Part shown: one piece after another, positions 1 through 64,000 of the stretch
Layout of the letters: each line of letters opens with the position of its first letter
How positions within the stretch are numbered: the first letter of the stretch is position 1
Assembly: GCF_025457605.1 (NCBI RefSeq)
Contig: NZ_JAMZFY010000001.1
Coordinates: 744,001 to 808,000 of the forward strand
Direction: 5' to 3'
From: Haloarcula laminariae
GTDB taxonomy: Archaea > Halobacteriota > Halobacteria > Halobacteriales > Haloarculaceae
DNA length: 64,000 nt
Translations under genes and position numbers: made by a program
Notes under the pieces: model-generated
What the model was told of the DNA's origin: nothing
Databases searched by the model: none
What the model saw: the letters and a program-made list of their open reading frames with translations, nothing else

Positions 1-107
1 TTCTTGTCGGCCTCGGCGTCGCGCGCCTTCTCGTAGCCACAGCTGCCACAGATCCACATATCGTCCTCTGTCTTCATCATCGAACCGCAGTCGTCGCAGA
101 ATTCCAT
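1..107 (-). CDS. tfs: Transcription factor S (TFIIS/RPC10-like), N-terminal part only
   Basis: The gene runs off the left edge, so only about 35 N-terminal residues are visible. They carry a zinc ribbon: Cys4 and Cys7 (CDDC), then Cys20 and Cys23 (CGSCG). This spacing and the sequence around it match archaeal transcription factor S. That protein stimulates RNA cleavage by stalled RNA polymerase through a second, C-terminal zinc ribbon, which is not in the window. The ATG at 105-107 is the obvious start, since the first Cys pair follows at once. An RNA polymerase subunit M-type protein is the same family under another name. Confidence 0.8.
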   Translation of the reverse strand, partial: MEFCDDCGSMMKTEDDMWICGSCGYEKARDAEADK

Positions 108-214
108 TGGTGTCCCAGGCTAGGCCGCCCGTCTGTGTTAAACGCCGGGGTTCCCGCGCGCCGCGTCGGTCGGGGCAGTACGACCCCTGTACGCGGCCAC
201 GGAGCAACCGGGTG

Positions 215-1222
215 TCACGGGCCCTTGTCTACCCAGGCGGGGCAGGCGTCCATGTCGTCGAGGGGCTCCTCGTGGAACGAGCAGTACGGGGCGACGTCCT
301 CGCCGTCCATCACGTACTGGAAGTGCCGGCAGTTGCCGCAGTAGCTGTCGGGTTCGCCGCGGTGGACCGCCGTCTCGGTGATGGGGTCCCGACCGGTTGC
401 GGTCGTGGTCCCGCCGTCGGTGGTGGGGGCGGCCTCCGGGCCGGCGTTGGCAAGCTCCGGGTCGAGTTCGCGTTCGGTCGGGCCGGAGGTAGCACTGGAA
501 GGAGACCGCTGAGTGCCGGCGTCGGGCTGTCGGGAGTCGGCTCGCTGGGAGCCGGTGGCGGACTGCTCCCGGAGCTCGCTCCCGTCGGCGCCGCCTTGGC
601 TCGCCCCGCCGTCGCTGGTGGCCGCCGCCTGGCGGTTGGTCTGGGTCTCGACGTCGCCGTCCGGCTCGCGCCCGAAGAACCCGATTCCCCCCAGGCCGGG
701 AATCGAGCGCGACTCCTCGACGAGCTTGATGGTCCCCTCCTCGGTGACCGCCATCCGGGCGGTACCGCCGGGGTCGTTGCGGGTCTTGAACGTCGCCAGG
801 GCGGCGAACAGACACCAGAACGTCGTCAGCACCCCGGTGAAGTAGACGGTGCTGGTAGCCAGGGCGAGCAGCGGGGCGTCGGCCATCCAGCTGTAGGGGT
901 AGAGCTGCTGGAACGCGAGCACCCCGACCACTGCGACGCTGGCGCCGCCGACCGCGGTCAACCGGGTCCGACGCCCGGCCGGGAGCACGGCGAAGATGCC
1001 GAGCACGACCGCCGGCAGCCCGACGCCGGCGACGATACCGGCGACCTCCCGGGCCGCGTAGTCCCCCAGTCCCAGCGTCGCCCCGAGGCCGGTGGTCGCC
1101 AGCGCGATGGCGCCGACGAGCCCCGCGGCCCCCGCCAGGAACAACCCGCTCCCGACGAGCTGCTGGCGCCGCGTCGCCACGCGGCCGACCTCCCCCTCGT
1201 ATACGTCCGTCAAACTGGTCAT
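215..1222 (-). CDS. DUF7139-type membrane protein with C-terminal four-Cys module
   Basis: A 335-residue protein of unknown function with haloarchaeal homologues (DUF7139, number from memory). Residues about 20-145 hold four hydrophobic segments likely to span the membrane. They are followed by a short soluble segment, then a long low-complexity Ser/Gly/Ala/Glu-rich linker (about 200-290). The last 42 residues hold four cysteines (C295, C298, C314, C327) in a CxxC-RHF...PYC...C arrangement, likely to bind zinc or an Fe-S cluster. The same CRHF...PYC pattern ends the DUF5787 protein at 47761-48789. The gene is divergent from the DUF5789 gene at 1345. Confidence 0.75.
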   Translation of the reverse strand: MTSLTDVYEGEVGRVATRRQQLVGSGLFLAGAAGLVGAIALATTGLGATLGLGDYAAREVAGIVAGVGLPAVVLGIFAVLPAGRRTRLTAVGGASVAVVGVLAFQQLYPYSWMADAPLLALATSTVYFTGVLTTFWCLFAALATFKTRNDPGGTARMAVTEEGTIKLVEESRSIPGLGGIGFFGREPDGDVETQTNRQAAATSDGGASQGGADGSELREQSATGSQRADSRQPDAGTQRSPSSATSGPTERELDPELANAGPEAAPTTDGGTTTATGRDPITETAVHRGEPDSYCGNCRHFQYVMDGEDVAPYCSFHEEPLDDMDACPAWVDKGP

Positions 1223-1344
1223 ACAGGCCCTAGCGCGGCGTTCCTCAAAACTACCCGTCAGACAGGCGCAAGACGGGTGCGGGCGGGCGAACGGACGGCC
1301 GGCGTTCCGAAAGCACTAATCGGACCCGCGGGTACAGTGGTGAT

Positions 1345-1632
1345 ATGAGCGACGAGGACAGCGAGGAAGAGGCGGAACCGGCCGTCGAACTCGGCGAGGG
1401 GCCCGACGTCGAGGGCGCCCCGCTCTCGCGGGTGACCGCACGGCTCACGTGGGGTATCGAACACAGCACCGTCGTCGACCGGGAGGGCGACACGACGATA
1501 CGGACGCCGGAGGGGCCACAGGAGCTGGCGTCGGTGCTGGAGTCGGTCGACGAGACGTACTTCCCGGACCGACAGGAGTTCGAGGCCGCGGTGCGGGAGG
1601 TCATCGGCACCGGCCCGGTCCCGACGGAGTAA
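1345..1632 (+). CDS. DUF5789-type small acidic protein
   Basis: A 95-residue acidic protein with no signal peptide, membrane segment or cysteine. The core reads VEGAPLSRVTARLTWGIEHS, then REGDTTIRTPEGP and a C-terminal helix ending at VIGTGPVPT. This pattern recurs in small haloarchaeal proteins grouped as DUF5789 (number from memory). No biochemical role is known to me. The ATG lies 24 nt downstream of an AT-richer stretch (cactaatcgg), consistent with a near-leaderless transcript. Its TAA stop directly abuts the stop of the convergent gene at 1633. Confidence 0.75.
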   Translation: MSDEDSEEEAEPAVELGEGPDVEGAPLSRVTARLTWGIEHSTVVDREGDTTIRTPEGPQELASVLESVDETYFPDRQEFEAAVREVIGTGPVPTE

Positions 1633-1806
1633 CTACCGCATCGACTCCAGGGCGGTGACCGTATCGGAGATGAGCCACGCCTGGTCGTTCTCGGGCGATT
1701 CGATGCTGAGCGCACAGAACGAGTCCGCCCCGTCGTCGACGGTTATGTGGTAGGCCTCGCTCTCTAGCTCGGCACTGCTGGGACCATCTGGTGGCTGTGA
1801 GGGCAC
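1633..1806 (-). CDS. Small conserved haloarchaeal protein (DUF7331-like)
   Basis: A 57-residue protein beginning with GTG at 1804-1806 (MPSQPPDGP). Its body, from ESEAYHITVDDGADSFCALSIESPENDQAW to TVTALESMR, has the compact acidic look of a small conserved haloarchaeal family (DUF7331 by memory, not certain). No motif assigns a function. The frame stays open further upstream, but that part is Arg/Pro-rich and looks like the shadow of nreA. GTG is the first plausible start. Its stop touches that of the convergent DUF5789 gene with no spacer. Confidence 0.55.
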   Translation of the reverse strand: MPSQPPDGPSSAELESEAYHITVDDGADSFCALSIESPENDQAWLISDTVTALESMR

Positions 1807-1930
1807 GTCCGACCCTCGCAGGTTCGACGGTGTAAACCCGTCGATTCGGTAGATAGCAGCCCTGTAACGCTGTATTAAAGGTAAAACTCCGAGACGGCGA
1901 CGGGGTCCTGGCTCGCTGTCCCGGGCCGGT

Positions 1931-3226
1931 TCAGAAGTCCGAGAGCTGTGACTGCAGGCCGGCGACGAGTTCGGACTTGCGCCGGAGCGCGCCCATCGGG
2001 ACGGGCAACTGGTCGGCCACCGCGTCCAGGGTCTCGCCGAACGTCTGCCCCACGCCCGGCTCCCCGTCGAAGGCGTTGCGGACGCCTTCGCGGACCTGCC
2101 ACACGCCAACGGGCGCCCAGTACTCGTCGGTGATCTCCCGGAGCACGAGACACTTCGCCTGGCGGCCCCGGTCCCGGAGGTGCTCCAGCGCGCCCAGGCG
2201 GGCGGCGTAGTAGGCCCCGGCGGTCTCCTCGACGTAGCCGGTCCGGCCCTCGTACCCCTCGTAGGCGCTGGACATGTAGTAGCCCGTCCCGGGTCGGGGG
2301 TTCCAGACGCTCTGTGGCGCTTTCATCTCGACGAGCTCGAACTCCCAGCGGCCCGGCGAGAGGAGGACCCAGTAGCGGTTGCCCATGTACTCGTTGTACC
2401 AGAGTTCGGGCTTGTCGATGGTGTCGCTGTTCCTGAGCGTGCCGCGGAGGTACTGCCCGACCGTGTCGTCGACCGCGGTAATCGACCACCGCGTGGGCAC
2501 CAGCGACCGCTCGCTGGCCTGGCCCAGCGCTCCCGCCGACAGGATGGTGTTGATGTCGTAGACGTCGAACCCCCGCCGGTAGAGATAGGTCATCGCGCCC
2601 TGGGCCTGCCAGTCGTCGTCTTCGAGCGTCTTCTCGACGGCTCTGGGGACGTGGGGGTTCTCGGCGAGGTCCGCGCCCGTCGCCGTCGCGCGCGGCCCGG
2701 TCGGAGTCCCCACGTCGTCGAAGGAGAGGTCGATGTCGGGCTTGCCATCGAGGCCCACTTCCACGTCGACCGGGTGGTCGGCGATGGCGACCTCGCGCTG
2801 GACGCCGACAAACCCCTCCCACACGTCGTAGGCGGTGCCGGTGTCCCGGCCCCGACGGCCGCCGGACTGCACGGCGTCGACGGCGGTCGTCCGCGTCGAG
2901 TTCAGCATGCCCGTCCGGCGCTGGAGCACGTCCTCGATACCCAGCCCCTCGCTGTACCAGTCGCCGCTGGTGGCGTACCCCTCGGCGGCGGCGTCGCGGT
3001 CGACCGGCGAGAGCAACCCCGTCGAGACGTTCGGGTAGCCCGACCGGCCGACGAAGATTTCGGGGGCCGTCGAGCCAAACAGCGCGTCGCCCTGCAGGGC
3101 CTCGTCGAACTGTCGCTCGACGTCTTCGAGGTGGTCGGTGATGGCGTAGGACTTCTCCTCGGCGAGGCGGCGCTTCTCCGCGGCCTCGTCGCGCTCGTAC
3201 CCCTCGATGAACTCGTCGAGTCGCAT
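1931..3226 (-). CDS. nreA: DNA repair protein NreA (PCNA-interacting)
   Basis: A 431-residue protein matching the archaeal Nre family. Family studies in Haloferax tie Nre proteins to repair of interstrand or alkylation damage together with PCNA. The N-terminal LFGSTAPEIFVGRSGYPNV segment (residues about 49-67) is the family hallmark. Conserved GTGYYMSSAYEGYEGR and the region around REITDEYWAPVGVWQVREG follow. The protein ends in QSQLSDF (425-431), a textbook QxxLxxF PCNA-interacting peptide placed at the extreme C-terminus. No N-terminal CxxC zinc motif is visible, though some family members have one. It is transcribed away from rnhA, with repeat element A1 between them. Confidence 0.88.
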   Translation of the reverse strand: MRLDEFIEGYERDEAAEKRRLAEEKSYAITDHLEDVERQFDEALQGDALFGSTAPEIFVGRSGYPNVSTGLLSPVDRDAAAEGYATSGDWYSEGLGIEDVLQRRTGMLNSTRTTAVDAVQSGGRRGRDTGTAYDVWEGFVGVQREVAIADHPVDVEVGLDGKPDIDLSFDDVGTPTGPRATATGADLAENPHVPRAVEKTLEDDDWQAQGAMTYLYRRGFDVYDINTILSAGALGQASERSLVPTRWSITAVDDTVGQYLRGTLRNSDTIDKPELWYNEYMGNRYWVLLSPGRWEFELVEMKAPQSVWNPRPGTGYYMSSAYEGYEGRTGYVEETAGAYYAARLGALEHLRDRGRQAKCLVLREITDEYWAPVGVWQVREGVRNAFDGEPGVGQTFGETLDAVADQLPVPMGALRRKSELVAGLQSQLSDF

Positions 3227-3310
3227 CTACTCCCGAGTTCGCCCCTGTTCTGTATGAACCTGTCCCTGCTCGCGCTGGCAGTGTTTAGTTACGTGGTGGG
3301 GACGGCAAAC

Positions 3311-3605
3311 AGCCAGAAAGCCCCCGCGTTCTCAGCTCCCGCGGCTCGCTGTCGTCCGAAAGGCGCTGCGCACCTTTCGTGATCACGAGAGAGCGAAGCT
3401 CTCTCGAACGACGAGTGGGTGCTTGCGTCACCGGGATTCGCTGAGAACGCGGCCCCTTTCAGTCCCACCCGAAGCCGGTTGACCAGCCGCCATGGGTGGG
3501 ACTGAAAGGGGCGGCTGGCTCCGGGAAGGCGGCCGACGCAAGGACCGCAACGCAGTGAGGACCGCAGCAAGGCCCCCGACTGGAGCCAGCCGGGGCTTTC
3601 TGGCT
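3311..3605. repeat. Family A dyad element, copy A1 (four-way-junction fold)
   Basis: It fills most of the gap at 3227-3723 between divergent nreA and rnhA. The outer stem pairs 3311-3324 (AGCCAGAAAGCCCC) with 3592-3605, 14 bp and perfect. Inside are three arms. Arm 1 pairs 3324-3336 with 3440-3452. The central arm pairs 3453-3470 with 3494-3511, 18 bp with a 23-nt loop. Arm 3 pairs 3512-3522 with 3582-3592. Stems share an end base at their borders. The outer ends lie 84 bp from nreA and 118 bp from rnhA, leaving room for a core promoter each side. No coding sequence is credible inside. Related copies lie at 18657 and 28217. Confidence 0.85.
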
Positions 3606-3723
3606 CTCTGAGCCTTTGCTTGCTAAGGGAAACACGACCTTCGCGCTCGGACGCGGGACTCGGCATCAAACGGCCGGAAGCCGACCACAACCCCTTTAGC
3701 GTCTGCCCGGTCTCCCTCGAACA

Positions 3724-4320
3724 ATGCCCGTTATCGAGTGCGACCCCGACGCCGCCCGCGAGACACTCGCCGAGTCCGGCGTCGATATCACGGACGGCAA
3801 CACCGACCACGAGCGCTGGCGCGCGACCTATGGCGGCGCGACGGCGGTCGCCTACGACGACAAGGTGGTCGTTCAGGGCGGCGACACCGCGCAACTGGAA
3901 GCCCTGTTGCGCGGTGACAGCGGCGGGCGCGTCCACGTCTACTTCGACGGCGCCTGCCGGGGCAACCCCGGGCCCTCGTCGGTCGGCTACGTGCTGGTCG
4001 AGGACGGCGGTATCGTCACCGAGGGCGGCGAGACCATCGGCCGCGCGACGAACAATCAGGCCGAGTACGCCGCCCTCATCAGGGCCCTGGAGGTCGCCGC
4101 CGACTACGGCTTCGACGAGCCCCACATCCGGGGCGACTCCGAACTCATCGTCAAGCAGGTCCGCGGGGAGTGGGACACGAACGACCCCGAACTCCGCGAG
4201 CGGCGCGTGCGCGTCCGGGAACTGCTCATGGGCTTTGACGACTGGCAGATAGAACACGTTCCGCGGGAGATAAACGACCGCGCCGACGAACTGGCAAACG
4301 ACGCACTGGACGATGCCTGA
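3724..4320 (+). CDS. rnhA: Ribonuclease HI with N-terminal extension
   Basis: A 198-residue enzyme that cleaves the RNA strand of RNA-DNA hybrids. The RNase H fold starts near residue 70. The four metal-binding acids are visible: D75 (YFDGACRGNPG), E114 (NNQAEYAAL), D138 (RGDSELI) and D188 (DRADELAN). Residues 1-67 are an extra domain of the kind seen in haloarchaeal RNase HI, sharing a 'RWRATYGGATAVAYDDKVVVQGG' type core (positions about 31-53). A TATA-like CCTTTAGC lies at 3693-3700, about 27 nt before the ATG. The last 8 nt overlap the next gene, so the two are surely co-transcribed. Confidence 0.93.
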   Translation: MPVIECDPDAARETLAESGVDITDGNTDHERWRATYGGATAVAYDDKVVVQGGDTAQLEALLRGDSGGRVHVYFDGACRGNPGPSSVGYVLVEDGGIVTEGGETIGRATNNQAEYAALIRALEVAADYGFDEPHIRGDSELIVKQVRGEWDTNDPELRERRVRVRELLMGFDDWQIEHVPREINDRADELANDALDDA

Positions 4321-4855
4321 CCTCCCAGCCGATACGCGAGACGAGGTGGAACGACTCACGCGACTGGCCCGACAGGCCGTCGACGAGGGCGCGGCGGCCG
4401 CCTACCGCGACCAGCGAGCGGCGCTGCTCGACGACTACGACTACGACGCGCGCATCCGCGAGGAGGACACCGGCGACGTGCTCGTCTGTTACCCCTCGGA
4501 GTGGGTCGAGGACGGCGTCATCCAGCCCGACCGCGTCGAGGACACGGACCGCGGCGTCGAGATTCGCCTCTCGGGACCGGGGGACCCGGACGAGTGGGAC
4601 GAGGTCGAAGAGCGAAACCGGGCCGTCGTCGAGGCGGTCCGGGACGACCACGGCGAGACCCACGCGGCGACGGTGCGCGCGCTGGCGGACTTCATGGGGA
4701 ACCATTATGCAAAGCCTATCGCCGAAGCCACGCCCGACGAGCTGGCCGAGTTCCGGGAGGAGTACTTCCAGCGGAACGTCTGGCCGACCGAGGAACAGCG
4801 CGAACTGCTGGATGACTCTGTTCAGTTAGCGATCGAAAAAGCCGAACGCGCGTAG
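4313..4855 (+). CDS. rnhA operon protein (DUF7108-type)
   Basis: A 180-residue acidic soluble protein that overlaps the end of rnhA by 8 nt. Haloarchaeal annotation calls such genes 'rnhA operon protein' (DUF7108 by memory). Features: an N-terminal helix (residues about 5-35), a segment with VLVCYPSEWVEDGVI, and a C-terminal helical part with ADFMGNHYAKPIAEATPDELAEFREEYFQRNVWPT. The single Cys and lack of catalytic-looking residues suggest a structural or accessory role. The tight overlap implies translational coupling with RNase HI and perhaps a shared role in R-loop or primer removal. That role is inference. Confidence 0.8.
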   Translation: MPDLPADTRDEVERLTRLARQAVDEGAAAAYRDQRAALLDDYDYDARIREEDTGDVLVCYPSEWVEDGVIQPDRVEDTDRGVEIRLSGPGDPDEWDEVEERNRAVVEAVRDDHGETHAATVRALADFMGNHYAKPIAEATPDELAEFREEYFQRNVWPTEEQRELLDDSVQLAIEKAERA

Positions 4856-4862
4856 GGGGAGC

Positions 4863-5222
4863 TTACGCCTGGCCGTCGACCAGGTCGTGGAGCTCGTCGG
4901 CGCGGTCGCCGCCGGTGACGAACTTCGAGAACTCCCAGCCGAGCTGGTCCAGTACCGCTTCCTTACCTTCTTCGGTCAGGGAGTACTGGTTCGTTCGCTT
5001 GTCGAGTTCGCTCTTCTCGACGAGGTCCATCTCGACGAGGTCGTCGAGGTTGGGGTAAAGCCGACCGTGGTTGACCTCGTCACTGTAGTAAGACTCCAGT
5101 TCTCGCTTGATAGCCAGACCGTACCGTGGCTCTTCGGCGAGTATTACGAGGATGTTCTGTTGAAACGCGGTTAGGTCTTTTGCGATACCAGGGCTGCTCG
5201 CTACGGATTGTGCCTCTGACAT
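4863..5222 (-). CDS. PadR family transcriptional regulator
   Basis: A 119-residue winged-helix repressor-type protein. Residues about 17-90 form the PadR domain: LTAFQQNILVILAEEPRYGLAIKRELE, then VNHGRLYPNLDDLVEMDLVEKSELDKRTNQYSLTEEGKEAV, where GRLYPNLD is the usual PadR recognition-helix signature. A short C-terminal helix probably dimerises. It is convergent with the rnhA operon (7 bp apart). The promoter side has TAAATAGC on the minus strand about 24 nt before the ATG, suggesting a leaderless mRNA. A 6-2-6 inverted repeat at 5248-5261 next to it may be an autoregulatory site. The ligand and targets are not known. Confidence 0.88.
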   Translation of the reverse strand: MSEAQSVASSPGIAKDLTAFQQNILVILAEEPRYGLAIKRELESYYSDEVNHGRLYPNLDDLVEMDLVEKSELDKRTNQYSLTEEGKEAVLDQLGWEFSKFVTGGDRADELHDLVDGQA

Positions 5223-5247
5223 GGTTAGTTAGATGTCATCAAGCTAT

Positions 5248-5261
5248 TTAACACTTGTTAA
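5248..5261. promoter_or_regulatory. Inverted repeat by the padR promoter, candidate operator
   Basis: TTAACACTTGTTAA is a perfect 6-bp inverted repeat with a 2-bp centre. It overlaps the upstream edge of the TATA-like TAAATAGC box (minus strand, 5243-5250) serving the PadR gene that starts at 5222. PadR dimers bind short AT-rich palindromes, often in their own promoter, so autoregulation is plausible. A second palindrome, CGATATATCG, lies near 5300 between this gene and ppa. Confidence 0.4.
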
Positions 5262-5508
5262 CTCCGGCGTATGTTCGGGTAATATCAGCCGAGAGTAGTC
5301 GATATATCGGAAATCAATAATTGTCGAGAAACAGGGTATTCGACTGTTTCGACGGCCCAGTGGCGGTGGCAAGAGCGGACAAGTAGTCGCTTCTTAACGC
5401 GCCTATATCAACTACGTTGGGTTCCGCGACAGGCCAACAAGTAGTTTACGTCATGTCGACAGCGGGGCCATTACGAAAATCCTTTTTGACCCCCCGACGC
5501 AGACGCGG

Positions 5509-6045
5509 ATGATGACGAACCTCTGGGAAGACCTCGAAACCGGACCGAACCCGCCCGAAGAGATCTACGCCGTCGTCGAGTGTCTCAAAGGTGAGCGCAA
5601 CAAGTACGAGTACGACAAGGACATCCCCGGAGTCGTGCTGGACCGGGTGCTGCACTCGAACGTCCACTACCCCTCCGACTACGGCTTCATCCCGCAGTCG
5701 TACTACGACGACGAGGACCCCTTCGACGTGCTCGTCCTCGTCGAGGACCAGACGTTCCCCGGCTGTGTCGTCGAGGCCCGACCGGTCGCCCTGATGAAGA
5801 TGGACGACGACGGCGAGCAGGACGACAAGGTCATCGCCGTCCCGACCGAGGACCCCCGCTACGACCACATCGAGGACCTGGAGGACATCCCACAGCAGAC
5901 CCTCGACGAGATAGACGAGTTCTTCTCGACCTACAAGAACCTGGAGGAGGGCAAGGAAGTCGAGACGCTGGGCTGGGAGGACAAGCAGGCCGCGATGGAC
6001 GCCATCGAACACGCACAGGACCTCTACGACGAGCACTTCAACTGA
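5509..6045 (+). CDS. ppa: Inorganic pyrophosphatase (soluble, family I)
   Basis: A 178-residue cytosolic enzyme hydrolysing pyrophosphate to phosphate and pulling forward nucleic acid and activation reactions. The family I pattern is clear: E-X7-K (ECLKGERNKYEYDK), the substrate-binding segment YPSDYGFIP, and the D-x-D-P-x-D metal motif as DEDPFDVLVL. The C-terminal DKVIAVPTEDPRYDHI and the LE-E-GKEVETLGW helix follow in order. Two consecutive ATG codons open the frame (5509 and 5512); most homologues fit the second. A TATA-like CTTTTTGAC at 5482-5490 lies about 25 nt upstream. The 286-bp gap before it is AT-rich and shared with the divergent padR. Confidence 0.95.
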   Translation: MMTNLWEDLETGPNPPEEIYAVVECLKGERNKYEYDKDIPGVVLDRVLHSNVHYPSDYGFIPQSYYDDEDPFDVLVLVEDQTFPGCVVEARPVALMKMDDDGEQDDKVIAVPTEDPRYDHIEDLEDIPQQTLDEIDEFFSTYKNLEEGKEVETLGWEDKQAAMDAIEHAQDLYDEHFN

Positions 6046-6466
6046 GACGGGTCCCGCGGCGGGACAGTCCGGTCCCGTCGGCGGTCGCCGACCGCGCCCG
6101 CGGTATTTTCGCCGGTAATATCGGCACGTATTGCCGATTATGTATGAGCATGGGTAATCTTTTCAGCCGTCGGACCGATGGTACAGATACACATGGCGAC
6201 CGACCAGTCAGCCCCGCCGACGGACGACTTCGACCTCGACGCCGACACCGAGCGGCCAGCACCGCCCGGTATCGCACATCTCACAGTCGTGCCGGCGAAC
6301 GCCGACCGGTCGGACTGACCGCGCGGACCGGTCGCCCCGGCGCCCCGAGCCAGCCGGTTCGAACCCGCGTCCCGTCCTCCGGGAGCGATACCCCAGAGAG
6401 CTTGCCGCTTTCCCTGACGCGACTGCGAAAAGAAGCTTCTTGGTCCCGACCTGTCTAACGACTTCC
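6046..6466. other. 421-bp gap, mostly without recognised content
   Basis: The first part holds AT-richer DNA with TATA-like stretches around 6105-6145. One short frame (6193-6318) is possible and listed separately. After 6319 no frame looks coding. The perfect 10-bp palindrome AGAAGCTTCT at 6431-6440 sits about 27-36 nt before the next gene's ATG, the position of a core promoter, and could be a regulator site or the BRE/TATA region itself. Confidence 0.4.
6193..6318 (+). CDS. Possible 41-residue acidic microprotein
   Basis: An ATG frame encoding an Asp/Pro-rich peptide (ATDQSAPPTDDFDLDADTER...) that ends DRSD. The first half has the G/C third positions typical of genuine genes here; the second half less so. 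It has no known domain. It could be a small real protein, or the N-terminal remnant of a decayed gene, since the 150 bp after its stop hold nothing convincing. A TATA-like run about 40-50 nt upstream is the only other support. Confidence 0.28.
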   Translation: MATDQSAPPTDDFDLDADTERPAPPGIAHLTVVPANADRSD

Positions 6467-7810
6467 ATGGGACTATTCGACCGTCTGAAAGGCGACGACG
6501 CGCCGCGCGTGGCCTTCTTCGGCATCGACGGGGTGCCGTACAGCCTCATCGACGAGCATCCGGACGTGTTTCCGAACCTCACCGAGCTCAAGGAGTCGGG
6601 CGCGGCCGGCCCCATCGACAGCATCGTGCCGCCGGAGTCGAGCGCCTGCTGGCCGGCCCTGACGACCGGCGTCAACCCCGGCGAGACCGGCGTCTACGGC
6701 TTCCAGGACCGCGAGGTCGGCTCCTACGACACCTACGTCCCCATGGGTCGGGACGTCCAGGCCACCCGGCTCTGGGACCGCATCACTGACGCTGGCCGGG
6801 ACGCCACCGTGCTGAACGTCCCCGTCACTTTCCCGCCACAGCGCAACGTCCAGCGGATGGTCTCGGGCTTCCTCTCGCCCGGCGTCGACAAGGCCGCCTA
6901 TCCGGACGACCTGCGTGATTACCTCCAGGCCAACGACTACCGCATCGACGTCAACGCCAAACTGGGCCACGACGACGACAAGACGGAGTTCGTCGAGGAC
7001 GCACACCGGACGCTGGAGAAGCGCTACGAAGCGTTCTCCCACTACGTCGAACAGGACGACTGGGACCTCTTTTTCGGCGTCTTCATGACCACCGACCGGG
7101 TGAACCACTTCCTGTTCAAACACTACGAGCAGGACGGCGAGTACCAGGAGGAGTTCTTCGACTTCTACCGCAAGGTCGACGAGTACCTCGGCAAGCTGCG
7201 TGAGCAGCTCGACGACGACGTGACGATGGTCGTCGCCTCCGACCACGGCTTCACCACCCTCGACTACGAGGTCCACTTCAACGAGTGGCTCGAACAGGAG
7301 GGGTGGCTGGACTTTGCCGACGAGGACCACTCCGAACTCGGCGACATCAGCGAGGACACCAAGGCCTACTCGCTCATTCCGGGGCGGTTCTACATCAACC
7401 TCGACGGCCGCGAACCCAACGGCGGCGTCAGCGAGGACGAGTACGAATCCGTGCGCGATGACCTCAAGGAGAAACTCGAAGCGCTGGAGGGCCCCAACGG
7501 CAACCCGGTCGCCGACCGCGTCGTCACCCGCGAGGACGCCTTCCGGGGCGACCACAGCGACATCGCCCCGGACCTCGTCGTCGTCCCGAACCACGGCTTC
7601 GACCTCAAAGCCGGCTTCAAGGGCAGCGAGGAGGTCTTCGACGTCGGCCCGCGCAACGGGATGCACTCTTTCGACAACGCCACGCTGCTCGTCGACGACG
7701 CGGACGCCCGCATCACGGACGCCGACCTCTACGACATCGCGCCCACGATTCTGGACCTGATGGACCACGACTACGACCGGACCGAGTTCGACGGCTCCAG
7801 TCTCGTCTGA
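6467..7810 (+). CDS. Alkaline phosphatase superfamily protein (phosphodiesterase/nucleotide pyrophosphatase type)
   Basis: A 447-residue protein starting MGLFDRLKGDD. An in-frame ATG 27 nt upstream exists, but the second start fits better with the promoter-like region. Superfamily metal sites can be traced: FFGIDGVPYSLIDEH near the N-terminus with the expected Asp, the catalytic Ser/Thr region PESSACWPALTTGVNPGETGVYGF, VFMTTDRVNHF, and ASDHGF with Asp-His. GMHSFDNATLLV and DIAPTILDLMDHD close the fold. There is no signal peptide or membrane segment, so a cytosolic phosphodiesterase or phosphoglycerate-mutase-like role is likely; the substrate is unknown. Repeat element B1 begins 2 nt after its TGA. 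Confidence 0.85.
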   Translation: MGLFDRLKGDDAPRVAFFGIDGVPYSLIDEHPDVFPNLTELKESGAAGPIDSIVPPESSACWPALTTGVNPGETGVYGFQDREVGSYDTYVPMGRDVQATRLWDRITDAGRDATVLNVPVTFPPQRNVQRMVSGFLSPGVDKAAYPDDLRDYLQANDYRIDVNAKLGHDDDKTEFVEDAHRTLEKRYEAFSHYVEQDDWDLFFGVFMTTDRVNHFLFKHYEQDGEYQEEFFDFYRKVDEYLGKLREQLDDDVTMVVASDHGFTTLDYEVHFNEWLEQEGWLDFADEDHSELGDISEDTKAYSLIPGRFYINLDGREPNGGVSEDEYESVRDDLKEKLEALEGPNGNPVADRVVTREDAFRGDHSDIAPDLVVVPNHGFDLKAGFKGSEEVFDVGPRNGMHSFDNATLLVDDADARITDADLYDIAPTILDLMDHDYDRTEFDGSSLV

Positions 7811-7811
7811 A

Positions 7812-8193
7812 GTAGTACCTTTTTACTGCGGGGGGTCGCCGTCGGCGACCCCCGCTTGCAAAAATCTACGCTAAAAAGGCCGGAATCGCGGACTCACGGC
7901 TTCGCCGTTCGTCAACGCGGTCGCAAGCGACCGCGCTTGCGGCGATTCCGGTGAAACCGCTCGCCGATGGCGAGCGGTATGCTCCAGTAGAACGTCCTGC
8001 CCTTCCCCGGGTCGCGGCACGAAGGCCGCGCCCGGCCCTTTCAGAGCATACCGCACGGAGCGGAGCGAAGCGCGGTTTCACTTCACGCGAACGGAGTGAG
8101 CGTGAAGGAAGTTTTTAGCGTAGATTTTTGCAAGGGGGTTCCCGCAGGCCGACGCAGTCGGCCGAGGAAACCCCCGCGGCAAAAAGGTACTAC
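7812..8193. repeat. Family B dyad element, full copy B1, between convergent genes
   Basis: It fills the whole gap 7811-8189. Outer ends are GTAGTACCTTTTT (7812-7824) and its exact complement (8181-8193). Inside, 7856-7877 pairs perfectly with 8112-8133 over 22 bp (TTGCAAAAATCTACG... and complement). Side hairpins lie between the two nested stems on both flanks: G/C arms around 7828-7855, and 8134-8177 with GGGGGTT...AACCCCC. Further hairpins fill the core, for example CCGGAATCGC/GCGATTCCGG. The right end overlaps the cetZ stop codon TAG (8190-8192). T-runs fall just after both gene ends, so bidirectional termination is likely. No coding frame inside looks real. Confidence 0.85.
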
Positions 8194-9263
8194 ATCAGGG
8201 AGTCGAGGTCGTCGCTGACGTACTCCTCGGGGTCGGTATCGTGTCCCTGTGATTCGGCGGCGAGTCTGGCCTTCTCCATGAACTGGTTTATCTTGTCGGA
8301 GCGCTCGACGCCCGAGAGGACCACCAGCGCGGCGATTTTGTCGGAGCCCAGCGGGAAATCGCCCCCGCGGACCTCCATGCTCCCCGTCTCGTCCTCGACC
8401 CAGCGGCGGGCGCGCTCGACGCCCTTCCGTGAGAGCCGTTCGGGGTCGCCCGCGATGACCAGCAGCGCGGACTCGGCGTCGGTGGCGTTGGGGAGGCTCA
8501 TACTGGTCAGGAGGGCGTTGCGGGTGACGCTGGTGATGGTGTTGACGTTCGCCTCGGCGTCCTCGCCGGCCTCGGCGCTGGCGTAGCCGACGGCGGAGAT
8601 GCCCCCGCCCCGCAGGGTGTTGATTATCTCGGAGGAGTCGACGACGCTCTCGCCGACGCCCTCGACGGCCTCGCCGGAGGCGAGCAACAGGCCGATACGC
8701 TGGGCGATGGCGTCGTTGATGCGGTCGTACCCCTCGGCGACGCTGTCGCCGGAGCCGCGCCAGGCGTCGTTGTCCACGGCCAGCAGGGAGTCGGCCTCCC
8801 GGACCGCGGTCTTCAGCGACCGGCCGGCGTTGGCCTGGTAGAGCCCGCCCTCGTCGTCGCCGGGGAGGATTCCGAGCATGTAGACCGGCATCTCGTAGAT
8901 GCGCTTGAGTTCGCGGACGAGCATGGGGGCGCCGCCGGAGCCGGTGCCGCCGCCCAGCCCGGCGACCACGACGACGGCTTCGGCCTCGGTGGTGATGCGC
9001 CCGTCCATGTTGTCGAGGACCTCGGTGGCGTTCTCCTGCATTATCTGGGCGCCGAGTTCGTTGTCGCCGCCGACGCCGTGGCCTTTCACGCGGTCCTGGC
9101 CGATGAGGGCGGTATCGACGTCGAGGTTCTGGAGGTCGGCCCTCGCGGTGTTGACAGCCAGCGCACCGCGGACGGCGTTGAACCCCATATCGTAGTCGAA
9201 CTCCGCGAGGGACTGGGTTACTTTCCCCCCGGCTTGACCGACACCTATCAGGACGACTTTCAT
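8190..9263 (-). CDS. cetZ: CetZ-family tubulin-like cytoskeletal protein
   Basis: A 357-residue GTPase of the CetZ group, archaeal tubulin/FtsZ relatives that control cell shape and motility. The nucleotide-binding face is complete: N-terminal IGVGQAGGKV (residues 6-15), LIGQDRVKGHGVGGDNELG, and the tubulin signature GLGGGTGSGG at 102-111. SSEIINTLRGGGISAVGYAS and GSMEVRGGDFP are typical CetZ segments and are absent from FtsZ1/FtsZ2. It lacks the long flexible insert after the GYAS segment seen in some paralogues. The tail ends DDLDSLM. Which CetZ subgroup it belongs to cannot be settled here. Its TAG stop lies within repeat B1. Confidence 0.92.
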   Translation of the reverse strand: MKVVLIGVGQAGGKVTQSLAEFDYDMGFNAVRGALAVNTARADLQNLDVDTALIGQDRVKGHGVGGDNELGAQIMQENATEVLDNMDGRITTEAEAVVVVAGLGGGTGSGGAPMLVRELKRIYEMPVYMLGILPGDDEGGLYQANAGRSLKTAVREADSLLAVDNDAWRGSGDSVAEGYDRINDAIAQRIGLLLASGEAVEGVGESVVDSSEIINTLRGGGISAVGYASAEAGEDAEANVNTITSVTRNALLTSMSLPNATDAESALLVIAGDPERLSRKGVERARRWVEDETGSMEVRGGDFPLGSDKIAALVVLSGVERSDKINQFMEKARLAAESQGHDTDPEEYVSDDLDSLM

Positions 9264-9355
9264 ACGGAACCTCTAAGCCGGAGAACTAATCAACGTTGCC
9301 CCGATTGCGAGGGCTCAGCGGCGCGAGCGGGGTGTCAGTTTGCGGTCGGACCGGG

Positions 9356-9625
9356 CTATTCGAGGGTGAGCGTGTAGATGCGCTTGCGGGCGTCGGAAAA
9401 GGAGAACCGGGAGCTGACGACCTCGACGTCCTCCAGGCGGGTCAGCGCGTATCGGACGGTCCGCGGCGGCAACAGCGTCTCCTCGGCGAGCTGGCTCTGT
9501 GTGAGGCTGTCGTTGTACTCCAGGACCTTCGCGACGAGCTTCGCGCTCGGCGGCAGGTCGGCGACGGCGTCCCACCCCGTGTCCTCTTCCTCGGTCTCGG
9601 CATGCTGGACGTCGGATGCGCTCAT
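9356..9625 (-). CDS. Small winged-helix DNA-binding protein (MarR/TrmB-like)
   Basis: An 89-residue protein, essentially one winged helix: ADLPPSAKLVAKVLEYNDSLTQSQLAEETLLPPRTVRYALTRLEDVEVVSSRFSFSDARKRIYTL. TQSQLAEET and PRTVRYALTRLE are the helix-turn-helix. The ATG at 9623-9625 follows AT-rich DNA (taataatatttcttg, 9649-9663) that would hold the promoter. It reads in the same direction as cetZ, ending 92 bp before it, so it could regulate or be co-expressed with cetZ; neither is shown. Small HTH proteins of this length are common in haloarchaea and often bind DNA without a ligand domain. Confidence 0.8.
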   Translation of the reverse strand: MSASDVQHAETEEEDTGWDAVADLPPSAKLVAKVLEYNDSLTQSQLAEETLLPPRTVRYALTRLEDVEVVSSRFSFSDARKRIYTLTLE

Positions 9626-9755
9626 ATACAACACCGTACCGGATACAGGGTAATAATATTTCTTGTTCTGTCTAATGCACAGTAGGCATCTTCCGGCAAA
9701 CTCTCGGCCTCCTCGGGGCCGAAAGCTTACAGTGGGAACCGACCCCTTGGTTCGT

Positions 9756-10268
9756 GTGGACGAAATCGAGGCCCGCACGGTCGTCTACGCGCCGCCCGAG
9801 GAGCTGTACGACTTTCTCCTCGATTTCCCGGGATACGCGCGCTACTCGGAGTATCTCGACCGGGTGCACCAGGACGGGGACGGGGCGGTCGGGACGAGAT
9901 ACGCGCTGGAGTTCTCCTGGTGGAAACTCTCGTATACGGCCCGCTCGGCCGTGACCGGCGTCGACCCGCCCGGACGCATCGACTGGCGCATCGTCAAGGA
10001 CATCGACGCCGAGGGGTACTGGGGGATAACGCCGACCGAGCCGCCCGAAGGCGTCGAGGCGGCAACCGAGGTCGTCCTCCACATCGAGTACGACGCCGAG
10101 TCCGCGTCGGCGAGCGCCGTCGACCTGCCGAGACTCGTCTCTATGGGCTGGGTCATCGAGAAGGTCAAACCGCTCGTTCGAAAGGAAGCGACCAGAATCG
10201 TCAGACGCGTCGTCGACGACATCGAGGGCGAGCCCCGCGACGCCGACGTCGAGATTCGGACCGGGTAG
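9756..10268 (+). CDS. SRPBCC-family (START-like) protein
   Basis: A 170-residue single-domain protein. The pattern VVYAPPEELYDFLLDFPGYARYSEYLDRVHQDGDGAVGTRYALEF is the start of a polyketide cyclase/coenzyme Q-binding type hot-dog cavity. TEVVLHIEYDAESASA and a long C-terminal helix (MGWVIEKVKPLVRKEATRIVRRVVDDIEG) complete it. The GTG at 9756 was chosen because homology-like sequence begins there and AAAGCTTAC (9722-9730) sits at core-promoter distance. The ligand is unknown, probably a lipid or other hydrophobic molecule. Its TAG directly abuts the stop of the convergent halocyanin gene. Confidence 0.8.
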   Translation: MDEIEARTVVYAPPEELYDFLLDFPGYARYSEYLDRVHQDGDGAVGTRYALEFSWWKLSYTARSAVTGVDPPGRIDWRIVKDIDAEGYWGITPTEPPEGVEAATEVVLHIEYDAESASASAVDLPRLVSMGWVIEKVKPLVRKEATRIVRRVVDDIEGEPRDADVEIRTG

Positions 10269-10997
10269 CTACTGGTCGCCGGGCGTCTCGTAGTCGCCGC
10301 CGTAGCGCATGAAGACGTACGCCATCCCGAGCGTCGCGGCCATGACGACGGAGGTGGCGACGCCAAGCATCTTCGCGCCCCCGGGGACGCCCAGCGGACC
10401 GCTCTCGCTCCCGCCGCCACCGGTACTCTTGGTCGGGTAGTCCGTGCCGACGACGACCGACCCCTTCATCTGGAGCCCCTCGTGGGGGACACAGACGTAG
10501 TTGTAGACGCCGTCCTCCTCGAAGGTGTGCTCGTAGTTGACTCCGGCATCGCCGACGGCATCGCCGGAGTCCAGCGGGCCGTCGTTAGCCGAAACCACGT
10601 TGTGGCTCCCGTTGCCGGTCCACTCCCACTGGACCGTCGCCCCGTTGTCGACGTGGATGGCCGCCGGGCCGAACCCGTAGGGGCCGCCGTTGGCCTCCAC
10701 GCCGACTTCGACCGTCGCAGAGTCCTGCCCACGGGCGTCCGTCACGCTCCCGTCGAAGTTCCCGACCTGGTCGAGGTAGCCGCCGAAGTCCGGCGGCCCG
10801 GCCTCGCCGCCGCCACCGCCACCACCGCCGCCGTCGGTACCGGCTTCAGTGCCGGCCTCGGTGCCGGTCGCTGTCCCACTCTCGGTCGCTGTCCCCTCCT
10901 GTGCGGCTGCGGTGCCGGTGGCGGCCGCGACGGCCGTCGCTCCCGTCGCCGTCCGCATAAAGGCCCGACGAGACACGTCCGTACTACCGTCTGTCAT
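10269..10997 (-). CDS. Halocyanin-type blue copper protein, Tat-exported and membrane-anchored
   Basis: A 242-residue electron carrier on the outer cell surface. The N-terminus has a twin-arginine signal (SRRAFM, 9-14) followed by an Ala-rich hydrophobic stretch ending near AAQ. A Thr/Glu/Gly-rich linker with nine consecutive glycines leads to the plastocyanin-like domain. Type 1 copper ligands are all present: H132 (GSHNV), C169, H172 (YVCVPHEG) and M177 (LQMKG). A C-terminal hydrophobic helix (MLGVATSVVMAATLGMAYVFM) anchors the protein, so it may be held at both ends or only at the C-terminus after signal cleavage. The electron partners are not in the neighbourhood. Confidence 0.9.
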   Translation of the reverse strand: MTDGSTDVSRRAFMRTATGATAVAAATGTAAAQEGTATESGTATGTEAGTEAGTDGGGGGGGGGEAGPPDFGGYLDQVGNFDGSVTDARGQDSATVEVGVEANGGPYGFGPAAIHVDNGATVQWEWTGNGSHNVVSANDGPLDSGDAVGDAGVNYEHTFEEDGVYNYVCVPHEGLQMKGSVVVGTDYPTKSTGGGGSESGPLGVPGGAKMLGVATSVVMAATLGMAYVFMRYGGDYETPGDQ

Positions 10998-11100
10998 AGG
11001 CTGTCGTTTGAACCCGCCCGTGGTCAATATGTCGGTTTCCAGTCGGTGGTTTGGACCGATTCCCGGCCCCTTTTCAGCCGCGAACCCGTTAGTAACGGTG

Positions 11101-11940
11101 ATGTCACAACAGACGCCATCAGCCGATAGCGTCGCTCGCGCCAGCGGTATGCCCATGCTCGGGCTCGGAACCTGGCAAAACGACGACCCAAGCGAGTGTA
11201 CCGACAGCGTCGAGACCGCCCTGGAGATGGGGTATCGACACATCGACACCGCCCAGGCCTACGGCAACGAGGACGCCGTCGGCGACGGGTTGGCTGCCGC
11301 CGACGTGGACCGCGCGGATATCTTCCTCGCGACGAAGGTCTGGAACGCGAACCTCGCGGCCGAAGACGTCCACGAGACGGCCGAGCAGAGCCTGGACGAC
11401 CTCGGCGTCGACGCCGTCGACCTGCTGTACGTCCACTGGCCGGCCGGCGCCTACGACGCCGAGGAGACCCTGGCCGCCTTCGACGAGCTCTACGACCAGG
11501 GCAAGATAGAGAACGTCGGCGTCTCGAACTTCGAACCCCACCACGTCGAGGAGGCCATGGAGATTCTCGACGCGCCGCTGTTTGCCAACCAGGTCGAACT
11601 CCACCCGTTCCTCCAGCAGGAGGAGCTGCGCGCCCACGCCGAGGAGCACGACTACGAACTCGTCGCCTACTCGCCGCTGGCCCGCGGCGACGTCTTCGAG
11701 AGCGACGTGCTGACCGACATCGCCGACGACCACGACGCGAGCGCCGCCCAGGTCAGCCTGGCGTGGCTCAACGAGAAGGGCGTCACGGCCATCCCGAAGG
11801 CGACCGGCCGCGACCACATCGCGGACAACTGGCGGAGCCTCGACCTCGAACTCAGCGACGCCGAAATCGAGCGCATCGACGACATCGACCGCGAGGACCG
11901 CAAGGTCGACCCGGACTTCGGTCCCGACGCCTGGGACTGA
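11101..11940 (+). CDS. Aldo/keto reductase
   Basis: A 279-residue NADPH-dependent reductase with a TIM-barrel fold. The catalytic tetrad is intact: D49 and Y54 (HIDTAQAYGNE), K79 (ATKVW) and H112 (YVHWP). Cofactor-binding segments GVSNFEP, NQVELHPFLQQ, YSPLARG and IPKATGRDHIADN are in order. It resembles the group that includes 2,5-diketo-gluconate reductases; the physiological carbonyl substrate is unknown. The halocyanin gene is divergent across a 103-bp gap. No operon partner is evident downstream, where a 172-bp gap follows. Confidence 0.92.
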   Translation: MSQQTPSADSVARASGMPMLGLGTWQNDDPSECTDSVETALEMGYRHIDTAQAYGNEDAVGDGLAAADVDRADIFLATKVWNANLAAEDVHETAEQSLDDLGVDAVDLLYVHWPAGAYDAEETLAAFDELYDQGKIENVGVSNFEPHHVEEAMEILDAPLFANQVELHPFLQQEELRAHAEEHDYELVAYSPLARGDVFESDVLTDIADDHDASAAQVSLAWLNEKGVTAIPKATGRDHIADNWRSLDLELSDAEIERIDDIDREDRKVDPDFGPDAWD

Positions 11941-12112
11941 TACCGTAGCGTATCGCCGACTCCGGCGTCTGCGACGGGCGGCAAATCGTGACGTGCACCG
12001 GCCTGTGGCGGGGCGGCCGGGAAGACTATCTATCGCAGTCGGCCGCTTTTCTGTGCTGTCTCTTTCGACGGGGCCTGAAAGCTTTACCACGGGGAGGGGT
12101 AAACTGGCACGT

Positions 12113-12853
12113 ATGTCAGTCGGGAGCAACGGGGTACTCGCCGGTCTTCGAATCGACCTCCGGCGGTTACACGAGACGTGGATGGAGCTCGTCTACCCCC
12201 GCCAGCGGGGCGCGGGCGACACGGTGTTGGGCACCTGGCAGCCGGACAGCCAGCTCGGCAGAATCGGGTATCGCGTCTGGTCGGCGCTCGGGGTGCCGGT
12301 CATCGCGCTGGTGTACCCGCTGGTGCTTCTGGGCGCGTTCGTCCGGTTCCAGACCCGCCGTATCGGCCGCACCGCGGCCAGCCTCGGCCTGCTCGGCGTC
12401 GTCGCCCTCTCGCTCGTGGTCTGGGGCGGGCTCGCCGCGCTGGCCCGGTTTCAGCTCGACCTCATCGCCGGTGGCTTCCTGGCCATCGCCCTCGCCGGCG
12501 GCGTCGCGACCGTCTCGGCCGCGCTGGCCGTCGGGACGAAGTCGGCCGGCGGCCGGGTCACGACGGTCCTCCTCGCCTACCCATTCGCCGTGACGGCCAT
12601 CTTCCTCCCGCCGGTCGTGGCCGCGCTGTTCTCGAAGACGCTGGCCGCCGTCGTACTCCCGAACAGCACCGCGCTGGCCCAGTGGCTGCTCGACAACGCC
12701 CTGGCCCCCGTCGGCCTCGCCGAGACGTTCTCCCGGACGTTCGAACTGGAGGGTCTCGGCTACGTCATCATGTGGCTCGCCATCTCCTTTCCCATCGGCT
12801 GGGCGCTCGGGACGCTGGTGTCGCTTGCTGACCTCGTTCGCCCCACCGAGTAA
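12113..12853 (+). CDS. Haloarchaeal polytopic membrane protein, unknown function
   Basis: A 246-residue protein. After a charged N-terminus (residues 1-45, with WMELVYPRQRGAGDTVLGTWQP) come about five or six hydrophobic segments: roughly 55-75, 85-105, 112-135, 142-170 and 218-240. No cofactor, transporter or enzyme motif is recognisable. The ATG at 12113 follows an AT-richer GAAAGCTTTACC (12077-12088) at promoter distance. Earlier in-frame ATGs would add Arg/Pro-rich sequence and are rejected. It is followed 39 bp on by another small membrane protein gene on the same strand, which may share its transcript. Confidence 0.75.
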   Translation: MSVGSNGVLAGLRIDLRRLHETWMELVYPRQRGAGDTVLGTWQPDSQLGRIGYRVWSALGVPVIALVYPLVLLGAFVRFQTRRIGRTAASLGLLGVVALSLVVWGGLAALARFQLDLIAGGFLAIALAGGVATVSAALAVGTKSAGGRVTTVLLAYPFAVTAIFLPPVVAALFSKTLAAVVLPNSTALAQWLLDNALAPVGLAETFSRTFELEGLGYVIMWLAISFPIGWALGTLVSLADLVRPTE

Positions 12854-12892
12854 AGTAACGGCTATGGGTCTCCGAGCCTAATCCGCGCCCGT

Positions 12893-13078
12893 ATGGAACT
12901 AGACGCGCTGAAGACGGCCGTGGCCTTCCTCGTCCTGTTCGGCGTCCTCGCGGTCGGGACGCTGATGAGCCCGATGACGACCAGCACGGTGATGATGGTA
13001 CTCGGCGGCCTGCTCGTGTTCGGCGTCGTGACGCTGCTGCTTGGCGTCAAACACGGCGAGTACCGCGCCTCACACTGA
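12893..13078 (+). CDS. Small two-helix membrane protein (DUF7333-like)
   Basis: A 61-residue protein consisting of two transmembrane helices (residues about 8-27 and 33-52) joined by a short MSPMTTST turn, with a cytosolic GVKHGEYRA tail. The tail motif and size match small haloarchaeal membrane proteins (DUF7333, number from memory). Its role is unknown. The 3' end overlaps the stop of the convergent AMP-ligase-like gene by 9 nt, so their mRNAs are antisense to each other at the tips. Confidence 0.7.
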   Translation: MELDALKTAVAFLVLFGVLAVGTLMSPMTTSTVMMVLGGLLVFGVVTLLLGVKHGEYRASH

Positions 13079-13825
13079 GACCTCCCCCGGTCGAATAACC
13101 GTTTTCTCCGGCACGTCGCCCTCGTCGCCGGCGACGGCCACGTCGCTCGCCGCGTCGTCGCCAAAGCGAACCGTCGCGCCCACTCGAAGCGGCGCGAGTA
13201 TCCCAGTGACGACGGTCCCCGCCGAGGTGACCGGCGCCCGGACGGCGACGGTCGTCTCCGCGTCGATACCGTACTCCTCGACCACTCGTTCGCCCGCCGC
13301 GAGTAGCTCGCCGTGGCTGTAGGTCCCATCGGCGTCTCGCAGGGCGGGGTCGTCCGGCGTGCGCTCGCCCGGCGGCTGGAGCGGGTTCTCGCTCCACAGC
13401 TCGCGCTCGAACCCCGCGACCGTCGGGTCGTCGCTCGGACCGCCGTAGGAAAGGGCCTTCGTCCCCGGCGCCAGCTCGTAGCGGTCGAGCCACGCCGCCG
13501 GCGCGACCAGCGCCGTCGCGTCGACCTCGACGCCGGGTGCGATGTCCGCGACCGCACCGTCCAGCGTCGCCGCCAGCACCGCTAGCAGCCCGTCCGGACA
13601 GTCCCGGAGATAGCCCGGTTCGTCCCCCTCGACCGGGTTCTTCGGCCCGACGACGACGGCGACTTCCATCCCCTCGCGGACCCCGTAGTGGCGCATGAGG
13701 TTCCCGCCCTTCCAGACGTTCGTACAGAAGTCCCGGTAGCTGTACGGCGCCGACCGCTCCGGCGTCGAGAAGAACACTCCGTCGCGCTCACGACCCGCCG
13801 CGACCAGGTCACTCAGCGTGTGCAT
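13070..13825 (-). CDS. AMP-ligase-like protein, short form without the adenylation core
   Basis: A 251-residue protein that resembles the N-terminal part of acyl-CoA synthetases/AMP-forming ligases: SYRDFCTNVWKGGNLMRHYGVREGMEVAVVVGP and a later YSHGELLAAGERVVEEYGIDAETTVAVRAPVTSAGTVVTGILAPLRVGATVRFG. The signatures of an active enzyme (the Ser/Thr/Gly-rich P-loop, and the YGxTE-type and GEI/Asp motifs) are not visible, and the length is about half of the family norm. It may be a non-catalytic paralogue with a binding or regulatory role rather than a broken gene, since the frame is intact and its codon use is normal. It lies 39 bp downstream of dnaJ on the same strand. Confidence 0.6.
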   Translation of the reverse strand: MHTLSDLVAAGRERDGVFFSTPERSAPYSYRDFCTNVWKGGNLMRHYGVREGMEVAVVVGPKNPVEGDEPGYLRDCPDGLLAVLAATLDGAVADIAPGVEVDATALVAPAAWLDRYELAPGTKALSYGGPSDDPTVAGFERELWSENPLQPPGERTPDDPALRDADGTYSHGELLAAGERVVEEYGIDAETTVAVRAPVTSAGTVVTGILAPLRVGATVRFGDDAASDVAVAGDEGDVPEKTVIRPGEVSV

Positions 13826-13864
13826 GTCGGACCTTGGCAGTGACCGGACAAAAGAGAGCCGAAA

Positions 13865-15013
13865 TCAGAGGGAGTTCTTGAGCTTCTCGAAGAACCCTTC
13901 CTCGACCTCGACCTCCTCGCCGCCGGCCTCGGCGAAGGCTTCGAGGGCCTCCTTCTGCTCGCTGTTGAGGCTATCGGGGGTCACGACCTGCACCTGCACG
14001 TAGAGGTCGCCGCTGCCGCGTCGGCGCAGGCGGGGCATCCCCTTGTCCTCCAGCCGGAACACCTCGCCGCTCTGGGTGCCGCTCGGCACGTCGACTTCCA
14101 CGTCGCCGTCGAGGGTGGGGACGGTGATGGTGTCGCCGAAGACCGCCTGCGGGAACGAGATAGCGTGGTCGTACTTGAGGTCGTCGCCCTCGCGCTCGAA
14201 GTCGGGGTGGTCCCGCACGGACACCTGGATGAGGAGGTCGCCGTTGGGGCCGCCGTTCTCGCCGGGGGCGCCCTCCCGCTCCATCCGCAGCGTCTGTCCG
14301 TCGGCGATGCCCGACGGGATGTCGACTTCCAGCGTCGCCTCGTTACGGACGGTGCCGTCGCCCCGGCAGGTCGAGCAGGTCTCGTCGTACAGCGTCCCCT
14401 CGCCCTCACAGCGTCGACAGGTCGCGGTCTGTTGGACCCGCCCCATCGGGGTCTGCTGGACACGCGTCGTCTGGCCCTGGCCGTTACACTCCGGACAGGT
14501 CTCCGAGTCGGCGTCGGGCGGGTGGCCCTTGCCGTCGCAGTCGTCGCAGGTCTCCGGGCGCGTGACGGTTATCTGCTTTTCGGCGCCGTTGTAGGCCTCT
14601 TCGAGGTCGATGGTCAGGCGCGTCTGGAGGTCCTGGCCCTGCCGGCGCCGCGAGCCGCCGCGACCGCCGCGGCCACCGCCGCCGAAGAACTGGTCGAAGA
14701 TGTCCTGCATGTCGAAGCCGCCGGCACCGCCGACGCCCCCGGCGCCGCCCATGCCGCCGCCACCGCCGCCGGCGCCGCCGCGCTTCTCGGCCTGCTCGAA
14801 GCGGTCGTGACCCATCTGGTCGTACATCTGCCGTTTCTCCTCGTCGGTCAGGACCTCCTTTGCCTTCTTCGCCTTCTTGAACTTCTCCTCGGCGTTCGGG
14901 TCGTCGCTGACGTCCGGGTGGTACTCCCGGGCCTTCTGCCGGTAGGCCTCCTGTATCTCGTCCTCGGAGGCGTCCCGGGAGACACCCAGTATCTCGTAGA
15001 AATCCTGGCTCAT
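13865..15013 (-). CDS. dnaJ: Chaperone DnaJ (Hsp40, type I)
   Basis: A 382-residue co-chaperone that stimulates DnaK ATPase and delivers unfolded clients. The J domain (1-70) has the essential HPD at 32-34. A Gly/Phe-rich linker, very rich in glycine, follows (about 78-120). Four CxxCxGxG zinc repeats come next (CDDCDGKG, CPECNGQG, CRRCEGEG, CSTCRGDG), forming two zinc sites. Then come the C-terminal peptide-binding domains, including VPTLDGDVEVDVPSGTQSGEVFRL, and an acidic tail. It is full length. dnaK lies upstream on the same strand, but an opposite-strand gene separates them, so dnaJ probably has its own promoter in 15014-15182. Confidence 0.97.
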   Translation of the reverse strand: MSQDFYEILGVSRDASEDEIQEAYRQKAREYHPDVSDDPNAEEKFKKAKKAKEVLTDEEKRQMYDQMGHDRFEQAEKRGGAGGGGGGMGGAGGVGGAGGFDMQDIFDQFFGGGGRGGRGGSRRRQGQDLQTRLTIDLEEAYNGAEKQITVTRPETCDDCDGKGHPPDADSETCPECNGQGQTTRVQQTPMGRVQQTATCRRCEGEGTLYDETCSTCRGDGTVRNEATLEVDIPSGIADGQTLRMEREGAPGENGGPNGDLLIQVSVRDHPDFEREGDDLKYDHAISFPQAVFGDTITVPTLDGDVEVDVPSGTQSGEVFRLEDKGMPRLRRRGSGDLYVQVQVVTPDSLNSEQKEALEAFAEAGGEEVEVEEGFFEKLKNSL

Positions 15014-15182
15014 TGGTTGTGTGACTGGTACTGGCTTGCGCTACTTGAAAAGAACGGGTCGGGGATACGGCCCCCTCGGCCGACCGTCCACAGACGATGT
15101 CCGCCACCGCACACGACGCTCGGCACGGACGGCGTCGCGCCGACCGGGGCGCTTATTTTGCCCCCGGGCGACAGTCCGCACA

Positions 15183-15695
15183 ATGAGTGCCAGGCCGGAG
15201 GCCCGCGGCGCGGTGACCGTAGAGCGCATCGCCGTCTGGGGAGCCGCGGCCCTGGTCGTCGCCGCGCTGGCCGCTCTCGTCGTCGGACCGGGCGTCGACT
15301 TCCGGACCGCGGCGCCGACCGCCGACTTCGAGGGGAGCTACGACAACGCGACGGGGACGGCGACGGTGACCCACGCCGGCGGCGACCGCCTGTCCGACGG
15401 GACCACGCAGTCCGTCGCCGTGGTAGTCACCGACGCCGACACCGACGCGAGGACGCGGCTCCTGTGGGCCAACGAGTCGACGCTCCCGGTCGCCGAGGGC
15501 GACAGCTTCGCCGTCGACGACCCGCGCGTCGACGCCGACGGCGACGGTGACTACCTCGACGCCGACGGCTCCGTCGGCTTCTACCTCGAACCCGGTGACA
15601 CCGTCGCGGTGGTCTGGACCGGGCGGCTGACCGGCGCGCCCGGGACCCGGACCGAGACGCTCGAGACGGTCACTATCGGGAACGCGACGGGCTGA
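15183..15695 (+). CDS. Pilin-like exported protein
   Basis: A 170-residue protein with a short basic N-terminus (MSARPEARGAVTVER) and one hydrophobic helix (IAVWGAAALVVAALAALVV, residues about 17-35), then an extracellular domain. In that domain GTATVTHAGGDRLSDGTTQSVAVVV is the 'xxVTHxGGDxL' pattern of haloarchaeal type IV pilin-like proteins. The rest is rich in Asp/Thr (DPRVDADGDGDYLDADGSVGFYLEPGDTVAVVW), so it is likely acidic and Ca-tolerant. The N-terminus is not a standard prepilin peptidase site, so a pilin-like membrane-anchored protein is safer than a true pilin. It sits antisense between dnaK and dnaJ. Confidence 0.65.
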   Translation: MSARPEARGAVTVERIAVWGAAALVVAALAALVVGPGVDFRTAAPTADFEGSYDNATGTATVTHAGGDRLSDGTTQSVAVVVTDADTDARTRLLWANESTLPVAEGDSFAVDDPRVDADGDGDYLDADGSVGFYLEPGDTVAVVWTGRLTGAPGTRTETLETVTIGNATG

Positions 15696-15793
15696 GCGTC
15701 GTCTAGAACGCAGAATCCCGCCGTCTTGCGACCGGTCACCGGTACGCGTAGAAAGTCCCCGCCCTGTTTTCGAGCCGATGAAAGCGACTCGGC

Positions 15794-17707
15794 TTACTCC
15801 TCGTCGTCTTCGTCGACGTCTTCGAAGTCGGCGTCGACGTACTCCTCGCCCTGGCCGGCCGCGCCGCCTGCGGCGCCACCGGGACCGGCACCGCCGGGTC
15901 CGGCCGCACCGCCCGCGGCGCCTGCGGCACCGGCGCCCGCTGCGCCGCCTGCGGCCTGCTGGGCCTGGCCGTCGTACATCTGCTTGCCGATTTCCTGGAG
16001 CGCTTCACTGAGCTCCTCGGTGACGTCCTCGTAGTCCTCGCGGCCGGCGTCCTCGTCCGCGAGGGTCTCCTCGACGTCCTCGACCTTGGCTTCGATGTCC
16101 TCGATGATGTCGGCGTCGAGGTCCTCCTCGTTCTCCTCGATGAGGGTCTCGGCGCGGCGGACGGCGGCCTCGGCCTCGTTGCGGGCCTCGATTTCCTTGC
16201 GGCGTTCCTCGTCCTCCTCGGCGTGTTCCTCGGCCTCCTCCTGCATCTGCTCTATCTGCTCGTCGGAGAGGCCGGCGCCGCCCTCGATGGTGATGTCCTC
16301 CTTGTTGCCCGAGCCCTTGTCCTCGGCTTCGACGTTGACGATGCCGTTCTCGTCGATGTTGAAGGAGACCTCAATCTGGGGCGTGCCGGCGGGGGCCGGC
16401 GGGATACCGGAGAGCGCGAAGGCGCCGAGCAGTTCGTTCTCCTCGGCGATCTCCCGTTCGCCCTGGAAGACGCGGATCTGGACCTGCGTCTGGTTGGCCT
16501 GTGCGGTCGTGAATATCTTCGATTCCTCGGTCGGAATCGTGGTGTTCTTGTCGATGAGTCGTTCGAAGAGGCCGCCCTTGACCTCGACGCCGAGCGACAG
16601 CGGCGTCACATCGAGCAGGACGATGTCGTCGACGTCACCCGAGAGCACGCCGCCCTGGATGGCCGCGCCCAGCCCGACGGCCTCGTCGGGGTTGACGTTC
16701 TTTTTGGGCTCCTGGCCGGTCATCTCCTCGACCTTGTCCTGGACCTGGGGCATCCGCGTCGAGCCGCCGACGAGGATGACCTCGTCGATGTCGCTCTTGT
16801 CGTAGCCGGCGTCAGAGAGCGCCTGCTCCGTCGGGCCCACCGTCCGGTCGATGAGGTCCTCGGTGAGACTCTCGAACTTCGCACGCGTAATCTTCTGTTC
16901 GAGGTCCAGCGGACCGTCGTCGGTCGTCGCGATAAAGGGGAGGTTGATGCGTGTCTCCTTGCGCGAGGAGAGCTCCACCTTCGCTTCCTCGGCGGCCTCG
17001 GTCAGCCGCTGGAGGGCCTGGCGGTCATCGCGCAGGTCGACGCCGTGTTCGCTCTCGAACTCGTCGGCGAGATAGTCGATGATAGCGTGGTCCCAGTCGT
17101 CGCCCCCGAGGTCGTTGTCCCCGTTCGTGGCGACGACCTCGTAGACGCCCCCGCCCAGGTCGAGGATGGAGACGTCGAAGGTACCGCCACCGAGGTCGTA
17201 GACGAGAACCGTCTGGTCGGACTCGTCGTCGAGCCCGTAGGCCATCGCGGCCGCGGTGGGCTCGTTGACGATGCGCTCGACCTCGAAGCCGGCGATCTCG
17301 CCGGCGTCCTTGGTCGCCTGGCGCTGTCGGTCGTTGAAGTAGGCGGGGACCGTGATGACGGCCTTCTCGATCTCGTCGCCGAGGTACTCCTCGGCGTCCC
17401 GTTTGATCTTCTGGAGGATCATCGCCGAGACCTGCTCGGGCGTGTACTCCTCGCCGTCCAGCGTCACCGAGTAGTCGTCCTCGCCCATGTGACGCTTGAT
17501 GGACTGAATGGTCTGTTCGGGGTTCTTTACGGCCTGATTCTTCGCGGGCTTGCCGACGAGGCGCTCCCCGTCGTCGAAGGCGACGACGGAGGGGGTCGTC
17601 CGCTCGCCTTCCGCGTTGACGATGATTTCGGGGTCGCCACCTTCCATGACCGCGAACGCGCTGTTCGTGGTCCCGAGGTCGATACCCAGAATCTTGTTGC
17701 TCGCCAT
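15794..17707 (-). CDS. dnaK: Chaperone DnaK (Hsp70)
   Basis: A 637-residue ATP-dependent chaperone. The ATPase domain starts at once: [19 protein letters not shown] with the phosphate-1 loop, [51 protein letters not shown], and [14 protein letters not shown]. The interdomain linker ([22 protein letters not shown]) and the substrate-binding domain follow ([27 protein letters not shown]). The lid is helical and highly acidic. The tail is a Gly/Ala/Pro-rich run ending [13 protein letters not shown], like the EEVD-bearing tails of other DnaK proteins in position only. grpE lies 169 bp upstream in the same direction, so the pair may be co-transcribed. Confidence 0.98.
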
Positions 17708-17876
17708 CTTACCCAGTTGTACCGGACTCGGCCGGTTAAAAGTTGCTAGATGCGACGACTGCCAAACCGCTGGCAGTGGCCGCCTGCTTGCGGTTTTCTC
17801 GATTCTGCGGGGCTCTAACCGGTGCCGTTATTATGCACCGCAATCCGACCGCTCCGGGAGCGGCCACGCCGCGTGG

Positions 17877-18539
17877 CTATTCGTCTTTACTGACCGTGAC
17901 TTGCGCCTCTCGCAGCACCTTGTCGGCCATCTCGTAGCCGGGGCGGTGAACGTCCGCGATAGCGCCCGGTTCCTCCTCACTCTCGACGTTGGCGAGCACC
18001 TGGTGCTGGGTCGGGTCCACGTCCTCGCCCGGCTCGGGGTCGATGACCTCGACGTTTTCGGCCTGCAACACGTCGTCGAGTTGGCGCAGCGTCGACTCGA
18101 CGCCGCTGCGAATCTCGGTGTCCTCGTCCTGTTCCAGCGCGCGTTCGAGATTGTCCCGCACGTCCAGAATCCGGCTCACGAGGTCCTCCGTTGCCCGCTG
18201 TTTCTCCTCCTCGCGGCGCTTTTTCATCCGCTTCTTGTAGTTCTGGAACTCCGCCTGCTTGCGCTTGAGCTTCTCTTCGAGCTCCTCGGCCTCGCTCTCC
18301 AGCTCCTCGATTTCGGCCTCCAGGGAGTCGTTCTGGCTCCGCAGCGCCGCGAGCTCGCGGGCGATTTCCTCGGGGTCGGACTCGGCGACCCGCTCGACGA
18401 GGTCCGCGCCGGCCTCGCCCGCGGCGGCGTCGAGGTCTATCTCGTCGGTGTCGACGCCCTCGGGCGCGTCCTCGATGTCGACGTCGGCATCCCCGTCGTC
18501 GGATGTCGTCGCCTCGTCGGCTGCGTCCTGCTCACTCAT
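17877..18539 (-). CDS. grpE: Nucleotide exchange factor GrpE
   Basis: A 220-residue protein that releases ADP from DnaK. Residues 1-60 are a disordered acidic extension. Residues about 60-120 form a long coiled coil (LAALRSQNDSLEAEIEELESEAEELEEKLKRKQAEFQNYKKRMKKRREEEKQRA). Then come the family's core ILDVRDNLERALEQ and the small beta domain with VEVIDPEPGEDVDPTQHQVLANVESEEEPGAIADVHRPGYEMADKVLREAQVTVSK, the GrpE signature. It is the first gene of the chaperone group. The divergent neighbour across repeat A2 is the XPB helicase. Confidence 0.95.
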   Translation of the reverse strand: MSEQDAADEATTSDDGDADVDIEDAPEGVDTDEIDLDAAAGEAGADLVERVAESDPEEIARELAALRSQNDSLEAEIEELESEAEELEEKLKRKQAEFQNYKKRMKKRREEEKQRATEDLVSRILDVRDNLERALEQDEDTEIRSGVESTLRQLDDVLQAENVEVIDPEPGEDVDPTQHQVLANVESEEEPGAIADVHRPGYEMADKVLREAQVTVSKDE

Positions 18540-18656
18540 ACCCGTAGGGAGTGGTCACGCGAATAAAAGGATTCAGAAAACGGGCTAGGAACTACTGACT
18601 GGATTCGCCGCGCCGCGAACGAACAGAGCTACCCTACGAATGCGCGAACCGAAGAC

Positions 18657-18808
18657 AGCCAGAAAGCCCCGAGCGGCTACGGTCCCGCGCCTCGCTGCGC
18701 GCGTTCGCTTCGCTCACGTGCTTGCGTCGTCGGGGTTCCCGTAGCCGCTCGCCCCTTTCAGTCCACCCGTAGCCGGTTGGTCAACCGCATGGGCGGGACT
18801 TTCTGGCT
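18657..18808. repeat. Family A dyad element, copy A2 (internally deleted)
   Basis: It lies in the 390-bp gap (18540-18929) between divergent grpE and XPB. The left outer end AGCCAGAAAGCCCC is at 18657-18670. Arm 1 pairs GAGCGGCTACGG (18671-18682) with 18739-18750. The central-arm left half is at 18752-18768. Its right half is cut short at GGGCGGGACT (18791-18800) and joins directly to the right outer end (CTTTCTGGCT, 18799-18808). Arm 3 and part of the central stem are missing compared with copies A1 and A3. The distances to the two genes are 117 and 121 bp. The other gap DNA holds promoters only. Confidence 0.8.
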
Positions 18809-18929
18809 GGTCGCAGAGTAGCTGGTGGACACTGCTGGCGCGTTCCGCACGGTCGCAGTCTCGATTATCCCCACGACTGCGTTTGCTAGCCGCGAAACCG
18901 TTATCGGGGGGCTCACCGAACCCCTGACC

Positions 18930-20264
18930 GTGCTGGAGCTGACCTTCGAGGAGGGGACCATCCGAATCACGGGTGACGTGCCGGCGGACCTGCCCGGCGT
19001 CGAGCGCGACGACCGCTCCAAGAGCGCCCGCGCGCCGGCCTTTCGGTACGCCGACCTCCTCGACGCGCTGACCGAGCGCGGGCGCGACTACGACGACCAG
19101 GTGCTGGACACCGCGCCGGTCGACCTCTCGACGACGTACGAGCTCCGCGAGTACCAGCAGGACGCGCTCGATAGCTGGCGGGCGGCCGGCGACCGGGGCT
19201 GTCTGGAGCTACCCACGGGGAGCGGGAAGACGGTCATCGGCATCGCGGCGATGGTGGCTCTGGGCGTCCCGGCGCTGGTCGTGGTCCCGACCATCGACTT
19301 ACTGGAGCAGTGGCAGCGGGAGCTGGAGACCGAGTTTCAGCGCCCCGTCGGCCGGCTGGGCGGGGGCGAACAGCGCGTCGAGCGCGTCACGGTCGCGACC
19401 TACGACTCGGCGTATCTCCGGGCCGACGAACTGGGAGACCGCTTCGGGCTGGTCGTTTTCGACGAGGTCCACCACCTCGGCGGCGAGGGCTACCGCGACA
19501 TCGCCCGATTGCTGGCCGCGCCGGCGCGGCTGGGCCTCACCGCGACGTTCGAGCGACCCGACGGCGCCCACGAGGTCATCGAGGACCTCGTCGGCCCGCT
19601 GGCCCAGCGTGTCGACGTGGACGAACTGGCCGGCGAGCATCTGGCCGACTACGACATCAAGCACGTCGCGGTCGCCCTGACCGACGCCGAGCGCGAGCGA
19701 TACGAACAGCACCAGGGGACCTTTACCGACTACCTGAAACAGTCGAACATTCAGCTCCGGTCGGGGAGTGACTACCAGGAACTCGTGAAACGGTCGGGCA
19801 CCGACCCGCAGGCCCGCGAGGCCCTGCTCGCCAAGCAGCGCGCCCGCGAGGTGATGATGAATGCCCAGCGGAAGGTCGACAGGCTGGCCGACATTCTGGA
19901 CCACCATCGCGGGGACCGCGTCATCGTCTTCACGGCCTACACGGACCTCGTCTACCGGCTCTCCGAGCGGTTCCTGATACCCGCTATCACCCACGAGACG
20001 GGCGCGAGCGAACGGCGCGAGATTCTAGAGCGGTTCCGGGACGGCACCTACTCCCGGGTCGTGACGGCGAACGTATTGGACGAGGGCGTCGATGTCCCCG
20101 ACGCTAACGTAGCCGTCGTCCTCTCCGGCAGCGGCTCCGAGCGGGAGTTCACCCAGCGACTGGGCCGGATTCTGCGGCCGAAGGCCGACGGGTCGCGGGC
20201 GCTGCTGTACGAACTCGTCACCGAGGAGACCGCCGAGGAGCGGGTGGCACGACGGCGGCGGTAG
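18930..20264 (+). CDS. rad25: XPB/Rad25-type DNA repair helicase
   Basis: A 444-residue superfamily 2 helicase. Archaeal XPB partners Bax1 nuclease in excision repair. Helicase motifs in order: Q-like REYQQDALDSW, motif I PTGSGKT (residues about 95-101), motif Ia VVPTIDLLEQW, motif II DEVHH (177-181), motif III GLTATFER, then VIVFTAYTDLVYRL, DEGVDVPDANVAVV and motif VI QRLGRILRPK. The N-terminal LTFEEGTIRITGD is the damage-recognition-like region. The GTG at 18930 is preferred over upstream ATGs, because homology begins there and TATA-like CCGTTATC lies about 27 nt before it. Bax1 is not adjacent but at 24858. Confidence 0.92.
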   Translation: MLELTFEEGTIRITGDVPADLPGVERDDRSKSARAPAFRYADLLDALTERGRDYDDQVLDTAPVDLSTTYELREYQQDALDSWRAAGDRGCLELPTGSGKTVIGIAAMVALGVPALVVVPTIDLLEQWQRELETEFQRPVGRLGGGEQRVERVTVATYDSAYLRADELGDRFGLVVFDEVHHLGGEGYRDIARLLAAPARLGLTATFERPDGAHEVIEDLVGPLAQRVDVDELAGEHLADYDIKHVAVALTDAERERYEQHQGTFTDYLKQSNIQLRSGSDYQELVKRSGTDPQAREALLAKQRAREVMMNAQRKVDRLADILDHHRGDRVIVFTAYTDLVYRLSERFLIPAITHETGASERREILERFRDGTYSRVVTANVLDEGVDVPDANVAVVLSGSGSEREFTQRLGRILRPKADGSRALLYELVTEETAEERVARRRR

Positions 20265-20396
20265 CGACGTCCGTGCTTCGAACCGACTGCTGGTCCAGTG
20301 CATCGAATTGGTACGCTCGTCAGTGTCAACCGGTGGCCAACGGACACCTCGCGCTCTTACGCGTCCGGTACGTATCGACTGTTCACTCACTCACCG

Positions 20397-22916
20397 ATGG
20401 ACACCCAGCGTGACGGTTCTGCGGAGGTCGAGCGGTCGGATGTGGAGTCCACGCCGGAACTCGCCCGGCTCGCCGAGCGGGCGGAGATAGGTATCGTCGG
20501 TATCGCGCGGACGGGCGAGCTCACGGAAGTAAACGCCGGTTTCACCGCACTCACCGGCTACGAGCGGACGGCGATAACGGGCGCATCGGGCGATGAGGTG
20601 TTCCCGGGGGGCGACGTGGCGTCGCTCGTCGCGGAGCTCCTCGACCGCACAGCGGCGGGCGAGCCGGCCGTCGTGTCCGGGGTCGTCCCGCTCGCGAGGG
20701 AATCGGCCGGGGTCGTCCCCTGCGAACTCCGACTCAGACCCCTCGGCGCCGACGACGAGGGGTTCGTGGGTGTGGTTAGACGTGTCACGGGTCACGGTGA
20801 CGTGACCCAATCAGTGGCGGTCGCCCCGTGGGCCCAGTCGTTTTTCTCGCTCGCTGAAGCCATCCCCGACGGCGTCATCGTCCTCGATACGGAGAGCAAC
20901 GTCACCTACGCGAACCCCGCGGTCGAGACTATCCTGGGCCACCGGCCGGAGTCACTGGTCGGTGGCAGCAAACTTGACATCATCCCGCCCCGGCTCCGGG
21001 AGTCACATCTGGCCGCCATCGACCGCTACCTCGAGACCGGCGAGCGCAACATCGACTGGTCGTACGTCGAACTCCCCGGGCAACACGCCGACGGTCACGA
21101 GGTGCCTCTCGGCATCTCGTTCAACGATTTCACGATGGACGGCGAGCGGTACTTCGTCGGCCTGTTCCGGGATATCACACCGCGAAAAACCGCGGAGGCC
21201 GAGGCGGTTCGCCGTCTCGACCAGCAGGCGGCCATCGCACGGCTCGGTCGCCACGCCCTCGAAACCACGTCGGAGACCGACCTCCTCTCGGAGGCGGTAA
21301 CCGTCCTCGCGGAGATGCTCGACACCGACATCGGCACGGTGCTGGAACTCGACGGGGCCTCCGAGGTCCTCACGCTCCGCGCGGCGACCGCCCCCATCGA
21401 CGAACTCGTCGACAGCGCGCGTATTCCGGCGGCCGCCGGCGAGACGCAGGCCGGGTACACGCTCGATTCCGGCGGGCCGGTCGTCGTCGCGGACACCGAG
21501 ACCGAAACCCGCTTCGACGTGCCCGAGCGCATGGCCGAACGGGGCGTCCGGAGCGGCCTCAGCGTCACTGTCGGGTCGCCGGAGGACCCCTGGGGCGTCC
21601 TCGCCGCTTTCGACACGGAGCCCCGGGAGTTCACTGAGGCCGACACCCACGCCATCGAGAGCGTCGCGAACGTCCTGGCGTCGGCCATCGACCGGTACGA
21701 GCGAATCAGGCAGATAGAGGACCAGCGGGGCCAGCTCAACGCTATCACGCAGGTCTACCGCGTGGTACAGGATATCCAGCAGGCGGTCGTCAGCCAGTCG
21801 ACGCGCGAGGAAATCGAACGGACGGTCTGTGACCGCTTCGTCGAGCTGGACACCTACGAGTTCGCGTGGGTCGGGACCGCCGAGCTGCCCGACCGCACGC
21901 TCACGCCCACCACCTACGCCGGCAACGAGGGCGGGTATCTGGACGAGGTGACCGTCCAGTTACGGGACGGTGAACAGAGCCGGCTCGGCGGCGAAGCCAT
22001 CCGAAGCGGGCGGACACAGATTGTCTCGGACGTGGCAACGGACGACCGGTTCGCGCCGTGGCGCGAGGCCGCCCTGTCGTGTGGCTTTCACTCAGTGGCC
22101 GCCGTCCCCCTCACGTACCGACAGACCACGTTCGGCCTTCTCGGGGTGTACGCGGGCGAGCCGAACGCGTTCGTCCCGGGCGTCAGTGACGTGTTCGATA
22201 CGCTCGGGCAGCTCACCGGTCACGCCATCATGTCGGCGACCCAGCGCCAGGCCCTCCACTCGGACCTCGTGACGGAAGTCGAACTCCAGATAGACGGCAT
22301 CGGCGACCTGTTCGCGTTCGACGCGCCCTTCAGCGGCCGGCTTCGGTTCGACCGGATGATTCCGGTCAGCGGCGGGCAGTTCCTGATGTACGCGTCGCTG
22401 CCGACCGACGACGTCGACACGCTGGCGTCGGCGGACGTGGTCGAGTCGGTCTCCCGGCTCGACGAAGACGGGGGCGAATCACGCGTCGAAATCACGTGGA
22501 ACGACCCGCCCATCAGCACCCTCGTCTCGGCTTTCGGCGGTCGGATTCGGGGCGGCGTGCTGGACGAGTCGTCCGTGGTGACCACCGTCGAATTCCCCCA
22601 GACGGTCGAGGTCAACGCGGTCGTCGAGCAGTTAGAGTCGAGCTACCCGGCGCTGCGTGTCTCCTTACAGCGCCGAGCGACACTCGAACCCGCCGGGACT
22701 GACGCCGACGACGCGCTCTCGCCGCTGACCGAGCGCCAGCGGGACGCCCTCGAAGCGGCGTACTTCGGCGGCTACTTCGAGTGGCCCCGCGAACGGAGCG
22801 CGGCCGACCTCGCCGACGCGATGGGTATCGCGGACCCGACCTTCCACCAGCACCTCCGGAGCGCCGAACGCCAGGCGTTCAGCCGACTGTTGGACGATAC
22901 CGGCCAGAAGCGCTAG
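20397..22916 (+). CDS. PAS/GAF sensor with Bat-type HTH (HTH-10) regulator
   Basis: An 839-residue soluble regulator of the bacterio-opsin activator group. Order: PAS 1 (about 15-135, IGIVGIARTGELTEVNAGFTALTGYERT), PAS 2 (about 145-265, PDGVIVLDTESNVTYANPAVETILGHRPESLVGG...DITPRK), GAF 1 (about 285-440), GAF 2 (about 460-605, TREEIERTVCDRFVELDTYEFAWVG), the Bat sensor domain (about 610-765), then the helix-turn-helix LTERQRDALEAAYFGGYFEWPRERSAADLADAMGIADPTFHQHLRSAERQ (about 780-830). No membrane span or kinase. Such proteins sense redox, light or small ligands and directly control genes; the targets here are unknown. It sits between XPB and Bax1. Confidence 0.9.
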   Translation: MDTQRDGSAEVERSDVESTPELARLAERAEIGIVGIARTGELTEVNAGFTALTGYERTAITGASGDEVFPGGDVASLVAELLDRTAAGEPAVVSGVVPLARESAGVVPCELRLRPLGADDEGFVGVVRRVTGHGDVTQSVAVAPWAQSFFSLAEAIPDGVIVLDTESNVTYANPAVETILGHRPESLVGGSKLDIIPPRLRESHLAAIDRYLETGERNIDWSYVELPGQHADGHEVPLGISFNDFTMDGERYFVGLFRDITPRKTAEAEAVRRLDQQAAIARLGRHALETTSETDLLSEAVTVLAEMLDTDIGTVLELDGASEVLTLRAATAPIDELVDSARIPAAAGETQAGYTLDSGGPVVVADTETETRFDVPERMAERGVRSGLSVTVGSPEDPWGVLAAFDTEPREFTEADTHAIESVANVLASAIDRYERIRQIEDQRGQLNAITQVYRVVQDIQQAVVSQSTREEIERTVCDRFVELDTYEFAWVGTAELPDRTLTPTTYAGNEGGYLDEVTVQLRDGEQSRLGGEAIRSGRTQIVSDVATDDRFAPWREAALSCGFHSVAAVPLTYRQTTFGLLGVYAGEPNAFVPGVSDVFDTLGQLTGHAIMSATQRQALHSDLVTEVELQIDGIGDLFAFDAPFSGRLRFDRMIPVSGGQFLMYASLPTDDVDTLASADVVESVSRLDEDGGESRVEITWNDPPISTLVSAFGGRIRGGVLDESSVVTTVEFPQTVEVNAVVEQLESSYPALRVSLQRRATLEPAGTDADDALSPLTERQRDALEAAYFGGYFEWPRERSAADLADAMGIADPTFHQHLRSAERQAFSRLLDDTGQKR

Positions 22917-23033
22917 ATTACTCCAAAAGGGCCTACAGAACCGGTAACAGGCCGTATCGTTGCTCCTCGGTAAGTGCGAGCCAAGACACTTAGGCTGTCA
23001 GTATAACCACATCTGTCTCCTACAACAGGTACA

Positions 23034-24185
23034 ATGAACGAGAGCTTACCTACCCCCCGACGTGTCCCGGTCGACGACGTGCTCGCGTGTATCACAGACC
23101 GCCCCCGCCGGGTCGTGCTGTCCGTCCTGCGGGACCGGACTGCCCCGATTTCGACCGACGAACTGGCGACGACGACAGCCGCCACGCTCGCCGGGAAGTC
23201 GCTCGTCGACGTGACTCACGAGGAGCGCGACCGCGTCCGTCTCCGTCTTCACCACGCCCACCTCCCCAAACTCGACGAAGCCGACCTCGTCGAGTGGGAC
23301 GTAGACGAGGGGGCGGTCGCCGGGGCCGACCACCCCGCGTTAGGCGTCGAGTCTATCCGGCGGATGCTCGACATCGACGCGGACGGGGCCGACGCCGCCC
23401 TGGAGGCGATTGAGCCGGTCCGGCGGCGCGTCGCCCTGTCCGTAATCGAGTCCGCGGTCGACATCGACCGCGAGGCGCTCGCCCGGCGAGTCGCGAGCCG
23501 GGAACAGGCGATGCAGTCGGCCCCGGACAGCGACGCGGCGGACGTGCTCGCCTCGCTCTCCCACACCCATCTGCCATTGCTCGAACGGGTCGGAATCGTC
23601 GAAGTCGACGGCGAGACGGTCAGCTACGTCGGCCACCCGGAACTCGACGCCGACTGGTTCGACATAGGGCCCGCGGTGACGGCCCAGCCCGGGCGGGAGA
23701 TGCCGGACACCTGGGCCATCGAGGGCCGTGACGACATCGTCTCGCGCGGCCAGTCGCTGTTCGAACGGGCCGACGAGGAGCTGTTCCTGCTCATCACGAC
23801 GGACGGGCTGCTTGACGAGGGCTGTGTGAGCCGGCTGGCGGACGCGCTCGACCGCGGCGTCGACGTGTATCTAGGCACACAGTCCGCCGGGGTGCGCGAC
23901 CTCGTCCGCGAGGAACTGCCGGAGGTCGTCATCTGGGAGCCCCAGCTCGACTGGATGAACCTCCCGCCGGAACGGGAGAAGGTCGGCCGGCTGGTGTTGG
24001 CCGACCGCGAAGCCGTCCTGCTGGGAACGCTGGGGGAACCGATTTCGGGGGGCTACCGGGAGATGGCGCTCACCGGCGAGGGGCCGGACAACACGCTCGT
24101 CACGCTGTTGCGCCAGCTCCTCGGCGACCGGCTCGACCACCTCGACGCCCAGAGCGAGGACTTCCTGAAACAGATTCCCCTGTAG
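23034..24185 (+). CDS. Tandem DUF7344 HTH regulator with TrmB-like effector domain
   Basis: A 383-residue transcription regulator. Two related winged-helix units of the haloarchaeal DUF7344 kind (number from memory) occupy about 10-95 (DVLACITDRPRRVVLSVLRD...LHHAHLPKLDEADLVEWD) and 112-205 (IEPVRRRVALSVIES...LSHTHLPLLERVGIVEVD). The shared L-H-H/T-HLP-L pattern marks them as an internal duplication. Residues 225-383 (DDIVSRGQSLFERADEELFLLITTDGLLDEG...GRLVLADREAVLLGTL) resemble the ligand-binding part of TrmB-type and other phospholipase-D-like sensor regulators. It follows the Bat-type gene by 117 bp. Expression signal and ligand unknown. Confidence 0.8.
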   Translation: MNESLPTPRRVPVDDVLACITDRPRRVVLSVLRDRTAPISTDELATTTAATLAGKSLVDVTHEERDRVRLRLHHAHLPKLDEADLVEWDVDEGAVAGADHPALGVESIRRMLDIDADGADAALEAIEPVRRRVALSVIESAVDIDREALARRVASREQAMQSAPDSDAADVLASLSHTHLPLLERVGIVEVDGETVSYVGHPELDADWFDIGPAVTAQPGREMPDTWAIEGRDDIVSRGQSLFERADEELFLLITTDGLLDEGCVSRLADALDRGVDVYLGTQSAGVRDLVREELPEVVIWEPQLDWMNLPPEREKVGRLVLADREAVLLGTLGEPISGGYREMALTGEGPDNTLVTLLRQLLGDRLDHLDAQSEDFLKQIPL

Positions 24186-24371
24186 GGGGCGGTGTCAGCA
24201 GGGCCGCTCTCCTCCCCGGGGCCCGCACCGAGCGGTGGCGTTCCTGGTTGTGACATCCACGCGTTCGGCGCCCTGACACAGCCGTTGCGTCGAGTAGCGG
24301 TGACCCGTTCAGCGGCCGAGCCACAGTCCGGCGCCGCCACAGCTATACAGCGCGGCCCACTAGTCGGCCAT

Positions 24372-24788
24372 ATGACAGATTCTGACGACGCGCCGGCGCT
24401 CAGCGAGAGCGAACTGGACGCGCTTCACAGCGCCGAGCTGGGCGTCGAGTGGCTCCGACGGGCCCACGGCACGCTCATCGAAGTCCACCACGCGACCGGG
24501 CACGCGATGGACCACCTCCACGACGCCGAGGCGACCTTGCGCGAAGCCGGCCACGCGGAACTGGCCGACCAGTTGCGCGACGAACTGTTGCCGCGGGGCG
24601 CCATCGAGGACCGCTGGACGTACGACCTCCTGGAGACGTTCGAATCCGGCATCCTCGCGGACGCGACAGACTACGAGCGGCGGGTCCGCGAGGAGCTGGC
24701 CGACGGGCAGCGCCACCTCACCGAACGCCGCCAGGAGCGCGAGTGGAAGCGACGAGGAGGCGAGCCGCCCCACGACGACTCGGAGTGA
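24372..24788 (+). CDS. Conserved haloarchaeal protein, unknown function
   Basis: A 138-residue acidic, His-rich, all-helical protein. The central part ELGVEWLRRAHGTLIEVHHATGHAMDHLHDAEATLREAGH contains several histidines spaced along helices (HHATGHAMDHLH), which could bind metal or haem, though nothing proves it. The second part (EDRWTYDLLETFESGILADATDYERRVREELADGQRHLTERRQEREWKRR) is a long charged helix. There is no membrane segment. A TATA-like AGCTATACAG (24341-24350) is 22-31 nt before the ATG. I do not recognise the family. It lies just before bax1 (69 bp), possibly sharing a transcript. Confidence 0.7.
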   Translation: MTDSDDAPALSESELDALHSAELGVEWLRRAHGTLIEVHHATGHAMDHLHDAEATLREAGHAELADQLRDELLPRGAIEDRWTYDLLETFESGILADATDYERRVREELADGQRHLTERRQEREWKRRGGEPPHDDSE

Positions 24789-24857
24789 ACTGCCGAGCGA
24801 AGGCGGGGGTCCCGGCGGCGCGGTCGTTTTTTGTACCGTCGTCCCCCACTCCCGCCC

Positions 24858-26402
24858 GTGCTGACGAAGGAGCTCCTGCGGGTGTCGCGGGCCGGCGGCG
24901 GCTACCACCCGCAGTTCGCCGACGACGGCCACGAGCCCCTCGCCGCCCGGGTACTGGGCGTCTATCAGGGCCACGTCGGGGAGTCCCGCGAGACTCTCGG
25001 GGCGGCGCTCACCGACCTGGAGGGGGAGGCCGAGGACTTCAAGCTCGTCCGGGGGTTCGCGAAGCTCGTCGAACGCGAGGCGACCTTCGAGACGCGCGCG
25101 CCGGTGCCGCCCGAGCGGGCGCGAAAACGGGCGTTCGAAGCCGCCGAAGCGGTCGGCGTCGTCACCGAGAGCGAACGCGAGGTGGCGCTTTCCCGGGCGG
25201 CCGACGGGCTCGGTATCGACGCCGATACGCTCGACGCGTCGCTGTATGCCGACCTAGAGGACCGACAGGTCCTGACTGACGTGGACGCCCGCTGGTCGCC
25301 GGCCGAACTCCTCGCGCAGTACAACCTCTCGCTTGCGCAGACGGCCCTGTTCGACGCCACCGAGGTTCGGGTGCGCTCGTCGGACCCGAAGGCCGTCGTC
25401 TCGGCGGTCAAGCGGCTCCGGCTCATGTACGAGATTCGAAAGACCCCCGAGGGGCGGGAAGTCGTCATCACCGGCCCCGACGCCATCTTCTCGAACACGC
25501 GCCGGTACGGGACCCGCTTCGCCCGCCTGTTGCGGACCGTCGCCGGGACCGGCGAGTGGACGCTCTCGGCGACCATCGACGACCGCGGGACCGAACGGAA
25601 GCTCAGGCTCACCGAAGCGGACGTATCGGTCCCCGGCGTCGACCCCGTCACCGACGTGAGCTACGACAGCGGCGTCGAGGCCGACTTCGCCGCCCGCTTC
25701 TCGTCTCTGGGGCTGGACTGGGAACTGGTCCGCGAGCCCGACCCTCTCGCAGCCGGCGAACACGTCGTCATCCCGGACTTCGCGTTCGACTGGCGGCCGG
25801 GCAGCGACGGCGAGGTCCGCGACACCGCCAGCGGTGCCACCGAGCGCCGAATCTTCTTCGAGGTGATGGGGTTCTGGACGCCCGAGTACGTCCAGAAGAA
25901 ACTGGACCGGCTGGCCGACGTCGACGACGTGACGATGCTCGTCGCCGTCGACGAGAGCCTCGGCGTGGGCGAGGCAATCGAGGCCCGCGACCACCGCGCG
26001 ATTCCGTACTCGGGGACCATCCGCGTGAAAGACATCCGCGACGCCTTGCGGCCCTACGAGGACGAACTGGTCGCCGAGTCCGCCGCCGACCTCCCCGAGG
26101 CACTCCGGCCCGACGCCGACGCCGTGTCGCTGTCGGCGCTGGCGAGCGAGTACGGCGTCAGCGAGGACGCCATCGAGGACAAGTCCTTCCCCGACCACGA
26201 GCGGGTCGGCCGCACCCTGATTCGCCCGGCGGTGCTGGACTCGGTGGCCGACCGAATCGAGCCCGGCATGTCGCTGTCGGCCGTCGAGGCCGTCCTGGAC
26301 GAGTACGGTATCGACGACGACGGGGCCGTCCTCTCGCGGCTGGGCTACCGCATCGAGTGGGACGGCCTGAGCGGCGGGACGGTCCGGGAGCGGTCGGAGT
26401 AA
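24858..26402 (+). CDS. bax1: Bax1-type nuclease (DUF790)
   Basis: A 514-residue protein matching DUF790, the XPB-binding nuclease Bax1 of archaea, which cuts DNA near the junction during nucleotide excision repair. Expected nuclease residues are present: D307 in VIPDFAFDW, E335 in FFEVMGFWTPEYVQKK, and Lys347/348. This D...E...K series fits the PD-(D/E)XK-like active site of the family. The N-terminal helical region (RFTR-like ...FKLVRGFAKLVEREATFE) and YEIRKTPEGREVVITGPDAIFSNTRRYGTRFARLL follow the family order. The start is GTG, VLTKELLRVSR; nothing upstream fits. It is unusual in being 4.6 kb from XPB, with which it normally forms a pair. Confidence 0.88.
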   Translation: MLTKELLRVSRAGGGYHPQFADDGHEPLAARVLGVYQGHVGESRETLGAALTDLEGEAEDFKLVRGFAKLVEREATFETRAPVPPERARKRAFEAAEAVGVVTESEREVALSRAADGLGIDADTLDASLYADLEDRQVLTDVDARWSPAELLAQYNLSLAQTALFDATEVRVRSSDPKAVVSAVKRLRLMYEIRKTPEGREVVITGPDAIFSNTRRYGTRFARLLRTVAGTGEWTLSATIDDRGTERKLRLTEADVSVPGVDPVTDVSYDSGVEADFAARFSSLGLDWELVREPDPLAAGEHVVIPDFAFDWRPGSDGEVRDTASGATERRIFFEVMGFWTPEYVQKKLDRLADVDDVTMLVAVDESLGVGEAIEARDHRAIPYSGTIRVKDIRDALRPYEDELVAESAADLPEALRPDADAVSLSALASEYGVSEDAIEDKSFPDHERVGRTLIRPAVLDSVADRIEPGMSLSAVEAVLDEYGIDDDGAVLSRLGYRIEWDGLSGGTVRERSE

Positions 26403-26497
26403 TCCCGCTCGCCGTCGGTGATAGGCCGGCGTTACCGAGCGGCGTGGGCGCTAACCGGTCCATAGTTAGGCCGCTGTCGGTCCCCGCTTTGGCTGGT

Positions 26498-26707
26498 ATG
26501 AGCGCAGTCAAAATCGTCAAGATTCTGGGTACGTCGACCGAATCCTGGGAGGACGCGGCCCGCGAGGCCGTCGCTGAGGCCGACGAGACCATCGAAGACA
26601 TCCACGGCGTCGAAGTCGAGAGCTGGACGGCCAGCGTCGATGACGGCGGGATAACGGAGTACAAGGCCACCGTCGAGGTCGCCTTCCGCATCCACCGCGA
26701 GCAGTAG
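26498..26707 (+). CDS. Dodecin (flavin-sequestering protein)
   Basis: A 69-residue protein that forms hollow dodecamers storing riboflavin-type flavins and protecting cells from their photochemistry. The helix and three strands are recognisable: KIVKILGTSTESWEDAAREAVAEADETIEDIHGVEVESWTASVDDGGITEYKATVEVAFRIHREQ. The Trp of VESW stands at the flavin-stacking position of haloarchaeal dodecins. The expected glutamine contact is not obvious. TATA-like CATAGTTAG (26461-26469) is near -30. It is monocistronic and convergent with the DUF7122 gene, 10 bp apart. Confidence 0.93.
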   Translation: MSAVKIVKILGTSTESWEDAAREAVAEADETIEDIHGVEVESWTASVDDGGITEYKATVEVAFRIHREQ

Positions 26708-26717
26708 CGGCGAGCGG

Positions 26718-27221
26718 CTACCCGTCTAGCTCCCGCCGCCGACCTTTGGGCACCTGCGAGCGGAGCTCGCCGTAGACGTACAGTCCCACGCCGACGGGCT
26801 CGCGGCGCCCGGCGAGGTCGTGGGTGACGACGAGATACCCCCAGTCGCCGTCCCAGTCGAGCTCCTGGTCGTCGCCGGCGACGAAGGTCTCGGCCTCGCT
26901 CTCGGAGAGGTGGATGACACACTCGCTCGCGTGCTGGCCGAACCGCTGGACCGCTTCGAGCGTCGGCTTCCAGTGTTCCTGGCGCGTCCGCAGAAAGGTC
27001 ATCCCCAGGGCCTCGATGTCGACGGGCGACGGCGGCTCGCCCCGGTAACACCAGAGTTTCCCCTTGCCCCGCTCCCAGAACGTGTGGTCCGCGAACGTCT
27101 CGGGCGGGACGCCGAAGCGCTCGTCCCAGAACGCCAGCACTTCCTCGCGGGTCGCCCGCTCGGCCTCGTCGCGCTCGGCCTCGGTCGCGGGCAACCGGGT
27201 GAACTTCGTGCTGTCGTTCAT
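26718..27221 (-). CDS. DUF7122-type partner of RNA methyltransferase (PUA-like?)
   Basis: A 167-residue soluble protein. The sequence AFWDERFGVPPETFADHTFWERGKGKLWCYRGEPPSPVDIEALGMTFLRTRQEHWKPTLEAVQRFG shares features with the domain found at the end of larger NOL1/NOP2 proteins, which in other organisms is fused to the methyltransferase and binds RNA. Here it is a separate gene whose start (ATG 27219-27221) overlaps the TGA of the methyltransferase gene by 4 nt, so it is surely co-translated. I infer that it supplies RNA binding to that enzyme. DUF number from memory. Confidence 0.7.
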   Translation of the reverse strand: MNDSTKFTRLPATEAERDEAERATREEVLAFWDERFGVPPETFADHTFWERGKGKLWCYRGEPPSPVDIEALGMTFLRTRQEHWKPTLEAVQRFGQHASECVIHLSESEAETFVAGDDQELDWDGDWGYLVVTHDLAGRREPVGVGLYVYGELRSQVPKGRRRELDG

Positions 27222-28126
27222 GCGCCGACCTCCAGCTTCGCACAGAAGAACCCGCCCGTGTCGTTGAAGTGCGGGTAGATGCGCTTTGCCTTCCGGACGC
27301 TCGGGTCGAACTCCGAACCCTGCCACTCGGTGACGCCCTCGCGGTGGTCGAGGCCCAGCTCGAACGCGACCAGTTCGCAGTCCTCCTCGGCGAGGACGTG
27401 GTCCAGGACGGCCTCGTTCTCCTCGGGGGCGAACGTACACGTCGAGTAGACGACCGTGCCGCCGGCCTTCGTGGCCTGCACCGCGCGTTCGAGGATGTCC
27501 TTCTGCACGCCGGAGATGCCCCGGACGTGGGACATCGACCACTCCTCGAAGGCGTCGGGGTTCTTCCGGATGGTCCCCTCACAGGAGCAGGGCACGTCGA
27601 CCAGCGCGCGGTCGTACTCGGCCCCGCCGAAGGGCTTGAGCGTGTGGTTCCGTGCGTCCTCGTGGGTGACGGCGATGTTCGTCGCGCCCAGGCGCTCGGT
27701 GTTGGTCCGCAGCGCCGAGATGCGTCCGAGGTTGGTGTCGGTCGCGACCACCTCGCCGCGGTCGTCCAGCAGCGCGGCCAGCTGGGTCGCCTTGCTTCCC
27801 GGCGCGGCGCAGGCGTCCCACACCCGCTCGCCGGGCTCAGGGGCGAGGACGCTCGCCGGCACCGCCGACACCTCCTCCTGCCCGTGAATCCAGCCGTGGA
27901 AGTACGGCCAGTTCGCCCCCGGCGAAGAGTCGGGCAGGACGAACAGCTCGTCGTGCCAGTCGACCGGCTCGTAGGCGACGCCGGCCTCGTCCAGGGCCGT
28001 CCTGACGTCCTCGACGGTGGCCTTGATGGTGTTGACCCGAATCGCCGAGGGGAGGGGCCGCTCGCAGGCCGCCCGGAACGCCTCGAAGTCGTCGACGATG
28101 GGTCGGTACCGCTCCGGTGGTTCCAT
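27218..28126 (-). CDS. NOL1/NOP2/Sun-family RNA (cytosine-5) methyltransferase
   Basis: A 302-residue S-adenosylmethionine-dependent enzyme making m5C in rRNA or tRNA. SAM motif I is DACAAPGSK (104-112). The two active-site cysteines are in place: C180 in DVPCSCEGT (motif IV) and C230 in VYSTCTFAPEENE (motif VI). LPSAIRVNTIKAT at the N-terminus is the family's RNA-binding opening. It lacks the C-terminal PUA-like domain of larger relatives, which the overlapping DUF7122 gene may provide. It is the first gene of the two-gene operon, divergent from the PAC2 gene across repeat A3. Confidence 0.93.
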   Translation of the reverse strand: MEPPERYRPIVDDFEAFRAACERPLPSAIRVNTIKATVEDVRTALDEAGVAYEPVDWHDELFVLPDSSPGANWPYFHGWIHGQEEVSAVPASVLAPEPGERVWDACAAPGSKATQLAALLDDRGEVVATDTNLGRISALRTNTERLGATNIAVTHEDARNHTLKPFGGAEYDRALVDVPCSCEGTIRKNPDAFEEWSMSHVRGISGVQKDILERAVQATKAGGTVVYSTCTFAPEENEAVLDHVLAEEDCELVAFELGLDHREGVTEWQGSEFDPSVRKAKRIYPHFNDTGGFFCAKLEVGA

Positions 28127-28216
28127 TGAAACGGGGTTTGCGAGGGGGGCGCTTGTGCGTTTCGAAGCTCGGAACAGACGTGAGCGGTACCAACGGCAAC
28201 CCGTGCCGTTTGACCC

Positions 28217-28472
28217 GCCAGAAAGTCCCGACCCGTTCGACTCGGGGGGCTCGCTGCGCGCCTCGCTCGTACCACTCGCTCGGTGCTTACGTCGCCCGCC
28301 TTCGCCGAACGGGTCGCCCCTTTCACTCCCGCCCAGCGCTGTTTGGCTAACCGGCTACGGGCGGACTGAAAGGGGCGAGCGGCTACGGGAACCCCGACGA
28401 AGTAAGTACCGCAGGCCGGAGGCCGAGGAGCACAACGAGTCGTGGGACCGTAGCCGCTCGGGGCTTTCTGGC
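28217..28472. repeat. Family A dyad element, copy A3 (four-way-junction fold)
   Basis: It occupies most of the 439-bp gap 28127-28565 between the divergent methyltransferase and PAC2 genes. The outer stem pairs 28217-28229 (GCCAGAAAGTCCC) with 28460-28472, with one G-T-type wobble. Arm 1 pairs 28229-28239 with 28306-28316. The central arm pairs 28317-28334 with 28359-28375, near perfect. Arm 3 pairs 28377-28388 (GAGCGGCTACGG) with 28448-28459. Arm 3 is identical to arm 1 of copy A2, while arm 1 differs from both. The ends are 90 and 93 bp from the two gene starts. No coding frame is convincing. Confidence 0.85.
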
Positions 28473-28565
28473 GGTACACGTTCGTGGTACTGTTCCCGGC
28501 ACCAGCGGTGCCTACGTCTGCTAGCAGCCCTGCCTTTGAAGCGGCCAGCCGACCACAATCAGCGT

Positions 28566-29300
28566 ATGGCACACGTAGAGATACACCGCGACGACATCGA
28601 ACTCGACGCGCCGACGCTCGTCGAGGGGTTGCCCGGGGTCGGCCTCGTCGGCAAGCTGGCGGCCGACCACCTGGTCGAAGAGTACGACATGGTCCACTAC
28701 GGGACCGCCCGGTGTGACGGGCTGCCCGAAATCGCCGTCTACAGCGAAGGGGACCCGGACGTTCGGGGCCCGGTGCGGCTCTATGCCGACGCCGAGCGGG
28801 ACCTGCTGGTGCTCAAGAGCGACGCGCCGGTCTCGCCGGAAGCCGCCGAGGCGTTTGCCGGCTGTATCGTCGAGTGGTTCGAGCACGACGACGTGATGCC
28901 GGTCTTCCTCAGCGGCATGCCGTCCGAGCGCGAGGAGGCGCCGTCGCTGTACGGCATCGCGACGGGCGACGGGGCGGCGCTGCTCTCCGAGGTCGACGTG
29001 GCGACGCCCACCGAATCGGGCGCGATAACCGGACCGACCGGCGCGCTCGTCCACGAGGCCCAGCGGGTGGGACTGACCAGCGTCGGCCTCGTGGTCGAGG
29101 CGGACCCGCAGTTCCCGGACCCCGAAGCCGCGGGCGCCTTGCTGGATACCGGCATCGCTCCCCTCGCGGGAATCGAGGTCGACACCGCGACGCTGGCCGA
29201 GCAGGCCGAGGAGATACGACAGACGAAGGCCCGGCTGGCCCAGCAGATGCAACAGGGCGGCGAGGAGTCGACGAGCGCGCGCCCGCTGGGGTTCCAGTGA
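28566..29300 (+). CDS. PAC2-family proteasome assembly chaperone-like protein
   Basis: A 244-residue soluble protein of the PAC2/PbaB-like family. The signature near the N-terminus is APTLVEGLPGVGLVGKLAADHLVEEYDM. The middle FLSGMPSEREEAPSLYGIATGD and GAITGPTGALVHEAQRVGLTSVGLVVEADPQFPDPEAAGALLDTGI continue the fold. The C-terminal helix (TLAEQAEEIRQTKARLAQQMQQ) is a likely coiled coil. Archaeal homologues bind the proteasome or its assembly intermediates, but no proteasome gene is nearby. The gene overlaps sppA by the shared A of TGATG, indicating an operon. Confidence 0.87.
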   Translation: MAHVEIHRDDIELDAPTLVEGLPGVGLVGKLAADHLVEEYDMVHYGTARCDGLPEIAVYSEGDPDVRGPVRLYADAERDLLVLKSDAPVSPEAAEAFAGCIVEWFEHDDVMPVFLSGMPSEREEAPSLYGIATGDGAALLSEVDVATPTESGAITGPTGALVHEAQRVGLTSVGLVVEADPQFPDPEAAGALLDTGIAPLAGIEVDTATLAEQAEEIRQTKARLAQQMQQGGEESTSARPLGFQ

Positions 29301-30298
29301 TGGTCGACGCCGATTCGCTAGTCCGGCTGGGCCTCGTCCTCCTGGGGACGCTCGTCGCCGTCGTCGCCGGCGCGCTGGTCTTCGTCGTCTTCCCCGCCAC
29401 GCTCACCGACCTGCTGGGCGTCCTGTTCGTCCTCGTGGCGGCGCTGGCCGGCGCCCGCATCGCGAGCAACGTCGCGGGCTCGCTCGTGCCGAGCCACAAC
29501 GTCGCGGAGGTCGCCGTCGAGGGGCCGATAACGCGGGACGGCGGCGGTGGCGGTATCGCCAGCCCGCCGACCAGCCCCGGCGCGGACGACATCGTCGAGC
29601 AGATAGAGCGCGCCGACGACGACCACGGCGCCGACGCGCTCCTGCTGAAGCTCAACACGCCGGGCGGGCAAATCGTCCCCAGCGAGGACATCCGGCTGGC
29701 CGCCGAGTCCTTCGACGGGCCGACGGTCGCCTACGCCACGGACGTCTGTGCCAGCGGCGGCTACGACATCGCCGCCGGCTGTGACGAGCTGTGGGCCCGC
29801 GAGGGGTCCATCGTCGGCTCCATCGGCGTCATCGGCTCGCGGGTCAACGCCAAGGAGCTCGCCGACCGGGTAGGGCTGTCCTACGAGCGACTCGCCGCCG
29901 GCGAGTACAAGGACGCGGGGACGCCCCTGAAGGAGTTCGAGGAGGACGAACGCGAGTACCTCCAGGGGCTCATCGACGACTACTACGACCAGTTCGTCGA
30001 GACCGTCGCCGAGGGCCGGGAGCTGGACGAGGCCGAGGTCCGGGAGACGGAGGCCCGCGTGTTCCTCGGCGCGGAAGCCAACGAGATGGGGCTGGTCGAC
30101 GACATCGGGACCCGCGAGGACGTCGAGGGCCGCCTCCAGTCCCAGCTGGGCGAGCCGGTCACCGTCGCCGAGTTCGAGCCCCAGCGGGGGCTCCGGTCGA
30201 AGCTCCGCGGCGGCGCCCAGGCCGTCGCGTTCTCGCTCGGGGCCGGCCTCACGAGCGCCTTCCAGGGCGACGTCGACGGGCTCTCGTTCCGACAGTAA
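29300..30298 (+). CDS. sppA: Signal peptide peptidase A-like membrane protease (S49)
   Basis: A 332-residue serine protease of the SppA/ClpP-crotonase fold. Two hydrophobic helices (residues about 8-30 and 36-58) anchor the N-terminus. The catalytic dyad is visible: S152 in DVCASGGYDIAAGCDELWAREGSIVGSIGVIG, and K204 in AAGEYKDAGTPLKEF. LLLKLNTPGGQIVPSEDI supplies the oxyanion region. It would cleave membrane-spanning peptides or signal peptide remnants, with the active domain on the outside by family knowledge. Its ATG overlaps the PAC2 stop (TGATG), so translation is coupled. A hairpin and T-run follow at 30301-30348. Confidence 0.9.
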   Translation: MVDADSLVRLGLVLLGTLVAVVAGALVFVVFPATLTDLLGVLFVLVAALAGARIASNVAGSLVPSHNVAEVAVEGPITRDGGGGGIASPPTSPGADDIVEQIERADDDHGADALLLKLNTPGGQIVPSEDIRLAAESFDGPTVAYATDVCASGGYDIAAGCDELWAREGSIVGSIGVIGSRVNAKELADRVGLSYERLAAGEYKDAGTPLKEFEEDEREYLQGLIDDYYDQFVETVAEGRELDEAEVRETEARVFLGAEANEMGLVDDIGTREDVEGRLQSQLGEPVTVAEFEPQRGLRSKLRGGAQAVAFSLGAGLTSAFQGDVDGLSFRQ

Positions 30299-30300
30299 GC

Positions 30301-30348
30301 GCGGCCTGTCTGTGCGTGAGAGACACGCACGGGCCGCGAGGGTTTTTT
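30301..30348 (+). terminator. Hairpin plus T-run after sppA, also promoter of the next gene
   Basis: Just past the sppA stop, GCGGCC (30301-30306) pairs with GGCCGC (30332-30337), and inside it GTGCGT (30312-30317) pairs with ACGCAC (30325-30330). T6 follows at 30343-30348. This has the form of an intrinsic terminator, rare in haloarchaea where a T-run alone often suffices. The T-run continues as TTTTTTATC, which lies 24-31 nt before the GTG of the DUF373 gene and fits its TATA box. Confidence 0.5.
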
Positions 30349-30373
30349 ATCTCACGCCCGTTTCTGGAACACT

Positions 30374-31498
30374 GTGACAACGCTGGTGGTGTGTATCGAC
30401 CGGGACAGCCCTGTGGCAGACAGGTGTCCGGTCGTGGGGCGGGCGGCCGTCGAGTCGACGATAACGGAGACCGGCGTTATCGACCCCGAGGACAGCCGCA
30501 TCAACTGCCTGCTGGAGGGGCTGCGCGTGGCCGACGACCTCGAAGCGGAGGGCGACGACACCGTCGTGGCGGTCCTCGGCGGCGGCGGCGACGCCGTCGG
30601 GAGCGACCGCGAGATAGCCCGCCAGACCGAGTCGCTGGTCACGCAGTACGACCCGGAGTCGGCGGTCGTCGTCGTCGACAGCGCCGACGACGAGCGGCTG
30701 GTCCCCATCATCGAGAGCCGCGTCCGCGTCGACGCCGTCGACCGCGTCGTCGTCCGCCAGGCCCGGGACATCGAGTCCACCTACTACCTGCTCAAACAGT
30801 TCCTCGCCGACGAGGAGCTGCGGCGCACGGTGCTCGTCCCCGTCGGCATCGCGCTGCTCGCCTTGCCGCTCCTGCTCCAGTTCGTCGCCCCCACCACCGC
30901 GCTCGGCGCCATCGCGGCCGCCCTGGGCGTGTTTCTCATCTACAAGGGGCTTGGCATCGACGACTACCTCGCCCGGCTGCCGGGCCAGATACGCGAGGCG
31001 CTGTACTCGGGTCAGGTGTCGCTGGTGACCTACGTCGTCGCCGGGGGGCTCTCCATCGTCGGTATCTTCGCCGGCGCGCTGGAGATATCGCCGCCCGGCT
31101 CGACCGGCCCCTTCATCCTCGCGAACCAGTTCCTCTTCGAGTCCGTCCCGTGGCTGACCGCGGCGGCGCTCGCGGCCTCGCTGGGGCGGCTGCTCGACGA
31201 GCTCCTCCAGCGGGAGGGCATCCGCAGCGCTTACGTGAACCTCCCCTTCGGCGCGGTTGCGGTCGGCCTTGTGGTCCGTGGCTTCTCGGCGTATTTCCTC
31301 GAACGGGCGGGCATGTTCGGCCCTCTCCGGGTCCCCCCGATGGACTTCGGCATCGTCGAGGTCAACGGCTTCGCGATGGACCTCGGGACCCGGCTGGCGA
31401 CGTTCATCCTCGCCGGCATCCTCGTGGCCGTCGTCGGCGTCCGCGTCGCGGCCTACGTCAGCGAGAACGACATCGAGGCCGACCTCGTCGAGCAGTGA
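30374..31498 (+). CDS. DUF373-family membrane protein
   Basis: A 374-residue protein of a family found across archaea. The N-terminal soluble domain (1-150) has a Rossmann-like feel (TTLVVCIDRDSPVADR, DTVVAVLGGGGDAVGSDREIARQTESLV, SAVVVVDSADDERLVPIIESR). The rest holds about six or seven transmembrane helices (from about 152). The role is unknown, perhaps channel- or sensor-like. The GTG start at 30374 is fixed by the TATA-like box 24-31 nt upstream and by the beginning of homology. It stands between sppA and dph6 on the same strand, but with its own promoter. Confidence 0.85.
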   Translation: MTTLVVCIDRDSPVADRCPVVGRAAVESTITETGVIDPEDSRINCLLEGLRVADDLEAEGDDTVVAVLGGGGDAVGSDREIARQTESLVTQYDPESAVVVVDSADDERLVPIIESRVRVDAVDRVVVRQARDIESTYYLLKQFLADEELRRTVLVPVGIALLALPLLLQFVAPTTALGAIAAALGVFLIYKGLGIDDYLARLPGQIREALYSGQVSLVTYVVAGGLSIVGIFAGALEISPPGSTGPFILANQFLFESVPWLTAAALAASLGRLLDELLQREGIRSAYVNLPFGAVAVGLVVRGFSAYFLERAGMFGPLRVPPMDFGIVEVNGFAMDLGTRLATFILAGILVAVVGVRVAAYVSENDIEADLVEQ

Positions 31499-31561
31499 CG
31501 TCTTCGGGACGCCACGCCGCGAACAGACAGCGATTTACCCGCGGCCCGGCTACCCGCTTCC

Positions 31562-32275
31562 ATGACTGACGGCGTGTGGGTGTCGCTGTTCTCCGGCGGG
31601 AAAGACTCCTCGTGGGCGCTGTATCGCGCGCTCGAGAACGACTACCCCGTCGAGCGGCTGGTGACGGTCCACCCGGAGGGCGACTCGTACATGTACCACG
31701 TCCCGGCGACGCGGCTCGCGTCGCTGGCCGCCGAGAGCATCGGCATCGACCTCGTGGAGGTCGAGCCCGACGACTTCGGCGCCGACGACGTCCCCGACTC
31801 GGGCCAGCAGGGCGACGAAGAACTCGAACCGCTGGAGGCCGCGCTGCGCGAGATAGACGCCGAAGTCGGCGTCGCCGGCGTCACCGCCGGCGCCGTCGAG
31901 AGCGAGTACCAGACCAGCCGCATCGAGGCGATGGCCGAGCGCCTCGAAGCGAACCTCTTCGCCCCGCTGTGGCAGGAGAACCCGCGGGACCTCGCCGACG
32001 CGATGCTCGACGCCGGCTTCGAGATTCGAATCATCCGCGTGGCCGCCTACGGCCTCGACGAGTCCTGGCTCGGGCGCACGCTCGATTCCGATGCGCTGGA
32101 CGAACTTGAGGCCCTCAACGAGGAGTACGGCGTCCACATCCTCGGGGAGGGCGGGGAGTTCGAGACGCTGGTGACCGACGGCCCCCACATGGACCGGCGC
32201 ATCGAACTGGAGTACTCGACGGAGTGGGATGGAACGCGGGGGACCATCGTGGTCGAGGACGCCTGGCTGGAGTAG
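31562..32275 (+). CDS. dph6: Diphthine--ammonia ligase-like ATP-binding protein
   Basis: A 237-residue PP-loop ATPase. It would perform the last step of diphthamide synthesis on the histidine of translation elongation factor 2, amidating diphthine with ammonia and ATP. The PP-loop SGGKDSS is at residues 11-17. Family-specific segments follow: MYHVPATRLASLAAESIG, AEVGVAGVTAGAVESEYQTSRIEAMAERLEANLFAPLWQENPRDLA, and a closing EYGVHILGEGGEFETLVTDGP. Length and order are standard for the archaeal single-domain form. It is followed by the convergent-gene gap holding repeat B2. Confidence 0.9.
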   Translation: MTDGVWVSLFSGGKDSSWALYRALENDYPVERLVTVHPEGDSYMYHVPATRLASLAAESIGIDLVEVEPDDFGADDVPDSGQQGDEELEPLEAALREIDAEVGVAGVTAGAVESEYQTSRIEAMAERLEANLFAPLWQENPRDLADAMLDAGFEIRIIRVAAYGLDESWLGRTLDSDALDELEALNEEYGVHILGEGGEFETLVTDGPHMDRRIELEYSTEWDGTRGTIVVEDAWLE

Positions 32276-32319
32276 CTCGACCGTCGCTCCTGTACCGCCA
32301 TCGGGGCCCACGAGCAGGT

Positions 32320-32466
32320 GTGTCCCACAGCCACGTCTTCGAGGACGGAGCGGAGTACGAATCGCCGGCGGCGACCACCGACGTGGCGACGACGAGCGTC
32401 CCCGTCGGGACCGGCGTCGCACTCGCCGGTACACTCGCTGAGAGTCTGTTCGGCCCGGCCAGCTAA
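32320..32466 (+). CDS. Possible 48-residue protein next to repeat B2
   Basis: A GTG frame reading SHSHVFEDGAEYESPAATTD..., ending LAESLFGPAS with a TAA at 32464-32466. Third positions are mostly G/C and the composition is acidic with a hydrophobic middle (PVGTGVALAGTLAE), so coding is possible. There is no homologue I recognise and no clear promoter. It lies in the 44 bp to 190 bp after dph6, before the B2 element. It could also be remnant DNA. Confidence 0.3.
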   Translation: MSHSHVFEDGAEYESPAATTDVATTSVPVGTGVALAGTLAESLFGPAS

Positions 32467-32653
32467 CGGGCCGAGCGCGGCCTCCGGGCCGCGCTGACGG
32501 GGAAGGGCAGGCCGTCGCGGTGAAACATACCGCTCGCCAGCGGCGAGCGGTTTCCCCGGAACCGAACACAGTGAGATTCCAGCCTTTTTAGCGTAGATCT
32601 TTGCTGCGAGAGGTTCGCGCGGAGCGCGAACCCGAGCGGGAAAAAGGTACTAC
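32467..32653. repeat. Family B dyad element, half copy B2
   Basis: It fills the rest of the gap between the convergent dph6 (ends 32275) and nucleotidyltransferase (ends 32650) genes; 32276-32319 holds nothing seen. Its right part matches B1 read in reverse: core CGGGGAAGGGCAGG (32498-32511), the hairpin ACCGCTCGCC...GGCGAGCGGT (about 32531-32552), TTTTTAGCGTAGATCTTTGC (32585-32604), a G/C hairpin (GTTCGCGC/GCGCGAAC), and end AAAAAGGTACTAC (32641-32653). The left GTAGTACC end and the second 22-bp arm are missing. A strong GCGCGGCC/GGCCGCGC hairpin (32475-32494) starts it. The TAG stop of the minus gene lies in the right end. Confidence 0.75.
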
Positions 32654-33609
32654 TGCACGCGGGTGTGCTGGCCCAGCAGCGCGCCGTCGAGGTCCTTGTC
32701 GTCGACGCTGGCTTTCACGTCGATGACCGAGTCGCTCACGTCGGCGTCGGTGACGGATGCGTCCTGGAAGACGACGGTGTTGTCGATGGCGGCGTTCTTT
32801 ATCGTCGCGCCGGGGAGCACGTGGACGTTCTCCCCGAGCTTGGAGTTCTCGATGGTGGCGTCGTCGGCGACCAGTTGGCCCCCTTCGAGGGCGAACTCGA
32901 CGGCGTCGAGGTAGCTGTCGGCGGTGCCGATGTCGTACCAGACGTCGTCGAAGCTGAAGGGTCGCACGGAGCCCTGGTCGACGAGCCACTGGATGAACCA
33001 GCCGGGCTCGTCGGGGTTGTTGTCGCCGGCGAGGTACTCCTCGAAGCGGATGGCGTCGGCCGGGAAGGCGTAGCAGGCGATGGAGACGAGCGTGCTCTTG
33101 GGGTTGTCGGGCTTCTCCTGGAAGTCGACGATTTCGTCGCCCTCGACCTGGATGAGGCCGTAGGACTTGGCCTTCTCCAGGTCGCCGACGTCGTAGGCGG
33201 CCAGCGTCGGGTCGTCGTACTCCTGGAAGTGGTCGATGAACTCGCTGATGTCGAACCCGAAGAGGTTGTCGCCGGCGATGACCAGCAGGTCCTCGTCGCC
33301 CAGCCCCTCGCGTTCGACGAGCTGTGCCAGCGCGCCGACGACGCCGAACTTCTCGTCCTCGTCGCTGGTGTCCTCGACGGACATGGATATCTTGTCGGTG
33401 CCACGCTCCTCGAAGTGCGTCTCGAACTCACCGGCGAAGGCCTCGTTCGTAGAGATAAATATCTCGCTGACGCGCTCGTCGCTCTCCAGTTCGTCGACGA
33501 TACCGTCTATCACCGTCGACTCGCCGACCGGCAGCAGCATCTTGGGCCGGTGTCGCGTAATCGGCCACATTCGGGTCGCATATCCCCCAGCCAGGACAAT
33601 TGCCTTCAT
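32650..33609 (-). CDS. Sugar nucleotidyltransferase (AglF/RmlA-like)
   Basis: A 319-residue enzyme coupling a sugar 1-phosphate to a nucleoside triphosphate. The start MKAIVLAGGYATRMWPITRHRPKMLLPVGE has the LAGGxxTR...PK(P/M)LLPV nucleotide-binding signature. VIAGDNLFGFDISEF holds the metal-binding Asp. YGLIQVEGDEIVDFQEKP and DVWYDIGTADSYLDA are the sugar-binding parts. From about residue 250, hexapeptide-like repeats (ENSKLGENVHVLPGATIKNAAIDNTVVFQDASV) form a short left-handed helix. It likely feeds protein N-glycosylation or surface polysaccharide. An ATG nine codons upstream is less likely. The stop codon is contributed by repeat B2. Confidence 0.88.
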   Translation of the reverse strand: MKAIVLAGGYATRMWPITRHRPKMLLPVGESTVIDGIVDELESDERVSEIFISTNEAFAGEFETHFEERGTDKISMSVEDTSDEDEKFGVVGALAQLVEREGLGDEDLLVIAGDNLFGFDISEFIDHFQEYDDPTLAAYDVGDLEKAKSYGLIQVEGDEIVDFQEKPDNPKSTLVSIACYAFPADAIRFEEYLAGDNNPDEPGWFIQWLVDQGSVRPFSFDDVWYDIGTADSYLDAVEFALEGGQLVADDATIENSKLGENVHVLPGATIKNAAIDNTVVFQDASVTDADVSDSVIDVKASVDDKDLDGALLGQHTRVQ

Positions 33610-33816
33610 ACGTCGATTCACAGTTGCATCTGACAAGTTCTTTTCCCTCCGCTGGCAGACCCGATTGTTCGGGCGTTCGTGTCGCTCAGCCCGGCGCTTT
33701 CCGACCCGAGAGTGGAGCGGCCGCGGGACGTGCGGGCGGGGCGGCCGCAGGACACAAACCGCGGGAGGAGTCCGGCGGGGGTCGGCGATCTCGGTGGCGA
33801 ACTACACCGTCTCCTC

Positions 33817-34206
33817 TCAGTGTTCGACGAACTCCACGAGGACTCCGCCGGTCGATTTCGGGTGGCAGAAGGCCACGTCGTGGCCCCAGGCGCCGGTGCG
33901 TGGCGTCTCGTCGATGAGGTCGACGCCAGCGGCTCGGGCGTCTTCGAGCGCCCCCGCGATGTCGTCGGTCGCCAGCGCCACGTGGTGGAGCCCCGGGCCC
34001 TGTCGGTCGAGATAGCTCGGGATGGCCCCGTCGGCGTCGGGCAGCGGTTCGAGGAGTTCGAAGTAGCCGTTGCCAAGGTCCAGAAACCGGACGCGGAGCC
34101 CGTCGAACGTCTCCTCGTGGGCGACCGGCGCGTCGAAGACCGTCCCGTACAGTTCCGCGAGCCCGTCGGCGTCGTCTGTCGCGACGCCGGCGTGGTCGAA
34201 GTGCAC
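33817..34206 (-). CDS. mce: Methylmalonyl-CoA epimerase
   Basis: A 129-residue glyoxalase-fold enzyme converting (S)- to (R)-methylmalonyl-CoA. The vicinal-oxygen-chelate motifs are visible: MHFDHAGVATDD with metal-binding His5, GNGYFELLEPLP with Glu, GPGLHHVALATDDI with His, and FCHPKSTGGVLVEFVEH ending in the last Glu. It lies 29 bp downstream of the mutase gene on the same strand, forming a two-gene operon for carrying propionyl-CoA carbon to succinyl-CoA. Haloarchaea use this route in propionate breakdown and in the methylaspartate cycle. Confidence 0.95.
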   Translation of the reverse strand: MHFDHAGVATDDADGLAELYGTVFDAPVAHEETFDGLRVRFLDLGNGYFELLEPLPDADGAIPSYLDRQGPGLHHVALATDDIAGALEDARAAGVDLIDETPRTGAWGHDVAFCHPKSTGGVLVEFVEH

Positions 34207-34235
34207 AGCCGGCCTTGACCCGCAGGGGACTTAGT

Positions 34236-35918
34236 TCACATCGACGAGCCGGGCTGGTACTCCCCGAAGATGTCCCGGAGCACGTCACACACCTCGCCGG
34301 TGGTGGCGTAGGCTTTCACCGCGTCGACGATGTAGGGCATCAGGTTGTCCTCGCCCTCGGCGGCGTCGCGCAACGCCGCCAGCGCCTCCTCGACGGCCGC
34401 GTCGTCGCGCTCCTCGCGCACCTCGGCGACGTTCGCCTGCTGAGCGGCCTCGACGGCCTCGTCGACCTCCTCTATGTCCTGTTCGCCCTCCTCCTCGACC
34501 TCGAACTCGTTGACGCCGACGATAATGCGCTCGCCGTCCTCCTGCTCGCGCTGGCGCTCGAAGGCCACGTCCTGAATCTGGCGTTGGACCCACTGGTTCT
34601 CGATGGCGCGGGCCATGCCGCCGCGCTCGTCGACCTCCTCGATGAGCTCGCGGGCCTCCTGTTCCAGTTCGTCGGTCAGGGACTCGACGTAGTAACTGCC
34701 CGCCAGCGGGTCGATAGTGTCGGCCGCGCCCGACTCGTGAGCGAGAATCTGCTGGGTCCGCAGGGCGGTCCTGACCGACTCCTCGGTCGGCAGACCGATG
34801 GCCTCGTCCTTCCCGTTGGTGTGGAGGCTCTGGGTCCCGCCCAGGACCGCCGCGAGGGCCTGGTAGGCCACTCTGACGACGTTGTTCTCTATCTGCTGGG
34901 CGGTCAGCGTCGAGCCGGCGGTCTGGGTGTGGAACTTGAGCTGCTTTGATTTCGGGTCGTCGGCGTCGAACCGTTCGTCCATGAGCTTCGCCCACAGCCT
35001 GCGGGCGGCCCGGAACTTCGCGACCTCTTCGAGGATGTTGTTGTACGACGCGAAGAAGAAGGAGAGCTGCGGGGCGAAGTCGTCGACGTCCAGCCCGGCG
35101 TCGATTGCGGCCTCGACGTACTCCAGGCCGTCACCGAGCGTGAACGCGATCTCCTGGGCGGCGGTCGAGCCGGCCTCGCGGATGTGGTACCCCGAGATGG
35201 AGATGGTGTTGAAGCTCGGCGTCTCCGCGGCACAGAACTCGAAGATGTCCGTGATGAGGCGCATCGACGGCTCGGGCGGGTAGATGAACGTGTTGCGGGC
35301 GATGTACTCCTTGAGCACGTCGTTCTGGATGGTGCCCCGGAGCTCCTCGCGGTCGACGCCCTGCTGGTCGCCGACCGCGATGTACATCGCCAGCAACACC
35401 GCAGCGGGAGCGTTGATGGTCATCGAGGTCGAGACCTCGTCCAGCGGGATGCCCTCGAAGACGGTCTCCATGTCCGCAAGCGAGTCGATGGCGACGCCGG
35501 TCTTGCCGACCTCGCCGGCGGCCATGGCGTCGTCCGAGTCGTACCCCATCTGGGTCGGCAGGTCGAAGGCCATCGAGAGGCCGGTCTGGCCCTCGTCGAG
35601 CAGGTAGTGGAACCGTTCGTTGGTCTCCCTGGCGGTCCCCATTCCGGCGTACTGGCGCATCGTCCAGAGCCGGCCGCGGTACCCCGTCGAGTAGACGCCG
35701 CGGGTGTACGGTTCCCGGCCCGGGAAGCCGAGGTCCTCCTCGTAGTCGAGGTCGGCCACGTCCTCTGGCGTGTACAGCCGCTTTACCTCCTGCCCCTCCG
35801 TGTCCGTCGTGAATCGCTCCTCGCGCTCGCCGAACCGGTCGACGGTCGGCTGGACGTCCTCCGTCTCCCACTCGGCTTTCGCCTCGCGGATCTCGTCCAG
35901 TTCCTCGGGGTCGAACAT
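34236..35918 (-). CDS. mcmA: Methylmalonyl-CoA mutase, large (catalytic) subunit
   Basis: A 560-residue subunit that, with a separate cobalamin-binding subunit, interconverts (R)-methylmalonyl-CoA and succinyl-CoA. Family landmarks: [59 protein letters not shown] (CoA channel), [25 protein letters not shown], and [65 protein letters not shown]. The B12-binding domain (DXHXXG) is absent, as in other archaeal two-subunit enzymes, and no gene for it is in the window. ATG at 35916-35918. Upstream in-frame sequence is the shadow of the fkbp gene. Confidence 0.95.
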
Positions 35919-36074
35919 GACAAACCCGTGGACCGGCGCCGGCTTAATAGTTCCCGACACGGCCGCCGTAGCACGGTCCGCTGGTGGCGCTCGTCGTCGG
36001 GCGCGGCGCTCGGGGAACCGGGAGCCCAGCCGGCAAAAGCTGGGTTTAAATCGCTCCTGTCCCGAACACGCCGT

Positions 36075-36548
36075 ATGCCAATCGAACGCGGGGACGGCGT
36101 AACCATCCACTACGTCGGACGGTTCGAGGACGGGAGCCTCTTCGACACGTCGCGCCAGGAGGTCGCCAGACACGAGGACCTCATCACAGCTCAGGGGAAC
36201 CAGCCGGCGGATTACGCGCCGCTTTCGTTCACTGTCGGCCGCGGGGACATCATCGAGGGCATCGAGGAGGCCCTCGTCGGCATGGAGGAGGGCGAGGAGC
36301 GGACCATCGAAGTGCCACCCGAGAAGGCCTACGGCGAGTTCGAGGCCGAAAAAGTCCGCGAGTACGACCCCGAGGCCTTCGAGGAGATGGTCGGGCAGGA
36401 GCCCGAAGTCGGCGTCCACGTCGAGGCGAAAAACGAGCTCCACGGCGACGTGACCGCCGTCCGCGACGACGTCGTCGAGGTCGACTTCAACCACGAACTC
36501 GCCGGCCGGACCCTCGTCTTCGACATCGAAGTCATCGACGTCCGCTGA
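36075..36548 (+). CDS. FKBP-type peptidyl-prolyl isomerase (SlyD-like)
   Basis: A 157-residue folding helper that turns proline peptide bonds. The sequence opens [24 protein letters not shown], then [49 protein letters not shown], the FKBP catalytic core. An insert-in-flap domain (about 80-135) is present as in SlyD/archaeal long FKBPs, and it gives chaperone activity. There is no His-rich tail. The ATG at 36075 follows GGGTTTAAATCG (36044-36055), an evident TATA box at -22 to -31. It is divergent from mcmA and convergent with GNAT, with T-runs in the gap (36561-36565, 36582-36587). Confidence 0.92.
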
Positions 36549-36560
36549 GCGAACAGCCTG

Positions 36561-36587
36561 TTTTTCCCTCGGAAGAAGCTCTTTTTT
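36561..36587. terminator. T-runs after the FKBP gene
   Basis: TTTTT at 36561-36565 and TTTTTT at 36582-36587 follow the FKBP stop (36546-36548) by 12 and 33 nt. In archaea, short T-runs in the non-template strand are enough to release RNA polymerase. No hairpin accompanies them. The convergent GNAT gene ends 64 bp further on. Confidence 0.45.
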
Positions 36588-36651
36588 CGCCAGCCACAGG
36601 ACTCAGCCACGGGGACAGATGCTGTCCCGAACCCACCGAGGCGGGAGATAC

Positions 36652-37236
36652 CTACTGCCCGGTGTCGTACTTGTAGGTCGCTTCGTCGGGGTCGATACCG
36701 AAGTCCTCGGCGGTGTCTTCGGGCTCGGGCTCGGCCTCCTGGGCCGAGGCGTTCTTGAACCGCTCGCGGAAGCGCGGCGGGACCGAGAAGTCGCTCCGGT
36801 CCAGGCGCATCGGCACCGCGTCGGGCTGGATGTTCTCGCGTTTCTCTTCGAGCCGTTCCTGCAGGCGCGGGGGCAGCTTCTCGGCGGCGATGCGCTCGAA
36901 GCCGAACTGCGTGAGATAGCGGTCGGCGCCGGTCAGCGAGTACACCGCGTCGAACCCCTCGTCGGAGGCGTACTCGACGAGGCGCTCGACGACGTGGGCG
37001 CCGACGCCCTGGCCGCGCCACTCCGGGAGGACGCCGATGCTCGTGAGCTCACAGATGGGCTCGCCGTCGTCGGGCTTGTGGATTCGGATGCGTCCGAAGC
37101 CGGCCTTGTGACCGCCGTCTTCGTCGATTGCGATGACGTAGTCGCGGGAACGGAAGTTCGTCTCGTCCAGCCCCATCTCCTCGATGTGGTCCAGCAGCCA
37201 GACCTCCTCTCGGTTTTTCGCATCCCGGACGTACAT
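36652..37236 (-). CDS. GNAT family N-acetyltransferase
   Basis: A 194-residue acetyl-CoA-dependent transferase. The fold: MYVRDAKNREEVWLLDHIEEMGLDETNFRSRDYVIAIDEDGGHKAGFGRIRI, CELTSIGVLPEWRGQGVGAHVVERLVEYASDEGF with the acetyl-CoA loop R-G-Q-G-V-G, and AVYSLTGADRYLTQFGFERI. After residue 120 an extension of about 70 residues (LPPRLQERLEEKRENIQPDAVPMRLDRSDFSVPPRFRERF then an acidic tail) is not part of the basic fold; this shape resembles haloarchaeal N-acetylglutamate-synthase-like acetyltransferases, but the substrate is unproven. The start at 37236 is chosen by homology. An earlier ATG adds a tail of poor composition. Confidence 0.82.
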   Translation of the reverse strand: MYVRDAKNREEVWLLDHIEEMGLDETNFRSRDYVIAIDEDGGHKAGFGRIRIHKPDDGEPICELTSIGVLPEWRGQGVGAHVVERLVEYASDEGFDAVYSLTGADRYLTQFGFERIAAEKLPPRLQERLEEKRENIQPDAVPMRLDRSDFSVPPRFRERFKNASAQEAEPEPEDTAEDFGIDPDEATYKYDTGQ

Positions 37237-37389
37237 GCCCCGACCTTGGCCGTCCCCGTGCAAAAGGGTTTCCGGGGGCCGATAGCTGTATGCTCGACCC
37301 GCCAAGCCGGGGAGCAGTGGACGACGCTTCCAGCGCGCTCGAACCGTCGGATGCCGCCGGTGTCGCCCCCAGTGGCCGGCGACGCGCCG

Positions 37390-37983
37390 CTAGCGGTCAC
37401 CGGCGACCGCTGCCCGAATCTCCCGGAGCTCCGTGCGGACACCGCGCCACTGGTCGAGCGAGCCGGGGATGTCGTCGTCCCGGTCGCCGGACGCTTGGCC
37501 GGCGCTCTCGGCGATGCGCTGGTGGACCGCCGCCGGGCCGTCGAGCTGGCGCAGGGTCAGCTCCGCGCCCTGGCTCCCGGCGGTGTCGACGGTGACCGTT
37601 CCGTGGCCGAAAGCGGCCCCGAAGACGCCCTGGTCGTAGCTGGTGTTCTGTATCTTGGCCAGCCGTAGCTCGGTCACCGTCAGTGAGAGCACGCCCGTCC
37701 GGTGGTAGAGCGCGGCATCGGTCAGGACATAGCGGGTCGACCACCGCCAGAGCCACGCCCCGCCCGCCGGCACCGCGAAGGCAAGCACCGCGAGCGCCAC
37801 GCCGACGGCCGCCGCCAGCATCGCCGGGGCCCCGCTGGACACGGCCAGGGCGACCCCGCCGCCGACGACGAGTGCGGCGGCGATACCGGCCGCCACTCCC
37901 AGGTGGACGACTCGCCGGCGGGGCTGGCCCTGCCAGCGGACCGTCTCGCCGTCCCCGGCCGGCGCCCAGTCGGGGACGCTCAT
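37390..37983 (-). CDS. Membrane PH-domain protein (bPH2/YdbS-like)
   Basis: A 197-residue protein. Two transmembrane helices (about residues 25-48 and 53-78) are followed by a bacterial-type pleckstrin homology domain: TRYVLTDAALYHRTGVLSLTVTELRLAKIQNTSYDQGVFGAAFGHGTVTVDTAGSQGAELTLRQLDGPAAVHQRI. The 'KIQNTS...FGHGTVTVDTAGS' pattern defines the YdbS group. The end is a short charged helix (RTELREIRAAV). It overlaps the upstream gene, its paralogue, by 4 nt, so they are one operon and may form a heteromer. Function is unknown, probably a membrane-stress or lipid-linked role. Confidence 0.85.
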   Translation of the reverse strand: MSVPDWAPAGDGETVRWQGQPRRRVVHLGVAAGIAAALVVGGGVALAVSSGAPAMLAAAVGVALAVLAFAVPAGGAWLWRWSTRYVLTDAALYHRTGVLSLTVTELRLAKIQNTSYDQGVFGAAFGHGTVTVDTAGSQGAELTLRQLDGPAAVHQRIAESAGQASGDRDDDIPGSLDQWRGVRTELREIRAAVAGDR

Positions 37984-38549
37984 GGCTCCTCGGCGTCCCG
38001 GCGGGCGGCGTCCGTCCCGCCGGCGCCGTCGCGTTCGACCGCGGTTCGAATCGCCCGGAGCTCCGTCAGTATCTCGTCAAGCACGTCGGATTTCGTCTCG
38101 CCGTCGGTCGCGGTACTGCCCTGAATCTCCTTGACACGGCGGCTCAGTCGTTTCTGGACCTCCTGTGGCGACTTGACCCCGCGGAGGGTCATCTCGACGC
38201 CGGAGCCGCCGGCGGTGCTGATGTCGACGTTGCCGTAGTCGAAGTACCGGCCGACCACGCCGACCGAGAAGGAGGTGTTCTGGACCTTCTCGTACTCGAC
38301 TTCGGAGACCGAGCGGCTGAGGATACCCGTCTTCTTGTAGACGCTCTTGTTCGTCACGACGTAGTCGGTGTTCTGCCGGTTCAGATACGCCCCGCCGATT
38401 ATCACCAATCCGAGTCCGACGAGGAGGATGAGCGGGATACCTGTCAGATACGCCCCGTACATCGTCTCGGGGGCCGGTTTGCCCGACCAGAGAATCTCCT
38501 CGTCGGCGTCCAGCGTCAGCCAGTCGTACGTCATCTCGCCGTCGCTCAT
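37980..38549 (-). CDS. Membrane PH-domain protein, second paralogue
   Basis: A 189-residue paralogue of the next gene. It opens YDWLTLDADEEILWSGKPAPETMYGAYLTGIPLILLVGLGLVIIGGAYLNRQ, with one or two membrane helices. Then comes the PH domain: TDYVVTNKSVYKKTGILSRSVSEVEYEKVQNTSFSVGVVGRYFDYGNVDISTAGGSGVEMTLRGVKSPQEVQKRL. The KVQNTS...YGNVDISTAGG core is the same as in its partner. The C-terminus has a helix DEILTELRAIRTAVERD mirrored in the partner's RTELREIRAAV, suggesting pairing. ATG at 38547-38549. The stop overlaps the start of the partner by 4 nt (ATGA). Confidence 0.85.
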   Translation of the reverse strand: MSDGEMTYDWLTLDADEEILWSGKPAPETMYGAYLTGIPLILLVGLGLVIIGGAYLNRQNTDYVVTNKSVYKKTGILSRSVSEVEYEKVQNTSFSVGVVGRYFDYGNVDISTAGGSGVEMTLRGVKSPQEVQKRLSRRVKEIQGSTATDGETKSDVLDEILTELRAIRTAVERDGAGGTDAARRDAEEP

Positions 38550-38638
38550 ACGCTCCCGTCGCCCGGCGGTCTGTTGAGTGTTTTCCCGGTGCGTGCCCCG
38601 TTCACACGGCCGGCCGATGGCACCCTCTCGGGCGGACA

Positions 38639-39850
38639 CTATCCGGCCGCCCGCTCCTGGGCGGGCGGCTCCAGCGCCAGCAGCCGCGGGAGCGCGAGCA
38701 GCGCCAGCGCCAACTCGCCGCCGCCGGCGACGAGGAAGGCCGCGAGGTAGCCGAACTCGCCCGCGACGAACCCGCCGACCAGGATGCCGGCTAAAAACCC
38801 GAGGCTCCCGGCGGCGTTGAACCCGGCCATCGCCGTCGCCCGGCCCCGCTCGCCGACGATGTCGGTGACCAGCGCCATCGTCGCCGGGGCCATCAGTGCG
38901 CCGATGACGCCCACGACGACCATGCCGGCGCCGGCCAGCTCGACCGTCGGCGCCAGCCCCACGCCGACGACTGCCAGCCCGTAGAGGGCCGACCCGGCGA
39001 CGATTGGCGCGGTCCGCCCCACGGCATCGGAGAGGACGCCGAAGGGGTACTGAAGCACGGCGAAAGGTGCGAAAAAGAGCGCGAGGACGACCCCGGTCTC
39101 GCCCGGTGTCAGCCCGAAGGCCGCCCGGAAGTAGAGCGTCCCCACGAGCGCGAAAAAGCCCGCGGTCAGCCGGTCGATGAAGCCGAACGCGTAGGGAATG
39201 CCCAGTTCGGGCGTCTCGCCCAGCCGGCGGGCGGCCCGGCGCAGGCGGCCGCCGTCGCCCGCGGGGGCCCGGTCGGGCACCAGCGCCGCCAGGGGGGCCA
39301 CCGCGAGGAGGAGCCCGGCCGCGACGTACAGCGGCAGCGTCGGCGAGATACCGTAGAGCTGGCCGCCCAGTGGCGCCCCCAGCGCCGTCCCCGAGCCGAT
39401 GGCGATGCCGGCCGCGCCCATGTTCCTGCCGTGGCCCCCGGGGAGGTCCATCAGCATCGTCATCGACAGCGAGAACGCGGCGATGGTCGCCGCGCCCTGC
39501 AGCGCCCGTACCGCGAGGACCAGTTCGAAGGACAGCCCGGTCACGTTCGGGAGCCACGCCAGCGCCGCGTATAGCGCGCTGCCGGCGAGGGCGCCGCCGA
39601 CGATGTACGGGACCCGTCGGCCTGTCCGGTCGCTTACGGCGCCCCACACCCCGGCGAAGGCGACGAAGGCCGCGAACTCCGCCGCGAGGAACCACATGCT
39701 CGCGTCGAGCGCCGTCCGCGCGCCCAGCGCCGCGACGAGCGTGTCGACGCCGGGGTAGAGCAACACCTGCGCAAGCAGGACGACGAAAATCACGGCCGCG
39801 AGGACGGCCCGCGCTCGGCGTTCGGTCACGTACGGAGGGTGGGCCGGCAC
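38639..39850 (-). CDS. Major facilitator superfamily transporter
   Basis: A 403-residue permease with about 12 hydrophobic segments. The loop-2/3 motif of the superfamily is seen as GAVSDRTGRRVPYIVGG (residues about 70-86) and is repeated in the second half as GVLSDAVGRTAPIVAGS. A 20-residue Arg/Asp-rich central loop (VPDRAPAGDGGRLRRAARRLGETPE) separates the halves. There is no clue to the substrate; drug or sugar efflux are both possible. ATG at 39850 or GTG at 39829 (VTERRARAV) may be used. Not linked in an operon with the PH pair, as 89 bp separates them. Confidence 0.88.
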   Translation of the reverse strand: MPAHPPYVTERRARAVLAAVIFVVLLAQVLLYPGVDTLVAALGARTALDASMWFLAAEFAAFVAFAGVWGAVSDRTGRRVPYIVGGALAGSALYAALAWLPNVTGLSFELVLAVRALQGAATIAAFSLSMTMLMDLPGGHGRNMGAAGIAIGSGTALGAPLGGQLYGISPTLPLYVAAGLLLAVAPLAALVPDRAPAGDGGRLRRAARRLGETPELGIPYAFGFIDRLTAGFFALVGTLYFRAAFGLTPGETGVVLALFFAPFAVLQYPFGVLSDAVGRTAPIVAGSALYGLAVVGVGLAPTVELAGAGMVVVGVIGALMAPATMALVTDIVGERGRATAMAGFNAAGSLGFLAGILVGGFVAGEFGYLAAFLVAGGGELALALLALPRLLALEPPAQERAAG

Positions 39851-39911
39851 GGGAAAATAGATGTCGCCGCCCCGCCCGGGGACCCAAGTGTTCGGCGCTC
39901 ACAGTACCGGT

Positions 39912-40112
39912 ATGCCGAGCGATATCGCCGACCGCGTCGTCGAGACGGTCCGGGACGCCGCCGGGGCAGACGGCTGGTGTTCGCGCGCCCAGGTCGACTC
40001 GCTGATGGGGGCGACGACCATCGACAAGCGTGAGGTCGACCGCGCGCTGACGGTCGCCGTCGCCAACGGCCGACTGGAGCGCGACGGGGAACAGTACCGG
40101 GCCGTCGAGTGA
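39912..40112 (+). CDS. Small HTH-like protein
   Basis: A 66-residue protein likely folding as a winged helix: IADRVVETVRDAAGADGWCSRAQVDSLMGATTIDKREVDRALTVAVANGRLERDGEQYRAVE. The shape, with a DKREVDRALTVAVANGRLE recognition-helix-like segment then a two-strand wing, suggests DNA binding, but no family is certain. It lies 62 bp before a PPOX-type gene on the same strand. The ATG is directly preceded by a short AT-poor leader with GTTCGGCGCTCACAGT, so no good TATA box is visible. Confidence 0.6.
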   Translation: MPSDIADRVVETVRDAAGADGWCSRAQVDSLMGATTIDKREVDRALTVAVANGRLERDGEQYRAVE

Positions 40113-40173
40113 GCGACGCAGGGACCGGTCGCACAGGTGACATACTCTTGAGTCGGGGAGCCGTAGCGTCGGT

Positions 40174-40566
40174 ATGCCGAACGCGATTCCCGAGGACGCC
40201 GTCGAAGCGCTCACCGGCGACGCCCGCGTCGGCCACCTGGCGACCAGCCACGAGGACCGGCCCCACGTCGCGCCCGTCTGGTACGACTACCGCGACGGCG
40301 CCGTCGAACTCGTCACCACCGGGAAGAAGTTGGAGAACATCCGCCGGAACCCCCGCGTCGCTCTGTCGGTCCAGGACACCGACGACGGCGACCCGAAGTG
40401 GGGCCTGACACTGCGCGGGACGGCGACTGTCGTCGAGGACGACGCCGAGGGCCGCGAGATACTGCGGCGCATCAACCGCCGCTACGGCGCCGACGAGGGC
40501 GACTGGGCGGAGAACACGGCGGTCCGCATCGAGGTGGGGTCGACGAACTACTGGACGTACGACTGA
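40174..40566 (+). CDS. Pyridoxamine 5'-phosphate oxidase-family (split-barrel flavin/F420) protein
   Basis: A 130-residue single-domain split beta barrel. EDAVEALTGDARVGHLATSHEDRPHVAPVWYDYRDGAVELVTTGKKLENIRRNPRVALSVQDTDD is the standard first half with the cofactor-binding THEDRPHVAPVW-like segment. GLTLRGTATVVEDDAEGREILRRINRRYGAD then AVRIEVGSTNYW closes it. In haloarchaea such proteins bind FMN or coenzyme F420; which one is used cannot be read from sequence. Reaction unknown. Follows the small HTH gene and may be regulated by it. Confidence 0.88.
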   Translation: MPNAIPEDAVEALTGDARVGHLATSHEDRPHVAPVWYDYRDGAVELVTTGKKLENIRRNPRVALSVQDTDDGDPKWGLTLRGTATVVEDDAEGREILRRINRRYGADEGDWAENTAVRIEVGSTNYWTYD

Positions 40567-40630
40567 CCGGTGGGGAACTGAACGGTCGAAAGAACGGAAA
40601 GTCGAGCTTCGGGTGGCTATCGGGCCGGCT

Positions 40631-41608
40631 CTACATGTAGCCGAGGTCGCGCAGGCGCTCCATCAGGTCCTCTTTGTCCTGGGCGCGGCCGGCGCGTTCG
40701 GTCGTGTTCGCCATGTCCTGGAGCCAGGCGGGCTCGTCGGCGGACTTGTCGGTGCTGACCTCGCTACCCAGCGAGCGGAAGCCGGCGAAGTACTTCGGCG
40801 AGACGGGGACGTCCTCCTTCTCGATGCCCTCGGGGAGGTCGTCCTGACCCTGCGGGACGTAGCCTTCCTCGGGGTAGCCCTCGACCGTGTCCGGCACGAC
40901 GAAGTTCCAGAAGGCCTCCCAGACGTCGGGCTCGGCGAACTGGAGTATCGGCTGGATGCGGTCGTGGGGCGGGTAGATGTCGGGGTCGTGACGCGGCGAG
41001 AAGAACGTCTCGTCGGCGCGGGACTCCTGCTCGTCCCAGCGGATACCCGAGAGGATGCCGTCGACGTCGTGCTCCTCGATGGCGTCGTTCAGCGCCACCG
41101 TCTTCAGCAGGTGGTTGCCGACGTAGGTGTCCAGCAGGAACGGGAACGTGTCCTCCTCGTATTCGAGGATGTTCCGGACGTGGTGCTGGTTGTGCTCGGA
41201 GAGCTCCGAGATGGGGATGTCGTCGCCGGGGGTGAGCCCGTTCTCCTCGACGTAGTTACCGACGTCCTCGTTGCGGGCCCAGATGACGTCCAGGTCCCAC
41301 TCCTCGGCCCAGTGCTCGACGTAGTCGATGAGCTCGTCGAAGTGCTGGTAGTGGTCGATGAAGACGACCGGCGGCACTTCGAGGTCGAAGCGGTCGGCGA
41401 CCTCCTTGACGAAGTACAGCGTCAGCGTGGAGTCTTTCCCGCCGGTCCACATGACGACCGGGTTCTCGTACTGTTCGAGGCCCTGTTTCGTGACCTCGAT
41501 CGCCTTCTCTATCTTGTGGTTGACCGTCGGGTATTCTTCGGGTTCCTCGCCCTCGCCGTCGGTGTAGTCGACGTCGAGATAGTCGGGGAACTCGGCTGTT
41601 TCGGACAT
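40631..41608 (-). CDS. PP-loop phosphoadenosine-phosphosulfate reductase-family protein
   Basis: A 325-residue protein with an N-type ATP pyrophosphatase fold: VVMWTGGKDSTLTLYFVKEVADRF carries the SGGKDS-like PP-loop (as TGGKDS), then VFIDHYQHFDELIDYVEHWAEEW. GILSGIRWDEQESRADETFFSPRHDPDIYPPHDRIQPILQFAEPDVWEAFWNF is the adenylyl-sulfate-reductase-like C-terminal part. The catalytic CGLH-type cysteine motif of real PAPS reductases is not apparent, so it may instead act as a sulfur-transfer or nucleotide-modifying enzyme. ATG at 41606-41608. An inverted repeat GTAAT-N8-ATTAC sits just upstream. Divergent from spoIIM. Confidence 0.82.
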   Translation of the reverse strand: MSETAEFPDYLDVDYTDGEGEEPEEYPTVNHKIEKAIEVTKQGLEQYENPVVMWTGGKDSTLTLYFVKEVADRFDLEVPPVVFIDHYQHFDELIDYVEHWAEEWDLDVIWARNEDVGNYVEENGLTPGDDIPISELSEHNQHHVRNILEYEEDTFPFLLDTYVGNHLLKTVALNDAIEEHDVDGILSGIRWDEQESRADETFFSPRHDPDIYPPHDRIQPILQFAEPDVWEAFWNFVVPDTVEGYPEEGYVPQGQDDLPEGIEKEDVPVSPKYFAGFRSLGSEVSTDKSADEPAWLQDMANTTERAGRAQDKEDLMERLRDLGYM

Positions 41609-41611
41609 CGT

Positions 41612-41629
41612 GTAATGACATATAATTAC
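41612..41629. promoter_or_regulatory. AT-rich inverted repeat before the PP-loop gene
   Basis: GTAAT (41612-41616) and ATTAC (41625-41629) flank GACATATA, forming an interrupted palindrome starting 3 nt upstream of the ATG of the minus-strand PP-loop gene. It lies between the start and the likely TATA region (about 41632-41642). A bound regulator would block initiation. It could equally be a start-region bias towards A/T, so confidence is low. Confidence 0.3.
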
Positions 41630-41732
41630 TGGCTGTAAGAACTTTTTGGATGCACAGACGGCGTGTGTCTCACTCTCACGCCCGTTGTGGACCGGTCCCA
41701 CGGTTTTTCCCGACGACGCCCCTGGGTCCGGT

Positions 41733-42335
41733 ATGAGCTCCCGCCTGGCTGCCACGCGGGCCATCTACCGCCGCTGGCTCCGCCGCTACGTGCCCGTCGC
41801 GGCGCTGATTCTGGGCGCGAGCACCGTCGCCGGCTTCCTGCTCGGGAGCGTGGTCCCGATAGGGGCGCTCCCGACGCCCGAGAGCGGGGCTCCCTCCCCG
41901 TTCCCCGCGTTGACGACAGTCGACCTCGCGGCCAATAACCTCCTCGCGATGCTCGCGCTGGCGCTTGGCGCCGTCTCGCTCGGTTTCGTCACCGCCGTCG
42001 GACTCGTCCTCAACGGGCTGGTCATCGGCGCCGTCGTCGGCATCGCCGTCCAGGGGACCGACCCGCTCGTCGTCGCGGCGCTCATCGTCCCCCACGGCGT
42101 CCTGGAGATTCCGGCCCTGCTCGTCGCCTCGGCCGTCGGCCTGCGGTTTGGCTGGCTCACGGTCCGATACATCCGCGGGCTGGAGGACCGGCTCGTCACA
42201 CGGCGGGACCTGCGCGAGGCGGGGTGGCTCCTCGCGGTCTCGTCGCTGTTCATCGTCGTCGCTGCCTACATCGAAGCCAACGTCACAATAGCGCTGGCCG
42301 AAGCGGTCGCCGGCGGAGCGCTCGGAAACGTCTGA
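41733..42335 (+). CDS. SpoIIM-family (stage II sporulation protein M-like, DUF95) membrane protein
   Basis: A 200-residue integral membrane protein. Hydrophobic segments lie at about 18-42, 63-88, 92-115, 120-137 and 165-190. The characteristic NNLLAMLALALGAVSLGFVTAVGLVLNGLVIGAVVG...PHGVLEIPALLVASAVGLRFG is the SpoIIM/DUF95 signature; the PHG-E-IPA segment is conserved across archaea and bacteria. Function in archaea is unknown and there is no link to sporulation. It is convergent with the DUF7110-type gene, 14 bp apart. Confidence 0.9.
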   Translation: MSSRLAATRAIYRRWLRRYVPVAALILGASTVAGFLLGSVVPIGALPTPESGAPSPFPALTTVDLAANNLLAMLALALGAVSLGFVTAVGLVLNGLVIGAVVGIAVQGTDPLVVAALIVPHGVLEIPALLVASAVGLRFGWLTVRYIRGLEDRLVTRRDLREAGWLLAVSSLFIVVAAYIEANVTIALAEAVAGGALGNV

Positions 42336-42349
42336 ACCGCACCGGAGAA

Positions 42350-42952
42350 CTAGCTGATGAACTCGTTGTCGCGCCAGTTGACGCCCTCTTCCTCGTCCTC
42401 GTCAGCGGGGTCCTCGACCACGTTAATCGACGCGGGATGTTCCTCGCCGTCAACGATGCGGATGGCTTCCAGTTCCCCGTCGACGGCGGCGATAGCGGTC
42501 AGTGTGCCCTTCTCCGCGACCTTCGCAACCTCACAGAGCACTTCGAACATCTCGTACTGCAGGGCCGTGTTCTGCAGGACGGTCTCGCGGTCGCCCTTGA
42601 AGCAGGCGTACTCGACGAGTTCCGACTCGATTTCCTCTTCCTCCTCTTCGAGCGCGCCCCACTGGGGGCCGCCGCCGGCCGACCCGGTCGAGGCGGCGCC
42701 GGTGGGCCCCATCTCGTCGGGGTCCTCCTCGTAGACGCGGTTCTCGGTAACGCTGGCTTTCAGCTGTGCCGTCGGCGTGTACTTGCTCATGCTGTCGTCC
42801 TTCGCGACGGCACTGACGATGAGCGTGTTGTTCCGACGGGTGATGTCTACGTCAGCGATCTCCGGCGGGAGGTCGGGCTCCTCGAAGAAATCGTACGCGT
42901 CTTCCAGTGGCAGTTCGAGCGTCGAATGGAGTCTGTATACACGGCTGGTCAT
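42350..42952 (-). CDS. Conserved haloarchaeal protein (DUF7110-type)
   Basis: A 200-residue, highly acidic soluble protein. N-terminal MTSRVYRLHSTLELPLEDAYDFFEEPDLPPEIADVDITRRNNTLIVSAVAKDDSMSKYTPTAQLKASVTENRVYEE is a small alpha/beta unit. A Gly/Ser linker and a run of glutamates (EEEEEE near residue 106) come next, then VEYACFKGDRETVLQNTALQYEMFEVLCEVAKVAEKGTLTAIAAVDGELEAIRIVDGE. It is found in many haloarchaea as an uncharacterised family (number from memory). Not recognised further. Divergent from the ferredoxin gene's downstream end; the 160 bp upstream contains AT-rich CTTATATGACC (43024-43034), a good promoter for it or its neighbour. Confidence 0.7.
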   Translation of the reverse strand: MTSRVYRLHSTLELPLEDAYDFFEEPDLPPEIADVDITRRNNTLIVSAVAKDDSMSKYTPTAQLKASVTENRVYEEDPDEMGPTGAASTGSAGGGPQWGALEEEEEEIESELVEYACFKGDRETVLQNTALQYEMFEVLCEVAKVAEKGTLTAIAAVDGELEAIRIVDGEEHPASINVVEDPADEDEEEGVNWRDNEFIS

Positions 42953-43112
42953 GGTTGGGAGAGTGTGTCAAGTCGTCGACGGCCGTCCGCTGACGCTGGT
43001 GTCAACCTAATGTAGGACCCACGTGCTTATATGACCTGCCCTTCTATTCTATCAGTTGACTGTAGTGTGCGGGTTACTCACTCACAGGCGTGGCCTACGA
43101 CATGGGGTCCCG

Positions 43113-43436
43113 TCAGTCGTCGTCGGCCGTCGCCGCGTCGGCCGCGTCGCCCTCGATGCTCGGGGGGTATTTCCCGCGGTCCAGTTCGAGGTCCGACGCG
43201 GGCCGGGCCATGCAGGTCAGCGCGTAGTTCTCCCGCTCCTCTTCGGTGAGCCCGCGCGCCGCCGGCTGGACGACCTCCCCGGAGAGAATCTCGGCCGAAC
43301 AGGCCAGACACATCCCCACGCGACAGGAGTACTCCTGGGCGATGCCCTCCTCGATGCAGCGCGAGAGGATGGTCTCCTTCTCCGAGACCGTTATCTCCTC
43401 GCCGGTCCCGACGAAGGAGACGGTGTAGTCAGTCAT
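43113..43436 (-). CDS. Plant-type [2Fe-2S] ferredoxin
   Basis: A 107-residue electron carrier. The four cluster ligands are C38, C43, C46 (CRVGMCLAC) and C75 (LTCMA), spaced as in plant-type ferredoxins. YTVSFVGTGEEITVSEKETILSRCIEEGI forms the first beta-hairpin and helix. The acidic C-terminus (DAADAATADDD) is a salt adaptation. It is shorter than the classic haloarchaeal 2Fe-2S ferredoxin and lacks its N-terminal insertion. It lies divergent to the geranylgeranyl reductase gene (103 bp apart), a possible electron acceptor. Methanosarcina uses a ferredoxin neighbour for the same reductase type. Confidence 0.93.
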   Translation of the reverse strand: MTDYTVSFVGTGEEITVSEKETILSRCIEEGIAQEYSCRVGMCLACSAEILSGEVVQPAARGLTEEERENYALTCMARPASDLELDRGKYPPSIEGDAADAATADDD

Positions 43437-43539
43437 ACCCTCGGGTTTGCCGGCCCCCGTCTAAACTCTTTATTCCCGACGCTGTGCCGACAGACCCATA
43501 GTCGGAACGATTTTTGCGCTCCGGGGTGGACGGGAGTGC

Positions 43540-44913
43540 ATGACCACACACCAGTACGACGTGGCCGTCGTCGGGGCGGGGACGTCGGGCTGTTACGCCG
43601 CCGCGACCATCGCCGACGCGGGCTACGACGTCGTCGTCGTCGAGCGCAAAGACGCCGAGGAGGCGGGCCACATCGCCTGCGGAGACGCGCTGAAGGGGGC
43701 CAGCGACTTCCCCGACGCCATCCCGAAGTCACAGCTCGAACCGGCCTTTACCAACACGGACGTCGACCACGGGCGCTTCGAGATTCCCCAGGAGGACACG
43801 GTGCTGGAGATTCCCGTCCCGGGCGAGCTGGCCGTCATCGACCGCTGGGAGTACGGCCGCTGTCTCATCGAGGGGGCCGACGAGTCCGGCGTCGAGTTCC
43901 ACTACGACACCGTCGTCCAGGACGTTCGGCAGACCGACGGCGGGACCGTCACCGGGTTCGAAGCGATTCGCAAGGGCGACCCGGTCACCTACGACGCCGA
44001 GATAGTCATCGACGCCGCCGGCGCGCTCTCCCTGCTGCAGGACAAGGCCGACTTCGAGGACGCCACGTTCGACACGAACGTCCGCTACTCGCAGTTCTGC
44101 TCGGCCTACCGGGAGATCGTCGAGGTCGAGGAACCCGTCGAGTGGGACGACGCCCTCGTCTTCAAGCCCACCGAGCGGTCCGCGGGCTACCTCTGGTACT
44201 TCCCGCGCACGGACACCGAGATAAACGCCGGCCTCGGGTTCCAGATGAACGAGGAACCGATGGAACTGGTCGACGACCTCAAGCGCGACCTCCGGGGCCG
44301 CCCCGAGTTCGAGGGCGCCGAGGTCACGGACAAACTCGGCGCCGCCCTGCCGACGCGGCGGCCCTACGACTCGGCGGTCGCGCCGGGCTACATGGCCGTC
44401 GGCGACGCCGCGGGCCACGTCAACCCCACCACCGGCGGCGGCATCGCCGGCGCGGCCTACGCCGGCACGTACGCCGCCGAGCAGGCCATCGACGCCATCG
44501 CGGACGGCCGCACCGACGACGAGGACGCCCTCTGGGAGTACAACGTCAACGTGATGGACCACTTCGGGGCGCGCTACGCCGCCCTGGACGTGTACAACAT
44601 CTTCACCACGGCCTACGACATCGACGACCTGATGGCCCTGCTCGCGGCCATCCCGGGCGAGAAGCTGGCGGAGGCCCTCTACGGCGGGTCGACCAGCCTC
44701 GGCCTCGGCCTCAAGCTCAAGATGGCCGTCAAGAGCGTCGGCCACTGGGGGACGATTCGGGACCTCTACCAGACGAAGAAGGCTGCCGACCGGCTGCTCG
44801 ACCACTACGAGTCCTACCCGAGCGACCGGTCGGGCTTCGAGGCCTGGCAACAGGAACGGGACGCCATCATGGACGACATCTACGCCGTCACCGGCGCCGA
44901 GCCGAAGTACTGA
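43540..44913 (+). CDS. Geranylgeranyl reductase-family flavoprotein (archaeal lipid saturation)
   Basis: A 457-residue FAD-dependent enzyme. Family members reduce the isoprenoid double bonds of archaeal membrane lipids. The dinucleotide-binding motif YDVAVVGAGTSGCYAAATIADAGYDVVVVERKDAEEAGHIACGDALKG is at the N-terminus. GYLWYFPRTDTEINAGLGFQMNEEP and GYMAVGDAAGHVNPTTGGGIAGAAYAGTYAAEQAI are the other FAD contacts, with the family's C-terminal helical domain following. There are paralogues in other archaea, so the exact substrate (digeranylgeranylglycerophospholipid or a quinone side chain) is uncertain. ATG at 43540 with a TATA-like TTTTTGCGC about 30 nt upstream. Confidence 0.9.
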   Translation: MTTHQYDVAVVGAGTSGCYAAATIADAGYDVVVVERKDAEEAGHIACGDALKGASDFPDAIPKSQLEPAFTNTDVDHGRFEIPQEDTVLEIPVPGELAVIDRWEYGRCLIEGADESGVEFHYDTVVQDVRQTDGGTVTGFEAIRKGDPVTYDAEIVIDAAGALSLLQDKADFEDATFDTNVRYSQFCSAYREIVEVEEPVEWDDALVFKPTERSAGYLWYFPRTDTEINAGLGFQMNEEPMELVDDLKRDLRGRPEFEGAEVTDKLGAALPTRRPYDSAVAPGYMAVGDAAGHVNPTTGGGIAGAAYAGTYAAEQAIDAIADGRTDDEDALWEYNVNVMDHFGARYAALDVYNIFTTAYDIDDLMALLAAIPGEKLAEALYGGSTSLGLGLKLKMAVKSVGHWGTIRDLYQTKKAADRLLDHYESYPSDRSGFEAWQQERDAIMDDIYAVTGAEPKY

Positions 44914-44930
44914 CCGGTCCCCGTCGCTCG

Positions 44931-46190
44931 CTACCCTAACTGTTCGATAGCGCCCGCCAGTACGTCCACGCCGATGGCCAGCGAGCGCTCGTCCACGTCG
45001 AAGGTCGGCGTGTGGTGGCCCCCGGGGTGGTCGGTGCCGACGCCGACGAAGCTCGCCCGGCCGCCCCGCTCTTGGACCCGCTCCATCAGATACGTCGCGT
45101 CCTCGCTGCCCCCCAGCGGCGCGCTGTGGACCACGCTGTCGACGCCCTCCACGCCCTCGGCTACCGCGTACACCACGTCGGCCAGGGCGGCGTCGCTCTC
45201 GGCGCTGGGGGCCTCCGCGAGCGTCGCCACCTCCGACTCACAGCCGTGCATCCCGGCGGCGTGTGTCACCACCGACTCGGCCCGGTCGCTCATGTACTCC
45301 ATCAGCTCGGTCGTCTCACCCCGGACTTCGCCTTCGAGCGTCGCCGATTCGGGCACGATATTCGATGCGGTCCCGCCCGAGACCACGCCGGCGTTGACCC
45401 GTGTCGCGCCGTCCTCGTGGCGGCGGATGGCGTGGAGGTTCTGGACCGCCGTCGCGAGCGCCTGAACGGCGTCCCGACCGGCCGCCGGGTGGCCGCCGGC
45501 GTGGGCCGACTCGCCCCGGAAATTCGCCTCGAACTGCCGCACCGCCAGGAAGCCGTTCACGCCGGCGACCACCTCGCCCGTGGGGTGGTCCAGCCCGATG
45601 TGGAGCGCGAGCAGGTGGTCGACGTCGTCCAGCACACCGCTTTCCGCGACCGCGCGGCCGCCGCCGATGACCTCCTCAGCGGGCTGGAACAGCAGCTTGA
45701 ACGTGCCAGCGAAGTCGCTCTCGACGACGGCTTCGAGGACGCCGATGCCGATGGCGGCGTGAGCGTCGTGGCCGCAGGCGTGCATGTACCCCTCGGTGCC
45801 GGAGCGAAAGCCCGCCCGGGCCGGCGCGTGTGTCCGGTCGTCCGCTTCGGTAATCGGCAGCGCGTCGATGTCCACCCGCAGCGCGACCGTCGGGCCGTCA
45901 CCGCCGTCGACGGTCGCCAGCGCGCCGGTGAAGCCGCCGGCACACTGGTCGAGTACGTCCTCGCGGGCGCCCGCCTCGCGAGCCCGCTCGCGCCACTGCC
46001 CGAGCGTCTCCCCGTCGGGGACCGCCATCCGGGTGTCGCCGTCGAGTAGCTCCGGGCCGACACGCAACTCGTCGACGCCGATGCGCTCTACTTCCTCGAC
46101 GATGCGACTCGTCGTCCGGTACTCACACCAGGCCGGTTCGGGGTGGCGGTGCAGGTCCCGTCGGAGGGCCGCCAACTGCTCGTGGTCCAT
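44931..46190 (-). CDS. M20-family amidohydrolase
   Basis: A 419-residue zinc hydrolase. The metal ligands can be picked: YMHACGHDAHAAIGIGVLE (His/Asp), FQPAEEVIGGGRAV (Glu catalytic pair), ALHIGL and the last His in TDHPGGHHTPTFDVDERSL. The middle (about 200-310) is the dimerisation/lid domain with SAHAGGHPAAGRDAVQAL. This architecture belongs to aminoacylase/hippurate hydrolase-like amidohydrolases that remove acyl groups from amino acids or auxin-like conjugates. It is full length. The S10-like gene precedes it on the same strand by 27 bp, suggesting co-transcription. Confidence 0.92.
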   Translation of the reverse strand: MDHEQLAALRRDLHRHPEPAWCEYRTTSRIVEEVERIGVDELRVGPELLDGDTRMAVPDGETLGQWRERAREAGAREDVLDQCAGGFTGALATVDGGDGPTVALRVDIDALPITEADDRTHAPARAGFRSGTEGYMHACGHDAHAAIGIGVLEAVVESDFAGTFKLLFQPAEEVIGGGRAVAESGVLDDVDHLLALHIGLDHPTGEVVAGVNGFLAVRQFEANFRGESAHAGGHPAAGRDAVQALATAVQNLHAIRRHEDGATRVNAGVVSGGTASNIVPESATLEGEVRGETTELMEYMSDRAESVVTHAAGMHGCESEVATLAEAPSAESDAALADVVYAVAEGVEGVDSVVHSAPLGGSEDATYLMERVQERGGRASFVGVGTDHPGGHHTPTFDVDERSLAIGVDVLAGAIEQLG

Positions 46191-46217
46191 ACCGGGTCGA
46201 GGGGACGAGAGACCTTA

Positions 46218-46547
46218 TCACCCGCTCCCGGGTGGGGTCTGTTGCTCGACGTCGACCTCGACGTGGACCGTCGCCGGGAAGGCCTCGGCGGTCACCTCGC
46301 GGGCGAACCCCTCGTAGCCGACGATGTCGATGGTCCGCTCGTAGACCGTGTAGCTCCACGGGTCGAAGCGGCCGCCGTCTGGGCCCAGCGTCTTCGACCG
46401 GGGGACGCGGAGCTTGCGGGGCTGTTTCGGACGCGGCCCTTTCAGCTCCACGCCCTTGCGCTCGGCGCGGGCCTTGATGTCCGCCACGACGTCGTCGAGG
46501 CGGTGGCGGTCCCCACTCGTGAGGGTCAGAGTCGTGACGTACGGCAT
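46218..46547 (-). CDS. Ribosomal protein uS10-family paralogue
   Basis: A 109-residue protein that looks like S10: VTTLTLTSGDRHRLDDVVADIKARAERKGVELKGPRPKQPRKLRVPRSKTLGPDGGRFDPWSYTVYERTIDIVGYEGFAREVTAEAFPATVHVEVDVEQ. The GP-P-K/R-P loop and YE-R-I-DI segment match the S10 fold. The housekeeping S10 in archaea is encoded near tuf/EF-1alpha, and nothing of that operon is here, so this is probably a second, accessory copy found in many haloarchaea. It might take part in ribosome variants or have left translation. Here it precedes an M20 hydrolase gene. Confidence 0.82.
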   Translation of the reverse strand: MPYVTTLTLTSGDRHRLDDVVADIKARAERKGVELKGPRPKQPRKLRVPRSKTLGPDGGRFDPWSYTVYERTIDIVGYEGFAREVTAEAFPATVHVEVDVEQQTPPGSG

Positions 46548-46644
46548 TGACGGGGAGAAGACCGGCGACCACCAAAAGCCCAGCCTTTCGCACCTGCGCC
46601 CGTCTCCGATATTCTCTTAAGTACCCGTGATGTAAAATCAGGTA

Positions 46645-47085
46645 ATGATAGAGGCCACGAGCGCGGGAGCCATCCTCTTTCGCGATACGCGTGGCCGGCG
46701 GGAGTACCTCCTGCTCAAGAGCCGACCCGGGGACTGGGAGTTTCCCAAGGGCGGCGTCGAGGGCGAGGAAGAGCTCCAGCAGACCGCCATACGCGAAGTG
46801 AAAGAGGAGGCCGGAATCGGTGATTTCCGGCTTTTAGACGGGTTCCGCGAGGACTACGACTACGTGTTCGAGGCGAACGGCAACACCATCCACAAGACGG
46901 TGCACCTGTTCGTCGCGAAATCGTTCGAAGCGTCGGCAGAGCTGTCGACCGAGCACCGAGACCTGCAGTGGCGCGACTACGAGCAGGCCATCAACACCGT
47001 CACGCAGGACGGCCCCCGCGAGATACTGGAACAGGCCCACGAGTTCCTCGACGAGCGAGAGGACGAGGACGAGACTGAGGAGTGA
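46645..47085 (+). CDS. Nudix hydrolase (diadenosine tetraphosphatase-like)
   Basis: A 146-residue pyrophosphohydrolase. The Nudix box is intact: GGVEGEEELQQTAIREVKEEAGI (G-x5-E-x7-REVxEEAGI) beginning at about residue 36, right after RPGDWEFPK. The rest (DYDYVFEANGNTIHKTVHLFVAKSFEA...REILEQAHEFLDERED) resembles bis(5'-nucleosyl)-tetraphosphatases and mRNA-decapping-like Nudix enzymes. The substrate is therefore probably Ap4A. ATG at 46645 with AT-rich GTAAAATCAGGTA just upstream. Acidic C-terminus. Confidence 0.92.
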   Translation: MIEATSAGAILFRDTRGRREYLLLKSRPGDWEFPKGGVEGEEELQQTAIREVKEEAGIGDFRLLDGFREDYDYVFEANGNTIHKTVHLFVAKSFEASAELSTEHRDLQWRDYEQAINTVTQDGPREILEQAHEFLDEREDEDETEE

Positions 47086-47197
47086 GCCAGTGGGGTTCCG
47101 GGACTACCGGTTCCAGCGGTAACTACGTCCGTTTGAGGCGTCGACGGCCGGTGTCCGCTCCCCGGCCACCAACCGAAACTGCCGACAGCGTGCCGCG

Positions 47198-47617
47198 TCA
47201 GAACCCGCCGGTACTACTGCCCTTGTAGGTGGCGTCGCCGAAGCCAAGCAGCGGGTAGAACAGGAACGGGAGGAAGGCGATGCCGATGCCGTAGCCGACG
47301 CCCTTGCCGAAGTTGTCGGCGATGTCGATGCTGACGAGAATGACGATGATGAAGTTGATAACCGGAATCAGATACAGCACGAGCCACCAACCCGGACGGC
47401 CGGCGATTTTGAGCAGTAGGTAGGTGTTGTATATCGGGATGAGTGCGCCCCAGCCCGGCTCTCCCGCTTTCGCGAACGTCTTCCACATCCCGCCGATGAT
47501 GGCGACGATAACTAGCGCGTACAGCCCGAAGAAGATGAGCCCGAAGATGGCTCCGGCCATGTCGTTCTGGAGTGGAATCGCGCTCGCACTGAGCAATGAT
47601 AACAGTCCTGTGACCAT
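47198..47617 (-). CDS. DUF5684-type membrane protein
   Basis: A 139-residue protein with four hydrophobic segments (about 20-45, 65-85, 88-100 and 108-128). The motif YALVIVAIIGGMWKTFAKAGEPGWGALIPIYNTYLLLKIAGRPGWWLVLYLIPVINFIIVILVSIDIADNFGKGVGYGIG is the DUF5684 signature (AGxPGW-(A/G)-IIPIYN). Found in archaea and bacteria; role unknown. The ATG follows a very strong TATA box (TTTATATAAA at 47635-47644), so it is likely highly expressed and leaderless or nearly so. Confidence 0.85.
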   Translation of the reverse strand: MVTGLLSLLSASAIPLQNDMAGAIFGLIFFGLYALVIVAIIGGMWKTFAKAGEPGWGALIPIYNTYLLLKIAGRPGWWLVLYLIPVINFIIVILVSIDIADNFGKGVGYGIGIAFLPFLFYPLLGFGDATYKGSSTGGF

Positions 47618-47634
47618 ATTCCGACTGTACCGAC

Positions 47635-47644
47635 TTTATATAAA
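47635..47644 (-). promoter_or_regulatory. Strong TATA box of the DUF5684 gene
   Basis: TTTATATAAA is palindromic and centred about 23 nt upstream of the ATG at 47617 on the minus strand. It is the best TATA match noticed in the window. The sequence TGACAGAAAGAATT upstream of it would be the BRE side. The same AT-rich block could also serve the DUF5787 gene on the plus strand, but that start is 117 nt away. Confidence 0.6.
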
Positions 47645-47760
47645 ATTCTTTCTGTCAAACAGCAATTCGAACGGTGGGTCACGTGCGATGTGACAGCGGC
47701 GGACCCGTCCCGCCGACCGTGACGGATAGATTCACAAGCGCAAACCGCGAACCATCGCTC

Positions 47761-48789
47761 GTGTCGTCCGACTCCGAGTTCGCGTTCGAACTGCGCGTCT
47801 GCCAGTGGGCCGAACGCGAGTGGGTACCCGCACGCGACGACGCGGCGGTTCTGGTCGCCCGCCAGCTCGGCACCCGCTACCGCCGCTGGGACACCCTGGT
47901 CCTGGAGTGTGACCCGGACGCGCTCGCCCAGCGGGGCGCGTTCGGGCCCGGCGCGTTCGACTCGGACCAGCTCCACGTCCTCCGACACGCGCCGGCCGAC
48001 TGGACCTACTACCGGGACGCGCTCCCCGACCCCGGCTACCCGTGGCGTTACGTCCGGGAGTCGATTCACGAACTGGCCGACCGGGACGCCGTCGACACCC
48101 GGAAACGGGGCAACCGCATCGAGATTCGGCGCAAGCGCGCGTATCCCGACTGGGTTCGACGCGTCGTCGCCATCGAGAACAAACCCGACCTCACCGCCAG
48201 CGCGGCCCGCGACCTGGCGGGCCAGCTACAGCGGGACGTGGCGCTGGGGCTGGCCGACGAGGTGTGGGTCGCGACCGAGGCCACCGGCGAGCGCGTCGAG
48301 CCGATACTGCTCGCTGACTTCCCGCCCGAGGCCGGCGTGCTGACCGTCGACACGGACGCCGGCACCGCCGAGAGCGCCTGGGAGCCCCGCTCGCTGGACG
48401 CCGACGGGTACGGCACCCGCATCACCGAGCGGCCGGCCGACGACTACAGCGCCGCCCGTTTCGAGTACGTCGACCCCGCGTGGAAGGCCGAGAAGCGCCG
48501 GGCCATCGCGGAGCGGGCCTACGAGCGGGGGTGGCGAAGCTACGCCGACACGATGCGCCCGGACTGTCGACACTTCGAGCTCCGGGCCGACGTGACCGGC
48601 GTCGTCCCCTACTGTGGGGCGAAAGAACGGACGCCCACCCAGGGGGAGTGCCGGGGCGGCTGCGGGTCGTTCGAGCCCGAACCGCCGGCCTGGCGCTCGA
48701 AGGGGTGGCCGATAGAGGGCGGTCCCGGCGCGGCGACGAAGCGACTGCTGGCTCGGCGGCGACGCGAGCGCCGGCCCGGAACGGAGTGA
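47761..48789 (+). CDS. DUF5787 protein, possible nuclease with Cys cluster
   Basis: A 342-residue soluble protein conserved in haloarchaea (DUF5787). GTG start at 47761, since homology begins at FAFELRVCQWAEREW. RRWDTLVLECD (D44 and E49) and, further on, VVAIENKPDLTASAARDL with E139 and K141 form a D/E...ExK layout like PD-(D/E)XK nucleases. The C-terminus carries four cysteines (C269, C285, C297, C301) in DCRHFELRADVTGVVPYCG...ECRGGC. One more Cys (C14) is near the N-terminus. Such an N-plus-C Cys set around a nuclease domain recalls Cas4/AddB Fe-S nucleases. That is inference; no activity is known to me. Its stop abuts the convergent DUF5797 gene. Confidence 0.75.
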   Translation: MSSDSEFAFELRVCQWAEREWVPARDDAAVLVARQLGTRYRRWDTLVLECDPDALAQRGAFGPGAFDSDQLHVLRHAPADWTYYRDALPDPGYPWRYVRESIHELADRDAVDTRKRGNRIEIRRKRAYPDWVRRVVAIENKPDLTASAARDLAGQLQRDVALGLADEVWVATEATGERVEPILLADFPPEAGVLTVDTDAGTAESAWEPRSLDADGYGTRITERPADDYSAARFEYVDPAWKAEKRRAIAERAYERGWRSYADTMRPDCRHFELRADVTGVVPYCGAKERTPTQGECRGGCGSFEPEPPAWRSKGWPIEGGPGAATKRLLARRRRERRPGTE

Positions 48790-49269
48790 CTACTCGTCGC
48801 GGACCTCGACGTCCACGTCGCCGCGCGCGACGGCCAGCCGGAAGGTCGGCACCGTCTTCTGGACCGTCTCGACGATGCCCATGTCGGCGAGGCTCCGCAG
48901 CGCCGACCGCACGTCGTCGACCTCGGGGTCCTCGCCGGCCGCCCGCACCGCCTGCAGGGTCGCGACGACGCTCTGGGGCTCCTCGTCGGGCCCGGCGAGC
49001 ACCTCGACGATGGTCCCCTGGAGCGGGGAGACGGTCATCGTCTGGACCCGGTCGGAGTCCTCGCCGTCTATGAGCGCCGTCGCCTCCGGGGTGGCACAGA
49101 TGAGGCTGTTCTCGTTGCGGTAGTAGTACTCCTTGAGCTCCGATTCGAGGTACTGGTGGACCTCGCTCCCGCTGTCCATACCCCATAGCTCCTGTAACTC
49201 GCCGTTCTTTGTCGGCTGGTTGGCGACGATATCGGCGAGCCGCTCGTGGGCCTCCTCCGAGAGGGTCAT
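48790..49269 (-). CDS. DUF5797-type HTH-like protein
   Basis: A 159-residue protein. Its first 70 residues (LSEEAHERLADIVANQPTKNGELQELWGMDSGSEVHQYLESELKEYYYRNENSLICATPEATALID) look like a winged helix used for DNA or RNA binding. A second helical part (PLQGTIVEVLAGPDEEPQSVVATLQAVRAAGEDPEVDDVRSALRSLADMGIVETVQKTVPTFRLA) also has HTH character, so it may be a tandem. Haloarchaeal family DUF5797 (from memory). It is likely a regulator; the target is unknown. It is convergent with the DUF5787 gene with no spacer. Confidence 0.75.
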   Translation of the reverse strand: MTLSEEAHERLADIVANQPTKNGELQELWGMDSGSEVHQYLESELKEYYYRNENSLICATPEATALIDGEDSDRVQTMTVSPLQGTIVEVLAGPDEEPQSVVATLQAVRAAGEDPEVDDVRSALRSLADMGIVETVQKTVPTFRLAVARGDVDVEVRDE

Positions 49270-49448
49270 CGGTCGCTCCTAGCAGTACGGGTGTAACAAG
49301 CGTTCTGGAGTCGGCCGGGGACGTCCCGCCCTTGGAGGCGATCGATTGAACTCACTGCCTGGGCTCGCGGGGTTGGAGCGCCGACAACCGTTGGCTGTCA
49401 CCGCGATAGAGACGGCGGTCCAGGCGTCGGTGTTCCGGAGACCCCCGT

Positions 49449-49934
49449 TCAGCCATCCGATAGCGTCTCGACCGGGACCCCGCCGACCGTCTCACCGGGT
49501 TCGACATCGCGGTTGACAAACGAGTGGGCCGCGACCGTCGCCCCGTCCCCGATGGTCACGCCGGGACGCAGCGAGCAGCTGTGGCCCACGGTCACGTCGT
49601 CGCCGATGCGCACCGGGCCGACGCGCCACTCGTCCACGTCCGCCTCGTGGGTGAGTAGCTTCGTCCCCCAGCCGATGATACAGTCCTCGCCGATGCTGAC
49701 CTTGCCGGGGAAGAACGGGTCCACGACCACGTGTGGCGCCACCGTCGTCCGGTCGCCGATGTCCGCCCCGAAAACGCGGTACAGCGGCGCCTTGACCCGC
49801 GGCGGTAGATACTTGAGCGCTTCGAACAGCAGAAACGTCACCGCGAACCGGACCGGATTCACCAGGCGGTACCACTCGTACGGCGGCAGGGCTACCGTTT
49901 CGACCGCCTCACTGCCAGGGGACTGTTCGTCCAT
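49449..49934 (-). CDS. Left-handed beta-helix acyltransferase
   Basis: A 161-residue hexapeptide-repeat transferase. Residues 20-55 (EWYRLVNPVRFAVTFLLFEALKYLPPRVKAPLYRVFG) are a hydrophobic or amphipathic N-terminus. Then come coils: ADIGDRTTVAPHVVVDPFFPGKVSIGEDCIIGWGTKLLTHEADVDEWRVGPVRIGDDVTVGHSCSLRPGVTIGDGATVAAHSFVNRDVEPGETVGGVP. The LTHE His-Asp region is the active site of acetyl/acyl transferases such as WbbJ/maltose acetyltransferases. A surface glycan or sugar acylation role is likely. ATG at 49932-49934. Flanked by gaps of 179 and 97 bp with promoters only. Confidence 0.88.
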   Translation of the reverse strand: MDEQSPGSEAVETVALPPYEWYRLVNPVRFAVTFLLFEALKYLPPRVKAPLYRVFGADIGDRTTVAPHVVVDPFFPGKVSIGEDCIIGWGTKLLTHEADVDEWRVGPVRIGDDVTVGHSCSLRPGVTIGDGATVAAHSFVNRDVEPGETVGGVPVETLSDG

Positions 49935-50031
49935 CGTTCACAGTTACACAGCCACTAGCAAAAGGGGTTCGCCCCCGCGGGGCGGCGGGGCGACAATCAG
50001 GGCGTGATTCGGCTCCGACGCAACCGCCGCC

Positions 50032-50277
50032 CTAGAGGTCCTTCGCGACCCGAAGCTCGGTGTCGGTTATCGTCTCGACGGACTCGGCTGGGACCTCGAT
50101 GTCGTCCTCGTCGGCGTCACCGAAGCCGAACCCCTGGATGACGGCTTCGCCGATTCCCGGGTCGGGTTCGACGTAGGCGACCTGCGCGTCGGTGTCGACT
50201 TCGGTGACGATACCGATCTGTTCGGCCTCGATGTCCATGAGGTACTTCCCCTCGTCTTCGGTGGATAGGACTGCCAT
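50032..50277 (-). CDS. Small PRC-barrel-like protein
   Basis: An 81-residue acidic protein: MAVLSTEDEGKYLMDIEAEQIGIVTEVDTDAQVAYVEPDPGIGEAVIQGFGFGDADEDDIEVPAESVETITDTELRVAKDL. The GKYLMDIEAEQIGIVTEVD opening and IEVPAESVETI ending have the pattern of the PRC-barrel-like small proteins common in haloarchaea. Their role is unknown; PRC barrels bind RNA or proteins. ATG at 50275-50277, with AATAAATACC (50303-50312) as TATA on the minus strand about 25-30 nt upstream. It lies 52 bp downstream of the Mut7-C gene but has this own promoter. Confidence 0.72.
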   Translation of the reverse strand: MAVLSTEDEGKYLMDIEAEQIGIVTEVDTDAQVAYVEPDPGIGEAVIQGFGFGDADEDDIEVPAESVETITDTELRVAKDL

Positions 50278-50329
50278 ACAAGTCGCCTCTCTCGGCGGTG
50301 AAATAAATACCCACGACATATCTACCGAG

Positions 50330-50791
50330 CTACAGCTCCGCGAGCGTCTCGGCCACGTCGTTCCAGTGGCTCCCCCGCCAGAAGTGCTGTCCGCAGTCAC
50401 GGCAGCGCCAGATGTCGGTCTCGCTCGGGTCGGGCGCGTATTCGGGCGTCGGCTCGGTGCGGTCGACGAGTTCGACGGGGGCGTTACAGGTGCCACAGTG
50501 GACGGGTTCGGACGACAGCTCCAGGTCGAACCCGGCCGCCGCGAGCTCCCGGAGCTGGTCGGTCACGTCCCGCTTCGTGAGCAGGACGGCGTCGGGCACC
50601 TGCCGGGCCAGCCCCTCGTCGCGGGTCACCAGCCGCCGGTCCTCCGTTTCGACCAGCGCGAGTAGGTCCTCGTCGGCCTCAGCGTCGCGGTCCAGCGCGT
50701 ACGCGGTGTCGTAGCCACACATCCGCAGATACGTCGCGAGCTTCCCCAGCATCGAGTCCAGGACGAGGGGGTCGCGCTCGCGCTCAGTCAT
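50330..50791 (-). CDS. Mut7-C RNase-domain protein with C-terminal zinc ribbon
   Basis: A 153-residue protein of the Mut7-C family, a PIN-like fold. DPLVLDSMLGKLATYLRMCGYDTAYA is the hallmark (D of LDSMLGKLA is a predicted metal ligand), followed by DEDLLALVETEDRRLVTRDEGLA with more acids. The C-terminal zinc ribbon has CxxC pairs: CGTCNAPVEL and CRDCGQHFWRGSHW. Homologues are predicted ribonucleases, function not settled. It overlaps the 3' end of polX by 8 nt and is read in the same direction, so it is cotranscribed with polX; such linkage hints at a nucleic-acid role. Confidence 0.88.
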   Translation of the reverse strand: MTERERDPLVLDSMLGKLATYLRMCGYDTAYALDRDAEADEDLLALVETEDRRLVTRDEGLARQVPDAVLLTKRDVTDQLRELAAAGFDLELSSEPVHCGTCNAPVELVDRTEPTPEYAPDPSETDIWRCRDCGQHFWRGSHWNDVAETLAEL

Positions 50792-52526
50792 CGAGGAACT
50801 CCCGGAGCTCCGCCGCCGAGCGGGCGTTGAGCACGTCGCCGGCCTCGGCCCACCCGCGCCGGGCGGTGTGGACCCCGTACGTGACCTGCGGGAAGCTCCC
50901 CGGACTGTGCGCGTCGGTGTTGATGGCGACGGTCGCGCCGGCCTCGATGGCCGCCTTGACCGCGTAGCCGTCCAGGTCTAGCCTGGCGGGGCTGGCGTTG
51001 ATTTCAAGCGCCGTGCCGGCCTCGGCGGCCGCCGTCGCCAGCCGCTCGACGTCGACGTCGAGCCCGGGGCGGCGGTTCAGGTAACGTCCCGTCGGGTGGC
51101 CGATAATGTCGACCTCGGGGTGTTCGGCCGCGGCGACGAGACGGTCGGTGCCGTCGCCGTCCAGCGCCGCGTGGGGAGAGGCGACGACGACGTCGAGGTC
51201 GGCCAGCACGTCGTCGGCCACCGAAACCTCCCCGTCCGCGGCGATGTTGGCCTCGACGCCGCTGAACACGTCGATGTCGGCCTCCCCGGCGACCGCTTCC
51301 ACCTCGGCAATCTGCTCGCGCAGGTCCGCGTCGTCGACGCCGACGCCGCCGACCATCCCCGGGCCGGTGGCGTGGTCCGTTATCGCGATGTAGTCGTGGC
51401 CGAAGTCGGCCGCGCCGGCCGCCATCTCGGCGACGGTGTTGCCGCCGTCGGACCACTCGCTGTGGGTGTGGAGGTCGCCCCGGACGTCGCCCTCGACGAG
51501 CAGGTCGGGCAGGTCGCCGTCGGCGGCCGCCTCGACTTCGCCGCGGTTCTCGCGCAGTTCCGGCGGGACCCACTCCATATCCAGCGCCTCGTAGACACCT
51601 TCCTCCGTCTCGCCGGCGACGCGCTCGCCGGCCCGCTGGTGGTCCTCGCTGTCCGCCACGTCCGAGACGTCGAACACGCCGTACTCGTTGACCTTCAGGT
51701 CCCGCTCGATGGCGCGGTTGCGGACGACGACGTTGTGGTCCTTGCTCCCCGTGAAATACTGCAGGGCGGCGCCGAACTCCTCGGGGACCACGACGCGCAG
51801 GTCGACCCGGAGGCCGCCGGCCCGAACGCTCGCCTTCGTCTCGCCGGCCTCGATGACGCCCTCCACCTCCGGCCAGTCGGTGAAGGCGTCGACGACGGCC
51901 TCGCCGTCCTCGCTCCCGACCAGCACGTCCACGTCGCCGATGGTGGGCCGCCAGCGCCGCAGCGAGCCGCCCAGCGCACACGTTTCGACGGCGTCGATGT
52001 CGGCGACGTAGCGCTTGGCCTGCTCGCCGTAGGGGTGGGCCGTCCCGAGCAGCGTGCGAGCGTTGGCCTCGCGGGCGAAGTCGATGTTCTCCAGGATGTT
52101 CTGCTCGGTCTTTGCGCCAAAGCCCTTTATCTCCTGAATCTCGCCGGCCTCGGCGGCCGCTTCGAGCTCGTCGAGCGTCGTGATACCGAGCGCCTCGTAC
52201 AGCGAGCCCACGGTCTTCGGTCCGACCCCCTCGACGGCGGTCAGCGCGGCCATGTCGACGGGCAACTCCTCGCGTAGCTCGCCCAGCTCCGCTATCTCGC
52301 CGGTCTCGAAGTACTCGACGACCTTCGATGAGATGGCGTCGCCGACGCCGTCTATCTCGCCCACCGCGTCCTCGCCCTCGGCGGCCAGCCCCTCGACGTC
52401 GCCGGGGTAGTCGCGGACGTTCTCGGCGGCCCGGCGGTAGGCGCGGGGCTTGTACTCCACGCCTTTCGCCTCGAGCAGGTCGGCAAAGACCTCCAGCCGG
52501 TCCGCGATTTCGTCGTTCCGGGACAC
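50784..52526 (-). CDS. polX: DNA polymerase X with PHP domain
   Basis: A 580-residue base-excision/gap-repair polymerase. N-terminal helix-hairpin-helix region (about 5-130) with GVGDAISSKVVEYFETG and GVGPKTVGSLYEALG binds DNA. The polymerase palm has GSLRRWRPTIGDVDVLV with the metal-binding Asp residues. VRNRAIERDLKVNEYGVF follows. The PHP domain (about 340-570) starts RGDLHTHSEWSDGGNTV and includes AITDHATG, GVEANIAADGEV, HPTGR and INTDAHSPG, giving 3'-5' exonuclease or AP-endonuclease activity. GTG at 52526 is preferred, one base after the previous gene's stop. An ATG 21 nt earlier overlaps that gene. Confidence 0.95.
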   Translation of the reverse strand: MSRNDEIADRLEVFADLLEAKGVEYKPRAYRRAAENVRDYPGDVEGLAAEGEDAVGEIDGVGDAISSKVVEYFETGEIAELGELREELPVDMAALTAVEGVGPKTVGSLYEALGITTLDELEAAAEAGEIQEIKGFGAKTEQNILENIDFAREANARTLLGTAHPYGEQAKRYVADIDAVETCALGGSLRRWRPTIGDVDVLVGSEDGEAVVDAFTDWPEVEGVIEAGETKASVRAGGLRVDLRVVVPEEFGAALQYFTGSKDHNVVVRNRAIERDLKVNEYGVFDVSDVADSEDHQRAGERVAGETEEGVYEALDMEWVPPELRENRGEVEAAADGDLPDLLVEGDVRGDLHTHSEWSDGGNTVAEMAAGAADFGHDYIAITDHATGPGMVGGVGVDDADLREQIAEVEAVAGEADIDVFSGVEANIAADGEVSVADDVLADLDVVVASPHAALDGDGTDRLVAAAEHPEVDIIGHPTGRYLNRRPGLDVDVERLATAAAEAGTALEINASPARLDLDGYAVKAAIEAGATVAINTDAHSPGSFPQVTYGVHTARRGWAEAGDVLNARSAAELREFLDD

Positions 52527-52527
52527 G

Positions 52528-52980
52528 CTAGCGCCCCCTGCTTGCACGCCCGGTGCCGGAGTCGGCGTCCTCGTGGCCCAGCGCCTTCCGAAGGAAGGAC
52601 ATCCAGCGCTTCTTGTCGGCGGCCTCCTGTGCCCGCTCCTCGGCTTCCAGGTTCGCCGGCCCCAGCTCTTCGAGGGCGTTCAGCGCCCGGTCGATACCGA
52701 TGATGGCATCGACGAGCTCCTCGCCCTCGGCGTAGCTCACGTCGCCGTCCTCCAGCCGTTGCTTGCGCTGGAGCCGCTCCCGACGGAGGTTCTTCTTGGC
52801 ACGGGTGACCCGCTCGCGCTCCCCTCGCGGCACCGTCTCCCTGCGCTTGATCTCGAAGACGAACGACTGCAAATCGATGCGCTCGTCCTGGACGGTGATT
52901 TCGTCGGGAATCTCGGCACCGACGGTCGCACCCTCCCGTTCGATGCGCTCCAGCAGTTGCTTGCGCTCGAACTCTTGCAC
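52528..52980 (-). CDS. DUF5788-type helical protein
   Basis: A 150-residue, highly charged, mostly helical protein: QEFERKQLLERIEREGATVGAEIPDEITVQDERIDLQSFVFEIKRRETVPRGERERVTRAKKNLRRERLQRKQRLEDGDVSYAEGEELVDAIIGIDRALNALEEL. The basic middle (RERVTRAKKNLRRERLQRKQRLE) could bind nucleic acid. Haloarchaeal family DUF5788 from memory, without known function. GTG starts at 52980 or 52986 are possible. It ends one base before polX on the same strand, so it is cotranscribed with polX and the Mut7-C gene. Confidence 0.78.
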   Translation of the reverse strand: MQEFERKQLLERIEREGATVGAEIPDEITVQDERIDLQSFVFEIKRRETVPRGERERVTRAKKNLRRERLQRKQRLEDGDVSYAEGEELVDAIIGIDRALNALEELGPANLEAEERAQEAADKKRWMSFLRKALGHEDADSGTGRASRGR

Positions 52981-53110
52981 TACCACGTTCTTTGGCCCGG
53001 GGGGCCTTATACTGTCGGCTGCGGGTGCCAAGCCCTGTCAGTCCCGCCGGCTCGGGCCGCTAGGCCGTACAAACACAACCCCTTTGCACCGCCCACCCCA
53101 AACTCCGCCA

Positions 53111-54055
53111 ATGTCGGAGTGTGACGTCTGTGGGAAGCAAGAGAACATGCCCTACCAGTGCGGGCACTGCGGAGGGACCTACTGCGCCGAGCACCGGCTG
53201 CCCGAGGCCCACGACTGCCCGGGGCTGGACAACTGGAACGACCCCCAGGGGGTGTTCGACAGCGGCTTCGACGACTCCGTAGACGGCGGGTCGTCGGGCG
53301 GGTCGACCGGCTTCGGTGACCGGTTCGGCGTCAACACCGGTCCCGGCGGGTTCTTCGGCTACTTCCGCGGGAACATGACTTACGTGTTCCTCGCCGTCAT
53401 GGCCATCGTCTTCGTCGCACAGCGCATCACCATCGCGCTCGTCGCCACCGGCTCGCTCCCGCCCGCCGCCTACCGGTCCCTCTTTGTCCTCCACCCGGAC
53501 AACCTCTTCTTCGTCTGGACGTGGGTCACGTCTATCTTCTCACACGGCGGACTGTTCCACATCCTCGGGAACGCCATCGTCATCTACTTCTTCGGCCGGC
53601 TGGCCGAACAGCAGATGGGGTCGAAGAAGTTCACGCTCTTCTTCCTCGGCTCGGGGATGCTCGCCGGGCTCGGCCAGGTCGGCCTCCAGCTCGTCCAGGG
53701 CGGGCAGGCCTACGGCGTGCTGGGTGCAAGCGGCGCGGCCCTGGCCATCCTCGGTTTCGTCACCGTCCTGAACCCCGACCTCACCGTCTATCTGTACTTC
53801 CTGATTCCGGTGCCGATCTGGGCCATCACCGGCTTCTACGCCATCATCAGCATCGCCGGCACGCTGTCGCCCCAGGGCGCGGGGCTGCTGGGCGGGAACA
53901 TCGCCCACACGGCCCACCTCGTCGGCCTCGTCGTCGGGCTCTGGTACGGCCGCCGGGTCAAGGACAGGGCGCGCATCCCCGGACAGATACAGTTCGGCGG
54001 CCGCCGCGGCGGTCCCGGCGGACCGGGCGGTCCGGGCGGTCGCGGCCCGTTCTGA
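53111..54055 (+). CDS. Rhomboid intramembrane protease with AN1-type zinc finger
   Basis: A 314-residue protein. N-terminal AN1-like zinc finger: C4, C7, C17, C20, C25, H28, H34 and C36 (CDVCGKQENMPYQCGHCGGTYCAEHRLPEAHDC). A Gly/Ser linker leads to six transmembrane helices from about residue 88. The rhomboid active site is S207 in VLGASGAALA, and His266/269 in GGNIAHTAHLVG. SIFSHGGLFHILGN is another conserved segment. A Gly/Pro/Arg-rich tail ends it. The zinc finger-rhomboid fusion is typical in haloarchaea. It overlaps endonuclease V by 1 nt (TGATG), a translationally coupled pair. Confidence 0.93.
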   Translation: MSECDVCGKQENMPYQCGHCGGTYCAEHRLPEAHDCPGLDNWNDPQGVFDSGFDDSVDGGSSGGSTGFGDRFGVNTGPGGFFGYFRGNMTYVFLAVMAIVFVAQRITIALVATGSLPPAAYRSLFVLHPDNLFFVWTWVTSIFSHGGLFHILGNAIVIYFFGRLAEQQMGSKKFTLFFLGSGMLAGLGQVGLQLVQGGQAYGVLGASGAALAILGFVTVLNPDLTVYLYFLIPVPIWAITGFYAIISIAGTLSPQGAGLLGGNIAHTAHLVGLVVGLWYGRRVKDRARIPGQIQFGGRRGGPGGPGGPGGRGPF

Positions 54056-54858
54056 TGGAGGTCGTCCGCCCGGCGTTCGTCCCGGACCCCACGCTGTCGA
54101 CCGCCGAGATGGAGGCCCTACAGCGTGACATCGCCGACGCGGCCGTTTTCACCGACGAGTTCGCGTTCGACCCCGCGACGATATCGCTCGACGGCCCGGC
54201 CGGACAGGCGACGCTCGGCGAGACAGCCGTCGAGGCCGGGGCGGACGCCGCGCCCCTCGTCGCCGGCGTCGACCAGGCCTTCGTCGGCGACCGGGCCGTC
54301 TCCGCTATCGTCGTCCTCCGCGGCCGCGAGGTCGTCGAGCGGGTCTGGGCCGTCGAGGAGGCCGAAATCCCGTACGTCCCCGGCCTGCTCTCCTTCCGCG
54401 AGGGCGGCGCCGTCCTCTCGGCCTTCGCCGAACTCGACTGCGAACCCGACGTCGTCTTCGTCGACGGCAGCGGTCGCATCCACTACCGCGAGGCCGGGCT
54501 GGCGACTCACGTCGGCGTCACGCTCGACGTACCGACAATCGGGGTGGCGAAGAACCTGCTCTGTGGCCGGCCCCGGGAGTCGCTGGACCGAAAACTCCCC
54601 GAGGGCGCCCGCGTCGCCATCGAGGCCGACGCCGAGGTCGAAACGGCCGCGGCCGGGACGGTCATCGGCTACGCCGTCCAGAGCCGGCAGTACGACTCCG
54701 ACAGCCAGTACATCAACCCGCTGGTCGTCAGCCCCGGCCACCGGGTGAGCGCCGAGACGGCCGCCGACCTCGTGCTGGCGACGGCGGCTGGGTACAAACT
54801 GCCGGAGCCGACGCGGCTCGCGGATTCGTACGCGGACTCGGTGAAGCGCGAACTCTGA
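54055..54858 (+). CDS. nfi: Endonuclease V
   Basis: A 267-residue enzyme that nicks DNA or RNA next to deaminated bases (inosine). The metal site is complete: D73 (AGVDQAFVGD), E116 (YVPGLLSFREGG) and D137 (VVFVDGSGRIHYREAGLATHVG). YVPG is the strand-separating wedge. GVAKNLLCGRP and YAVQSRQYDSDSQYINPLVVSPGHRVSAETA are further family blocks. The first 60 residues are a haloarchaeal extension. Its ATG overlaps the stop of the rhomboid gene. Confidence 0.94.
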   Translation: MEVVRPAFVPDPTLSTAEMEALQRDIADAAVFTDEFAFDPATISLDGPAGQATLGETAVEAGADAAPLVAGVDQAFVGDRAVSAIVVLRGREVVERVWAVEEAEIPYVPGLLSFREGGAVLSAFAELDCEPDVVFVDGSGRIHYREAGLATHVGVTLDVPTIGVAKNLLCGRPRESLDRKLPEGARVAIEADAEVETAAAGTVIGYAVQSRQYDSDSQYINPLVVSPGHRVSAETAADLVLATAAGYKLPEPTRLADSYADSVKREL

Positions 54859-54918
54859 GCCGCTCGGTGCGCCCCCGAACGGGGCAATCTTAATTGTCCG
54901 GGGCGTGACGCCCTTCGT

Positions 54919-55743
54919 ATGGCCAAGACGGTGCTGATAACCGGTGCCTCCTCGGGCATCGGCCGCGCGACAGCCGAGGTGTTTCTGGACGATGACTGGC
55001 AGGTCTGGGCGACGGCCCGCGACGAGGACGACGTCGCGGACCTCGCCGAGGCCGGCTGCGAGACGGCCGAACTCGACGTGACGAACGCCCGCGAGTGCGA
55101 GCGCGTCGTCGAGGACGTGGTCGAGTCGGCCGGGCGCATCGACTGCCTGGTGAACAACGCCGGCTACGCCCAGTTCGGCGCCGTCGAGGACGTCCCGACC
55201 GAGGACCTCGAACGGCAGTTGGACGTGAACCTCTACGGCCCCCACCGGCTCGTCCGGGAAGTCCTGCCCCACATGCGCGCCCGGGAATCGGGAACTGTCG
55301 TCAACGTCTCCAGCGTCGCGGGCCGGCTCGCCCTGCCCGGACAGGGCAGCTACGCGGCCTCGAAGTTCGCCCTGGAGGGGTTGAGCGACGCGCTCCGCGT
55401 GGAGGCCGGCGAGTACGACATCGACGTGGTGCTCGTCCAGCCAGGCCCCGTCGAGACCAACTTCTACGACCGCGCACAGGACGAGCACGACGACCTGGAG
55501 CCGACAGGGGCCTACGACTGGCTCGATATCGCCCGCGAGGACTCCCGTCTGGCCGGCGTCCAGGACGCCCTCTCGGTCACGCCCGGCACGGTCGCGCTGA
55601 CGGTTCGGGACGCCGCGAACGCGAGCGACCCCGACCCGCGCTACCCCGTCGGCGAGGCCGCGAAGCTCATCCTCATGGCGCGGCACCTGCCGGCCCGGTG
55701 GCGGGACGCCGCCTTCGGCGTCCTCCGGAAGCTGACGAACTGA
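54919..55743 (+). CDS. Short-chain dehydrogenase/reductase
   Basis: A 274-residue NAD(P)-dependent oxidoreductase. The nucleotide motif is TGASSGIGRATAEVF at residues 7-21, LVNNAGYAQFGAVEDV is the NNAG motif, and the catalytic Ser and YxxxK are in NVSSVAGRLALPGQGSYAASKFALEGLSDALRVE. The Arg after WATARDEDD suggests a preference for NADPH. The substrate is unknown; ketone or hydroxyacyl compounds are usual. ATG at 54919. The gene ends 4 bp before the convergent ArsA/Get3 gene. Confidence 0.92.
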   Translation: MAKTVLITGASSGIGRATAEVFLDDDWQVWATARDEDDVADLAEAGCETAELDVTNARECERVVEDVVESAGRIDCLVNNAGYAQFGAVEDVPTEDLERQLDVNLYGPHRLVREVLPHMRARESGTVVNVSSVAGRLALPGQGSYAASKFALEGLSDALRVEAGEYDIDVVLVQPGPVETNFYDRAQDEHDDLEPTGAYDWLDIAREDSRLAGVQDALSVTPGTVALTVRDAANASDPDPRYPVGEAAKLILMARHLPARWRDAAFGVLRKLTN

Positions 55744-55747
55744 CGCT

Positions 55748-56809
55748 TCAGTCCAGACAGGCCGCGACCACCGACAGCAGCGTCTCGCCGTGGACCTCGT
55801 CGGCAAAGAGCGGCACGCGCTTGACCTCGTGGCCCCGGAAGAGGTCCTGGGCGCTGGCGATGGCGTCCTGCTGGACCTCCCACCGCCGGGCGCAGAACTC
55901 ACAGCCGTCGGTGTTCGGGCCGGGGATATCGACCTCGCGACCCAGCACCTCGCTGGGGTCCTGCATCACGCGGTTGACCACGATTGTGCTGACGGGAATC
56001 TCGAAGTCGGTGAGCTGGGCGAGCAGGCGCTCGGACTCCATCACCGACAGCGTCTCGGGCACCATCACGATGCGGAAGTCGGTGCGGGAGGGGTCCCGCA
56101 GGATGGCCCGCAGGCGCTCGATACGGGCCGACAGCTCCTCTAAGTCCTGGATACCGGCCTCGGCGTCCACGTCCTCGTCACCGCCGAACATCCCCTTGAC
56201 CGAGTCCATCATCCCCGAGAACCGCTCGCGGAGCTTCAGTATCGTCCCGACCATCGAGTCCATCGTCTCCGGGAGCTCCAGCAGCCGGAGGGTGTGGCCG
56301 GTCGGCGCGGTGTCGATGACCACGCGGTCGAAGCGGTCGTCGTCGGTGTAGTCGAGCAACAGGCGCATCGCCGCGGCCTCGTCGGCGCCCGGCATCGACC
56401 CGCCGAGGATGCCGTCCTCGCCGCCGATGGGGTCCTCGCTCTCCCCGCCCATCGGCCCGCCGCCACCGAGCATCCCGCCGAGACCGCCCAGCGCGTCGTC
56501 CTCCATGCCCAGCGGCCCCTCGCCCATCGCGGCTTCGGGGTCGATTTCCGCCGCAAACAGCGGGACGTCCTCGCGGATGCGCGTCGGTTCAGCGGGGATA
56601 TCCGTCTCCAGCGTGTCCGACAGCGAGTGAGCGGGGTCGGTCGAGACCACAAGCGTCGCGGTGTCGTCGCGGGCCGACGCCAGCGCGGTCGCGGCGGCAC
56701 AGGTGGTCTTCCCCACGCCGCCTTTCCCCCCGTACAGCACGTACTCGGGCGCGTCGACGCCGGTCGGTGCGTCGATGTCGTCGACTGGTTCGACGTCTAC
56801 GTTGCTCAT
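55748..56809 (-). CDS. ArsA/Get3-family ATPase
   Basis: A 353-residue P-loop ATPase. The deviant Walker A is GGKGGVGKTT (27-36). DTAPTGHTLRLLELPE is the switch II/A-loop motif of the Get3/ArsA family. STDPAHSLSDTLETDIP is switch I. CEFCARRW near the C-terminus supplies the CxxC that in Get3 joins the dimer by zinc. Acidic, Gly/Met-rich insertion (about 95-135, MEDDALGGLGGMLGGGGPMGG) is where Get3's client-binding helical domain lies. Likely targets tail-anchored proteins to the membrane; there is no arsenite-efflux neighbour. Single domain, not the duplicated ArsA form. Confidence 0.9.
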   Translation of the reverse strand: MSNVDVEPVDDIDAPTGVDAPEYVLYGGKGGVGKTTCAAATALASARDDTATLVVSTDPAHSLSDTLETDIPAEPTRIREDVPLFAAEIDPEAAMGEGPLGMEDDALGGLGGMLGGGGPMGGESEDPIGGEDGILGGSMPGADEAAAMRLLLDYTDDDRFDRVVIDTAPTGHTLRLLELPETMDSMVGTILKLRERFSGMMDSVKGMFGGDEDVDAEAGIQDLEELSARIERLRAILRDPSRTDFRIVMVPETLSVMESERLLAQLTDFEIPVSTIVVNRVMQDPSEVLGREVDIPGPNTDGCEFCARRWEVQQDAIASAQDLFRGHEVKRVPLFADEVHGETLLSVVAACLD

Positions 56810-56905
56810 ACCTCAGGCTACGCTTCCGGCCTTGAGTAGTTCCCGGAAAAGGGCGCGACAGTGACCCGTCGCTGTCGCGACTCGCGGGGGACCGTTCGGG
56901 TGGGC

Positions 56906-57067
56906 CTACTGCCGCGAGGAGCGGGCCTCGCGGACCTCGGCGCCGTCACGGAGCTTGTCTTCGCAGTTCGGACAGACTCTCGGTCCGTGTGCTTCGGAGG
57001 CTTCCGGTGTGAACACCCGCACATACTGCTCAGTTACGAATTCGCCGCAGTTCTGGCACTCGGGCAT
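56906..57067 (-). CDS. Small zinc-finger protein (DUF7563-like)
   Basis: A 53-residue protein starting MPECQNCGEFVTEQYVRVF and ending EVREARSSRQ, with two CxxC knuckles: C4/C7 and C32/C35 (CPNC). This is a one-zinc ribbon of a type common as stand-alone haloarchaeal microproteins (DUF7563, number from memory). The start ATG at 57065-57067 has AT-rich upstream DNA with TTATTA about 20-25 nt away on the minus strand and further AT to 57110. It is too short for ordinary gene finders. Role unknown; zinc microproteins are often regulators or ribosome-associated factors. Confidence 0.72.
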   Translation of the reverse strand: MPECQNCGEFVTEQYVRVFTPEASEAHGPRVCPNCEDKLRDGAEVREARSSRQ

Positions 57068-57161
57068 CCCTTGTAACACTCTAATAATGATGTATATGCT
57101 TTTTGTTTACGTCAAAGGGGGAAGGGTTACAAACCCCGTTCAGGCGACCAACCGCCCGGTA

Positions 57162-59621
57162 TCAGTGTTTTCGCCAGAACGCGTCGAGCTGACTCGACAG
57201 AAAGTCGGGGGTCATCCGGGTGAACTCTTCGCGCTCGTTTTCGGGGAGAAAGCCGTAGACGGAGTGGCGCCCGTCGGGGGTGTAGCGCCGGCCGACGAAC
57301 GCCCGCACGCCAACCTCGTCTGCCCCGCGGATGACCCGGCCGATGGCCTGGCGCGCCCGCCGCACGGCGGGGACGGTCAGGGCGTACTCGAAGGCGTTCT
57401 CGTCGCCGAACGTATCGCCGTAGGCCCGCTGTACCGCCCTGATTCGCGGTGAGCCGATGTTGACGAGCGGGACGCCGACGACGGCACAGGTCGACAGCTT
57501 CGCGCCGTCGTAGTCGACGCCCTCCGTGAGCGTGCCCCGCGTCGACGTGACCAGCACCTTCCCCTCGCCGGCGAAGAACGACTGTTTGGTCCGGTCGGTC
57601 TCCTCGTTGCTGGAAGACTCGTCGACCAGCACGTCCTTCTCGACGGCCTCCTGGAGGTAGGCCCCCGCCCACCTCGCTTCGCGGTAGTTCGGCATGGCTA
57701 TCATGACGTTGCCCGGCGAGCGGGCGAGCGCCCGCAACGCCTGGGCGTACTCGTCGCGGGTCGGGTTCCAGTTCTCGCCGAGCGGCTTCATCTCCCCGGG
57801 GTTCCCTCGGTTCCTGGCGGTAAAGGGCCGCGCGTCGACGAGATATGAGGCGCGGTTCTCCGGCGGGAACGGGAGGTCGTAGGTCACCGACCGGACGGGC
57901 CGGGTCGGCGCGTCGTCCGCGTCGCCGAGCGACTGCTCGGCCAGCCCGTCAAGCCCGGCGACCTCGGTGAACACGTCCAGCGGCTCAAGCGTCGCGCTCA
58001 TCACGACCCCGCCGCCGAGCTCGTCGAAGGCATCCCGGAGCGCCATCGCCGGCATGCAGTTGTAACACAGCAGCCCGGGCGTGTAGACGGCCTCGTAGTC
58101 GGCGTCGGTCGCGCGGCGCTCGTCCGGCGAGTGTTCCAGCTCGATTTCCCGCAGGAACGTCGAGTGGTCCCGCTCCCACCACTGGCCCGCGACGGCGCCG
58201 ACGGCGGCACAGACCGGCTGGCGGTTCAGCCCGAGCTGGTCGATGGCGTCCTCGACGGCGGCGCCGACTTTCGCGAGCGAGCGCCACAGCCCCCCGTCGT
58301 ACCCCTTCTCCTCGGCCCACTCGGTGAGTTCGTCTTGTTCGACGGTGTCGGGGTCCCGTAGGGGTATCTCCCGGTCGTGTTCTGGCAACATCGCGGGGTC
58401 CGCGCGCCACCCCTCGTGTTCGCCGTCGAGAAAGGCCTCGACCCGGTCGTCGACCCAGCGTTCGAGGTCGGCGTAGAACTTGCGGGCGCGGTCGACCGCT
58501 TCGAGGGGGACCTCCCGGGCCGACAGCACCTCCCGGACCTGCGCCTTGTGGTCGGCGGTCTGCTGGGCGCGCTGGACCAGCAGGTCGCAGTCGTTTCGCG
58601 CCTGCGTGATGGTCTGTTTGCCCAGCCGGTCCGACAGCAGGTCCCGGACCCGCTCCTCCAGACGGTGGGCCTCGTCGACGACGACGAACGTCCGCTCGTC
58701 GAGAACCGAGTCGAGCAGCGGCCGGGAGTTCGGGTCGAAGAGGTGGTTGTAGTTGCCGACCACCACGTCGGCCTCCTCCAGCATGACGCTCATCACCCGA
58801 TGGGGGCAGGTGCCCCGCTCGACGGCCGCCGGCAGGTAGTCGTCGATGGTGACGACGTTGTTCGGCCCCGCCGAGAAGTCCACGGGCGAGCCCTTGTTCC
58901 GGGCGTACCAGTCGGCCTCGAACGGGCAGTAAAGCGGCGGGTCGTCGCCCTCGGCCATCGACTCCGGCGCGGTGGGCTGGCTCGGGCGATAGGGCGAGGC
59001 CGCGCCCGCGGTGGCGAGGGTGTCCTCCCCCAGCGTCGTCTGCGAGACGGCGTCGGGGCGGGCGGCCGCGGCGAGGTCCTGTCCAAGCCGCGGGTCCCAC
59101 CACTGCTCGTCGTCGTCGACCTCGTTCTCGATGGCGGTGTCCGCGACGGCCGCTCCGTCCCCGCGCCCGTCGTCCTCGACGAGCCGGGCGGTCGCCTCGC
59201 GCAGGTCCTCACACCGCTCGTGGGTGCTCGCGTCGTCGGGGAACTTCCCCTCCCGGCCGTACGGACAGAGGTCCCGCTTGCCCACGAGCGAGATACCGTC
59301 GAGGGGCTCCTCGACGCCGGCGTTGAGCGTCCGCAGGTCGTCGACGAACTGCTGGAGCTGTTGCTTGACCGGCGTCACGACGACGATGCGGTCGTAGAGC
59401 TCGGTGTCCCGGACGAGATGGGCGCCGGCGGTCAGGGCGGCCATCGTCTTCCCGGTGCCACAGGGCCCTTCCATCGCGAGAAAGCCCCGCGACTTCCCGG
59501 CCTCGATGACCCGCTCGATGGCGTCGGCCTGGTTATCGTATGGCGCCTCGAACCCGAAGTAGGTGCGCCACGCCTCGCTCTCTGGAGCCGGTTCCCGCAT
59601 TGTGGCGGGGTTGGGCGTCAC
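57162..59621 (-). CDS. rad3: XPD/Rad3-type Fe-S DNA helicase
   Basis: An 819-residue superfamily 2 helicase that unwinds DNA 5'-3', used in excision repair and R-loop or damage processing. Walker A: GPCGTGKT (52-59); motif II: VVVDEAHRLEE; GGGVVMSATLE; motif V/VI: TSTRGTLTEGVDYDG and RARQAIGRVIRG. The four Fe-S ligands are C119, C137, C232 and C272 (LCPYG, HERCED, YCPFEAD, TCPHRV). The region between C137 and C232 holds a long acidic haloarchaeal insert. An ATG seven codons later (59600) is an alternative start. It is the third helicase or nuclease of the NER set in the window. Confidence 0.93.
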   Translation of the reverse strand: MTPNPATMREPAPESEAWRTYFGFEAPYDNQADAIERVIEAGKSRGFLAMEGPCGTGKTMAALTAGAHLVRDTELYDRIVVVTPVKQQLQQFVDDLRTLNAGVEEPLDGISLVGKRDLCPYGREGKFPDDASTHERCEDLREATARLVEDDGRGDGAAVADTAIENEVDDDEQWWDPRLGQDLAAAARPDAVSQTTLGEDTLATAGAASPYRPSQPTAPESMAEGDDPPLYCPFEADWYARNKGSPVDFSAGPNNVVTIDDYLPAAVERGTCPHRVMSVMLEEADVVVGNYNHLFDPNSRPLLDSVLDERTFVVVDEAHRLEERVRDLLSDRLGKQTITQARNDCDLLVQRAQQTADHKAQVREVLSAREVPLEAVDRARKFYADLERWVDDRVEAFLDGEHEGWRADPAMLPEHDREIPLRDPDTVEQDELTEWAEEKGYDGGLWRSLAKVGAAVEDAIDQLGLNRQPVCAAVGAVAGQWWERDHSTFLREIELEHSPDERRATDADYEAVYTPGLLCYNCMPAMALRDAFDELGGGVVMSATLEPLDVFTEVAGLDGLAEQSLGDADDAPTRPVRSVTYDLPFPPENRASYLVDARPFTARNRGNPGEMKPLGENWNPTRDEYAQALRALARSPGNVMIAMPNYREARWAGAYLQEAVEKDVLVDESSSNEETDRTKQSFFAGEGKVLVTSTRGTLTEGVDYDGAKLSTCAVVGVPLVNIGSPRIRAVQRAYGDTFGDENAFEYALTVPAVRRARQAIGRVIRGADEVGVRAFVGRRYTPDGRHSVYGFLPENEREEFTRMTPDFLSSQLDAFWRKH

Positions 59622-59808
59622 CGTATTTGAACCGCCGGGTTCGGGACGGCGCCGAGCCGACCGACGCCTTCCAGGGTTAGACTACCGACGGCGACCGCTG
59701 ATTCACGGCGATGGTGAGCGCCGTCGCACGCGGCGAGAGCGTGACGGTCGTCTTTCCCCACAGCGTCCTGAACGTCGCGTGTCGCTCCGGTAGCCGCTGT
59801 TCTGTCCG

Positions 59809-61140
59809 TTACTCTCCGGACGGTCGCTCTACGGGTTCGGAGAGGTCGATGCGGACCTCCAGCACGCGGTTGTTCTCGGCGGTCTCGACGGTGAGGGTCG
59901 CGCCGTCGTGGGCGACGGTCTCGCCCTCGTCGACGAGGCGGCCGGTCCGGCTCATCAGGAAGCCGGCGACCGTCTCGAACTCCTCGGCTTCGGGGAACTC
60001 GGTGCCCAGCGCCTCGTTTGCCTCGTGGACGTTGAGTTCGCCGCGGACGATAGCCGAGTCGTCGTCGAGCCACCGAATCGGCGGGGCTTCCGTCGCGGTG
60101 AGCACCTCGCCGATTATCTCCTCGACGATGTCCTCGATGGTCACGACCCCCGACGTGGTGCCGAACTCGTCGACGACGACGGCCATCCGCCGGCGCTGTT
60201 CGCGTAGCTCCGTCAGCAGGTCGTCGACCTCCTTGGTCTCCGGGACGACGTAGGGCTCCCGCGTCACGGAGCGCAGTGAGTCGCCCCGGTGCTGGGCTTC
60301 GAGCAGGTCCCGGATGTGGACGACGCCGACGACGCTGTCGAGCACGTCCTCGTAGACGGGTAGCTGGCTGAACTCGCTGTCGAGACACGTCTCGATGGCC
60401 GTTTCGAGGTCCGCGTCGGCCTCGACGCCGACCACGTCGAGCCGGGGGACCATCGTCTCCTTGACGATGCGGTTCCGGAACCGGAGCAGCCGCTGGAGCA
60501 TCCGGTGTTCCTCCTCGGTGAAGACGCCGGCGCGCTGGCCGGCCTCGATGACCTCCCGGACCTCCGCCCGCGTGACGTAGGCGTTCTCCAGGTCCCCCTC
60601 GCTCCCGGTGAGCCCGTTTATCAGACTGGTGAGCGCGTCGAACAGCGCCACGAGCGGATACAGGCCCCGCTGGACGAGGCGGAGCGGCCGGGCGATGCGC
60701 AGCGCCCACGGCTCGCTGTGCTCGACCGCGTACGACTTGGGCGCGGTCTCGCCGAACAGCAACACCAGCGACGTGACCCCGAAGGTGGCGACGAGGACCG
60801 ACTCGCCCGGAGTGAAATAGAAGCCGAGCAGCCCCGTCGTGATGGCCGACATGCCGATGTTGGCGATGTTGTTCCCGACGAGTATCGTCACGAGCAGCCG
60901 TCGGGGGTCGTCTTTCAGCAGCGAGAGCGTCTCGGCGCCGGGCGTTCCCGCCTCGACGAGCGAGGCGATGCGGTGGTCCGCGAGCGAGAAGATGGCTATC
61001 TCGGCGGAGGCGAAGAAGGCCGAAAACAGGATGAGGGCCACCACCGCGACGACCCCCAGGGCCGTAATCGCTTCCTCGGAGACCGCAGGGAGCGCGCCGA
61101 ACTGTCCGACGGGCACCGACGACGGGGTAGGCGAGTACAC
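59809..61140 (-). CDS. CNNM/CorC-type (hemolysin-family) membrane protein
   Basis: A 443-residue protein. The N-terminal DUF21/CNNM membrane domain (about 20-200) has four helices, with FASAEIAIFSLADHRIASLVEAGTPGAETLSLLKDDPRRLLVTILVGNNIANIGMSAITTGLLG, a block conserved in these presumed magnesium or cobalt transporters. Two CBS domains (about 215-345, VVGVVHIRDLLEAQ and VAVVVDEFGTTSGVVTIEDIVEEIIGE) bind nucleotides. A C-terminal CorC_HlyC domain (DSAIVRGELNVHEANEALGTEFPEAEEFETVAGFLMSRTGRLVDEGETVAHDGATLTVE) ends it. Complete; ATG at 61138-61140. Ion-transport regulation is likely. Confidence 0.92.
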   Translation of the reverse strand: MYSPTPSSVPVGQFGALPAVSEEAITALGVVAVVALILFSAFFASAEIAIFSLADHRIASLVEAGTPGAETLSLLKDDPRRLLVTILVGNNIANIGMSAITTGLLGFYFTPGESVLVATFGVTSLVLLFGETAPKSYAVEHSEPWALRIARPLRLVQRGLYPLVALFDALTSLINGLTGSEGDLENAYVTRAEVREVIEAGQRAGVFTEEEHRMLQRLLRFRNRIVKETMVPRLDVVGVEADADLETAIETCLDSEFSQLPVYEDVLDSVVGVVHIRDLLEAQHRGDSLRSVTREPYVVPETKEVDDLLTELREQRRRMAVVVDEFGTTSGVVTIEDIVEEIIGEVLTATEAPPIRWLDDDSAIVRGELNVHEANEALGTEFPEAEEFETVAGFLMSRTGRLVDEGETVAHDGATLTVETAENNRVLEVRIDLSEPVERPSGE

Positions 61141-61294
61141 ACGTAGTGACAGGCGGAACTGCGGGGTAAATTCACGGGTCTGCCGTCCCGCACGAATCGG
61201 ACGGGCGGGCTGGTCGGCCCGTCGCGACGGGCCGAAGGCTGGCCGCTTCGGGACCCCTCGGCGGCGAACGCCCGCCGCGATACTGGCCCCGGAC

Positions 61295-62698
61295 TCACAG
61301 CGAGTCCGTGTTGGCCTGTTCGCTCCCCTGGGCGTCGTCGAGGCCGGTGGCCAGGGGCAGCCTGAGCGTGATCGTCGTCCACCCGTCTTCGCGGCTGTAG
61401 GAGACCGCCCCGTCGGCCGACTCGACTATCCACCGGACGACCCACAGGCCGAGGCCGCTCCCGTGTTTGAGCTGGGTGATATTCGCCCCCTCGAAGATGA
61501 CGGCCTGCTCGTGGTCGGGAATCCCGGGCCCGTCGTCCTCGACGGTGATAGTGACGTTCTGGCCGGTCTCTCTGGTGCTCGCGTGAATCGGCGTCTCGGC
61601 CCGGGCGGTCACCCGCACCGTCGGTGCGCCCGTGTTGTGCGTTATCGCGTTCTCCACGAGGTTCTCCAGCGCGTCCCTGATTTCGAGCCCGGTCGAGACG
61701 GGCAGCGGCGTTTCGATGTCCGTCTCTATCGACGCCTCCGGCCACCTCGCTCGCGCGTCAGCGACCACGTCAGTCGTCGCGCTTCCGACCTCGACTATCG
61801 TATCCGACGGCGGGTCCCCGAGTATGTCTTCCGCCATCCGCGCCTTCTCGCTGACGCTCGCGAGCCCCTCGGCGCTGTCGAGTATCCGGGCCGCGGCCTC
61901 CCGTATCTCCTCGGAGGCGCCGTCGTCGAGTATCCGCTCGGCCATCCCGAAGATGACGGTCAGCTCGTTGCGGACGTTGTGACGCAGGACGCGGTGGAGG
62001 ACCTGGAGGTGCTGTCTGGCCTGCTGGTTCTCCGTCATATCGGCGTATATCGCCAGCCCGTAGCGGCGGCCGTCCTCGTGCTCTATCGGGAGTCCGCGGT
62101 AGGCGAACTGCTGGACGCCGTTTGCCGTCTTGCGCCTGACGAGTTCCGTCGTCACGTTCCCCTCGTCGACCCGTTCGTCGAACCGTGTCGCCTCCTCCGT
62201 GTGCGCCGCCGGGACGATGTAGTCGTTCAGCGATTGCCCGACGACGTAGCGGGCCTGAAACCCGAACGTCTCCTCGAAGGCCGCGTTGACGCTCCGGACG
62301 ACCGGGTCGCCGTCGGAAAGCTCGTAGACGACCGCGGCGTCGTCCAACAGCTCGATGAAGTTACGCAACTGGACCAGCTGTGACGGCGGCCGGTCGCCCG
62401 CTACCGTCTCCCGGAAGACCGTCCCGACTATCGTCCCGAGCGACGCCTCCGACGCCACGGGCGAGAGCTCGATGTCCACCGGGAGCCGGTCCCCGGACAC
62501 GACGAAGTGACTGGCTATCGTCTGGCTCGTCTGGCTCTCGGCGACCCGTGCGAGCGCGGTCCGCAGGGCGCCGACGTCCGACGGGGCGACGATGGTCGTC
62601 ACCGGCTCCCCGACCAGCGTCTCCGGGTCGCGGTCCAGCCAGTCGGCCAGCGAGCCGGCGATTCGAGTGAACCGAAAGTCCTCATCCAGAAAGAACAT
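61295..62698 (-). CDS. PAS-domain sensor histidine kinase
   Basis: A 467-residue soluble kinase. Two PAS units: residues 1-100 (FFLDEDFRFTRIAGSLADWLDRDPETLVGEPV) and about 110-240 (IELLDDAAVVYELSDGDPVVRSVNAAFEETFGFQARYVVGQSLNDYIVPAAHTEEATRF). The phosphoacceptor region is LHRVLRHNVRNELTVIFGMAERI, with H of RHNVRN, the haloarchaeal H-box. The catalytic domain shows LENLVENAITHN (N box), VEDDGPGIPDHEQAVIFEGANITQLKHGSGLGLWVVRWIVE (G1, F and G2). No transmembrane segment, so a cytosolic cue is sensed. No response regulator is adjacent. Confidence 0.93.
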   Translation of the reverse strand: MFFLDEDFRFTRIAGSLADWLDRDPETLVGEPVTTIVAPSDVGALRTALARVAESQTSQTIASHFVVSGDRLPVDIELSPVASEASLGTIVGTVFRETVAGDRPPSQLVQLRNFIELLDDAAVVYELSDGDPVVRSVNAAFEETFGFQARYVVGQSLNDYIVPAAHTEEATRFDERVDEGNVTTELVRRKTANGVQQFAYRGLPIEHEDGRRYGLAIYADMTENQQARQHLQVLHRVLRHNVRNELTVIFGMAERILDDGASEEIREAAARILDSAEGLASVSEKARMAEDILGDPPSDTIVEVGSATTDVVADARARWPEASIETDIETPLPVSTGLEIRDALENLVENAITHNTGAPTVRVTARAETPIHASTRETGQNVTITVEDDGPGIPDHEQAVIFEGANITQLKHGSGLGLWVVRWIVESADGAVSYSREDGWTTITLRLPLATGLDDAQGSEQANTDSL

Positions 62699-62930
62699 AC
62701 GTGCTATCTATCCCGTGGTCCGTGACGCCGCGCGTGGGCCCGGCCGGCACACTCGTCAGTCTCGGACGCTCGACTGCCCCAACGACCGGTCCCCGTAAAC
62801 ATATTCCGGCTGTTTCGAACGGTGTGCCAGCGACTAGCTGGTAGTGCCGTGCCGAGCGTACTGTGATAGTCAGCTGCTAGCATCCCACTAGACCGCCGGT
62901 CCACCGATGGGGCGGGGCGAGAACGCCCTC

Positions 62931-64000
62931 TCAGTCGTCGCTCTTGGCGACTCCCCGCCCGCTGTCAGCGCGTTCCTCGTCCAGCAGTTCCTCGCGGTGC
63001 TCGTCCAGCAGGGGCGCCCGCCCCCGCGGCCGGGGCATCGTCTCCGTCATCTTGATTGGGCTCCCAGCGACGGTCATCTCCCCGTCGGCGCCGGGCTGGG
63101 CCACGTCGGCGAGCATCTCCCGGTCGTGGACGTGCGAGTCGGCGAAGATATCCGCGGTGTCCTGCACCGGCGCGGACGGCACCCGGCCGCCGAGCAGGTC
63201 CAGAATCGTCTCGGACTCGTGTCTGCGCGTCCAGTCAGCGATTTCCCCGCGCAACTGCTCGCGATTCGCTAGCCGGCTCGGGGCGTCGGGGTAATCGGCC
63301 GCCAGGTCGGGCCGGTCCATCGCCTCACAGAGCTCCTCCCAGTGGCCGTCCGAGAAGGCGGCGATGACGACGTAGCCGTCGACGGCCTCGAAGGCGTCGT
63401 AGGGAAACAGCGTCGGGTGGGAGTTGCCCTGCCGCGTCGGCGAGTCCCCCTCACAGGAGTACTGGTAGACGGCGCGTTCGGTCAGCGAGACCATGCAGTC
63501 GTACATCGCGGTGTCGACGTACTGGCCCTCGCCGGTGCGCTCGCGATGGTGGACCGCCGCGAGGATGCCGACTGCGTTGAGCGCCGCGGTGAAGAGGTCG
63601 CCCACGCCCGGGCCGACTTTCGTCGGCGGCCCGTCTTCCTGCCCGGTTATCTCCATTACGCCGCCCAGCGCCTGCGCGATGAGGTCGAACGATGGCTGGC
63701 CCTGGCGCTCGGTCTCGCCCGTGCGCGGGTCGCCAAAGCCGCGGATGGAGGAGTAGACGAGCTCCGGATTACGCTCTTTCAGTGTCTCGTAGCCGCAGTC
63801 GTACTTCTCCATCGTCCCGGCCTTGAAGTTCTCCACGACCACGTCGGCCCGCTCGACCAGCGAGAGAAACGCCTCGCGGTCGGCGTCGGCACCGAGGTCG
63901 AGCTCCAGCGAGCGCTTGCCGCGGTTGACGCTCTGGAAGTAGCCGCCGTAGGCCTCCGCGTCGGCGTCGTCGACGTACGGGGGGTTCTCCCGGATGAGGT
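62931..64000 (-). CDS. CaiB/BaiF-type CoA transferase (5' part beyond the window)
   Basis: At least 356 residues of a family III CoA transferase; the start is past the right edge. Visible: GGYFQSVNRGKRSLELDLGADADREAFLSLVERADVVVENFKAGTMEKYDCGYETLKERNPELVYSSIRGFGDPRTGETERQGQPSFDLIAQALGGVMEITGQEDGPPTKVGPGVGDLFTAALNAVGILAAVHHRERTGEGQYVDTAMYDCMVSLTERAV. The catalytic Asp appears in the FGDPRTG...FDLIAQALGG region. The C-terminus has PIKMTETMPRPRGRAPLLDEHREELL. It moves CoA between organic acids. Partners are not visible; the 232-bp gap after it (62699-62930) holds nothing seen. Confidence 0.9.
   Translation of the reverse strand, partial: LIRENPPYVDDADAEAYGGYFQSVNRGKRSLELDLGADADREAFLSLVERADVVVENFKAGTMEKYDCGYETLKERNPELVYSSIRGFGDPRTGETERQGQPSFDLIAQALGGVMEITGQEDGPPTKVGPGVGDLFTAALNAVGILAAVHHRERTGEGQYVDTAMYDCMVSLTERAVYQYSCEGDSPTRQGNSHPTLFPYDAFEAVDGYVVIAAFSDGHWEELCEAMDRPDLAADYPDAPSRLANREQLRGEIADWTRRHESETILDLLGGRVPSAPVQDTADIFADSHVHDREMLADVAQPGADGEMTVAGSPIKMTETMPRPRGRAPLLDEHREELLDEERADSGRGVAKSDD

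Follow-up and report, generated by a model that had tools for sequence, protein, structure and literature searches.

Three copies of family A in the window

The window, a stretch of 64,000 nucleotides of Haloarcula laminariae (contig NZ_JAMZFY010000001.1, positions 744,001 to 808,000), contains three copies of a palindromic repeat, here called family A. Copies A1, A2 and A3 were recovered at the positions given in a first-pass annotation of the sequence, which had announced a four-way-junction repeat in three copies. For A1 and A3, this architecture was borne out by DNA folding: a left arm, a centre hairpin and a right arm follow one another inside one outer stem, with fold z-scores of -9.9 (A1) and -4.0 (A3), and no shuffled sequence folded as well as either. 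A2 (z = -3.5) is a one-arm derivative, as the right arm and the 3' half of the centre stem (...GGGCGGGACTTTCTGG) are lost and a four-way junction is therefore impossible. The outer-stem tip CCAGAAAGCCCC occurs eight times in the window with at most one mismatch, compared with 0.25 occurrences expected by chance, and none of 100 shuffles reached this count. The limits 3311-3605 originally drawn for A1 were too narrow, since the element comprises 3277-3639 and is flanked by 8-bp target duplications. The features are as follows:

3269..3276: left target duplication of A1, CTCGCGCT, a 7/8 match to the right duplication
3277..3639, + strand: entire A1 element, a predicted MITE of 363 bp whose terminal inverted repeats, GGCAGTGTTTAGTTACG / TTGCTAAGGGAAACACGACC, are of the IS6 type
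3313..3324, + strand: A1 outer stem, 5' side, CCAGAAAGCCCC, pairing with 3592-3603
3325..3451, + strand: A1 left arm with the variable 12-bp stem CGCGTTCTCAGC (3325-3336) / GCTGAGAACGCG (3440-3451)
3352..3412 (approximate), + strand: nested double-hairpin insert of ~61 bp in the A1 left arm, CCGAAAGG..CCTTTCG tgatcac GAGAGAGC..GCTCTCTC
3453..3511, + strand: A1 centre hairpin, CCCCTTTCAGTCCCACCC / GGGTGGGACTGAAAGGGG
3513..3591, + strand: A1 right arm with the stem GGCTGGCTCCGG (3513-3524) / CTGGAGCCAGCC (3580-3591)
3592..3603, + strand: A1 outer stem, 3' side, GGGGCTTTCTGG
3640..3647: right target duplication of A1, TTCGCGCT
18585..18889: A2 together with its flanking spacers, from CTAG (18585-18588) to CTAG (18886-18889)
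18659..18806, + strand: A2 core, reduced to the outer tips and the left arm, with a truncated centre stem and no IS6-type ends
28218..28471, + strand: A3 core, complete four-way-junction form
28218-28229/28460-28471: A3 outer stem
28230-28241/28304-28315: A3 left-arm stem
28317-28375: A3 centre
28377-28388/28448-28459: A3 right-arm stem
28521: CTAG to the right of A3

At the site orthologous to A1, most relatives carry a small ORF between the two genes which flank A1 in the window (orthologs L173-L201). This ORF is missing from 3277-3723 of the window, where the element is found instead, and a simple insertion of A1 into an intact intergenic region was rejected because of the ORF present in most relatives. 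Judged from these orthologs, the A1 site was rearranged, possibly through an adjacent deletion of the IS6 type. Another MITE-like repeat (TACGGTTTATTGTAGATTATTTCCGGATTG...CAATAATCCGTA) is located at the site orthologous to A1 in genome G002 (L174); in G025 (L206), it is inserted in the centre stem of the copy orthologous to A3.

Mobile form and older copies

The flanks of 85 distinct copies were aligned at CCAGAAAG. Both IS6-type inverted ends (GGYNGTGTTTAGTTWAGC) are present in 21 of these copies, including A1, at a fixed offset from the core: the end motif GTGTTTAG stands 32-33 nt outside the core and the tip 4 nt beyond. The outer 8-mers of the 21 two-ended copies match perfectly in nine cases and at seven of eight positions in three, as compared to 3 perfect and 18 such near matches among 2000 random 8-mer pairs with the same slack; around A1 (3277-3639), CTCGCGCT and TTCGCGCT differ at one position. 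A clean empty site, a check proposed by the first-pass annotation, was found in a close relative: G013 reads GTCGGGTC-340 bp-GTCGGGTC at its copy L296, and G018 reads GTTGGCGT-GTCGGGTC-GACCCGTAG with a single GTCGGGTC. Together, duplications and empty site demonstrate the mobility of the A1-type copies. The earlier suggestion of a MITE-like mobile element thus holds for the A1 type, with its shared IS6-type ends, 8-bp duplications and empty site, but neither ends nor target duplications were seen for A2- and A3-type copies, so that their mode of insertion is one we infer.

An autonomous IS measuring 696-697 bp, which has these ends, perfect 8-bp duplications and one ORF, was found at L335, L336, L338, L353 and L358; the ORF of L338 matches NCBIfam IS6 at 6e-56 and also Pfam DDE_Tnp_IS240. 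A1-type copies have in common with the 697-bp IS the inverted ends GGYNGTGTTTAGTTWAGC, and the GG tips, the 8-bp duplications of cognate length and the same-ended IS with its IS6-type transposase are all features of an IS6-mobilised element. The mobile form is non-coding and without a transposase, measuring ~340-400 bp when large inserts are excluded. None of the unpaired centre-stem hits yielded an autonomous version with a central gene, and most of them are copies reduced to one arm or degraded in other ways; a pair 2 kb apart in G006 appears to be two separate copies with unrelated genes between them. For L009, L010 and L011, two transposon ends can be told apart (AACAG and AGAG types), and the core is found both ways round with respect to them, which suggests inversion between long inverted repeats.

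From its ends and duplications, the mobile form of family A would be a MITE of the IS6 type. Mobility of this sort is already a known kind because ISfinder lists an IS6 MITE, MITEHarch3, which from the naming we take to be haloarchaeal. This listing is mentioned in passages of PMC6807381, which also argue against placing the archaeal IS6-type elements together with IS6/IS26, and passages of PMC7986276 describe GG tips and 8-bp target repeats for IS6 elements, lengths tending to 700-750 bp for the archaeal ones, and two recorded MITEs of this family, one of 227 bp and one, close in length to the 340-bp G013 copy, of 336 bp; MITEHarch3 is one of the two. MITEBth2 and MITEHarch3 resemble family A in the lack of a transposase, the IS6-type ends and the 8-bp duplications, whereas the passages concerned (PMC6807381, PMC7986276) describe no four-way-junction core, covarying arms or class-wide spread. 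The archaeal IS6-type IS (clades Ai-Aiii of PMC7986276) share ends, 8-bp duplications and genomes with family A; unlike family A, they carry a transposase and are without the core, and their membership in IS6/IS26 is disputed according to passages of PMC6807381.

Of the window copies, only A1 has recognisable IS6 ends, and most of the other sampled copies resemble A2 and A3 in having none. The orthologous site of A3 is filled in G000, G002, G025 and G029 (with a reduced left part in the latter) and reduced further in G007, G023 and G030; many other relatives have no copy and ~45 bp between the conserved promoter regions of two divergent genes. Likewise, the L283 locus is full in G010 and G002, consists of remnants in G008, G000 and G026, and has no core in G029 and G018. 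Such a mixture of full, reduced and absent copies at orthologous sites points to A2- and A3-type copies being old insertions, which would have decayed in some lineages and kept the core in others.

Among 74 ends of old copies, 63 have CTAG and core separated by a distance of 2 mod 3, and first triplet positions are purine-rich. CTAG was considered as their true end and rejected, as the core-less orthologs L472 and L474 carry it too; it may therefore be host sequence or an older scar. A protein-coding role was dismissed as well, since the lengths of arms and centre do not keep a common reading frame and ortholog spacers are most variable at the second triplet position (25/39/24). Several old copies feature tandem end units beside the core, often of 45 bp (CCAGAAAGCCCC plus a 33-nt spacer beginning with GCTAGC in Haloarcula), as seen in the flanks of L292, L316, L285, L395, L398, L270 and, outside Haloarcula, L367.

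Spread, pairing and arm turnover of the core

Similarity searches gave a count of ~13 copies in the host genome, and one and the same copy is present in G002 and Haloarcula rara (L023 = L070). For some Haloarcula genomes, as many as 30-37 exact centre motifs were counted on each strand, and hardly any of the reversed control. Among 60 relatives, 49 had matches by plain similarity, part of which may rest on generic arm motifs. As the first-pass annotation had proposed, a covariance model was then used for haloarchaeal genomes; built from 27 insert-free copies, it gave matches at E <= 1e-5 in 145 of 194 class genomes. Its E-values are approximate, and some of the weaker matches across the class (E ~1e-7 to 1e-15) may be hairpins of unrelated origin. 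Full-length matches below 1e-30 were obtained in several families of Halobacteria, and full-length relatives of the element were found in many families. A viral origin was discarded, as none of 36 viral contigs with the 17-nt centre motif matched the covariance model. Two near-identical places in G014 (L404, L405) show GAAAGCCCC-hairpin-CCCCTTTCAGTCCCACCC in which the arm differs and the arm motif is absent, and could represent a distant variant of family A.

The core is a nested structure of 230-300 bp, composed of an outer stem, two arms and the centre hairpin (CCCCTTTCAGTCCCACCC). Over 53 named pairs in 27 copies, 97.5% of cells are paired. The two outcomes which the first-pass annotation had named as speaking against the family, namely the absence of further copies in related genomes and a loss of conserved pairing, clearly did not occur. 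Changes on both sides of a pair number 239, compared with 16-39 when the structure is slid by 1-3 columns and ~77 in shuffles. They affect all arm pairs but one (23 of 24); within Haloarcula, the outer and centre stems hardly vary. The outer tip is CCAGAAAGCCCC in this genus, and other families have different, mostly still pairing tips (CTCG/CGAG, CACG/CGTG, CGTG/CACG and CATG/CATG) with few mismatched hybrids.

The arms display the strongest variation, with 89 different 12-nt stems in 98 distinct arms. Their stem positions are nevertheless Watson-Crick paired in 87.5% of cases, versus 48% with shuffled partners, and much of the remainder derives from copies in which nested inserts shift the stem reading. 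Within ~650 arm cells, few G-U pairs were observed and one-sided changes number 3 as opposed to more than 200 two-sided ones; mismatches in canonical orientation include 6 G-T and 10 A-C, i.e., no excess of G-T. The near absence of G-U and one-sided changes, together with the missing G-T excess, argues for arm pairing being kept at the DNA level, as a DNA palindrome rather than an RNA. Outside the variable stems, nearly every arm contains an internal motif, CTCGCTGCG / GTGCTTRCGTCG, which is conserved across families.

Arms also differ between orthologous copies. The left arm of A3 is wholly different in G000 (GACCCGTTCGAC), G025 (GGCGGGCTGAAC) and G002 (GACTGTCTCCGG). L297 (G013) and L305 (G018) represent one locus, in which the spacers are 90% and the left arms 99% identical, but the right arms are unrelated; the right arm of L305 matches, at 98% identity, an arm from another G013 locus. 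Arms are thus replaced singly, with other copies as the source, in the manner of ectopic gene conversion. Arm exchange allows "compensatory" change to arise with no need for stepwise mutation, but leaves the origin of the pool of differing yet paired arms unaccounted for. The near-complete turnover of arm sequence with self-complementarity nearly always retained is unusual.

Gene context and competing explanations

Based on gene calls from a codon-usage script, 82 copies were classified: the neighbouring genes are in tandem for 51, divergent for 28 and convergent for 3, and no copy falls within a gene. All but three (79 of 82) precede one or more gene starts, and the distance from core to start codon is often 83-96 bp. 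As divergent and convergent gene pairs are equally frequent in the window (14 each), insertion just 5' of promoters is strongly favoured or tolerated.

We consider it probable that family A consists of IS6-type MITEs with a structured core, which are moved in trans and whose palindromes are kept at the DNA level. We infer that an IS6-type transposase would act on the element in trans and that the palindromes would be maintained as DNA via arm exchange, by gene conversion or template switching among copies, together with selection for extrusion or for binding of a protein to the arm motif. Copies would pile up 5' of promoters, where insertion is tolerated or preferred, and those of the A2 and A3 type would be old insertions which lost the IS6 ends and often retained the core. 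Several points sit less well with this explanation. IS6 ends are found in about a quarter of the sampled copies only, and A1 itself has a 7/8 duplication and a rearranged site. Moreover, IS6 transposition needs the ends alone, which leaves the conservation of the core across families unaccounted for, and decay of a MITE predicts a loss of pairing in old copies, many of which keep it.

The position of the copies could also reflect a domesticated promoter-proximal element, a possible though rather unlikely reading in which the core serves as insulator, supercoil sink or regulator site and the transposon ends are its vehicle. Consistent with such a role are the location upstream of gene starts, the recurrent spacing and the absence from genes, the A3 core structure kept at orthologous sites across species (G000, G002, G025), and the combination of conserved motifs with lineage-specific tips across families. 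However, many relatives are without the element at the same promoters, promoter-upstream insertions may simply survive in compact genomes, and one or both arms are lost in some orthologs (L212, L227, L468).

Complementarity without G-U intermediates and the whole-arm swaps among loci would equally be expected if the palindromes were functionless and template switching plus gene conversion restored the repeats, thereby mimicking compensatory change. We regard such neutral maintenance as possible, yet rather doubtful, as it explains neither the conserved CTCGCTGCG / GTGCTTRCGTCG motif outside the variable stems nor the fact that the three-arm architecture persists throughout the class.

A cruciform site for a protein, as already listed by the first-pass annotation, would be favoured by the DNA-level covariation, the protein being a candidate only. 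In its widest form, which seems unlikely albeit conceivable, the core would be a class-wide cruciform site whose shape is read by a protein recognising the arm motif and the lineage-specific tips, with arms as exchangeable cassettes of freely varying, nearly always complementary stems, a promoter-adjacent role in regulation or recombination, and IS6 ends as the vehicle.

Due to its covariation, the core could be mistaken for a structured RNA, another proposal of the first-pass annotation. In this case, the core would be transcribed and folded as a four-way junction, acting as regulatory or other non-coding RNA, in line with the strong covariation, the very stable fold and the conserved arm motif. 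The freely varying arm stems, however, contain almost no G-U and no excess of G-T over A-C, and the arms are inverted copies of each other, so that both strands fold alike; neither the G-U intermediates nor the strand bias of RNA-type covariation was found. Furthermore, many copies lie between divergent genes, and the window gave no Rfam match at gathering score, with only sub-threshold miRNA-like hairpins. A structured RNA is thus highly improbable. Single-strand hairpin transposition of the Y1/HUH type (IS200/IS605, REP/RAYT or PATE) is very unlikely as well, because, although family A is palindromic and intergenic with lineage-specific tips and its old copies are without evident target duplication, Y1 elements do not make the inverted ends and 8-bp duplications of A1-type copies and a gene-in-centre version was not found.

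With IS6-type MITEs as the preferred explanation, the new part is, with MITEHarch3 compared by name only, the class-wide, hypervariable and self-complementary junction core. MITEs normally consist of short ends with little inside; here, the interior consists of a nested palindromic core with almost complete turnover of stem sequence and retained pairing across families of Halobacteria. Family A could therefore be seen as a natural experiment on the maintenance of DNA palindromes, with selection for cruciform shape on one side and biased repair on the other, and as a candidate for a class-wide promoter-adjacent element in genetically tractable archaea.

Dispersed or long-lived palindromes are described for other systems. 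REP/BIME sequences (PMC3733652, PMC12306157) are likewise dispersed extragenic palindromes with lineage-specific sequences, but REPs measure 20-40 bp, most with conserved end tags, whereas family A is nested, 230-300 bp long and situated within a DDE-type MITE. Coding palindromes in the mitochondria of Nematomorpha (PMC6649704) are also perfect inverted repeats kept over evolution; they reside in protein genes, are not described as mobile and have no four-way core. The MITEs, PATEs and SMR-A of Haloquadratum walsbyi are short transposase-free haloarchaeal repeats, too, and the passages of PMC3119063 covered here describe no nested three-arm core or covarying stems. PATEs have no inverted ends and are related to IS605 types in the same passages, unlike the A1-type copies with their inverted ends and target duplications. 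SMR-A, as described there, insert into palindromes of other elements, similar to the nested double hairpins in family A. The latter constitute a second, smaller mobile palindrome inserted in arms, which is composed of two hairpins joined by ~7-10 nt (e.g., CCGAAAGG..CCTTTCGTGATCACGAGAGAGC..GCTCTCTCGAAC) and was seen at 3352-3412 of the window and at the L043, L100, L377 and L388 loci, with L110 as the ortholog of L043 that does not carry it.
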